Assembly: GCA_031275795.1 (NCBI GenBank)
Contig: JAISOG010000010.1
Location: 1 to 39,651 of the forward strand
From: Candidatus Endomicrobiellum incisitermitis
GTDB lineage: Bacteria > Elusimicrobiota > Endomicrobiia > Endomicrobiales > Endomicrobiaceae
DNA length: 39,651 bases
Reading direction: 5' to 3'
The position numbers and the translations under genes were made by a program. Of this stretch, positions 1-39,651 are shown in pieces. The notes below the pieces were generated by a model that worked only from the letters and a program-made list of their open reading frames with translations, was not told the DNA's origin and made no database searches. Numbering within the stretch: the stretch's first letter is position 1; the number at the start of each line of letters is the position of its first letter.

Positions 1-12
1 ATTATTACCTAG

Positions 13-77
13 AGGCGTTGGAGATTGTGATGTGTACGGGCAATTAAGCCCTATATTTGATCAATCGTCCAACGCCT
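13..77 (+). terminator. Long imperfect hairpin, possible terminator or small RNA
   Basis: Bases 13-22 (AGGCGTTGGA) are perfectly complementary to 68-77. After a one-base bulge (G67), 23-27 (GATTG) pairs with 62-66, and an apical hairpin pairs 38-41 with 48-51 around a six-base loop. A T-rich tract follows at 77-90. This could be the terminator of a gene left of the window, or a small structured RNA. It matches no RNA family that I can name. Confidence 0.4.
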
Positions 78-119
78 TTTACTCTTTATTATATTCTTTT
101 TTTAAGGAACAATATTAGA

Positions 120-399
120 TTAGACTTTTGAAGCATTTAAGCACTGTTGAGTAAAATCAAAAGGCCTTAGCCAATTTAAGCCTTGATGAACCTTTTTGCT
201 ATTTATACCAATGTACACCGTTGCCCTGCTTATTGCATAGGCATCTAATGTTGATGCTAGACCAAATCGTTGATAATGCTCTATGACGCTTTTAGGGTAT
301 TTGGGCTTCTTGGCTTATTTGGCTTTCTACTACTGCTTTTTGCAGGGCTTTTATTGCCTGTTTTGCTCCAATTTTGTGGTAAATTTGAATATAGCTCAT
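120..399 (-). pseudogene. Decayed integrase-type transposase, internally deleted and frameshifted
   Basis: Read on the minus strand, an ATG at 399 opens MSYIQIYHKIGAKQAIKA and runs 35 codons to a stop at 292. In the next frame (287 down to 120) the reading continues as VIEHYQRFGLASTLDAYAIS, a helix-turn-helix of the kind found at the N terminus of integrase-core (rve, IS3/IS481-like) transposases. It then jumps directly to VHQGLNWLRPFDF and a stop, which resembles the extreme C terminus of the same family. The whole catalytic core with its DDE residues is missing. So this is a dead fragment carrying one frameshift and one large deletion. The family assignment rests on motif memory, not on a search. 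No clear terminal inverted repeats remain. Confidence 0.6.
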
Positions 400-482
400 G
401 TTAGAATCCCTCAAAAATTTTGCCTTTGTCAAACTTCCTTTAACAAAGGATTATATATTTTCAAAGTCTAATATGTATTTGA

Positions 483-692
483 ACTTTTACAATTACCAAC
501 AAAGTATTTGTGCTTGAGTGTAAAGCTTCCTATACTCCAGTTTTATCAAAAGGTAATTATCTTGCTATTGAAGATGTTTCTCCAGAATATTCGTTTGTTG
601 TTACTCCGTCTGATGAAAGCTGGAGCATGAATAAACATATTGATGTTGTTTCCTTACGTAAATTAAAGAAACTTTTTTCTGAAATGATATAA
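483..692 (+). pseudogene. C-terminal remnant of a DUF4143 AAA-family ATPase
   Basis: The open frame begins just after a stop at 480-482 and has no credible start. It reads ITNKVFVLECKASYTPVLSK, then a segment ending VVSLRKLKKLF. This matches the end of the DUF4143 domain of AAA ATPases, where a nuclease-like strand carrying E-x-K (here LECKAS) precedes the C terminus. The P-loop and the rest of the protein are absent, so it is a broken stub. The neighbouring transposase scrap suggests that mobile DNA took part in the loss. A GTG at 510 could start a 60-residue peptide, but nothing argues for it being functional. Confidence 0.6.
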
Positions 693-898
693 TTATGTCA
701 AGGGTTTTTCTAAAAACTCTAATGTTTTATGATTGTCATTAAGTTGCCTATACTAAAAGACAAAAAATGTAAGTAAATGGAAAAGCTATATTGATAAGTT
801 TTTTAACGTACTAAGATAGGTGAAGATGTGACAAAGATAAGTGTTAAGTTTTTAGAGAGATTTTCAAATTATAAAATTTTAAAACAGTAGGTGTTTTT
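693..898 (+). other. Gene-free stretch upstream of dnaE
   Basis: No intact gene is present. Bases 710-724 (CTAAAAACTCTAATG) resemble one end of the 161-bp palindromic element at 11814-11974. Two frames at about 768-890 can be read as a short decayed coding fragment with one frameshift. TATACT near 749 is a possible -10 box for dnaE, but without a convincing -35. GTAGGTG just before 899 is a plausible ribosome-binding site for dnaE. Confidence 0.3.
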
Positions 899-3800
899 AT
901 GGCTCAAGAATTTGTGCATTTGCATAACCATACCGAATATTCTTTGCTGGATGGTGCGTGTAAACTTACAGACGATAAAGGAAATCCTGGAGAACTATTT
1001 AATCTAATAGCTAATGAATATAAAATGTCTGCTCTTGCTATTACTGATCATGGTAATATGTACGGTGCTATGGAATTTTATTGGGCTGCAAAACAAAGTG
1101 GGCTAAAACCAATTATAGGTTGCGAAATTTACGTTGCACCAAAATCGCGTTTTGATAAAAATATTGACAGAACATCTGATGATGCTGGCAACTACAATCA
1201 TTTAATTTTACTTGCCAAAGATTTTCAAGGATATCAAAATCTTATGCGCATAGTTAGTATAGGATTTACTGAGGGATTTTATTATAAGCCTCGTGTAGAT
1301 AAAGAGGTTTTAAGAAAGTATAGTAAAGGCTTAATTGCCCTTTCTGGTTGTATTGCGGGAGAAGTTGCAAGTGCATTGCTAAAAAACAACAATGAGAAGG
1401 CTCAAAAGGTAGCTAGGGAGTACCAAGACATTTTTGGTAAAGATAACTTTTATATAGAAATTATGGATAATGGGCTTGAAGAACAGCAAAGAATAATACC
1501 TGGTCTGTTAGATTTATCAAAAAAAACAGGCATTCCGCTTGTTGCTACAAACGATTGCCATTTTTTAAGAAAAGAAGATTTTGAAATTCACGATATTTTA
1601 CTTTGCATAGGTACAAATAAAATGTTGGACGATCCTAAAAGATTAAGGTTTAATTCAGATCTTTTTTATTATCGAAGCCCAGAAGATATGATAAAAACAT
1701 TTTCTTATGTTCCTGAAGCTATAAAAAATACTTTAGTAATTGCAGAAAAAACTAACCTTGAAATAAGTACAGATAAATTACTCTTACCACAATTTCCCGT
1801 ACCAAAAGAATACAAGTCTGATTCAGATTATCTTGAATCTTTATGTAAGCAAGGTCTTAAAGCAAGATATCCAAATTTAAAACAAGAGCATAAAGAAAGA
1901 TTAAAACAAGAGCTTGCTGTTATAAATAGAATGGGATTTGCTTCATATTTTTTAATAGTGGCAGACTTTGTAAAATATTCTAAAGATCATGGAATTTCTG
2001 TTGGGCCTGGCAGAGGGTCTGGAGCTGGATCTATGGTTGCATATACTTTAGGGATAACAGATATTTGTCCTTTAAAATATGATTTATTGTTTGAAAGGTT
2101 TTTAAATCCAGATAGGCGTTCAATGCCTGATTTAGATATAGATTTTGCAGATTCTGGTAGGGATGAAGTTATAAAATATGTACGTCAAAAGTATGGTGAA
2201 GAAAAATGTGCTCAAATTATAACATTTGGATCAATGCAGGCTAGGCTTGTTATAAAAGATGTGGCAAGAGTTTTGGGTTTTACGCCTACTGAATCTAACA
2301 ATATTGCAAAGCTTGTTCCTCACAATACAAGCATTAAGCAGGCTTTGGAGTCTTCAATAGAGTTGTCTAAACTTGTTAAATCAGACAAAAAAATTGCAAG
2401 ACTTATAACTATTTCCCAGAAGCTTGAAGGGTTAAAAAGACACACAGGTGTACATGCTGCTGGTATGGTTATGGCAAATGAAGAAATTACAAATTATTCT
2501 CCACTTGCAAAAGGGTCAAAGGAGATTGTTACAACTCAGTACGATGGCATTGTATTACCACAACTTGGCCTTTTAAAAGTTGACTTTTTAGGACTAAGAA
2601 CTCTTACAATTATTGATGATTGTATTAAATTTATACAACAAAATAATCCAAATTTTAATTTAGATGATATTCCTTTAGATGATAATAAAACTTATCAGTT
2701 GTTAGAAGAAGCAAAAACAATGGGAGTTTTTCAACTTGAAAGTAGAGGACTGCGTGACTTGATAAGAAAACTCAAACCAAGCTCTATAGATGATATAATA
2801 GCTTTAATTGCCTTATACCGTCCTGGCCCTATGGGTGGGGCTGGGAGGTTAGATGATTTTGTAAACCGCAAACATGGGAAAACTAAGATTGTTTATGATC
2901 ATCCTCTACAAGAGCCAATATTAAAAAGTACTTATGGTATTATTTTATATCAAGAACAAGTAATGAAAATGTCTGTAGCTTTAGCAGGGTTTACTCCAGG
3001 GGAAGCAGACACTTTGCGTAAAGCTATGAGCAAAAAAATTCCAGAAGTTATTGAAAAGCAAAGGGAAAAATTTATAAATGGTGCCAAAGAGAAAGGCATT
3101 AATAAAAAAATATCTGAAAAAATATTTCACAATATTGTGGCTTTTGGAGGGTACGGTTTTAATAAATCTCATTCTGCTGCTTACGGTATAGTTTCTTATA
3201 GGACAGCTTATTTAAAAGCAAATTACTCTTTAGAGTATTTAACAGCACTGCTTAACAGTGAAATAGGACGTTCTGCAATAAAAGATGACGAAGAAAGCAA
3301 GCTGTTAATGTATTTAGACGATGCAAATATTTTTGGCATTAGTGTATTGCCTCCTGATATACAATATTCTGATGGAAAATTTAAAATTGAAGGTAAAAAT
3401 ATAAGATTTGGTCTTCTTGCGATTAAAAATGTTGGAGAAGGGTTGACTGAATCTATAGAACAGGCAAGAATGGAAAATGGGGTTCCTCAAAAGTTTAAAG
3501 ATTGGGACGACTTTTTAAAAAAAATTGATTTAAAATCTACAAATAAAAAAGCACTTGAAAGTCTTACAAAAGCAGGTGCTTTTGATTCTTTTGGAAATGA
3601 TAAATTACAAATTAGGGCAGATTTGCTTGCCAGTATAGATTCATCTGTAGATAAAGCTTCAAAAATAAAACAGGATGAAAATTCAGCACAAGGTTTTTTG
3701 TTTGACAGTTCAGACACTATGAATGTATCTTCTCTTCAAAAATCTAAACCTTTAGATCTTTTTGAAGCATTAGATTTTGAAAAAGAAGTTTTAGGTTTTT

Positions 3801-4426
3801 ATCTTTCCGGGCATCCTCTTACACCTTTAAAAAGGGAACTTGTAGCCTACTCTAACTTCAGGTTAGACAAACTTCCTGAACCTAAAGAAGATGTTGATTT
3901 TAAAACAGCGCAAATTGTTCGTGTAGCAGGCATGATAGTTTCTGTGAAAAAGCTTATTTCTAAGACAAAAAAAGAGCCTTATGCTAGACTTAAAATAGAA
4001 GATTTACACGGGAGTGTTGATGTTATAATTTTTCCAAAAAATTTTGAGAAATTTAGCAGTTACCTTACTCCTAATAGCGTTGTAGTAGTAAAAGGTAGTC
4101 TTATGGGATCTCAAGGCCAACCAGAAATTATAGTAGAAGATATTATAACTTTAGAAGAAGCAAAAAAGAAATTTCCTCCTAATAGTGGGGAAGTTCATAT
4201 AAAACTTTCAACTACAAGATATGACGATACTTTAAATGAAGAGTTAAAGAAAACTCTTGAAAACTATAAAGGTAAAGCAAAAGTTTTTATAGATTTAGAG
4301 GATTTGGTTCACGGGAAATTTTCCATTGAAACAGGATTTCTTGTGGAATGTTCAGATAAATTTATAAATGATGTTGAAACTTCTATAGGTACAAGAGATT
4401 CTGTTGAACTGCACTATTCAAATTAA
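899..4426 (+). CDS. dnaE: DNA polymerase III subunit alpha
   Basis: Replicative DNA polymerase of 1175 residues, the usual DnaE length. The N-terminal PHP domain opens with HLHNHTEYSLLDGA (residues 7-20) and continues with ITDHG, GCEIYV, NHLILLAKD and NDCHFL, so the metal-ligand motifs look intact. The palm carries PGRGSGAGS and the catalytic PDLDIDFAD (about residues 408-416), with the third catalytic Asp in KVDFLGL (about 561). A helix-hairpin-helix region follows, and an OB-fold lies near residues 1005-1070 (VRVAGMIVSVKK). The ATG at 899 gives the canonical N terminus. serS follows after 15 nt, so the two are probably co-transcribed. Confidence 0.97.
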   Translation: MAQEFVHLHNHTEYSLLDGACKLTDDKGNPGELFNLIANEYKMSALAITDHGNMYGAMEFYWAAKQSGLKPIIGCEIYVAPKSRFDKNIDRTSDDAGNYNHLILLAKDFQGYQNLMRIVSIGFTEGFYYKPRVDKEVLRKYSKGLIALSGCIAGEVASALLKNNNEKAQKVAREYQDIFGKDNFYIEIMDNGLEEQQRIIPGLLDLSKKTGIPLVATNDCHFLRKEDFEIHDILLCIGTNKMLDDPKRLRFNSDLFYYRSPEDMIKTFSYVPEAIKNTLVIAEKTNLEISTDKLLLPQFPVPKEYKSDSDYLESLCKQGLKARYPNLKQEHKERLKQELAVINRMGFASYFLIVADFVKYSKDHGISVGPGRGSGAGSMVAYTLGITDICPLKYDLLFERFLNPDRRSMPDLDIDFADSGRDEVIKYVRQKYGEEKCAQIITFGSMQARLVIKDVARVLGFTPTESNNIAKLVPHNTSIKQALESSIELSKLVKSDKKIARLITISQKLEGLKRHTGVHAAGMVMANEEITNYSPLAKGSKEIVTTQYDGIVLPQLGLLKVDFLGLRTLTIIDDCIKFIQQNNPNFNLDDIPLDDNKTYQLLEEAKTMGVFQLESRGLRDLIRKLKPSSIDDIIALIALYRPGPMGGAGRLDDFVNRKHGKTKIVYDHPLQEPILKSTYGIILYQEQVMKMSVALAGFTPGEADTLRKAMSKKIPEVIEKQREKFINGAKEKGINKKISEKIFHNIVAFGGYGFNKSHSAAYGIVSYRTAYLKANYSLEYLTALLNSEIGRSAIKDDEESKLLMYLDDANIFGISVLPPDIQYSDGKFKIEGKNIRFGLLAIKNVGEGLTESIEQARMENGVPQKFKDWDDFLKKIDLKSTNKKALESLTKAGAFDSFGNDKLQIRADLLASIDSSVDKASKIKQDENSAQGFLFDSSDTMNVSSLQKSKPLDLFEALDFEKEVLGFYLSGHPLTPLKRELVAYSNFRLDKLPEPKEDVDFKTAQIVRVAGMIVSVKKLISKTKKEPYARLKIEDLHGSVDVIIFPKNFEKFSSYLTPNSVVVVKGSLMGSQGQPEIIVEDIITLEEAKKKFPPNSGEVHIKLSTTRYDDTLNEELKKTLENYKGKAKVFIDLEDLVHGKFSIETGFLVECSDKFINDVETSIGTRDSVELHYSN

Positions 4427-4441
4427 ATCTAGGGAGATACA

Positions 4442-5716
4442 ATGTTAGATATAAAGGTTATTAGAGAAAATGTTGGATTTGTAAAACAAGCAATGCTTTC
4501 TAGAAATAAAAATGTTGATTTTGAGCAACTTCTAAAATGGGATCAGGAAAGAAAAGTTGTAATAAGTGAAATAGAATCTTTAAGACTTAAAAGAAATGAA
4601 GAATCTGAAAAAGTCGGCAATCTTAAAAGAGAGGGTAAAGAGCCGTCTTTAGAATTGCTTGAAGAGATAAACGAGTCAAGAGATGTGATACAACAACAAG
4701 AAGAACAGTTGTTAATGATAGAAAATCAAATAGAAGATTTTCTTCTTAGTCTGCCTAACATTCCTGACGAAAGTGTGCCTGTTGGAAAAGATGAAAAAGA
4801 CAACAAAGTTATAAGACTTGTTGGAGAACCAAAAGAATTTTCTTTTAAGCCTAAACATCACTGGGAAATTGGCGAGAAACTTGGAATTTTAGATTTTGAA
4901 GTAGCGTCAAAAATTTCAGGGTCGCGTTTTGTAGTGTTTAAAAATGAAGGATGTGCATTAGAAAGAGCAATTATTTCTTTTTTTCTTGACACACACAAAG
5001 AAAAAGGTTATCAAGAAATAATGGCTCCTTATCTTGTCAAAAGTGCTTCTATGAGAGGTACAGGGCAACTTCCCAAATTTGGGGAAGATGCATTTAAATG
5101 TGAAGATGATGATTTGTATTTAATACCTACTGCGGAAGTTTCTGTTACAAATATTTATAGAGATGATATGCTTGATGAGTCTAAACTTCCTCAAAAATTT
5201 GTTTCTTATTCTGCCTGTTTTAGGAGAGAGGCTGGTACTTATGGTAGGGACACAAAGGGACTTATAAGGAATCATCAGTTTGAAAAAGTTGAACTTGTAA
5301 AATTTGTAAGCCCTAAAGATTCAAACGAGCAATTAGAAAGTTTGGTCTGTGACGCGGGGCACGTTTTAGAACTTTTAGGACTCCCTTATAGAGTAGTTCT
5401 TTTATCTACTGGCGATATGGGATTCTCTTCTTCAAAAACTTATGATTTAGAAGTATGGCTTTCAGGAGACTCGATGTATAGAGAAATTTCGTCATGTTCA
5501 AATTTTAAAGATTTTCAAGCAAGGAGAATGAACATAAAAATAAAATATAAAGATAAGAAAAAAGAATTTTTGCATACTCTTAACGGATCTGGTGTTGCTG
5601 CGGGCAGAACATTTGCCGCTGTTTTGGAATATTATCAACAAGAAGATGGTTCAGTTATAATCCCAGAAGTTTTACGTAAATATACAAATTTTAATATTAT
5701 TAGATCAAAAAAATAA
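4442..5716 (+). CDS. serS: Seryl-tRNA synthetase
   Basis: Class II aminoacyl-tRNA synthetase that charges tRNA-Ser with serine. It has 424 residues, normal for bacteria. The N-terminal antiparallel coiled-coil arm (about residues 30-105, rich in E/K/Q) recognises the long variable arm of tRNA-Ser. Motif 2 is seen as [20 protein letters not shown] and motif 3 as [27 protein letters not shown] upstream is a good ribosome-binding site. It lies 15 nt after dnaE, and its transcript ends at the terminator at 5744-5773. Its substrate tRNA-Ser(GCU) lies 2.1 kb downstream. Confidence 0.97.
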
Positions 5717-5743
5717 ATTGTTCTAGTGCTATAAAATAAAAAA

Positions 5744-5773
5744 GACCATCTAGTAAACTAGACGGCCTTTTTT
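5744..5773. terminator. Bidirectional intrinsic terminator
   Basis: Arms 5744-5753 and 5758-5767 enclose a TAAA loop. A-rich sequence precedes and T-rich sequence follows on both strands. On the minus strand the two mismatched positions become G:U pairs, giving an unbroken 10-bp stem. It sits between convergent serS and the small minus-strand gene at 5784-5906 and probably ends both transcripts. Confidence 0.85.
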
Positions 5774-5783
5774 ATTTTAGTTT

Positions 5784-5906
5784 CTATTTTGCTTTTTTTT
5801 TCGCAGTCGTTTTCTTTTTTGTCGATTTAGTTTTAGATGCTAGTTTTTTTACAACCTTTTTTTTAACACTTGCCTTTTTTGGTTTGCATCCGCATCCACA
5901 AGCCAT
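5784..5906 (-). CDS. Small Cys-cluster, lysine-rich basic protein (40 aa)
   Basis: A 40-residue frame begins MACGCGCKPKKASVKKK and ends in further Lys/Ala/Thr/Ser repeats (TKKKTTAKKKAK). AGGAG lies at good spacing before the ATG, a strong promoter is at 5963-5990 and a terminator follows the stop, so it looks like a real monocistronic gene. The Cys-Gly-Cys-Gly-Cys head could bind a metal or be redox-active. The tail resembles histone-H1-like bacterial DNA-binding proteins, or ribosomal and RNA-binding tails. I do not recognise a family, and the function is unknown. Nucleoid or RNA binding is only inferred from composition. Confidence 0.75.
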   Translation of the reverse strand: MACGCGCKPKKASVKKKVVKKLASKTKSTKKKTTAKKKAK

Positions 5907-5920
5907 GTTTGGCTCCTTTT

Positions 5921-5955
5921 GGGAAAGATTCCCTTATTTTTTTGCGCAAAGCGCA
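5921..5955 (-). promoter_or_regulatory. Two-hairpin leader of the small Cys/Lys protein
   Basis: Between the promoter and the start codon the minus-strand transcript would carry TGCGC-TTT-GCGCA (5943-5955) and then GGGAA-TCT-TTCCC (5921-5933), the latter directly before the ribosome-binding site. Two compact stems in a leader of about 50 nt suggest mRNA stabilisation or translational control. The role is inference. Confidence 0.4.
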
Positions 5956-5962
5956 GAAACAT

Positions 5963-5990
5963 ATTATAAATAATATATACTAAAAATCAA
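5963..5990 (-). promoter_or_regulatory. Promoter of the small Cys/Lys protein
   Basis: On the minus strand TTGATT (5990-5985) and a perfect TATAAT (5968-5963) are 16 bp apart, a good sigma-70-type promoter. Transcription should start near 5957 and read into the leader hairpins and the 40-aa gene. It lies immediately beyond the stop codon of the upstream membrane-protein gene, so this gene has its own transcription unit. Confidence 0.7.
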
Positions 5991-5993
5991 ATT

Positions 5994-6785
5994 TTATTTC
6001 AAATCATTCGGCACTTGCCGAGGAGGAAGTTTAATACTTCTCATTTCAAAAAGTCCAGAAATAATAGCACCAACAAAATAAATAGTCCAAAGATAAGTAT
6101 AATAGCTTCCTGAGATAGCTGCGATTCCTGCTATAATGAAAGAAGACGCAAATATGATAAGACTTGCCTCAAGATATCTCCATTTTGCAGGTATTAAATT
6201 ATAAATGTTTGTAAGATGATAATTATGTCTTCTATGTCTTACATAAGCTGCAGCAAGAAGCAAAAAACCTACTGGAGAAACAAACTGGCAAATCAAATGT
6301 ATCAACACAAGTTGTATTGAAGATTGAGAATGAAACCATATTGGATCGTAAATAGTAATATTACCCCAAATGGATATAATTTTTGACTCAGTTACAGCAA
6401 TACTATTTATAAGTGCAAATATAATACCCATTAATACGCCTATTGTGTAAGCTGCAAATTTGCTTGAACGTGGTGCTCCGCTTGGCGTTGGTACCCAATG
6501 AAAAATAGCCACAAGAATAGAAGGAGAAATAATAGCCATTAAAAAAAATTGCCTTGTACAATTGATTATTAAAGGCCAAGGATGAGATCCTAAAATATTT
6601 TGTAGTGGACGTGTAATAAAGTAAATGGCAAATAATATAAAAGCAGTTTCAAGTTTTCTAAATCCGATTTCTCCAAACATTATAGAACGAAATTTACTTG
6701 TACGCTTTACTTGAAATGCCATAAAAAAATACATAAGACCTGCAACTAATGGTAAAAAAAAAGTTACTATGAAATTAAAATGCAT
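5994..6785 (-). CDS. Seven-helix membrane protein of unknown function
   Basis: About 263 residues with seven strongly hydrophobic stretches (near residues 3-22, 43-60, 75-95, 108-128, 148-173, 202-222 and 228-248), so an integral inner-membrane protein. The topology resembles the N-terminal 7TM sensor region of some histidine kinases, but no kinase, GGDEF or other effector domain follows. The start at 6785 (MHFNF) is preferred over the longer frame from 6806 because GGAG lies five bases before it. Downstream of folD on the same strand, about 100 nt away, with a weak hairpin between them. No family recognised. Confidence 0.75.
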   Translation of the reverse strand: MHFNFIVTFFLPLVAGLMYFFMAFQVKRTSKFRSIMFGEIGFRKLETAFILFAIYFITRPLQNILGSHPWPLIINCTRQFFLMAIISPSILVAIFHWVPTPSGAPRSSKFAAYTIGVLMGIIFALINSIAVTESKIISIWGNITIYDPIWFHSQSSIQLVLIHLICQFVSPVGFLLLAAAYVRHRRHNYHLTNIYNLIPAKWRYLEASLIIFASSFIIAGIAAISGSYYTYLWTIYFVGAIISGLFEMRSIKLPPRQVPNDLK

Positions 6786-6823
6786 TATTTCTCCAAAATA
6801 GATCATTTGTAATTAATACTTAA

Positions 6824-6843
6824 AAGCTATTTTTTATTAGCTT
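6824..6843 (-). terminator. Weak hairpin downstream of folD
   Basis: AAGCTA (6824-6829) pairs with TAGCTT (6838-6843) around an A-rich loop on the minus strand, followed by only a few Ts. It could partly terminate folD before the membrane-protein gene. The stem is short and the call is tentative. Confidence 0.3.
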
Positions 6844-6885
6844 ATGAATAGTTCAATTCCTGCAGTTGTCGGCTTGAAATATCTT

Positions 6886-7761
6886 CTAATTACGATTTAT
6901 TTTATTATTAAATGCTTTTAAAGTGTTTTCTAAAAGCATTGTTATTGTCATAGGGCCAACACCACCTGGTACAGGTGTTATATTTATGTCCATATCTTTA
7001 ACAGAATTAAAATCCACATCGCCGCATAAACCGTCTGGCGTTCTATTAATTCCAACATCAATGACTACTGCGCCATCTTTTATAAAGTCTTTATTTACAA
7101 ATTTTGGTTTCCCAATAGCTGCAACTATTATATCTGCATCTTTACATAAGTTTTTTAAATTGTTGGTTTTTGAGTGAGCCATTATTACAGTTGCGTTATT
7201 TGCTAGTAACAACATAGAGACAGGTTTGCCAACAAGATTAGATCTTCCTATAACAACTGCAGTCTTACCTGCTATACTTATCTTAGACATTTGTAGCATA
7301 TGTATAACACCAAGTGGAGTACAAGAAACTAAAATATTTTTTTCTATAATTTCATCCCAACTTTTTGAAAGATTGAGTAAACCCGCATTAAAAGGATGTA
7401 GTCCATCTACATCTTTTAATGGGTTGATAGCGTTAATACAATCTTGTGCATCTTGGTTGTTTGGTAAAGGTAATTGTAACAGAATGCCGTCAACTTCTTG
7501 ATCATTGTTTAAATTTTTTATTAAGGAAATAATGTTTTCTATAGATGTGTTTTCATGCAAAGTATGATGAAAAGATTTAATACCAACATCTTTACAGGCT
7601 TTAATTTTAGATTTAATGTATACTTGACTTGCAGGATTGTTTCCAACTAGAATTGTTGCTAATCCTGGAACTTTACTAGTTTGTTGTTTAATTTTTTCGA
7701 TTCTTTTTTCAATTTCAATTCTTTTTTCATAAGATATCTTTTTACCATCAATTAAGTTCAT
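6886..7761 (-). CDS. folD: Methylene-THF dehydrogenase / cyclohydrolase
   Basis: Bifunctional enzyme that oxidises 5,10-methylene-THF and hydrolyses methenyl-THF to 10-formyl-THF, in the cytosol. It has 291 residues, normal for FolD. Visible motifs are the catalytic-Lys helix (SQVYIKSKIKACKDVGI), QLPLP, PLKDVDGLHPFN, the NAD(P)-binding GRSNLVGKPVSMLL and the C-terminal PVPGGVGPMTITMLLENT. The start at 7761 (MNLIDGKK) is chosen over 7800 because AGAGG precedes it and family members begin here. It supplies formyl-THF to PurH and uses the methylene-THF made by the glycine cleavage system, both encoded in this window. Confidence 0.96.
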   Translation of the reverse strand: MNLIDGKKISYEKRIEIEKRIEKIKQQTSKVPGLATILVGNNPASQVYIKSKIKACKDVGIKSFHHTLHENTSIENIISLIKNLNNDQEVDGILLQLPLPNNQDAQDCINAINPLKDVDGLHPFNAGLLNLSKSWDEIIEKNILVSCTPLGVIHMLQMSKISIAGKTAVVIGRSNLVGKPVSMLLLANNATVIMAHSKTNNLKNLCKDADIIVAAIGKPKFVNKDFIKDGAVVIDVGINRTPDGLCGDVDFNSVKDMDINITPVPGGVGPMTITMLLENTLKAFNNKINRN

Positions 7762-7815
7762 CTTAGCCTCTTTTTGACAAGGAATAAACATATTGTACAA
7801 ATAATTGTAAATTTA

Positions 7816-7844
7816 TTGCAACGTGTAATATTTTTTAGTATAAT
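7816..7844 (+). promoter_or_regulatory. Promoter of tRNA-Ser
   Basis: TTGCAA (7816-7821) and a perfect TATAAT (7839-7844) are 17 bp apart. Transcription would begin about 7851, 14 nt before the tRNA. It may also read through into rpsP. Divergent to folD. Confidence 0.8.
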
Positions 7845-7864
7845 TTCTAAAAATTTTAAAGTAT

Positions 7865-7956
7865 GGAGGGGTCGCATAGTTGGTCTAGTGCGCTGGTTTG
7901 CTAAACCGGTGTACGGACGTAAGTCCGTACCGAGAGTTCGAATCTCTCCCCCTCCG
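7865..7956 (+). tRNA. tRNA-Ser (anticodon GCU)
   Basis: Class II tRNA. The acceptor stem is 7865-7871 (GGAGGGG) with 7949-7955 (CCCCTCC), with discriminator G7956. The anticodon stem is 7893-7897/7905-7909 with loop TTGCTAA, giving anticodon GCT (7900-7902) that reads AGU/AGC. The long variable arm is an 8-bp stem (GTACGGAC/GTCCGTAC) with a GTAA loop, diagnostic for Ser here. The T stem is 7932-7936/7944-7948 around TTCGAAT. CCA is not encoded and must be added after transcription. Confidence 0.97.
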
Positions 7957-7977
7957 TCGCTGTTTTAAAATGTGCAC

Positions 7978-8006
7978 TTGCACAAATTGTGTAAATGTGT
8001 TATAGT
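7978..8006 (+). promoter_or_regulatory. Promoter of the rpsP-trmD operon
   Basis: TTGCAC (7978-7983) and TATAGT (8001-8006) are 17 bp apart, just behind the tRNA. The inferred start near 8013 leaves a leader of about 32 nt before the rpsP ATG. The -35 overlaps a small hairpin (TGTGC-ACTT-GCACA, 7971-7984) that might also help end the tRNA transcript. Confidence 0.65.
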
Positions 8007-8044
8007 TGTTATGTTATGTGATGGTATTTATGGGGGTATTTAAG

Positions 8045-8296
8045 ATGGCAGTGCGTTTACGTTTGCAAAGAAATGGCAAACCAAAAAGACCTTATTATAA
8101 AATTGTAGCTATTGACCAAAGAACAAAACGGGATGGTCAACCTATTGAAATTTTAGGTCAATATGATCCGATAGCTAAAGATAGTAAGTGTAATGTTAAT
8201 ATGGATAGAGTTAATTATTGGTTAAGTATAGGTGCAAAGGCTTCTGAAACTGTTGCTGTATTAATAAAGAAGAAGCAAACAATAGAAAATAGATAA
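8045..8296 (+). CDS. rpsP: 30S ribosomal protein S16
   Basis: Small-subunit protein of 83 residues, the usual S16 size. It begins MAVRLRLQRNGKPKRPYYKI and contains the family signature (VAIDQRTKRDGQPIEILGQYDP). The ATG at 8045, preceded by GGGGG, is the conserved start; the 13 extra codons from 8006 are not part of S16. First gene of the classical rpsP-KH-rimM-trmD-rplS cluster. Confidence 0.97.
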   Translation: MAVRLRLQRNGKPKRPYYKIVAIDQRTKRDGQPIEILGQYDPIAKDSKCNVNMDRVNYWLSIGAKASETVAVLIKKKQTIENR

Positions 8297-8342
8297 ATTG
8301 TTGAGGTATAAATTGTTGAGGTTCTTTAAAACAGGAGGATTT

Positions 8343-8573
8343 ATGAGAGATTTAGTACTTCTTATTGCGAAGGCTTTAGTTGATGATTCTAATCAAGTTG
8401 AGGTTAAAGAGGTTGCTGGAGAAAAAGCTACTGTTTTAGAACTTAAAGTTGCAGCTGGAGATAGAGGTAAGATTATTGGTAAAGAGGGACGGATTATTAA
8501 GGCAATAAGAGTTATTGTAAATTCGGCTTCTGCAAAGCTTGACAAGAGAGCAACTGTTGAAGTAGTAGAGTAA
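8343..8573 (+). CDS. khpA: KH-domain RNA-binding protein (KhpA)
   Basis: 76 residues forming one KH domain with the GxxG loop in GDRGKIIGKEGRIIKAI. KhpA proteins bind RNA globally, usually with KhpB. The gene is conserved between rpsP and rimM in many bacteria, as here. The start at 8343 (MRDLVLLIAKAL) has an ideal AGGAGG eight bases upstream, so the longer frame from 8298 is rejected. Confidence 0.93.
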   Translation: MRDLVLLIAKALVDDSNQVEVKEVAGEKATVLELKVAAGDRGKIIGKEGRIIKAIRVIVNSASAKLDKRATVEVVE

Positions 8574-8580
8574 AAAGTAA

Positions 8581-8892
8581 ATGGATTTTAAAAAAAGTGA
8601 TTTAAAATGGAAGATCTCCGATATATTAGGTTTTGAGGTTTTTAATCAAAATGGATATAGACTAGGAGTTCTTTCTGATGTTATAGCTACTGGTAGTAAT
8701 GATATCTGGGTTGTTAAGTATTATAATGAAGAAGTTTTGATTCCTGCTTTGAAAAATGTAATAAAAGAAGTAAATATTTCAAGAAAAAAAGTTTTTGTAG
8801 TTTTGCCCAAAGAGTATGATGATATTTACGGTCAAGTAAAATCGGCTGATGATACTTTTGAGTATAGCGGTTATTTTGTGTATGAAGATTGA
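8581..8892 (+). CDS. rimM: RimM-like protein reduced to the PRC-barrel domain
   Basis: RimM assists 30S maturation by binding S19. A normal RimM has about 165-175 residues, with an N-terminal RimM beta-barrel and a C-terminal PRC-barrel. This product has only 103 residues and corresponds to the second half: ILGFEVFNQNGYRLGVLSDV, the WVVKYYNEEVLIPAL strand and the VFVVLPKEY end. khpA stops at 8573, seven bases before the start, so the missing domain has no room upstream. No good ribosome-binding site is seen; translational coupling to khpA is likely. The gene overlaps trmD by 11 nt. The undamaged frame argues for a functional mini-RimM rather than a pseudogene. Confidence 0.8.
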   Translation: MDFKKSDLKWKISDILGFEVFNQNGYRLGVLSDVIATGSNDIWVVKYYNEEVLIPALKNVIKEVNISRKKVFVVLPKEYDDIYGQVKSADDTFEYSGYFVYED

Positions 8893-9610
8893 TATTCTTA
8901 CAATATTTCCAAAAATGTTTCAAGGACCTTTTACGGAAAGCTTGATAGTAAGAGCAGTAAAAAATGGTATTTTACAGATAAAAGTTACAGATATAAGGTC
9001 TTTTTCTAAAGATAAACATAAAAAAGTTGACGATAAGCCATTTGGTGGAGGGGTAGGAATGGTTTTAAAGCCAGAACCTTTATATGATGCTATAAAGAGT
9101 GTAGGTGTAAAAAAAAAGAACAATCTTTATAAGAATTATTATTCTAAACCTTATGTTATTTACATGTCACCACAAGGTAAAACTTTAAATAATAAAATCA
9201 TAAAAAAAATTTCAAAGTTTAAACATTTAGTTTTTGTTTGCGGACATTATGAAGGCATAGATGAACGTATTAGTAACTATGTTGATGAAGAAATATCTAT
9301 AGGTGATTATGTTCTTACAGGTGGCGAAATTCCTGCCATGGTGGTAGTAGACAGTGTTGCAAGGCTGCTTCCTGGAGTGGTAAAAGAAGAATCTTCAGTT
9401 AAAAATGATTCGTTTTATAACGGGATTCTAGATTACCCGCATTATACAAGGCCGGCTGTATTTAAAGGATATAAAGTGCCTGATGTTTTGTTGTCTGGAG
9501 ATCATAAAAAGATTGATCTATGGCGAAAAAAAGAAGCATACGAACGCACAAAAAAACGGCGTCCGGATTTGTTGGGATTGCTTTGTACGAGTAAAGAAAA
9601 AAATAACTGA
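8882..9610 (+). CDS. trmD: tRNA (guanine37-N1)-methyltransferase
   Basis: Makes m1G37 in tRNAs that read CNN/CGG codons and prevents frameshifting. It has 242 residues. SPOUT-family trefoil-knot motifs are clear: KPFGGGVGMVLKPEPL, YMSPQGKTLNN, VFVCGHYEGIDERI, ISIGDYVLTGGE and DYPHYTRP. The ATG at 8882 gives MKIDILTIFPKMF, the standard TrmD start, inside the end of rimM, so the two are translationally coupled. The upstream start at 8849 is rejected. Confidence 0.97.
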   Translation: MKIDILTIFPKMFQGPFTESLIVRAVKNGILQIKVTDIRSFSKDKHKKVDDKPFGGGVGMVLKPEPLYDAIKSVGVKKKNNLYKNYYSKPYVIYMSPQGKTLNNKIIKKISKFKHLVFVCGHYEGIDERISNYVDEEISIGDYVLTGGEIPAMVVVDSVARLLPGVVKEESSVKNDSFYNGILDYPHYTRPAVFKGYKVPDVLLSGDHKKIDLWRKKEAYERTKKRRPDLLGLLCTSKEKNN

Positions 9611-9628
9611 TTATTTGGAGGAAAATAT

Positions 9629-10120
9629 ATGAAAAAAGTATTAATGCTATCATTTTTATTTGTAATGTTTTTCAATTTAGAATCATATGCGGGTAGGGGG
9701 TTTTTTGGATGTTGTTGTTGTGATGACGATATTGTTGAATCTTATGGTATAAGTAATAAACCGTTAATTGCGGAATCCGTACCGACGGGCTCTATTCCTA
9801 GCGAAGTGACTGTGTCAAAATTTGATGATTTTAAAAAATATTATACTGCAGATGGTGAGTGTAGAATACATATACCACCAAGCTGTCTTTTTACGATTAG
9901 AGAACCAATTAGATCTGGCAGAGGGAACAAAGGGGTAGTATTTGATCGTAAGAGTGGTGAGGAAGGCAAAGGTGTTTATTTAACTTATAGTGATAATCAA
10001 GTAAAAGTTCTAATTCGTCAAGGATCTGTGGTTCATAATGATGGTTTTTTGGGTATGATTTACCATAATGATGGCACAAGTCCTACTGTAAGAGAAGTCG
10101 GTCCAGATATTTTTAAGTGA
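9629..10120 (+). CDS. Secreted protein of unknown function with a Cys4 cluster
   Basis: 163 residues starting with a clear signal peptide (MKKVLMLSFLFVMFFNLESYA) and then GRGFFGCCCCDDDIVESYGI, four consecutive cysteines followed by three acids. The rest is soluble and Gly/Thr/Ser-rich. GGAGG precedes the ATG. It separates trmD from rplS, which are normally adjacent, so it is an insertion into a conserved operon. Its codons look less AT-biased than those of its neighbours, hinting at transfer. No family recognised. The Cys run is not a lipobox at a normal position, though GC after the cleavage region leaves lipidation conceivable. Metal binding is only a possibility. Confidence 0.7.
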   Translation: MKKVLMLSFLFVMFFNLESYAGRGFFGCCCCDDDIVESYGISNKPLIAESVPTGSIPSEVTVSKFDDFKKYYTADGECRIHIPPSCLFTIREPIRSGRGNKGVVFDRKSGEEGKGVYLTYSDNQVKVLIRQGSVVHNDGFLGMIYHNDGTSPTVREVGPDIFK

Positions 10121-10167
10121 GCTTCGACAGAATAATTAGGGGAGTTAATTTCAGGCATGCATGGAAG

Positions 10168-10195
10168 TTGTTATGAAATAACGTAAAGGTATTAT
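10168..10195 (+). promoter_or_regulatory. Possible rplS promoter
   Basis: TTGTTA (10168-10173) and TATTAT (10190-10195) are 16 bp apart in the 109-nt gap before rplS. It would restore separate transcription of rplS-rnhB-yraN after the unknown secreted gene split the operon. Inferred from sequence only. Confidence 0.5.
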
Positions 10196-10229
10196 CTTTT
10201 TTGTTTATTAAATTAGGAGAATGGTAACA

Positions 10230-10628
10230 ATGTCATTATTAGAATATGTCCAATCAGCGCAAAAAAAAGATTTAGGAGTATCTTTTAGACCTGGCGATCA
10301 GGTAAAAGTATACTTTAAAGTAGTTGAAGGTTCAAATGAAAGAGTCCAGGTTATTGAAGGCATAGTAATACGCAGGAAGGGTAGTGGTCTTTCAGAAACT
10401 TTTACATTGAGGAAAATTTCTTTTGGTGTAGGCGTGGAAGTGATTTTTCCTATAAATTCTCCTCACATTGAAAAAATTGAAGTTGTAAGATACGGGAAAG
10501 TGCGCAGAGCAAAACTGTATTATTTAAGAGATCTTTCAGGTAAAGCTGCAAGAATTTCTGAAGATTCTTCAAGAAGAGTTGCAAGTACTAATAAAGCAAA
10601 GTCAGCTCAAGTATCTTCTAGCAACTAA
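10230..10628 (+). CDS. rplS: 50S ribosomal protein L19
   Basis: 132 residues; L19 is typically about 115, and the excess is a Ser/Ala/Lys-rich tail after [17 protein letters not shown]. Family features are [30 protein letters not shown] and [16 protein letters not shown] 10230 (MSLLEYV) is preferred to 10221 because AGGAG then has workable spacing. L19 lies at the 30S-50S interface. Followed by rnhB after 7 nt. Confidence 0.97.
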
Positions 10629-10635
10629 AAAATAG

Positions 10636-11256
10636 ATGGATCTATTTGCTTTTGATAGAGTTTTTTATGATAAAGGTAAGCTCATTGCTGGTGTTGATGA
10701 GGCTGGGCGTGGTCCTTTAGCAGGCCCTGTAGTAGCTTCAGCTGTTGTTCTCCCCAAAAACTGCATAATTGACAATTTAAACGATTCAAAAAAATTATCA
10801 TCAAAAAAAAGAGAAATCCTTTTTAAAATAATAAAAGAAAAAGCTTTATTTTATGCTATCTCTGTTGTAGACAGCAACACAATAGACAAAATAAATATTT
10901 TGCAAGCTACGCTTCTTGCAATGAAAAATAGTATTTTACAATTAGAAAAAAAACCAGACATTTGTTTAATAGATGGTAATTGTAAAGTAAAAGGTTTAGA
11001 TATTACTCAAGAAACAATTGTTGGGGGAGATGCAAAAAGCGCTGCTATTGCAGCTGCTTCAATACTTGCAAAAGTTACAAGAGACACTTTAATGGATAAG
11101 TATGCAAAAGAATATCCTTTATACGGGTTTGAGAAACACAAAGGTTATGGTACTAAAAAGCATATTGAGGCTATAAAAGGATATGGTATTTGTCCAATAC
11201 ATAGAAAATCTTTTGCGCCGATATCTAATATAAGCCAACTAAAGACTATAGGATAA
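10636..11256 (+). CDS. rnhB: Ribonuclease HII
   Basis: Removes RNA primers and misincorporated ribonucleotides from DNA-RNA hybrids. It has 206 residues with the type II signature IAGVDEAGRGPLAGPVVASA (catalytic D21/E22), a third acidic residue in LIDGN and the GDAKSAAIAAASILAKVTRD helix. No good Shine-Dalgarno precedes it; it starts 7 nt after rplS and is probably coupled. The rplS-rnhB-yraN order is common in bacteria. Confidence 0.96.
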   Translation: MDLFAFDRVFYDKGKLIAGVDEAGRGPLAGPVVASAVVLPKNCIIDNLNDSKKLSSKKREILFKIIKEKALFYAISVVDSNTIDKINILQATLLAMKNSILQLEKKPDICLIDGNCKVKGLDITQETIVGGDAKSAAIAAASILAKVTRDTLMDKYAKEYPLYGFEKHKGYGTKKHIEAIKGYGICPIHRKSFAPISNISQLKTIG

Positions 11257-11261
11257 ATTTT

Positions 11262-11636
11262 GTGTTTTTAAAACCAATAGCAAGAGATGTAGGTTTTGAT
11301 AAAGAAAAAGAAGCGTTATCGTACATAAAGAAACTCAAGTATAAAATTTTAACAACAAACTTTGCTACCAAGTTTGGCGAAATAGACATAGTTGCAAAAG
11401 ATAAAGATACACTAGTTTTTATAGAGGTAAAATATAGAAAGTCTTTATATGCTGGCACTCCACAAGAAGCTGTAACATTTGCTAAACAACAAAAAATTAT
11501 TAAGTCTGCTATTGTCTACATAAAGAAAAACAATATCAAAAGCGATATACGTTTTGACATAATAGCAATATATAATAATGAAATTGAATTAATTCAATCT
11601 GCGTTTATTCCTGATTGTGCCCAATTTTATATTTAA
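11262..11636 (+). CDS. yraN: YraN family (UPF0102) endonuclease-like protein
   Basis: 124 residues of the UPF0102 family, with a PD-(D/E)XK nuclease-type core: FGEIDIVAKDKDTLVFIEVK, where E/D and E-x-K are the expected metal site. The start is GTG at 11262 with AGGA eight bases upstream. It follows rnhB by 5 nt, as in many genomes. Biochemical function is poorly defined; a DNA processing or recombination role is suspected from the fold. Last gene of the operon. Confidence 0.9.
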   Translation: MFLKPIARDVGFDKEKEALSYIKKLKYKILTTNFATKFGEIDIVAKDKDTLVFIEVKYRKSLYAGTPQEAVTFAKQQKIIKSAIVYIKKNNIKSDIRFDIIAIYNNEIELIQSAFIPDCAQFYI

Positions 11637-11695
11637 CAATTGTTGTACTTGACCCTAATCTTTTGTTACTCCGACGGTTCGGTCCGCTTAGTTTG

Positions 11696-12047
11696 ACCTA
11701 GTTTAGAATCTTATCTACGTTACTAGAGCAATCGCAACAAACATTTAATCAAATTAGCAAACTCGCAAAATAATAAGACAAGAAAGACTTATATGTATTT
11801 AGCTTCAAACATGGGGTCTGTCTAAAAACCTTAGTGCATATCCTTACTATGCCTTTTTTGACACTGCTGCGTTAAAAAACTTGTGTTTATGACACGATAA
11901 ACCCTGTGTTTTTGCCTTGCATTGTCAAAAAATTCACAGCAATTATAGGCATTAGGGTTTTTAGAGAGACCCCTTTTGCAATATTAAATGTTTGTTGCTC
12001 ATAAACCGCTCTTTGAGGTAACTCCGATAAGATTCTAAACTAAGATC
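11696..12047. repeat. MITE-like palindromic element, interrupted copy
   Basis: The left end (AGTTTAGAATCTTA, 11701-11714) is the exact inverse of the right end at 12029-12042. Internal sequence closely matches the reverse complement of the complete copy at 24777-24988, including the blocks around AGAGCAATCGCAACAAACAT and CGCTCTTTGAGGTAACTCCG. It is interrupted near 11813 by a different 161-bp element. The outermost bases of its inverted repeats have decayed, which fits an older insertion. It encodes no transposase, so it could move only if a transposase is supplied elsewhere. Confidence 0.85.
11814..11974. repeat. 161-bp palindromic MITE nested in another element
   Basis: Starts GGGGTCTGTCTAAAAACC and ends with its inverse (GGTTTTTAGAGAGACCCC), one mismatch in 18. 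Complementarity continues imperfectly for about 50 bp from each end (TAGTGCATAT, TTTTTTGACA), and the centre (GTTTAT..ATAAAC) is also palindromic. The whole element can fold into one long hairpin. It sits between GCTTCAAACA and GCAATATTAAATG of the outer repeat, so it transposed later. No coding capacity. Confidence 0.8.
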
Positions 12048-12049
12048 TC

Positions 12050-12138
12050 TGCATTTAGCTCACAAACTAACAATTTATATTGGTAAAATCTTACTTTTCT
12101 TAAAGTCAGTCAAGTCAGATATTTAAGTATAAATGCAG
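12050..12138. repeat. 9-bp inverted repeat pair
   Basis: CTGCATTTA at 12050-12058 is exactly inverted at 12130-12138, enclosing 71 bp with no clear coding content. It may be another worn palindromic element next to the nested pair, or a chance match in AT-rich DNA. Confidence 0.3.
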
Positions 12139-12144
12139 TTTTAA

Positions 12145-12173
12145 TTGACTCTAAAGTAATGCTTTGTTATAAT
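12145..12173 (+). promoter_or_regulatory. Strong promoter upstream of the TPR-gcv gene run
   Basis: TTGACT (12145-12150) and a perfect TATAAT (12168-12173) are 17 bp apart, the best sigma-70 match in the window. The leader to the ATG at 12260 is about 80 nt. It probably drives the TPR gene, the outer-membrane gene and possibly the gcv cluster, since the gaps that follow are short. Confidence 0.8.
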
Positions 12174-12259
12174 TTTCACGTTAAAATTATTTACTGCACA
12201 GAAGTCTTTCATAATAAGTTCTATAGAGAAATAAATAATAATAAAGAGGATCAAATAAA

Positions 12260-12892
12260 ATGAAAGTTAACTTAAAAACAATGATCTCAAAACTGTTAAA
12301 AAAACAAAAAGAGTATAAAAGGATTAAATTTTTTACATCTATAGGCATTGGTTTAGCAGTTGTTGTTACAATTATTGTTGTTGTATGTTTCAAACATCAC
12401 CAAAACAATGTAGCTTCTACAAAACTAGCTTCAGCTTATGTTGCTTTTTCTCAAGGAAACCAAAAACAGGGGGTAGAACTATTAGATGAAACAATAGCTA
12501 ACTACACTAAAATGCCTGCAGCATACCAAGCAAGACTTTTAAAGGCAGACATATTTACTCAAATAGGTGCATATGAAGAGGCATTAAAACTTCTAAATGA
12601 TACTGTAAAAGATGCAAAACCTGAAAAAATAAAACCTTTAGCTCAAGTTAGAATAATTTATGTCTTTGATACAAAACAAGATTACTTTAATGCTATAAAC
12701 GCTTCAAAGGAGTTTATAGATAAGTATCCTAGTCATTTTTTAATAAAGGATGTTTATTTAAACTTAGCTGAATATTATCTTCTTTCAGGTTCTAAAGATG
12801 AGGCAGTAAAAACGTTTAACGAAATTTTGATCAATTTCCCTGCAACTTTAGAGGCAGAAAAAGCTCAAAATAGAATTAATGAAATAAAATAA
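12260..12892 (+). CDS. Membrane-anchored tetratricopeptide-repeat protein
   Basis: 210 residues. A basic N terminus is followed by one transmembrane helix (about residues 27-44) and then helical repeats with TPR character (LASAYVAFSQGNQKQGVELL, AYEEALKLLNDTV, LAEYYLLSGSKDEAVKTF). The layout resembles YfgM-type periplasmic TPR proteins that assist folding near the Sec translocon, but that is inference. A purine-rich AAAGAGGA precedes the ATG. Followed after 18 nt by an outer-membrane protein gene, which would suit an envelope-assembly role. Confidence 0.75.
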   Translation: MKVNLKTMISKLLKKQKEYKRIKFFTSIGIGLAVVVTIIVVVCFKHHQNNVASTKLASAYVAFSQGNQKQGVELLDETIANYTKMPAAYQARLLKADIFTQIGAYEEALKLLNDTVKDAKPEKIKPLAQVRIIYVFDTKQDYFNAINASKEFIDKYPSHFLIKDVYLNLAEYYLLSGSKDEAVKTFNEILINFPATLEAEKAQNRINEIK

Positions 12893-12910
12893 ACAAGAGA
12901 GGAAAAGTTA

Positions 12911-13411
12911 ATGAAAAAAGTGGTTTTGTCCATTATTTTTATATTTTTACTAAATGTTTGTGTTTTTGCTCAGGAAGGAAGAGCTAATAGTTTTAAAGGC
13001 AAGCTTGCAATAGGTACAAATACTACATGGATAAAAAATACAGCCTTAGCTGCAAGGTATTATTTAACAGATATAATTGGGCTTGAAGGTTTTTTTAGTT
13101 TTAGAACAGTTAGTGGTGATTATAGTGGTGGGTTTGGTAATGCCTATGCTGCTGGTGTAAAAGCGTTAAGAATAATTAAAACATATAAAAAGTTGAATGT
13201 ATATGCGTCGTCTACAATAGGAGTACATTCAGGCAAGGCTTCTAAGCAAGATGTAACTTTAATTGGAGGGCTTGGTGTAGAGTGGTTTGTTTTAGATAAT
13301 TTATCTCTTTCATCAGAGTGTGGATTAAGGTTAACTTTATGTAACAACTTTACCAGATTTTCAAGTGATGTAGATGATATTCCAAATGTAAGTGTAAGAT
13401 TTTATTTGTAA
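12911..13411 (+). CDS. Small outer-membrane beta-barrel protein
   Basis: 166 residues. The signal peptide (MKKVVLSIIFIFLLNVCVFA, cut before QEG) is followed by alternating polar/aromatic strands (LAARYYLTDIIGLEGFFSF, NAYAAGVKAL, IGGLGVEWFVLDNLSL). It ends in a strand with aromatic and terminal hydrophobic residues (VSVRFYL), as in eight-stranded OmpA/OmpX-like porin-type barrels. AGAGAGGA precedes the ATG. The specific function is unknown. It lies 26 nt upstream of gcvH and may share its transcript by position only. Confidence 0.75.
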   Translation: MKKVVLSIIFIFLLNVCVFAQEGRANSFKGKLAIGTNTTWIKNTALAARYYLTDIIGLEGFFSFRTVSGDYSGGFGNAYAAGVKALRIIKTYKKLNVYASSTIGVHSGKASKQDVTLIGGLGVEWFVLDNLSLSSECGLRLTLCNNFTRFSSDVDDIPNVSVRFYL

Positions 13412-13437
13412 AAAATAATTTGTTAAAAGGAACAATA

Positions 13438-13812
13438 ATGAACATACCACAAAATTTAAAGTATACAAAAACGCATGAATGGATAAGAGTAGAGGACAAT
13501 AAAGCTATAGTTGGTATAACAGATTTTGCTCAACACGAAATAACAGATATTGTTCATGTTGAACTTCCAGAAATTGGTAGAACTGTAAAAAAAGATTCTC
13601 CAGTTGCAGTGATAGAATCTGTCAAATCTGCTTTTGATATATATGCTCCTGTTAGCGGTAAAGTTGTTGCTGTAAATGATAATGTTTTATCTAACCCTGA
13701 ACTTGTAAACCAATCACCATATGAGCAAGGTTACTTGTTTACGATTGAACTATCAGACAAGACAGAACTCAATAGTTTATTAGATGCGCAAGCATATCAA
13801 ACAATAGTTTAA
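13438..13812 (+). CDS. gcvH: Glycine cleavage system H protein
   Basis: Lipoyl-carrier protein that shuttles the aminomethyl group between the P, T and L proteins. From ATG 13438 (MNIPQNLKYTKTHEW) it has 124 residues. The lipoylated lysine is Lys63 in VIESVKSAFDIYAPVSG, the standard context, and the THEWI start motif is present. AAAAGGA lies before the ATG, so the start at 13420 is rejected. Its lipoyl group would be made by LipA at 25043-25927. gcvPA follows after 10 nt; no gcvT is found nearby. Confidence 0.97.
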   Translation: MNIPQNLKYTKTHEWIRVEDNKAIVGITDFAQHEITDIVHVELPEIGRTVKKDSPVAVIESVKSAFDIYAPVSGKVVAVNDNVLSNPELVNQSPYEQGYLFTIELSDKTELNSLLDAQAYQTIV

Positions 13813-13822
13813 AATAGGTACT

Positions 13823-15154
13823 ATGGACTATACACAACAAAATTACAAAGCAAAGAAACAGATGTTAGATTCTATAGGTGTTACAAGTATAGATGAGCTT
13901 TTTAGTGATATCCCTAAAGATTTAATAGTTAAAGAGTTAAACATTTCTAATGGACAAACAGAACAAGAACTTTTGGATTCTTTTAAGGGGATTGCTTTAA
14001 AAAATAAAATTTTTACCACTTTTAGAGGCGCAGGAATTTACGATCATTATATACCTTCTTTAGTTTGGGAAGTTATTGGCAGGTCGGAATTTTTAACGGC
14101 TTATACTCCATATCAGGCAGAAGCAAGTCAAGGTACGCTACAAGCTATTTTTGAGTATCAAAGTTTAATTTGTACTTTAACGGGCTTAGATGTTGCAAAT
14201 GCATCTTTATATGACGGCTCTACATCAGTAGCAGAGGCTGTTCTTTTAGCTTTAAGAATAAGTGGAAAAAACAAAATATTAATTTCTTCTTTGCTTCATC
14301 CAGAATATATACAAACAGTTAAAACTTATTTGGAAAACTCTAAAGCAGAACTAGTTGTTTTACCTCAAGGACCCAATGGTGCAATAGAGAGAACTGTTTT
14401 AGAGGCTAATATAGATGACAACACTGCAGCTGTTGTAATGCAGTCTCCAAACTATTTAGGTATAATTGAAGATATGCAAATGTTGTCTACTTCTACAAAA
14501 TCTAAAAAAGCTTTATTTATTGCTGTAGTTAACCCTTTATCTCTTGGACTTTTTCAAGCTCCTGGAGAATATAATGCAGACATTGCTGTTGGAGAAGGAC
14601 AAGTTTTAGGTTCTCCAATGGCTGTAGGTGGGTCGACTTTTGGTTTTATGGCTGTAAAAAAATCTTTAGAATGGAAAATACCGGGCAGAATTGTAGGTCA
14701 AACTACAGACAAAGATCATAAAAGAGGTTTTGTTTTAACTTTACAGTCTAGAGAACAGCATATAAGAAGAGAAAAAGCTACATCTAACATATGTACAAAC
14801 GCGTCTTTAAATGCTTTAGCAGGTTGCGTGTTTTTAGCTGGTTGGGGAGCCGAAGGTTTTGTTAACCTTGCTAAAACGAACATCTCAAAAGCTAGATATG
14901 CGTTTAACAAAATTAAGTCTTTAGAGGGTTTTAAAGTAAAGTTTGAAAACAAAACTTTTTTTAACGAGTTTGTAATAGAAACTCAAAAAAATATAAAAAA
15001 GATAAACAAAGTTTTATTGAAAAATAATATTTTAGGTCCGTTAGATTTATCTAGCTTTAATGAGAACTTAGCAAACTGTTTATTGTTTTGTGTAACAGAA
15101 CAGAGAACCAAAAAAGAGATAGACAAATTAGTAGAGCTCCTTGCAAAAATATAA
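13823..15154 (+). CDS. gcvPA: Glycine dehydrogenase (decarboxylating) subunit 1
   Basis: N-terminal half of the two-subunit P protein, a PLP enzyme that decarboxylates glycine onto GcvH lipoate. It has 443 residues, typical for GcvPA. Recognisable parts are TPYQAEASQGTLQAIFEYQ, the LTGLDVANASLYDGSTSVAE block and the SREQHIRREKATSNICTN segment. This subunit lacks the PLP lysine, which sits in GcvPB. Adjacent gcvPB begins 37 nt later. Confidence 0.96.
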   Translation: MDYTQQNYKAKKQMLDSIGVTSIDELFSDIPKDLIVKELNISNGQTEQELLDSFKGIALKNKIFTTFRGAGIYDHYIPSLVWEVIGRSEFLTAYTPYQAEASQGTLQAIFEYQSLICTLTGLDVANASLYDGSTSVAEAVLLALRISGKNKILISSLLHPEYIQTVKTYLENSKAELVVLPQGPNGAIERTVLEANIDDNTAAVVMQSPNYLGIIEDMQMLSTSTKSKKALFIAVVNPLSLGLFQAPGEYNADIAVGEGQVLGSPMAVGGSTFGFMAVKKSLEWKIPGRIVGQTTDKDHKRGFVLTLQSREQHIRREKATSNICTNASLNALAGCVFLAGWGAEGFVNLAKTNISKARYAFNKIKSLEGFKVKFENKTFFNEFVIETQKNIKKINKVLLKNNILGPLDLSSFNENLANCLLFCVTEQRTKKEIDKLVELLAKI

Positions 15155-15191
15155 AAATAAAATTTTTGTTTTTAATGTAGAAGGAACACAA

Positions 15192-16619
15192 ATGGAAAAA
15201 TTATTAAATGAGATGTCTAGCCAATGTAAACCCGCTTATAGTGTAAATTTAGATGTAGAATATGATTATCAAATCACAGAAAACTTAAAAAGAAATTCTT
15301 ATTTAGGTCTTCCAAATATTGCTGAAAGTGACTTGCTTAGACATTTTATAAACCTTTCAAGGCAAAACTATGCTTTAAGTACAACATTTTATCCGCTTGG
15401 TTCATGTACTATGAAATACAATCCTTTAATCAATGAACGTATTGCAAAGTTTAACGAGTTTAATGCTATTCATCCTTATCAAGCACAAGAGACTATGCAA
15501 GGTATTTTAGAAATAATTTATAAACTGGAAAAAGATTTATGTGAAATTTCTGGATTAGATTACTTTTCAGTACAACCTGCAGCTGGATCTCATGGAGAAT
15601 TTACAGGCCTTTTAGTGATTTCAAAATATTTTAAATCTATAAAACAAAAAAGAACCAGAATAATTATTCCTGACTCTGCTCACGGGACAAACCCTGCATC
15701 TGCAGCGCTTGCTGGTTTTGACATTATTCCTTTCAAGTCTGAACTTGACGGTAGTTTGTCTATAGAAAAATTAAAAGAAATTTTAACGCCAGAAGTTGCA
15801 GCTGTTATGCTTACAGTTCCTAACACTTTAGGGGTATTTGAAAAATCAGTACTAGAAATTTCAAAAATAGTTCACGACAATGGAAGTCTTTTGTATTACG
15901 ATGGAGCAAACCTTAATGCTGTTATGGGAATAATAAGGCCAGGCGATATGGGTTTTGACGTTATGCATATAAATTTACATAAAACATTTTCTACGCCTCA
16001 TGGTGGTGGTGGTCCAGGCGCAGGCCCTATTGGCGTAAAAGCTTTTTTGGAACCTTTTTTGCCAGTTCCAAGAGTAGAACTTAAAAAGTCAAAATATATT
16101 TTAAATTATAAAAAATCAAAAAGTATTGGCAAAATTAAATCTTTTTTTGGGAATTTTTCTGTCCTTTTAAAGGCATATGTTTATATAAAATCATTAGGAA
16201 GTGTTGGTTTAAAAAATGTGTCAGAACAAGCAGTATTAAATGCAAATTATATGCTTGCGAAGTTAAAAAATATAATTGATGTGCCTGCAGGAGGAAAATG
16301 CATGCACGAATTTGTACTTTCACCAAAATCTGTTTTGAAAAATAGTGTAAGAACATTAGATGTTGCTAAAAGACTTTTAGATTATGGCTATTATGCTCCA
16401 ACTGTATATTTTCCTGCTATTGTAGAAGAAGCAATAATGATAGAGCCAACAGAGACAGAATCTAAAGAAACGTTAGACAAATTTATTGAAGTACTTATTA
16501 AAATTATATTAGAAGAATCTAATAAATGCCCTCAAAAAGTAAAAGATGCCCCGGTTAATACTCCTGTTAAAAGGTTAAACGAAGTTGAAGCAGCAAGAAA
16601 TCCAATTTTAAAATGGTAA
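15192..16619 (+). CDS. gcvPB: Glycine dehydrogenase (decarboxylating) subunit 2
   Basis: Catalytic half of the P protein, 475 residues from ATG 15192 (MEKLLNEM), preceded by AAGGAAC. The PLP Schiff-base lysine is about Lys264 in INLHKTFSTPHGGGGPG. Upstream are FYPLGSCTMKYNP and PAAGSHGEFTGLL, both typical. Split P proteins occur in Gram-positives, thermophiles and several other phyla. With GcvH it yields one-carbon units once T and L proteins, encoded elsewhere, are present. Confidence 0.97.
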   Translation: MEKLLNEMSSQCKPAYSVNLDVEYDYQITENLKRNSYLGLPNIAESDLLRHFINLSRQNYALSTTFYPLGSCTMKYNPLINERIAKFNEFNAIHPYQAQETMQGILEIIYKLEKDLCEISGLDYFSVQPAAGSHGEFTGLLVISKYFKSIKQKRTRIIIPDSAHGTNPASAALAGFDIIPFKSELDGSLSIEKLKEILTPEVAAVMLTVPNTLGVFEKSVLEISKIVHDNGSLLYYDGANLNAVMGIIRPGDMGFDVMHINLHKTFSTPHGGGGPGAGPIGVKAFLEPFLPVPRVELKKSKYILNYKKSKSIGKIKSFFGNFSVLLKAYVYIKSLGSVGLKNVSEQAVLNANYMLAKLKNIIDVPAGGKCMHEFVLSPKSVLKNSVRTLDVAKRLLDYGYYAPTVYFPAIVEEAIMIEPTETESKETLDKFIEVLIKIILEESNKCPQKVKDAPVNTPVKRLNEVEAARNPILKW

Positions 16620-16626
16620 TAAAGAC

Positions 16627-17121
16627 ATGAAGAATTTACAAAATATTAAAAGAGCATTAACAAGAAGAGAAATGAAGCAAGAAGTTTTAAAGCTTCAAAA
16701 AGAAGGTAAAAAAATAGTTTTTACAAATGGATGTTTTGACTTATTACATTTGGGCCATATTAGTCTTTTTAATAAAGCTAAAAGTTTAGGCGATGTTTTA
16801 ATAGTTGCAATAAATTCAGATAAATCGTTAAGTTGTCTTAAAGGTCCTAAAAGACCATTAGTAAACCAAAATGATAGAGCTAAACTGATACTTACTTTAA
16901 AGCCTGTAGACTATGTTGTTGTTTTTGGAGAACAAACTCCCTTAGAAATTTTAAGAGAACTTCGTCCAGACATTCTAGTTAAGGGCGGTGATTATAAGTT
17001 GTCAGAAATTGTTGGCAGAGAATACGTAAAAAAAGTGTACAGATTTCCTTTTATAAAAGGTAAGTCAACTACAAATTTAATAAATCTAATAGTAGAAAGA
17101 TATGCTTATAAAAAAACATAA
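16627..17121 (+). CDS. rfaE2: D-glycero-beta-D-manno-heptose 1-phosphate adenylyltransferase
   Basis: 164 residues equal to the C-terminal (nucleotidyltransferase) domain of HldE, here a separate protein without the kinase domain. Motifs are FTNGCFDLLHLGHISLF (the HxGH nucleotide-binding site), INSDKS and DILVKGGDY. It makes ADP-heptose for the LPS inner core, so it implies an outer membrane. Related cytidylyltransferases are an alternative, but the NGCFD and VKGGDY pattern favours RfaE2. The last 20 nt overlap the ThiD2-like gene. Confidence 0.88.
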   Translation: MKNLQNIKRALTRREMKQEVLKLQKEGKKIVFTNGCFDLLHLGHISLFNKAKSLGDVLIVAINSDKSLSCLKGPKRPLVNQNDRAKLILTLKPVDYVVVFGEQTPLEILRELRPDILVKGGDYKLSEIVGREYVKKVYRFPFIKGKSTTNLINLIVERYAYKKT

Positions 17122-17641
17122 AAATAAAGTTGGTAACAAATTTAACAATCAAAAAACAAATCTATCTTTTTCTTCTTGTATAAATTCTCTAAACATTTCT
17201 GACCAAAAAGTTGTTTTGAGGATTATTGACGCTAATTTAAACCGTTGCCGAGAAGGATTAAGAGTTGTAGAAGATAGTTTAAGGTTTGTTTTAAACGATG
17301 AAAAATTTTATAAAAAAGTTCGCGCAATTCGCCACAATACAGACAGAATTTTAAGAAATGTTTATGATACAATTATAAAAGAAAGGAATTCTTTTGGCGA
17401 TTCAGGTAGACAAATGTCTGAAACTTCAAAAAAAGATTTACATTCTATAGTTGTTGCTAACTTTAAAAGAGCGCAAGAATCTTTGAGAGTTTTAGAAGAA
17501 TATTCAAAAAATTTTTACCCTGAATTTTCACCAGAATTTAAAAGACAAAGATACGAAAGTTATATAATAGAGAAAGAAGTTTATTTGAAATATAAAGATT
17601 TTTTTGTAGCAAGTTATACTAAGCGGAAAACTTTTAAATGA
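17102..17641 (+). CDS. Stand-alone ThiD2-like domain protein (thiamine biosynthesis)
   Basis: 179 residues. The core LRIIDANLNRCREGLRVVED ... FVLNDEKFYKK ... VVANFKRAQESLRVLEEYSK ... FKRQRYESY is the helical ThiD2 domain usually fused to the N terminus of thiamine-phosphate synthase (ThiE). Here no ThiE domain follows. The residues before Leu39 are a non-conserved, Asn/Lys-rich extension. Gene order (with thiC 1.3 kb on, past an insertion) supports a role in the pyrimidine branch of thiamine synthesis, but the exact reaction of this domain is not certain to me. It overlaps rfaE2 by 20 nt and the next start by 4 (ATGA). Confidence 0.75.
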   Translation: MLIKKHKNKVGNKFNNQKTNLSFSSCINSLNISDQKVVLRIIDANLNRCREGLRVVEDSLRFVLNDEKFYKKVRAIRHNTDRILRNVYDTIIKERNSFGDSGRQMSETSKKDLHSIVVANFKRAQESLRVLEEYSKNFYPEFSPEFKRQRYESYIIEKEVYLKYKDFFVASYTKRKTFK

Positions 17642-17844
17642 ATAAAGAAACAATAAAAATACTTTCACCTTATAAAAGTATAAATAGAAAATTTAAGGAA
17701 TGTTATAATAAAATAGTAACCAGTGTTTATGAAACTGTTTGTGCATTTTTAAATACAAAATGTGGAGATATTTTTCTTGGTGTTAAAATAATAAAAAGTA
17801 AGACTGGAGGGCACCGCTCCACAAGCTACATCTTGCGGTATTAG
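17638..17844 (+). pseudogene. Truncated AlbA_2 (Schlafen-type) domain gene, N-terminal stub
   Basis: The frame starts in an ATGA overlap with the ThiD2-like gene, then reads FKECYNKIVTSVYETVCAFL and NTKCGDIFLGVK. This is the beginning of the AlbA_2 DNA-binding domain, which normally continues with DxGxxxG and further strands. After Lys50 (about 17787) the similarity ends and 18 unrelated residues lead to a stop. It was cut by the insertion of the DNA that follows. Probably non-functional. Confidence 0.6.
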
Positions 17845-18009
17845 AGGCATTCTTTGATGAGTCGAGCTAAGTTTCCTTACTGATCATGCAGATCAAGTTA
17901 TCAAAATACATTTATGTGTATTCGGTAACGGCGATTGCTAAGTTTGTAGTAAAAAATCAATATTAGTGTGGATCGTGTTTGGTTATTTTTGAAGGAGGTC
18001 AATTATACT
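17845..18009 (+). other. Gene-free structured region upstream of the lipoprotein gene
   Basis: No protein gene is seen. Bases 17897-17929 form an imperfect hairpin (GTTATC..GGTAAC arms), and GATC..GATC repeats lie just before it. Base composition is visibly less AT-rich than in neighbouring genes. A strong AAGGAGG stands at 17992-17998. No riboswitch consensus was recognised. Confidence 0.35.
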
Positions 18010-18042
18010 GTGTTTCAAATGTGGACAGCTGGCGTATGTTAA
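18010..18042 (+). CDS. Possible 10-residue leader peptide
   Basis: GTG at 18010 lies 11 nt after the only strong Shine-Dalgarno in this region (AAGGAGG) and opens MFQMWTAGVC followed by TAA at 18040-18042. The ATG of the lipoprotein at 18036 overlaps its end. This arrangement would couple translation of the lipoprotein to the short frame. It may equally be chance. Confidence 0.3.
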   Translation: MFQMWTAGVC

Positions 18043-18851
18043 GTGAGAGCATTTATATCACTGTAGTTCTGCTTTTTCTTTCTGGTTGCTGTAGCTTGAA
18101 GAAATCCAACGAAGATGCTGCAACTTCATTTAGTTTATGCAAAAAGATCGAGGCAGTTTATTTTTCGAGTCTATTACAAAGCACATCTTCTGCCAGCAGT
18201 TCAAGTGACATGTGCAAAGAAATTGATGTCACAGAACAACTTAAGGAGATACAGAAAGATTACACGGTGGAATCCAAAATAAATGTTTTCAATAACTCAT
18301 TTGAGAGCCATTACAAAAGCAGTAATTTTAGTAGTGGGGAAATCATCTGCCAATATCTTGGGAATTACAACGGGATGGGCATTGTTGTAACAACCCAACG
18401 GCCTGGTGGTAGTGGTGTTTTCTCCAGTCTACATTTATACTCTGTCAATAATGAAAAGTTAGTAATACATAAATCTGTACAACTCGGCGATAGAGGCTGT
18501 GACTCATGGCTCTCCAATCCAATATTTGATGGTAATGGAAAGATTTATTTTTATTCGTATGTTTCTAACTACACGATACTGAGTCAAGCTGGACTGGATA
18601 AAAAAATAGCAGATTCCGAAGGATTCACACCAGCAGTAGGATATGGAATAATTGGCAAGTGCGTATACGATATCAAAAAAGATGAAAAGAAAGTTTTATC
18701 AATAACAGTCTTCTCTGCTGAAAATGGCAATGAAAAAATCAAGTCGCTAATTTTGCCAAAAATGTACAAAGGAATCGGATTCTTCGATGAGAATGAAACG
18801 AAAAAGTTTTTTTCAGATTTGCACAAATTGTACGAAACACAACACAGATAA
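18036..18851 (+). CDS. Lipoprotein of unknown function
   Basis: About 271 residues from ATG 18036. A short hydrophobic leader ends in the lipobox LFLSGC (followed by CSLKKSN), so it should be a lipid-anchored envelope protein. The body has Ser-rich and Cys-containing parts and beta-rich segments (GEIICQYLGNYNGMGIVV, GKIYFYSYVSNYTIL), with no recognised domain. Codon use (CGG, CTC, GGC, ACG) is less AT-biased than in the gcv or thi genes, suggesting later acquisition. No ribosome-binding site lies directly before the ATG; coupling to the 10-codon frame is possible. It interrupts the ThiD2-thiC neighbourhood. Confidence 0.7.
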   Translation: MLSESIYITVVLLFLSGCCSLKKSNEDAATSFSLCKKIEAVYFSSLLQSTSSASSSSDMCKEIDVTEQLKEIQKDYTVESKINVFNNSFESHYKSSNFSSGEIICQYLGNYNGMGIVVTTQRPGGSGVFSSLHLYSVNNEKLVIHKSVQLGDRGCDSWLSNPIFDGNGKIYFYSYVSNYTILSQAGLDKKIADSEGFTPAVGYGIIGKCVYDIKKDEKKVLSITVFSAENGNEKIKSLILPKMYKGIGFFDENETKKFFSDLHKLYETQHR

Positions 18852-18946
18852 GTCCTACGACTACGCTCAAAGTGAAGGGTAATTTAGTGGTAGAAGCCGC
18901 CATAACTTATGTTGTGTGGGCTATGTCACAAAAAAAGGAAGATAAA

Positions 18947-20212
18947 ATGACATTAATTGAAGCTGCACAAAAAAAACAAGAAAATGATTTAGTAAAGAAA
19001 GTTGCTCAAGTAGAAGATTTAAGTGAAGAGTTTGTTAGAGAAGGTATTGCAGCAGGTAGTATTGTTATACCTAAAAATATTAATAGAAATTTTAAGGAAA
19101 TTGCCGGCATTGGTACAGGACTAAAAACCAAAATTAATGCTAATATTGGCACTTCACCAGACCATATAGATATTAAAGAAGAACTTGCAAAGCTTGATGT
19201 TGCAGTTAAAGCCGGAGCAGATGCAGTGATGGATTTGTCTACAGGTGGTAACTTAACTCAAATAAGAAAAGAAATTCTTGCGGCTTCGTCTGTTCAAATA
19301 GGCACTGTTCCTATTTATGAAGCAGCTTGTAGAACAGTTGCAAAGGGTAAAAAAATATCTCAACTGGATGGAGAGCTTTTATTTGATGTTATAGAAGAGC
19401 AAGCAGAACAAGGTGTAGATTTTATTACAGTTCATTGTGGCATTAACAAAGCTGCTGTAGAAATACTTAATAGACAAGGACGTTTAGCAGGAGTGGTAAG
19501 TAGAGGAGGCTCTTTCTTAGTCAAGTGTATTAATGCAACTGGTAAAGAAAACCCTCTCTACGAGCAGTATGATAGACTTTTAACAATTGCAAAAAAGTAT
19601 GACATTACATTAAGTTTAGGTGACGGGTTTAGACCTGGATGCATATATGATGCTTCAGATGGACCTCAAATTGCAGAGCTTTCAGTTTTAGGAGACCTTG
19701 TTTTAAAAGCAAGACAAGCTGGGGTCCAATCTATGATAGAAGGTCCAGGACATGTACCTTTAAACCAAATAGAAGCAAATGTTACCCTTGCAAAGAGGAT
19801 GGGACATAATGCTCCTTTATATTTTTTAGGGCCTTTAGTTACAGACATAGCGCCGGGGTATGACCATATAACATCGGCAATAGGTGGAGCCTTAGCTGCT
19901 TCTTATGGTGTTGATTTTATTTGTTATGTTACTCCTGCTGAACATTTAAGACTTCCTGACGTTTGCGATGTCCAGGAAGGTGTGATTTCTGCAAAAATAG
20001 CAGGACATGCTGCAGATATTGTTAAAGGTGTTAAAGGTGCAAAGGAACGTGATAACGAAATGTCTAAATGGCGTAAAGCAAGAAACTGGGAAAAGCAAAA
20101 AGAGTTTTGTTTGGACCCAGAAAAATTTGCAAAAGAAAGAGCGAAGTTGCCACCGCGGCAAGAAGATGTATGTACTATGTGTGGAGAATTTTGCGCTATG
20201 AGAGATGAGTAA
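18947..20212 (+). CDS. thiC: Phosphomethylpyrimidine synthase
   Basis: Radical-SAM enzyme converting aminoimidazole ribotide to HMP-phosphate, the pyrimidine precursor of thiamine. It has 421 residues, the short form without the long N-terminal domain. Typical blocks are GIGTGLKTKINANIGTSPDH, DAVMDLSTGGNL, DFITVHCGIN, SLGDGFRPGC and EGPGHVPLNQIE. The C-terminal Fe-S motif reads CTMCGEFC, spaced C-x2-C-x3-C rather than the usual C-x2-C-x4-C. ATG 18947 follows AAGGAAG; the frame from 18872 is rejected. I see no TPP riboswitch upstream; the inserted DNA may have removed it. Confidence 0.96.
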   Translation: MTLIEAAQKKQENDLVKKVAQVEDLSEEFVREGIAAGSIVIPKNINRNFKEIAGIGTGLKTKINANIGTSPDHIDIKEELAKLDVAVKAGADAVMDLSTGGNLTQIRKEILAASSVQIGTVPIYEAACRTVAKGKKISQLDGELLFDVIEEQAEQGVDFITVHCGINKAAVEILNRQGRLAGVVSRGGSFLVKCINATGKENPLYEQYDRLLTIAKKYDITLSLGDGFRPGCIYDASDGPQIAELSVLGDLVLKARQAGVQSMIEGPGHVPLNQIEANVTLAKRMGHNAPLYFLGPLVTDIAPGYDHITSAIGGALAASYGVDFICYVTPAEHLRLPDVCDVQEGVISAKIAGHAADIVKGVKGAKERDNEMSKWRKARNWEKQKEFCLDPEKFAKERAKLPPRQEDVCTMCGEFCAMRDE

Positions 20213-20216
20213 ATTT

Positions 20217-20666
20217 TTATTTAGCGTGTGTTTTTAAATTTTTCTTTAAAAAAATCATGTATTTTGGAAAAGTGACAATTGTTTTTGTTTTTCCAATCCA
20301 AACGTATGCACCAAGATCTTTTTGAAATTTAATTTTTATAGGATTTGCCGGGTCTAGTTCGTTTACATACCAAGCAGAACCAATAATATTTTTGTAACGT
20401 TTTTCTGCTTTTATAGTAGAGATAAAATGGCCATTTTGTGTAATTAAATTGCCATACTTCTTTAATTGTTGTTTTACTATTTCTTCAGCTTGGTCAACAT
20501 CTGGGAAAACGCTTATAAAATTTATATGTAAAATTGCTGCCATGTTTGTTGTTTGTTCTTGAAAATCTACAAAATAATCTGTATTTTCAATTAAGTTAGC
20601 AAAACAGGGCTTAATTAAAAACATAAAAGAAGCTAAAAATAAAAACACAATAAAATATTTTTTCAC
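20217..20666 (-). CDS. Secreted protein of unknown function
   Basis: 149 residues with a signal peptide (hydrophobic residues 5-20, likely cut after CFA) and a soluble, Lys/Ile-rich domain (AAILHINFISVFPDVDQAEE, GAYVWIGKTKTIVTFP). The start is GTG at 20666 with AAGGAG at ideal spacing. It is convergent with thiC, only 4 nt apart with no terminator between, and divergent from the DUF4416 gene. No family recognised; location is periplasmic or secreted. Confidence 0.75.
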   Translation of the reverse strand: MKKYFIVFLFLASFMFLIKPCFANLIENTDYFVDFQEQTTNMAAILHINFISVFPDVDQAEEIVKQQLKKYGNLITQNGHFISTIKAEKRYKNIIGSAWYVNELDPANPIKIKFQKDLGAYVWIGKTKTIVTFPKYMIFLKKNLKTHAK

Positions 20667-20703
20667 GATAACTCCTTTGATTATAAATTTATATAAATTA
20701 TAT

Positions 20704-20732
20704 TTTACAAATTTAATGTTTTATGGTAAACT
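20704..20732 (+). promoter_or_regulatory. Possible promoter of DUF4416-phosphoesterase operon
   Basis: TTTACA (20704-20709) and TAAACT (20727-20732) are 17 bp apart. The start would be near 20739, giving a 19-nt leader to the GTG at 20758, which agrees with the start chosen from the GAGG ribosome site. Confidence 0.5.
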
Positions 20733-20757
20733 TAAAAATATATCAATCGAGGACAAA

Positions 20758-21285
20758 GTGGGAATTATCGGAACTTCAAAAAAAGTAAAATTATTTTGTG
20801 GAATACTTTTTTCAGATGAAAAAATAAAACAAGATGCATTTTCTATTTTAGAAAACAAATTTGGAAAAATAGATTTCACTAGTAGTATTATGCCTTTTGA
20901 CTTTTCAACTTATTATAATTCAGAAATGGGAGAAAATTTAAAACGTTTATGGATTTCTTTTGAAAAATTAATTTTATCCTCACAACTTGCTAGTATAAAA
21001 GTTTTTACAAACTCTCTAGAGGATTCATTTGCAATAAATTCTAAAAGGCAAATAAATATAGATCCTGGATATATTACTCCGGCAAACGTTATTCTTGCTA
21101 CAACAAAAGATTATAGTCATAGAATTTATTTAGACAAAGGTATTTATGGAGAAGTTACAACTATATATAAAAAAAATGGTTATATAAAACTTCCATGGTC
21201 TTACCCAGACTATCTTTCTGATATAGCTACAAAATTTTTGCTTGACGCAAGACAAACTCTTATAGCACGCCTTAAGGGGGGTTGA
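20758..21285 (+). CDS. DUF4416 family protein
   Basis: 175 residues. The sequence follows the DUF4416 pattern: [64 protein letters not shown] and LPWSYPDY near the end. The family is found mainly in deep-branching and anaerobic bacteria and has no assigned function. GTG 20758 is chosen because GAGG precedes it by five bases and conserved sequence begins there; the ATG at 20677 would lie before the inferred promoter start. It overlaps the phosphoesterase gene by one base (TGATG). Confidence 0.85.
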
Positions 21286-22379
21286 TGTTTTTTGTTATTG
21301 TTATAGCGCTAAGTATATACTGCTTAAGTTTTATTTATATTGCTTGGCGTATAAATTTTGGATTGAACATAAGATATCCCTACAAAAGATATTTATATAG
21401 TTTGTTAGTGTTTATTGCTACTTTAAGTGTTCTATTTTTTATTAATAATAAGTATACTATTCCTTTAATTTATTATATTGCTCCGTTTGGTTTTATGTGT
21501 ATGGGTGTTGGGCAAATAATGGTTACTTTTTTTATTATAAATGATATTATAAATTTTTTAAATTGCATAATATTTAAGGTTAAAAAATTTAGATATTATT
21601 CAACAATGGTGACATCCGTCTTAAGTATTGTAGCTTGTCTTGTGTCTTTGATAAATTTTATTTTTATATTAAATGTTAAAACTATAAAAATAAAAGTACC
21701 TACTTTACCTGTAGAGTCTTTAAAAATAGTTTTGCTTTCAGATATTCACATTAATAAGTATACATCTCCAAAAATTATAAATAAAATTTTTGATAAAATT
21801 GTTTCTCTAAATCCTGACGTAATAGTTATTACAGGAGATGTTATAGATATAAACATTAATAAAAATGATAAGTATCTTGATTTTGGCTTTCAAAAATTAA
21901 AAGCTAAATATGGAATATTTGCTGTAACAGGAAACCATGAATACTATACAGGAATACAATCTTATTTAGACATGTTTGCAAAGCTTGGTATTAAGGTTTT
22001 AGAAAATGAAAATATTTTAGTAGATAAAATTATAAATATTTCTGGAATTAATGATACAGATTATAAAAACTATGAAAATATTGCTAAAGTTTTATCTAAT
22101 ATAGATAAAAATTATCCAGTACTGTTTTTAAGTCATCGTCCAGAATCTTTTGATTACTCTTCTAGTATGGGTATTAACATAATACAGCTTTCAGGGCACA
22201 CTCACGCTGGCCAAATTCCACCTATAACAATAGTTAGGAAATATTTTATGAAATATTATTATGGACTATATTTTAATAATGGTTCCACTATGTACATAAC
22301 TTCAGGTACTAGAATTTGGGGCCCACCCATGAGGCTTTTTAACACAAGCGAAATAGCTGTAGTTAATTTAGAAAAATAG
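21285..22379 (+). CDS. Membrane-bound metallophosphoesterase
   Basis: 364 residues. Four or five transmembrane helices occupy about residues 1-130, followed by a calcineurin-like phosphoesterase domain: SDIHI (Asp about 153), GDVID, GNHEYY, LSHRPE and SGHTHAGQ, a full set of binuclear metal ligands. The fold and membrane anchoring resemble YaeI-type enzymes and chlamydial LpxG, a UDP-diacylglucosamine pyrophosphohydrolase of lipid A synthesis; which it is cannot be told here. ATG 21285 overlaps the DUF4416 stop. Convergent with the methyltransferase, 10 nt away. Confidence 0.85.
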
Positions 22380-22389
22380 GCCTGTAAGA

Positions 22390-23052
22390 CTATATATTTT
22401 TAGCTACAATAATAGCAGTTTGTCCTATTTGCCAAACTTTTTTTACATTTCTAAAACCAGCTTTTATAAGAAGAGCAATTTCGTTTTCTGTTGTTAATGG
22501 CGTGTCATAATGATATAACTGATATTCTTGAATATTGTTTTTAGTGTAAAATTGATCACGTTGTATAAAATTAAAATTTTCTTCTAATTGATTTATAGCA
22601 AAATAGTCGCACTCTATATAAACTCCGTTTGAGATAAGCGATTCATAAATTTTTTTATAAATTGTTAATTTTTGTTGATGCTTAAAATGATGTGGTGTTT
22701 CAAATGAAATGGTAACATCAAAAATTCTTTTACCGAAATCAATATTAAAATAATTTCCGCAGATTAAGTCTAAATTTTTATTAGAATATTTCCTTTTAAG
22801 TTCGTTTAGCATTGCCTGTGTTAAATCTATTCCTGTAACATTTATATCAGGATAAACTTTAAAAATTTCGTCAAGTTCTAATCCTGTGCCACATCCTAAG
22901 TCAAGTAAATTTTTTGTATGGGGTGGAATGAGTGTTGCCATTTTTTTATAACCTTGGCGACAACCAACAACATTTAACATGTATTCGTCATAGATCTTAA
23001 CGCGCTTTGTAAAAAACTCATCCATTTTTTCTATATTCATTTTTATATCCAT
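22390..23052 (-). CDS. Class I SAM-dependent methyltransferase
   Basis: 220 residues with the Rossmann-type methyltransferase motif I (NLLDLGCGTGLELDEIF), the acidic end of strand 2 (VTGIDLTQAML) and motif II/III-like FDVTISFETPHHF. It resembles small-molecule methyltransferases, but the substrate cannot be read from the sequence. MDIKMNIEKM has three possible starts; no strong ribosome site decides, and 23040 (MNIEK) with GGAT upstream is an alternative. Downstream of mltD on the same strand, 41 nt away. Confidence 0.85.
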   Translation of the reverse strand: MDIKMNIEKMDEFFTKRVKIYDEYMLNVVGCRQGYKKMATLIPPHTKNLLDLGCGTGLELDEIFKVYPDINVTGIDLTQAMLNELKRKYSNKNLDLICGNYFNIDFGKRIFDVTISFETPHHFKHQQKLTIYKKIYESLISNGVYIECDYFAINQLEENFNFIQRDQFYTKNNIQEYQLYHYDTPLTTENEIALLIKAGFRNVKKVWQIGQTAIIVAKNI

Positions 23053-23093
23053 TTGATTAAAATTTTCTCAGTATAATTATATTAGAATGCAGA

Positions 23094-24500
23094 TTATTTA
23101 AAATATTTTCTTCCAGGCCTAATTATAAGAGTTTGTCCAGGTTTTAAATATTTGTGTTTTAATAAGGTTGGATTGTTTTTATAAATTTCTTTTGGCGAAG
23201 TTTTGTATTTAGATGCAATTTTTTCTAAATATTCACCTTTTACAACTTTATGTTTTACAAACCCTGGAGAAGGATTTAAATCTTTAACTTTAGAAAGATT
23301 TTCTAAGAATAGATCTTTGCTACCATAAGGTATTTTTAGTGCAAAGTTTGAATACCCTAAAGGTGTACTCCAAGCTTGTAGTGCAGGGTTTAATTTTTTT
23401 ATTTCTTCTAATGTTGTATTTGCGCAACTTGCAACAATTTTTAAATCTATAACTTTGTCAGTATAATACACATCATATTTTAAAGGAGGAGCATATTTAA
23501 GATCGCTAAAACCGTATAACTTTAAATCTTTAGCGATTGTTGCAGCGGCTATAAATTGAGGCACATAGTTTTGTGTTTCTTTTGGTATAGCATTTCTATT
23601 AATCATCTCAGAAATATTTGAAGCGTTAGAAAATCTCATATCTCTAATAAGTCCATACTCACCTCTATTATATGCAGCTAGCGCTAAGTGCCAGTCATTT
23701 AGCATAAGATATAGTTGTTTTAAGTATAAACACGCAGCTTTTGTAGATTTTTCTGGGTCTTTTCTTTCATCTATCCAATAGTTGATTTGCAATCCAAGGG
23801 CTCTCCCTCTATGCGCCATAATTTGCCAAAGTCCTACTGCTCCTGCGCGGGATACAGTGTTAATATTGTATAAACTTTCAACTATAGGTAAATATAACAG
23901 CTCTTCTGGCAAATTCATTTCTCTTAAAGTTTTCAAGATAATATCTTTGTATGCTCCACTACGTTCAAAAGCAAGTTGTATCCTTTCTTTTGCAGGTTTA
24001 GAGGAATATATAGCAATATACTTTTCTACAAGAGAATTATCTTCAGAAGACATAGCAATTGAGTAATCTTTAGTGATTGACGTTATAGTAGTTGCAGTAG
24101 AAGAGTATATAGTATTTAATTGTTTTAATATTTCATTTAAATTGTCGAAAATAAAAAAATATAAAGCAGGGTCAATATCTGCAGATTTTAAGGTGTCTAA
24201 AAACAAATTAAAGTTTTTCTTTGCGCGTTCAAGATTGTTATCTTTAAACGCATTATAAGATTTTTGATAATAAACTTGCGCTAAAATAATTTTAGATTTC
24301 GTTTTGGAATCATTAGCAGCTTCTTGTAAAGCTTTTACTGCTTTAGATATGATTGAGTCTTCTACAGTACTTGAGGATATAGTTAGGTCTGTCTGAGCTG
24401 TAACATTTTGTTCGTTTATGGTTGTGTTTTCTTCTTGAGCTTTTAAATTATGGCATGTAAAAAGTAACAGACTAACAAGTAGAATTTTATAATTGCTCAT
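23094..24500 (-). CDS. mltD: Membrane-bound lytic murein transglycosylase with LysM (MltD-like)
   Basis: 468 residues acting on peptidoglycan in the periplasm. A signal peptide (residues 1-21) is followed by a helical region and then an SLT domain with the catalytic Glu208 in LPIVESLYN, followed by SRAGAVGLWQIM and LALAAYNRGE, all canonical. One clear C-terminal LysM repeat (about 415-462, VKGEYLEKIASKYK...LKPGQTLII) binds glycan, with a weaker one near 355-395. The ATG at 24500 fits the signal peptide, yet a TATAAT lies only seven bases upstream, so the mRNA may be leaderless. Confidence 0.93.
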   Translation of the reverse strand: MSNYKILLVSLLLFTCHNLKAQEENTTINEQNVTAQTDLTISSSTVEDSIISKAVKALQEAANDSKTKSKIILAQVYYQKSYNAFKDNNLERAKKNFNLFLDTLKSADIDPALYFFIFDNLNEILKQLNTIYSSTATTITSITKDYSIAMSSEDNSLVEKYIAIYSSKPAKERIQLAFERSGAYKDIILKTLREMNLPEELLYLPIVESLYNINTVSRAGAVGLWQIMAHRGRALGLQINYWIDERKDPEKSTKAACLYLKQLYLMLNDWHLALAAYNRGEYGLIRDMRFSNASNISEMINRNAIPKETQNYVPQFIAAATIAKDLKLYGFSDLKYAPPLKYDVYYTDKVIDLKIVASCANTTLEEIKKLNPALQAWSTPLGYSNFALKIPYGSKDLFLENLSKVKDLNPSPGFVKHKVVKGEYLEKIASKYKTSPKEIYKNNPTLLKHKYLKPGQTLIIRPGRKYFK

Positions 24501-24506
24501 AAAAAT

Positions 24507-24512
24507 ATTATA
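24507..24512 (-). promoter_or_regulatory. -10 box immediately upstream of mltD
   Basis: A perfect TATAAT on the minus strand ends seven bases before the mltD ATG, so transcription would begin at or next to the A of the start codon. The -35 region is poor. No Shine-Dalgarno exists between box and start. Confidence 0.45.
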
Positions 24513-24575
24513 CCATACTTTTGTACATAATTATCCCTCCTCGTTCTCAGTATCATCGTCCCTCCCCAAGTGTAA

Positions 24576-24791
24576 AGTGTAGCAGGCCAAACAATTAATC
24601 ACAGCACGTTTAGTGTTAATTATGTTTATGGAGCGTATTTAAGTCTTGATCCAAAGGATAATGCAAGTAATCCTATATCTGGGACGTGTCATATCAATAT
24701 GGATAATAATACTGTTAATATTAGTAGTAGCGTTGTAAATGAGTATGGGACCAATATTAATATTCCTAGTGTCAACGCTGGATTGGTCTAG
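24576..24791 (+). pseudogene. Autotransporter/adhesin fragment
   Basis: An open stretch without a start codon reads SVAGQTINHSTFSVNYVYGA, later SGTCHINMDNNTVNI and VNEYGTNINIPSVNAG. The alternating N/T/V/S pattern with VYGAY is typical of beta-helical passenger repeats of autotransporter-like surface proteins. Both ends are missing; the right end runs into the palindromic element at 24777, where the frame stops at once. A dead remnant of a much larger gene. Confidence 0.55.
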
Positions 24792-24988
24792 TTTAGTATC
24801 TTAACGGAGTTACCTCAAAGAGCGTTTTATGAGCAATAAACATTTAATATTTCAAATTAGCCTTGTCTGAAGCAAAATACATATAAGTCGTTCTTGTCTT
24901 ATCATTTTGCAAGTTAGCTAATTTGATTAAATGTTTGTTGCGATTGCTCTAGTAACGTAGATAAGATACTAAACTAGACCTATCCAGC
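24777..24988. repeat. Complete 212-bp palindromic MITE-like element
   Basis: Terminal inverted repeats of 27 bp (24777-24803 and 24962-24988, beginning GCTGGATTGGTCTAGTTTAG) match at 26 positions. Imperfect complementarity continues for about 40 bp further inward (AACATTTAAT, CAAATTAGC), leaving a central loop of roughly 60 bp. It has no coding capacity. The same sequence, inverted and interrupted, is at 11696-12047. No target-site duplication is evident. As RNA it would form a very long hairpin downstream of lipA and might act as a terminator. Confidence 0.85.
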
Positions 24989-25042
24989 ATACTTAGCAAC
25001 GACCGTCCCTATTTTTTTAAAGGATAAACTCGGGTTACAACA

Positions 25043-25927
25043 TTAATTAAATTTTTTAAAATATTTTTCCGACAAATAAGAACTCCGTACATATCTACCA
25101 ACTATTGCTTGTTTTATCCCTATAGAAACAGCAAAATCTTCTATACGTTTAAACTCTTCATCAGTGTATTCTTTTATTATAGGGTAATGATCTTTTGTTG
25201 GTGAAAGATACTGTCCTATTGTCAATGTATCTATATTTGCATTTTTTATGTCTTCAATAGTTTTAAAAAGTTGTTCTTTACTTTCGCCTAAACCAACCAT
25301 AATGCCTGTTTTAACTTGAAAAGAAAAAGATTTAGCATGCTTTAAAATATTTAAAGAACGCATATAGTCTGCACCTATACGAACTTTATCGTATAAACCA
25401 GAAACTGTTTCTAAATTATGAGCAAAAACATCTGGCTTTGCATTCAATATCATATCTACAGAACTAATATTACCTAAAAAATCTGGCACTAACACTTCAA
25501 CTTTTGTTTGTGGAACTATTTTTTTTATTTCAAAAATAGTTTTTACAAAATAAGACGCTCCACCGTCAGGTAAGTCATCCCTAGTTACAGATGTTATAAC
25601 ACTATAAGAAAGGCCCATTTTTTTAATTAATTTTGCTATTTCTATAGATTCTTTTTCATTTAAATGTTCTGGCTTATGTTTTTGGACTGAACAAAAACTA
25701 CACTTTCTAGTACAGTTTTTACCAAGTATTAAAAATGTTGCTATTTTATTTTTAAAACATTCACCTATATTTGGACATTTAGTACTTTGACAAACGGTAT
25801 TAAGGCCATACAACTTAATTTCTTTTTTAAAAGATATAACGTCTCCAACAGATATTCTTTTTTTTGCTAGTTTTGCTACATCTAAGCTTTGCAAATCTTT
25901 TTTCCTTTTTTTTAATTTATACAACAA
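25043..25927 (-). CDS. lipA: Lipoyl synthase
   Basis: Radical-SAM enzyme inserting two sulfurs into octanoyl groups on carrier proteins such as GcvH. 294 residues. The auxiliary cluster motif is C46-x4-C51-x5-C57 (CQSTKCPNIGEC), the SAM cluster is C72-x3-C76-x2-C79 (CTRKCSFC), and the conserved C-terminal RSSY is residues 281-284. The start is uncertain: the frame opens with TTG at 25927, five bases after the preceding stop and without a good ribosome site, so coupling is likely. It completes the lipoyl requirement of the gcv genes. The last gene in the long minus-strand run. Confidence 0.96.
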   Translation of the reverse strand: MLYKLKKRKKDLQSLDVAKLAKKRISVGDVISFKKEIKLYGLNTVCQSTKCPNIGECFKNKIATFLILGKNCTRKCSFCSVQKHKPEHLNEKESIEIAKLIKKMGLSYSVITSVTRDDLPDGGASYFVKTIFEIKKIVPQTKVEVLVPDFLGNISSVDMILNAKPDVFAHNLETVSGLYDKVRIGADYMRSLNILKHAKSFSFQVKTGIMVGLGESKEQLFKTIEDIKNANIDTLTIGQYLSPTKDHYPIIKEYTDEEFKRIEDFAVSIGIKQAIVGRYVRSSYLSEKYFKKFN

Positions 25928-25932
25928 AAATT

Positions 25933-26670
25933 TTAATATATGTACCTTTTTCTCAACTTTTGTAATTTTTCTTTATCTTCTTTAGAAAACTCAGATACCA
26001 AAACTTTTCCCTCACTTGTTTCTATACCTACAATGTCAACCTCAAACTTTGTTAAGTCTGGAACCCTAACCTTTGACCACTGACCAAAACTATTTAAATC
26101 AATCTCATAAGTTTCTTTAGACCCAACAGTAAGTTCTTTTGGCATATCGTATTTAAAAGTACCATCAAATAGCACATTACCCGTTTTATAAGCAACAAGT
26201 CTACCTCTACAAAAAACAGTTATTATAGGCGTCTGGGAATTATTCTCTACAGTGATTTCTGCTATAGAAATAGGCAATGTGTCTGGAGTGTACTGTTTAT
26301 AAAATTTTGCTTGTAAAACTTTTACTTTTGAAATTTCCTTTTGAGCAAGTTTAGATTGAGTTTTCTTTTGTTCTAACAACATCATCTTATTTAATTGCCC
26401 ATAAGACCTTTTTCTTCTATCTTCAGAACCATAAAAACGGTCATAAGTGTAGTAAGTCTCACCATATCCCTCTTCTGCAGCTTGTTCGTATACAGGCCCA
26501 TATGGAAAATCCCAATAATAATCTAAAGCATAAGGTCTGCCTGTACCTTCATATGTTTCTGAAACATTTGAAAAGACATCAGCTTGTTCTTTCTTTTTAG
26601 GTTTTGTGTCTGCAAAAGAAACAACTACAAGTAAAATAAGAAAAGTAAAAACAAGTACAGTCTTTTTCAT
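25933..26670 (-). CDS. Secreted protein of unknown function
   Basis: 245 residues from ATG 26670, with GAGGGA upstream. The signal peptide (MKKTVLVFTFLILLVVVSFA) is followed by a Tyr-rich, acidic linker (YYWDFPYGPVYEQ, YGETYYTYDRFYG), a short Gln/Lys coiled segment and a beta-rich domain (ISIAEITVENNSQTPIITVF) that looks like an immunoglobulin-like or FxLYD-type fold. No family recognised. It sits between purH and lipA with gaps of 29 and 5 nt, so it is co-transcribed, yet nothing links it to either enzyme. Confidence 0.75.
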   Translation of the reverse strand: MKKTVLVFTFLILLVVVSFADTKPKKKEQADVFSNVSETYEGTGRPYALDYYWDFPYGPVYEQAAEEGYGETYYTYDRFYGSEDRRKRSYGQLNKMMLLEQKKTQSKLAQKEISKVKVLQAKFYKQYTPDTLPISIAEITVENNSQTPIITVFCRGRLVAYKTGNVLFDGTFKYDMPKELTVGSKETYEIDLNSFGQWSKVRVPDLTKFEVDIVGIETSEGKVLVSEFSKEDKEKLQKLRKRYIY

Positions 26671-26699
26671 AAACAAATCCCTCTTATTTAATTTATAAA

Positions 26700-28256
26700 T
26701 CAATGTTTAAAATGACGCATTCCTGTTTGTATCATTGCCATATTTGTGTCGTCTGCAGCTTTTATTGAATCATTATCCTTTATAGAACCTCCTGGCTGCA
26801 CTATTGCAGTAACTCTAGCTTTAAAAGACTCTTCAACCACATCTGGAAACGGGAAAAAAGCGTCCGAAGCAAGCACCAAAGGGTTTTTGTTTTCATCTAA
26901 ACCATGTTTTACATCTTTCATCTTTTCAATGGCAATTTTTAAAGAATCTATGCGACTCATTTGCCCTGCACCTATACCAACAGTTTGCAGACCTCTTACC
27001 AAAACAATAGCATTTGATTTCACATGCTTTGCAACTTTCCAAGCAAATTTTAAAGAGTTACTTTCTTCTTGTGTAGGAATTCTTTTTGTTACAACCTTTA
27101 TTTCAGATAAAATACTATCATCTCTATCTTGAACTAACATCCCACTAGATACTGTTTTATATTCTACAACATCATTTTCTTTTTTGTAAGGTATATCTTG
27201 CTTAAGAAGCCTAATATTTTTTTTCTGCATTAAAATATCTAAAGCTTCTTTAGAATAATCACAAGAAATAACGCACTCAACAAACAGTTTGCTTATTTCT
27301 TGTGCAAGTTTATAGTCAACAGGTCCATTAAAAGCAATTATGCCACCAAAAACACTCAGCGGCTCACAAGACAATGCCTTTAAATAAGATTCTTGCAAAT
27401 TTTCACTTTCAGCACAACCGCACGGATTATTGTGTTTTATAATTGCGCAAGCAGGTTTTTCAAACTCGTGCACTAAAGACCAAGCAGATTCTAAATCTAA
27501 GTAGTTGTTATAAGATAACTCTTTACCATGAAGTTGCTTTGCAGATATTACAACAGGCTTGTTTTTTTCAGTTCCATGTGAATATAGTACTGCACATTGA
27601 TGAGGATTCTCACCATATCTTAAACCTGAAATTTTTTTTAACGGTATGGCAACTTGGTCTGGGAATTTTTCGTATGTTAAATAAGTAGAAATCAGCGAGT
27701 CATAATATGCCGTATGCCTAAAAGCTTTAGCAGCTAAAGTTAACCTTAAGTCATTTAATGGCAAGCTGTTTTTTAAACTGTCTAAAACTAAACTATAATC
27801 ATTTTGGTCACAAACAACTAAAACATCTTTATAGTTTTTAGCAGCAGCTCGTAAAAGAGCTACGCCACCTATATCTATATTTTCTATAACTTCTTGACTT
27901 ATATTTTTATCTTGTGGCTTTTCTATTGTGTTTATTGTAGACTCAAAAGGGTACAAATTTACCACAACCATATCTATTGTATCTATACCATATTTTCTCA
28001 ATTGACTTAAATGTTCTCTATTGTTTCTGATAGCCAAAATACCACCATGAATTTTTGGATTTAAAGTTTTAACTCTACCATCTAAAATTTCAGGAAAGCC
28101 TGTAACATCTGATATCTCTTTACATTCTATAGAATTTTCTCTTAAAGTTTTTGCAGTCCCACCACTAGAAACAACGTCCCAACCAATCTCTTTTAATTCC
28201 CTTACAAGTTCCACAACACCAGTTTTGCAAGACACACTTACTAAAGCTGTTGGCAT
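26700..28256 (-). CDS. purH: Bifunctional AICAR transformylase / IMP cyclohydrolase
   Basis: Last two steps of IMP synthesis: formylation of AICAR with 10-formyl-THF, then ring closure. 518 residues, normal length. The N-terminal cyclohydrolase shows SGGTAKTLRE, VTGFPEILDGRVKTLNPKIHGG and NIDIGGVALLRAAAKN. The C-terminal transformylase has the catalytic K274-H275 in IIKHNNPCG, plus GENPHQ and FFPFPD. AAGGAG precedes the ATG at 28256. FolD (6886-7761) can supply its formyl donor. Confidence 0.97.
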   Translation of the reverse strand: MPTALVSVSCKTGVVELVRELKEIGWDVVSSGGTAKTLRENSIECKEISDVTGFPEILDGRVKTLNPKIHGGILAIRNNREHLSQLRKYGIDTIDMVVVNLYPFESTINTIEKPQDKNISQEVIENIDIGGVALLRAAAKNYKDVLVVCDQNDYSLVLDSLKNSLPLNDLRLTLAAKAFRHTAYYDSLISTYLTYEKFPDQVAIPLKKISGLRYGENPHQCAVLYSHGTEKNKPVVISAKQLHGKELSYNNYLDLESAWSLVHEFEKPACAIIKHNNPCGCAESENLQESYLKALSCEPLSVFGGIIAFNGPVDYKLAQEISKLFVECVISCDYSKEALDILMQKKNIRLLKQDIPYKKENDVVEYKTVSSGMLVQDRDDSILSEIKVVTKRIPTQEESNSLKFAWKVAKHVKSNAIVLVRGLQTVGIGAGQMSRIDSLKIAIEKMKDVKHGLDENKNPLVLASDAFFPFPDVVEESFKARVTAIVQPGGSIKDNDSIKAADDTNMAMIQTGMRHFKH

Positions 28257-28312
28257 ATAAAAAACTCCTTTTCTTTTTCACTTCATAAAATTTTATTGCT
28301 TATTAACTAATC

Positions 28313-28960
28313 TCAAGAATTATCGCGATTAACTATAATATGAATTGCTTTTGAAATATCTTCAAAAGCAAACCCTTTTCTTAAAAAAAAAGAAATTATT
28401 TTCCTTGTCTCATTTTTATCTTTTCCATCAAAATTTTTAAATTTAGCGTGAAGTTTAGTTTCTAACATTTTTAAAATAATTTTAAAAGGTTCATTTTCTT
28501 CTTTTATACCTTCTAAAGTTTCTTTAATTAAATCCTTATCAAGTCCTTGTTTTGCAAGCTCAGCATTTATTAAAAGTGTGCCTTTACCTTTTTTATACAA
28601 ATACGACGCATAATTTTTAGCATAATTTTTGTCGTTTATATAGTCCAACTCTTTTAACCTTAAAAGAACTTTGTTAGAAACGTCTGTATCATAACCTTTT
28701 TGAGCAAGTTTCTCTTTAAGAGATTTTTCACTATAAGCCTTTTTTGAAATCAAATCTAGTCCCTCAAGCATAGCTCTATTTGACTTATCGTAAGACACTA
28801 ACTTATCATACTCACTTTCTGAAACACTAATGTCAGGCTTTAGATGAAATTTAACTACAGTGTCTGCTAAAACTGTTAAAGTGTTACCATTATCAAAATA
28901 TAACTTAAATATGTTTTTTTTAAATTGAACTTTTTCTATTCTTTTAATTGTTATAGTCAT
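28313..28960 (-). CDS. recX: Regulatory protein RecX
   Basis: 215 residues. RecX inhibits RecA filament growth. The family core is visible: AYSEKSLKEKLAQKGYD, LKELDYINDKNYAKNYASY and the RKGF helix near the C terminus (FFLRKGFAFEDISKAI). An N-terminal 60-residue beta-type extension precedes the core, as in many RecX proteins. The start lies 10 nt after the DUF362 stop with only a weak ribosome site. recA is not in the window. Confidence 0.88.
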   Translation of the reverse strand: MTITIKRIEKVQFKKNIFKLYFDNGNTLTVLADTVVKFHLKPDISVSESEYDKLVSYDKSNRAMLEGLDLISKKAYSEKSLKEKLAQKGYDTDVSNKVLLRLKELDYINDKNYAKNYASYLYKKGKGTLLINAELAKQGLDKDLIKETLEGIKEENEPFKIILKMLETKLHAKFKNFDGKDKNETRKIISFFLRKGFAFEDISKAIHIIVNRDNS

Positions 28961-28970
28961 CTATATACCA

Positions 28971-30017
28971 TCAACAATTTATTAAAGTGTACTTCCTAGA
29001 CCCCAACCCTAAATCTTGGGCATATTGTAATTGTATAGTAGGATCTAGTTGAGGATAAAGTTCTTTAAAAAAGTTTTTACCGTAAGCTTCATTTACCAAA
29101 TCATAACTTGCTTGGTCTACTGCTACTGGGTCAAATCCTGCTACAATGCCAACATCGGCCATTAACGGATTATTTTTAGGCACAGAAAAACAATCACAAT
29201 ATTTGCTTATATGATTTAAAAAGTTTACATGGGACCCTTCTTTACCTTTTAAAACACCTGCTGCGTACTCAACTATTTTTTCTTGAACTCCTTGAGGTTC
29301 TTCATTCCATTTTAACACAAACACTTTAAACGCACAGTTTACTATACACTGCCCACAACCAGCACACTTTTGTCTGTCCATAACAACTTTTTTGTTTACA
29401 AGAGTTAAAGCTTTTTGATAACAATGCTTAACACAGTTTCTGCACCCTATACAATATTTTTGATTTATTGTGGGTTTTGAGAAATGGTGCATAGCATATT
29501 TGCCGGCTTTGCTGCCACATCCCATACCTACATTTTTTAGAGCTCCGCCAAACCCTGTTATCTCGTGCCCTTTAAAATGGTTCATAAATATAAAGCTGTC
29601 TGCATTATATATTTCTTGAGCTATTTCAACAGTTTTAAAATGTTTTAAGTTCACTTGTACTTGCACTTGTGCAGTTCCTCTTAAACCGTCTGCAATTATT
29701 ATTGGACAACCACAAGCGTCAATTGTAAATCCGTGTTTATTAGCTATAAGGTGATGATGGTAAGCGTCAGATCTTTTACCTACATAAATTGTGCTTGCAT
29801 CTGTTAAAAAAGGATATGCAGCTTTTTCTCTAATAATTTTCACAATCGGCAAAACATATTTTGGATCAATATGACCTTTATTATTTTCCTCACCAAAATG
29901 TATTTTTATAGCAACAAAGTTCCTTGCTTTTACATGACTAAAAATTCTAGCTACTTTTAAAAAATTGTACAGTTCATTTCGTCTATCCCATGGGAGAAAA
30001 TAAACTTTACTAGACAT
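28971..30017 (-). CDS. DUF362 protein with two [4Fe-4S] clusters
   Basis: 348 residues. The DUF362 domain (IKIHFGEENNKGHIDPKYV, LTDASTIYVGKR, FMNHFKGHEITGFGGALKN) surrounds a bacterial ferredoxin insert at about residues 193-240 with two motifs, CIGCRNCVKHC and CAGCGQCIVNC, each ending in the usual C-x2-C-x2-C-x3-C pattern. A soluble iron-sulfur protein likely to move electrons; no substrate is known. GGAG precedes the ATG. Found widely in anaerobes, which fits the proposed host. Confidence 0.9.
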   Translation of the reverse strand: MSSKVYFLPWDRRNELYNFLKVARIFSHVKARNFVAIKIHFGEENNKGHIDPKYVLPIVKIIREKAAYPFLTDASTIYVGKRSDAYHHHLIANKHGFTIDACGCPIIIADGLRGTAQVQVQVNLKHFKTVEIAQEIYNADSFIFMNHFKGHEITGFGGALKNVGMGCGSKAGKYAMHHFSKPTINQKYCIGCRNCVKHCYQKALTLVNKKVVMDRQKCAGCGQCIVNCAFKVFVLKWNEEPQGVQEKIVEYAAGVLKGKEGSHVNFLNHISKYCDCFSVPKNNPLMADVGIVAGFDPVAVDQASYDLVNEAYGKNFFKELYPQLDPTIQLQYAQDLGLGSRKYTLINC

Positions 30018-30042
30018 ATGCTAGACTCCACAAATTTAAAAA

Positions 30043-30759
30043 TTATCTTCCATATTTTTCTAACTTATTTAAAGTAATTTCAAAATCTTTTGGTAAAGAA
30101 CTTATAAAAATTTTTTCCCAACTTATATTCGGAACTTTCAAAGTTAAAGACTCTAAATGTAGCGTTAATCTAGAAATAAGAGGGCGCTCTTGTTGCCCTT
30201 TTTTATGTTTATATTTACGTTTTAGCAAAGATAACAATATAGGTTCGTTAACACCAAATTCAGCGTCTATAGCAAGAGGGTTACCAATACTCCAAAAGTG
30301 TGCTCTTAGTTGACACTTCATACTTGTAACAGGCAAAGCTTCAACTAAAGTGTAACTTTTAAAACGTTCTAAAACTTTAAATTTTGTAATTGCTTCTTTT
30401 CCAGTTACATCTATAGAAACATCATCACCTGAAATTAATATAGGCTTATTAATTTTACTTTCATCCTCCTGCACAAAACCTGACAATAAAGCTATATATT
30501 TCCTAACAACTGTTTTATTCTCAAATTGAGATCTTATATATTCATAAGCGTTTGCATTCTTTGCAAAAACTAAAACTCCGCTGGCTCCAACATCAAGTAT
30601 ATGTATAGGAATTAACTTTTTCCCAATTTGCTTGCTTAAAATATATAAAACTGTTTTTGTTTTATCTTGATCATGACGTGCAATTGTATATATGCCGGAC
30701 GCTTTACTTACAGCTATAACATTTTCATCTTCATAAATGATTTCTATTTTTTCTTTCAT
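30043..30759 (-). CDS. RluA/RluD-family pseudouridine synthase, atypical motif
   Basis: 238 residues. The fold and family features match RNA pseudouridine synthases: an opening IIYEDENVIAVSKASGI, the catalytic loop IPIHILDVGASGVLVFAK, RKYIALLSG, VEALPVTSMKCQLRAHF and IGNPLAIDAEFG. The catalytic Asp56 is kept, but the usual R of HRLD is Ile54 (HILD), TSG is ASG, and the GRxHQIR element is MKCQLRAH. No S4 RNA-binding domain is present. It may be an active divergent enzyme or one that has lost activity. Confidence 0.82.
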   Translation of the reverse strand: MKEKIEIIYEDENVIAVSKASGIYTIARHDQDKTKTVLYILSKQIGKKLIPIHILDVGASGVLVFAKNANAYEYIRSQFENKTVVRKYIALLSGFVQEDESKINKPILISGDDVSIDVTGKEAITKFKVLERFKSYTLVEALPVTSMKCQLRAHFWSIGNPLAIDAEFGVNEPILLSLLKRKYKHKKGQQERPLISRLTLHLESLTLKVPNISWEKIFISSLPKDFEITLNKLEKYGR

Positions 30760-30771
30760 CTAATAACACTT

Positions 30772-34887
<4,116 letters not shown>

Positions 34888-34918
34888 AAGCAGCAACTCT
34901 CACTAAATTGTATTGCAC

Positions 34919-34924
34919 ATTATA
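34919..34924 (-). promoter_or_regulatory. -10 box upstream of nusB
   Basis: A perfect TATAAT on the minus strand, about 32 nt before the nusB ATG; transcription would begin near 34912. A convincing -35 is lacking. It would head the nusB-to-lipA operon, after the terminator of the lepA operon. Confidence 0.5.
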
Positions 34925-34998
34925 CCTTATACCTTGATAGAGATTTTATAAAAAATAGAGCTGCCATTCAATATATTTCTCTATTTCAAACCATAAAA

Positions 34999-35040
34999 AT
35001 AAGAAAGTAAAAGAAAAATAACATTCTTTTACTTTCTTAT
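34999..35040 (-). terminator. Intrinsic terminator of the lepA-lepB-nfeD-SPFH operon
   Basis: A perfect 17-bp stem (34999-35015 with 35024-35040) encloses an 8-nt loop and is followed by TTTT on the minus strand, 28 nt after the SPFH stop. The stem is nearly all A:T apart from four G:C pairs, so its length makes up for weak pairing. Confidence 0.8.
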
Positions 35041-35067
35041 AAACAACTAAATATAATCAATTTAAAA

Positions 35068-36003
35068 CTACTTTTTTTCTTTAATGTTAGATCCTTCCTT
35101 AAAAAGTTCAGCTATGCCACCAATTGAAGCTGTAACACCTGATGTCTCTAAAGGCAAAAACACTTTTGTTGCTTGTCCATCTGCTATATTACTAAGAGCC
35201 TCAAGATACTTTATGGCAATAAGATCGTTTGTAGGTTTTCCTTCGTGTATAGCATTATAAACAACTTCTATTTTGTATTTTTCTGCTTCTGCAACTTTTC
35301 TTATAGCTTCAGCTTGACCTGTAGCCTCTAAAACTTGTTTTTCTTTCACAGCTTCTGCATCAAGTATAACTGCTTGTTTTGCACCTTCAGCTTTTAAAAT
35401 TGCTGCTTGTCTTAGCCCTTCTGCTTCTAAAATATTTGCTCTTTTTTCTCTTTCAGCTTTCATCTGTTTTGACATAGCGTCTGTAATATCTCTAGGTGGA
35501 TCTATTTTTTGTATTTCAACTCTTGTAACTTTTACTCCCCATTTATCTGTAGCCTCGTCCATAACTTCTCTTAACTGAGTGTTTATTTTTTCTCTTGATG
35601 TAAGAGTACTATCTAGCTCCATATCACCAATAACATTTCTTAAATTTGTTTGGGCAAGTTTTAATGCAGCAAGTGCAAAGTTTTCAATATTATAAACCAC
35701 TTTTACTGGGTCTGTAACTTGAAAGTAAATGATAGCGTCTACAACAACAGAAACATTATCTTTTGTAATAACGCTTTGAGGAGGCACATCTATTACACGT
35801 TCTCTCATGTCTACTCTAAGCATTCTTTGGAATATAGGGATAATAATATTAAGTCCAGAACTTTTTGTGCCAGTGTACTTTCCTAAAGTTTCTACTAAAC
35901 CTTTTTCATATTGTCTTATTATCTTGATTGAACTTGCTATAAAAATAAAAACAAATGCAATTATAATTAAAACAAAAAATGTAAATCCACCAGATATAAT
36001 CAT
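35068..36003 (-). CDS. qmcA: SPFH/stomatin-like membrane protein (QmcA type)
   Basis: 311 residues. One N-terminal transmembrane helix (8-28) anchors an SPFH/Band 7 domain (IRQYEKGLVETLGKYTG ... VDMRERVIDVPPQSVIT ... VVVDAIIYFQVTD). A long Ala/Glu/Lys coiled coil (about 185-255, RANILEAEGLRQAAILKAEG) follows, which drives oligomer rings. Such proteins organise membrane microdomains and often partner with NfeD proteins, and the nfeD gene is immediately upstream. A strong AAGGGGGG lies before the ATG. Confidence 0.93.
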   Translation of the reverse strand: MIISGGFTFFVLIIIAFVFIFIASSIKIIRQYEKGLVETLGKYTGTKSSGLNIIIPIFQRMLRVDMRERVIDVPPQSVITKDNVSVVVDAIIYFQVTDPVKVVYNIENFALAALKLAQTNLRNVIGDMELDSTLTSREKINTQLREVMDEATDKWGVKVTRVEIQKIDPPRDITDAMSKQMKAEREKRANILEAEGLRQAAILKAEGAKQAVILDAEAVKEKQVLEATGQAEAIRKVAEAEKYKIEVVYNAIHEGKPTNDLIAIKYLEALSNIADGQATKVFLPLETSGVTASIGGIAELFKEGSNIKEKK

Positions 36004-36021
36004 TTAAATTCCCCCCTTCCT

Positions 36022-36444
36022 CTATTTTTTTACTATTAAAGAAGTACCTTCAACACTTTTTACTTTTACAATTTCTCCAATCTTAATATCAGTGTCAGAT
36101 TTTGCTCTCCAAACTTCACCAAAAATTTTAACAGATCCAGCTTTTGTAGATGTTATTTCTTCTCTAACAACAGCCTCTGCGTCAATTAAAGCGTCAACAT
36201 TAGATTTAGTAGTTTTTGTTTTACTTATCATTCTTTTAAATATCGGCCTTAGTGTGTATAACGATAAAATAGATATTAGTATAAAGACAGATATCTGAAG
36301 CCACAACATGCCAGCAAAATAATAAGCTATAAAACCTGCAAAAATAGAACCTATAGCAATACAAACAAAAAAGAAAACAGACGATGTTAAAACTTCACAA
36401 ATAATAAGTACCAAAGCAAATATTAACCATGAAATTAAAGTCAT
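36022..36444 (-). CDS. NfeD family membrane protein
   Basis: 140 residues from ATG 36444, with GGAGG five bases before it. Two or three transmembrane helices (5-75) are followed by the NfeD OB-fold domain (VDALIDAEAVVREEITSTKAG, GEVWRAKSDTDIKIGEIVKV, EGTSLIVKK). It is the short form without the ClpP-like protease domain. The start overlaps the lepB stop as ATGA, and the SPFH partner follows after 18 nt, the usual NfeD/stomatin pairing. Confidence 0.93.
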   Translation of the reverse strand: MTLISWLIFALVLIICEVLTSSVFFFVCIAIGSIFAGFIAYYFAGMLWLQISVFILISILSLYTLRPIFKRMISKTKTTKSNVDALIDAEAVVREEITSTKAGSVKIFGEVWRAKSDTDIKIGEIVKVKSVEGTSLIVKK

Positions 36445-37214
36445 ATCAACCTCCATCTTTTAATAGGCCAATATAAAAACAAAGCTTTACCTTTTATGTC
36501 TTTGTCAGGTAGTGGACCCCAAAAGCGAGAATCAAAAGAAAAATCTCTATTATCCCCTAGCATCATATAGTATCCTTTTGGCACAGTTACAGGCCCAAAA
36601 TTATCTCTTATAAAAACTGCTGGAACTGAAGCAAGTTTACCATTTTCCCAAGACTTTTGATAATCTTTACTGTTAGAGAACAAATTAAAAGCTTTTAAGA
36701 TGTTAGGATCATCTAAAGTTACATAAGGCTCATCAAGTGCAACATCATTTATAAAAAGTTGTTTATTTTTTATTTCAACTTTATCTCCACCAACAGCAAC
36801 ACATCTTTTTATATAATCTTTTTTTATACCTTGCTCTCTTTCTAATGTATTTAAAGCTTCTGGAGGACACTGAAAAACAACTATGTCGCCAGGTTTTATG
36901 CTTTTTATAGCAAAGTAACGTTTCCCACTACTAGTAAAAGGAACTTTAAACCCATAAATAAACTTGTTGACAAATAAATGATCACCCTCTAAAAGAGTGT
37001 TTCTCATACTGCCAGACGGAATCTGAAAAGCTTGGATAAAGAAAAACATTATAAAAGAGGCCATTATTAAAGCGGTCCAAGCTGTATCTACCCAAGAGTA
37101 AACTTGTTTAAATATATTTTGCGATTTAGCAGTTTTAAAACGTTTTTTTAACACCTGCATTATTATTGCTACCACAAAAAGCACACATCCTGCAAGAAAC
37201 AACTTAAGTTCCAT
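36441..37214 (-). CDS. lepB: Signal peptidase I
   Basis: Membrane serine/lysine protease removing signal peptides of exported proteins, several of which are encoded here. 257 residues with two N-terminal helices (about 4-22 and 45-62). Box B carries catalytic Ser69 (IPSGSMRNTLLEGD), box D catalytic Lys136 (DYIKRCVAVGGD), and box E is MLGDNRDFSFDSRFWG. AAAGG precedes the ATG. 12 nt after lepA; the lepA-lepB order is classical. Confidence 0.97.
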   Translation of the reverse strand: MELKLFLAGCVLFVVAIIMQVLKKRFKTAKSQNIFKQVYSWVDTAWTALIMASFIMFFFIQAFQIPSGSMRNTLLEGDHLFVNKFIYGFKVPFTSSGKRYFAIKSIKPGDIVVFQCPPEALNTLEREQGIKKDYIKRCVAVGGDKVEIKNKQLFINDVALDEPYVTLDDPNILKAFNLFSNSKDYQKSWENGKLASVPAVFIRDNFGPVTVPKGYYMMLGDNRDFSFDSRFWGPLPDKDIKGKALFLYWPIKRWRLI

Positions 37215-37226
37215 AATATAAACCTT

Positions 37227-39014
37227 TTACTTGTTAATTTGTAACACAGCAACAAAAGCTTCTGCTGGAATTTCAACTCTGCCAAACTGTCTCATTTTAC
37301 GTTTTCCCTCTTTTTGTTTTTCAAGAAGTTTACGTTTTCTAGTTATATCACCACCATAACATTTTGCAAGCACATCTTTACGCATTGCAGAAATAGTTTC
37401 TCTAGCAATTATTTTATTATTTACTTTTGCCTGTATAGGTACTTCAAACATATGCCTAGGGATAATACCTTTTAATTTTTCAGTTAAATAGTGTGCACAA
37501 CTTTGCACTTTATCTTTATGAGTTATAATTGTAAAAGCATCAACAACTTCAGAGTTAATCATTATCTCCAATTTAACTAAATCGCCCTCTTTAGAATCTA
37601 TATGCTTATAATCAAAAGAAGCATATCCTTTAGAAGCTGATTTTAAAGCATCATAAAATCCAACAATAATTTCTGCTAAAGGCATGTGATATTTAAGTAA
37701 TACCATTTTCGCATTCATATACTTCATTGAAACTTGTTTGCCTCTTCTTTTTTGACAAAGGTCCATCATAGACCCTAAATAGTCTACCGGACAAATTATT
37801 GTAGCTTCTACATAAGGTTCCCAAATTTCCTCTATATCTGCACTATTTGGAAACTTTGAAGGGTTGTCCACTGTAATGAATTTACCTTTTGTTTTTATCT
37901 TATATACAACATTTGGGGCTGTAACTAAAACACTCAAATCAAATTCTCTTTCTAACCTTTCCTTAACTATTTCTAAATGTAGAGAACCTAAAAAACCACA
38001 CCTAAAACCAAAACCTAACGCAACTGACGTTTCTGGAAAATAAATTAAAGATGAATCTGAAAGTTTTAATTTTTCTAAAGCCGTTTTTAAATCGTCATAC
38101 TCAGATGTGCTGTTTGGATAAAGGCCAGCAAAAACAAAAGGATTGATTTCTTTATAACCTTCATGAGGATGACTTGTAGGGCATAAACTTTCTGTAATAG
38201 TATCGCCGATTTTTATGTCATGTATATCTTTTATACCAGCTACAACATAACCTACTTCACCAGAAGTAAGCTCATCAGCTTCTATCATTTTTATCTTCAT
38301 ATATCCAACTTCAAGCACTTCATAGTCCACATTCTGAGCCATAAACTTTATTTTCATGCCTTTTTTAATCTTCCCATCAAAAACTCTTATTATAACTATA
38401 ACACCTCTGTAAGAGTCGTAAAAAGAGTCAAAGATTAATGCTGACAAAGGTTCTTCACTTACAACTTTGCTCGCCGGAACATTTGAAATGATAGAGTCAA
38501 CAATTTCAGATATTCCTATACCTTCCTTAGCACTTGCAAGAATTGGCTCTGTATTAACATCTAAACCTTCTTTTATTTGTTCATAAGCACTATCTACATC
38601 TGCAGTAGGTAAATCTATTTTGTTTATTACAGGAATAATTTTAAGGTTAGCATTTTTTGCTAACATGGTATTTGCAAGGGTTTGCGCTTCAACACCTTGA
38701 CTAGCATCTATAACCAGAATTGCACCTTCGCATGCAGCTAAAGCTCTTGAAACTTCATATGTAAAATCAACATGGCCAGGAGTGTCAATTAAATTAAGAA
38801 TATATGGGTTGCCATGTTTATCTGTATAATTCATTCTTACAGCCTTAGCTTTTATGGTTATACCTCTTTCTCTTTCAAGTTCCATACCATCAAGAATTTG
38901 ATCTTTCATCTCCCTGTCAGATATTGTACCTGTATATTCAAGCAATCTATCTGCAAGAGTACTTTTGCCATGATCTATATGCGCTATAATACAAAAATTC
39001 CTTATATTTGACAT
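37227..39014 (-). CDS. lepA: Elongation factor 4 (LepA)
   Basis: Ribosome-associated translational GTPase that can back-translocate stalled ribosomes. 595 residues from ATG 39014 (MSNIRNFCIIAHIDHGKST), preceded by GGGAAG; the start at 39053 is rejected. G motifs are AHIDHGKST (G1), RGITI (G2), DTPGH (G3), NKID (G4) and SAK (G5). The LepA-specific C-terminal domain has GYASFDYKH and ARETISAMRKDVLAKCYGGD. First gene of the lepA-lepB-nfeD-SPFH operon. Confidence 0.97.
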   Translation of the reverse strand: MSNIRNFCIIAHIDHGKSTLADRLLEYTGTISDREMKDQILDGMELERERGITIKAKAVRMNYTDKHGNPYILNLIDTPGHVDFTYEVSRALAACEGAILVIDASQGVEAQTLANTMLAKNANLKIIPVINKIDLPTADVDSAYEQIKEGLDVNTEPILASAKEGIGISEIVDSIISNVPASKVVSEEPLSALIFDSFYDSYRGVIVIIRVFDGKIKKGMKIKFMAQNVDYEVLEVGYMKIKMIEADELTSGEVGYVVAGIKDIHDIKIGDTITESLCPTSHPHEGYKEINPFVFAGLYPNSTSEYDDLKTALEKLKLSDSSLIYFPETSVALGFGFRCGFLGSLHLEIVKERLEREFDLSVLVTAPNVVYKIKTKGKFITVDNPSKFPNSADIEEIWEPYVEATIICPVDYLGSMMDLCQKRRGKQVSMKYMNAKMVLLKYHMPLAEIIVGFYDALKSASKGYASFDYKHIDSKEGDLVKLEIMINSEVVDAFTIITHKDKVQSCAHYLTEKLKGIIPRHMFEVPIQAKVNNKIIARETISAMRKDVLAKCYGGDITRKRKLLEKQKEGKRKMRQFGRVEIPAEAFVAVLQINK

Positions 39015-39203
39015 TAAAACTTCCCTTTTGTTTTTGGGTATATTTAACGACAATCAAATGAAGATAAAATTGACAAGAACTCTTTGAAAACATTAGCATT
39101 ATTATATCTATGATATATTATTTAGTGTACATTATTTTTAACATACTTACAAATGTATAAAAAATATATATAATTATATTATATAAAGTGTTAAAGGGGA
39201 AAT

Positions 39204-39303
39204 ATGAAGAAATTACCAGTATGAATACAATCGCTAAAAGATTTATGTGAAAAATATTGTGTAAAGTACAAAATAGGAACTTTACACATTCTTTTTGACA
39301 AGC
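39204..39303 (+). pseudogene. N-terminal stub of an AAA-ATPase-like (AAA_9 / PDDEXK_9) protein
   Basis: AGGGG and ATG 39204 open MKKLPV, then an in-frame TGA (39222), then IQSLKDLCEKYCVKYKIGTL. AAA-ATPase-like proteins of this family commonly begin MKKLPxGIQSF, so the TGA probably replaced a GGA glycine codon. Similarity ends near 39300, where the opposite-strand gene begins. A dead fragment. Confidence 0.55.
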
Positions 39304-39651
39304 TCATATATTCTCAAACCTACAAGCAATATCTTTGTTTTCACTAAACACTATTGCCAAAAGTATTGGATTACTGCTTATATACTTCTCATAATACTTA
39401 TTTTCTCTTATTTGTTCCATCGCTTCTTTTAACATTTTACTTATATGTTTATCTTTTCCATATTTTGTCTCTACTACCACAATACTCTTTTCTTTCTTTA
39501 TCACCACATCTATCCTTCCTTTATCTGTATGTACCTCTCCTTCTACTTCATATCCTATCAGGCTCATTGTCACTAAAAACAATGAATGATAATATTTCTC
39601 TTTGCCTATATGTAAATCATATGGTATGTTTGCGTATAACTCTCTTAAGCT
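39304..39651 (-). CDS. AAA-ATPase-like protein, C-terminal PD-(D/E)XK nuclease domain (partial)
   Basis: The frame is open from the window edge to a TGA at 39304, 115 visible residues. It reads LRELYANIPYDLHIGKEKYYHSLF, then SLIGYEVEGEVHTDKGRID, VVVETKYGK and LLAIVFSENKDI. This is the PDDEXK_9 nuclease-like domain at the end of AAA-ATPase-like proteins; the D of GRID and E-x-K of ETK are the expected metal site. The N-terminal ATPase part lies outside the window, so whether the gene is whole cannot be told. Such genes are often multicopy and turned to pseudogenes in symbionts. Confidence 0.8.
   Translation of the reverse strand, partial: SLRELYANIPYDLHIGKEKYYHSLFLVTMSLIGYEVEGEVHTDKGRIDVVIKKEKSIVVVETKYGKDKHISKMLKEAMEQIRENKYYEKYISSNPILLAIVFSENKDIACRFENI

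Follow-up and report, generated by a model that had tools for sequence, protein, structure and literature searches.

A conserved small gene for a lysine-rich, putatively histone H1-like peptide with a two-hairpin leader in Endomicrobiaceae

The window, by which we mean the whole stretch of 39,651 nucleotides that was analysed (Candidatus Endomicrobiellum incisitermitis, assembly GCA_031275795.1, contig JAISOG010000010.1), contains a 40-codon open reading frame on the minus strand that is almost certainly a real gene. We read its product, with a probability of about 0.55, as a histone H1- or protamine-like nucleic-acid-binding microprotein that would be expressed from a monocistronic unit and act as an accessory to HU. 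An earlier note on this DNA had proposed a complete, independent unit encoding a small, nucleic-acid-binding-like protein. The translation that we obtained is identical to the one given there, the elements of the unit (40-aa ORF, leader hairpins, Shine-Dalgarno sequence, promoter and terminator) are all present (Table 1), and frame, promoter, leader, terminator and synteny are conserved; composition suggests the function. That relatives have this head and leader with these neighbours puts the locus beyond chance. The host genome is 1.24 Mb in size.

Table 1. Features of the small-gene locus, in window coordinates.
Feature	Position	Strand	Remarks
serS, convergent downstream neighbour	4442..5716	(+)	syntenic
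Bidirectional intrinsic terminator	5733..5778	(.)	21-bp hairpin, -24.7 kcal/mol, z -9.5; shared with serS
Small-gene ORF, MACGCGCKPKKASVKKKVVKKLASKTKSTKKKTTAKKKAK	5784..5906	(-)	40 aa, net charge +17, 42% Lys; orthologues with pN/pS 0.28
Cys head MACGCGC	5886..5906	(-)	MACGC in most relatives, MACC in G317, absent in G046 and G309
Possible hairpin H3	5900..5915	(-)	GAGCCA pairs with UGGCUU, AUG partly in loop; -8.2 kcal/mol, z -1.3
Shine-Dalgarno GGAG	5913..5916	(-)	followed by CC; C/T in nearly all Cys-headed relatives
Entire leader	5911..5959	(-)	covariance model R1: 46.8 bits, E 1.1e-7, single match in genome
Leader hairpin H2, GGGAA(UCU)UUCCC	5921..5933	(-)	other genera UGCC(GAAA)GGCA, AGCC(UACG)GGCU, AGCU(ACG)AGCU
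Leader hairpin H1, UGCGC(UUU)GCGCA	5943..5955	(-)	covaries in relatives
Promoter of the earlier note, TTGATT-16-TATAAT	5963..5990	(-)	alternative or second promoter
Preferred promoter, TTGAAA-17-TATATA	5974..6002	(-)	-35 is the last two codons of memb; pattern common to relatives
memb, upstream neighbour	5994..6806	(-)	uncharacterised 270-aa membrane protein; syntenic, outside transcription unit

The pattern GGAG-N4..11-ATGGCNTGYGGNTGY, which joins GGAG to the MACGC head, matched in 23 of the 42 genus genomes (12 of the 15 high-quality ones) and in members of three other Endomicrobiaceae genera; the reversed pattern, used as a control, gave zero matches, and one further match in another family was unrelated. 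Two more members of the genus carry altered heads, MACGSGC and MAYGCEC. Orthologues, some of them decayed, were identified in 25 of the 42 Endomicrobiellum genomes; Endomicrobium species and several other genera of the family have them too. By DNA search, the entire unit is conserved in close relatives, and mainly the leader and first codons in distant ones. The earlier note had held that a frame or Cys pattern not conserved among close relatives would speak against the gene, and had proposed an analysis of selection on homologues; frame and Cys pattern are both conserved in close relatives, and the small gene is under purifying selection, with a pooled pN/pS of 0.28 over eleven close pairs, in which substitutions fall 23/28/52 on the three codon positions, third positions changing most. 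The reading frame is intact in nearly all orthologues although length changes many times.

Most orthologues whose loci extend far enough retain the gene order folD > memb > small gene < serS. The polytopic memb product, conserved across Endomicrobiaceae at about 52-97% identity, had no family match above cut-off, and memb is disrupted in some endosymbionts (G039, G019 and G011). One MAG (G026) carries two diverged folD-memb-small gene-serS blocks, on contigs C8 and C16, for which a mixed bin is likelier than a duplication. PADLOC returned no match and hence no anti-phage defence assignment, and the literature searched on histone-like proteins of Endomicrobium or Elusimicrobia yielded no earlier description.

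The claim that the gene has its own promoter holds for the presence of a sigma-70-like site and less well for the site originally named, since only this genome and its closest sister have TTGATT-16-TATAAT at that position, and transcription from it would start inside H1. In many relatives the best promoter is TTGAAA, TTGATT or TTGCAA with 17-18-nt spacing, ending 61-88 nt before the start codon and usually leaving room for a transcription start before H1; the form common to relatives is probably TTGAAA-17-TATATA, and both sites may work. The terminator is likewise real and strong, with similar ones after most intact orthologues, but it lies between the ORF and serS, outside the interval 5784-5990 to which the earlier note had assigned the unit.

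Nearly every relative has the same leader layout, consisting of H1, an A-rich linker (typically TAAAAACAA), H2, AAAA and GGAG. The covariance model R1, which was trained on nine relatives with the window genome left out, recovered the window leader (Table 1). Pairs were counted in the covariance-model alignment, which is fitted to the structure and was used because MAFFT put H2 one column off between genera: among 25 leaders, standard pairs occupied 93.5% of pair cells and 7 of the 12 pairs changed on both sides, 0 of 500 shuffles scored as high, and sliding the partner left 30-79% paired. The H2 stem takes the forms GGGAA/UUCCC, AGGAA/UUCCU, UGGAAAU/GUUUCCA, UGCC/GGCA and AGCC/GGCU, its place and its distance to the Shine-Dalgarno sequence staying constant while its sequence changes fully between genera. 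In several relatives the H2 loop is GAAA, GAGA or UACG, which are stable tetraloops in the mRNA-strand reading, and this strand also carries the promoter, the Shine-Dalgarno sequence and the frame; a strand test by G-U vs. A-C cells gave 13 to 12. Because the window leader, folded singly, has an unremarkable energy (z = -1.5), the case for the leader rests on comparison, which shows the two hairpins predicted in the earlier note to be conserved with covariation. Read on the plus strand, H2 and, after it, the complement of the linker, which is U-rich (5921-5940), resemble a weak terminator that could back up serS termination.

No convincing second leader per genome was seen among the covariance-model matches inspected, several weaker ones with E above 0.03 lying beyond these, and a multi-target regulatory element was rejected, as the six extra matches inspected had no such leader before a similar gene. 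At gathering score, Rfam matched only one tRNA in the window and not the leader; nor can the leader be identified from weak matches below that threshold, none of which rises above chance. A Guanidine-II (mini-ykkC) riboswitch, which needs two hairpins with ACGR loops, was rejected because the loops vary (UUU, UCU, GAAA, GAUA and UACG) and Rfam gave no match. Leaders of the ompA 5' UTR type stabilise the message by a 5' stem-loop; the small-gene leader shares with them a 5'-proximal hairpin, a single-stranded linker and an accessible Shine-Dalgarno sequence, and has no sequence relation to them.

The dedication of this leader to the small gene alone would also suit an RNA- or ribosome-associated microprotein that, when abundant, represses its own mRNA via the leader hairpins or H3, in the manner of ribosomal protein autogenous control. 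Consistent with such autoregulation, GAGCC-GGCUU pairing across the start codon recurs in most Cys-headed members, the two positions that follow GGAG are restricted to C or T in nearly all of them, and 33 of 34 members use GCT as codon 2. However, the loop sequences are not conserved, so that no specific binding site is obvious in the leader; H3 is weak evidence, since it folds just slightly better than shuffles and is found in no member outside the Cys-headed clade, being absent in G046 and G309; and the constancy of codon 2 may reflect common descent. We give this RNA or ribosome role with autoregulation a probability of roughly one in five.

The cysteine head had been proposed as a possible metal-binding core of a two-part design, a view that its distribution does not favour. 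The CGCGC form occurs in four genomes of one subclade only and is a local expansion of MACGC; one Cys is replaced in the heads of G017 and G040, contrary to the idea that the Cys pattern is the essence of the protein, and positions shift in G017, G040 and G317, so that no Cys cluster of the metallothionein/CxC kind is conserved in all orthologues. In two genera the orthologues lack Cys altogether (G046, MAAKKKVVKKKAAPKKKAAAKKKKK, and G309, MPTKKKPAVKK...), and these keep the place after memb, the tail and an H2-like hairpin before the Shine-Dalgarno sequence. The constant part of the protein, as far as its sequence tells, is thus the K/A/P/V tail and not the Cys head. Because the Cys-less genera fall outside the clade with all Cys-headed forms in the memb tree (support for the uniting node only 0.72), a single gain of Cys by an older basic peptide is probable; alternatively, Cys may have been lost in the Cys-less group. 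Three delta-proteobacterial wHTH-like small proteins also start with MACGCK, a MACGC-type head thus recurring on unrelated, presumed DNA-binding proteins.

A metal or redox peptide resembling metallothioneins or copper chaperones, in which CGCGC or CGC would bind Cu(I) or Zn(II) and the basic tail would serve as carrier or nucleic-acid anchor, draws on the fact that all Cys-headed orthologues keep at least two Cys despite pattern shifts (CGSGC, YGCEC, ACC). We regard it as improbable, given that the Cys-less orthologues retain place, H2-type leader and tail, that a count of two to three Cys is low for a metallothionein, and that no metal transporter or regulator adjoins the gene. Still less credible is a reading in which the conserved element would be an RNA with a regulatory or structural role and the ORF would be incidental or encode a leader peptide. 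In its favour, DNA-level conservation is higher in the leader than in the tail, and the unit is short with a strong terminator at its end; however, the pN/pS, the third-position excess, the strong Shine-Dalgarno sequence and a frame kept through many length changes all point to translation, and nothing lies downstream that such an RNA could regulate.

The window falls in a genus whose named genomes are Candidatus Endomicrobiellum and related Endomicrobium MAGs, endosymbionts of termite-gut flagellates (PMC11257099). Altered forms included, the small gene occurs in 19 of the 21 genus assemblies that reach about 1.0 Mb, against 6 of the 21 smaller ones, a contrast that is inflated by incomplete small assemblies. 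MAGs of Endomicrobium labiotermitis, neocapritermitis and macrotermitis carry it too, as does a single-contig 1.6-Mb genome (G314). In the genera that we took, from their position in the tree, as the ruminant clade, no copy next to memb was seen at the resolved loci, with four set aside. Decay is visible in several genomes: G041 has lost the H1 hairpin and has an unrelated C-terminus, the tails of G011 and G019 are altered, and in G039, where memb is broken, only a remnant resembling hairpin H1 remains. The suggestion that this is a protein of a reduced genome is accordingly reversed, as repeat-rich forms occur in larger-genome relatives and small symbiont genomes lose or degrade the gene; on this distribution, the gene predates endosymbiosis and has been lost mainly where genomes are smallest. 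A secreted, nuclear-localising effector acting on the flagellate, for which one could cite Lys clusters that resemble nuclear localisation signals, is barely credible, since species that do not belong to the endosymbiont genus have the gene as well, many of the smallest endosymbiont genomes lack it or hold a decayed copy, and no signal peptide is visible.

The histone H1-like reading that we prefer is built on the tail. Intact members are 22-51 aa long, with 39-56% K and net charges of +10 to +23, and some, at 22 aa, have very short tails. In Endomicrobium species the tails are composed of AAPKKK and VAAKK units in variable copy number (AAPKKKVAAKK repeats), that is, the strain-variable, Lys-rich low-complexity repeats by which HC2 proteins are recognised. 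No Pfam or NCBIfam family reached its cut-off for the small protein or its relatives: for HC2 (PF07382, cut-off 40) the best relative scored 12 bits (E 0.23) and for NF038053 (cut-off 80) 13.5 bits, with no match of the window protein to either, and no solved structure matches it by sequence. Lys-rich tails easily arise by convergence. An Omnitrophica locus (MACGCKKTKKKVAKK..., L074) is a case of convergence or an isolated one, because its leader match is weak (11.9 bits, E 1.2) and 76 neighbouring genomes had no match; this locus contains a 30-aa MACGCKKTKKKVAKKTVKKAVKKVAKKKKR ORF with a good Shine-Dalgarno sequence (4539-4631). An Elusimicrobia match (MACGCKCCENCKCC...) was unrelated, and the remaining contig matches outside Endomicrobiaceae were unrelated ORFs or wHTH-like proteins.

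We favour DNA as the target because the tail has the composition of the histone H1 C-terminal tail and of AlgP, whose K/P/A-rich C-terminal repeats resemble that tail and bind DNA, as demonstrated with AlgP fragments (PMC9239181); as the genome has two HU-family genes, the small protein would be an accessory factor. In the mechanism that we propose, every biochemical step of which we infer, the sigma-70-type promoter would yield an mRNA of roughly 200 nt, in which two 5' hairpins and A-rich single strands would keep the leader structured and the strong Shine-Dalgarno sequence reachable, favouring a stable, well-translated message. The short mRNA would give an abundant basic peptide, whose disordered Lys/Ala/Pro/Val tail would, judging from composition, bind DNA and possibly RNA by charge and help to compact DNA alongside HU. 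In the termite clade, the added N-terminal thiol pair would probably link peptides via a disulfide or a common metal ion. A bolder and quite tentative version of this proposal sees a near-minimal, lineage-specific H1/protamine analogue, little more than an H1 tail standing alone, in which a thiol pair grafted onto an older peptide without Cys would place DNA compaction under redox or metal control, behind a two-hairpin leader of a new class.

A few bacterial lineages are known to have H1-like proteins, mostly longer ones. A free-standing form of 22-51 residues, followed from larger-genome relatives to its loss in eroding endosymbionts, would offer a small, traceable case of a chromatin-like protein arising, gaining cysteines and being discarded, and the leader model makes it easy to find a gene that would escape most gene callers.

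Several known systems share features with the small protein. Vertebrate protamines are very short, extremely basic and Arg-rich, with Cys for cross-linking; the small protein is also short, basic and, in most members, Cys-bearing, but Lys-rich, and we claim no homology. The K/A/P-rich composition is common to it and to the Burkholderia-type histone H1-like family NF038053. Pseudomonas AlgP and PhaF have C-terminal KPAA repeats that, as here, resemble the histone H1 tail, but theirs is fused to an N-terminal domain, whereas here the tail is almost the entire protein. Chlamydial Hc2/HctB (PF07382), from an intracellular bacterium of a distant phylum, likewise consists of Lys/Ala-rich disordered repeats and varies in length via repeat number; at 165-237 aa (PMC2848022), it is far longer than the intact members of the present family, which differ from it also in their Cys head.
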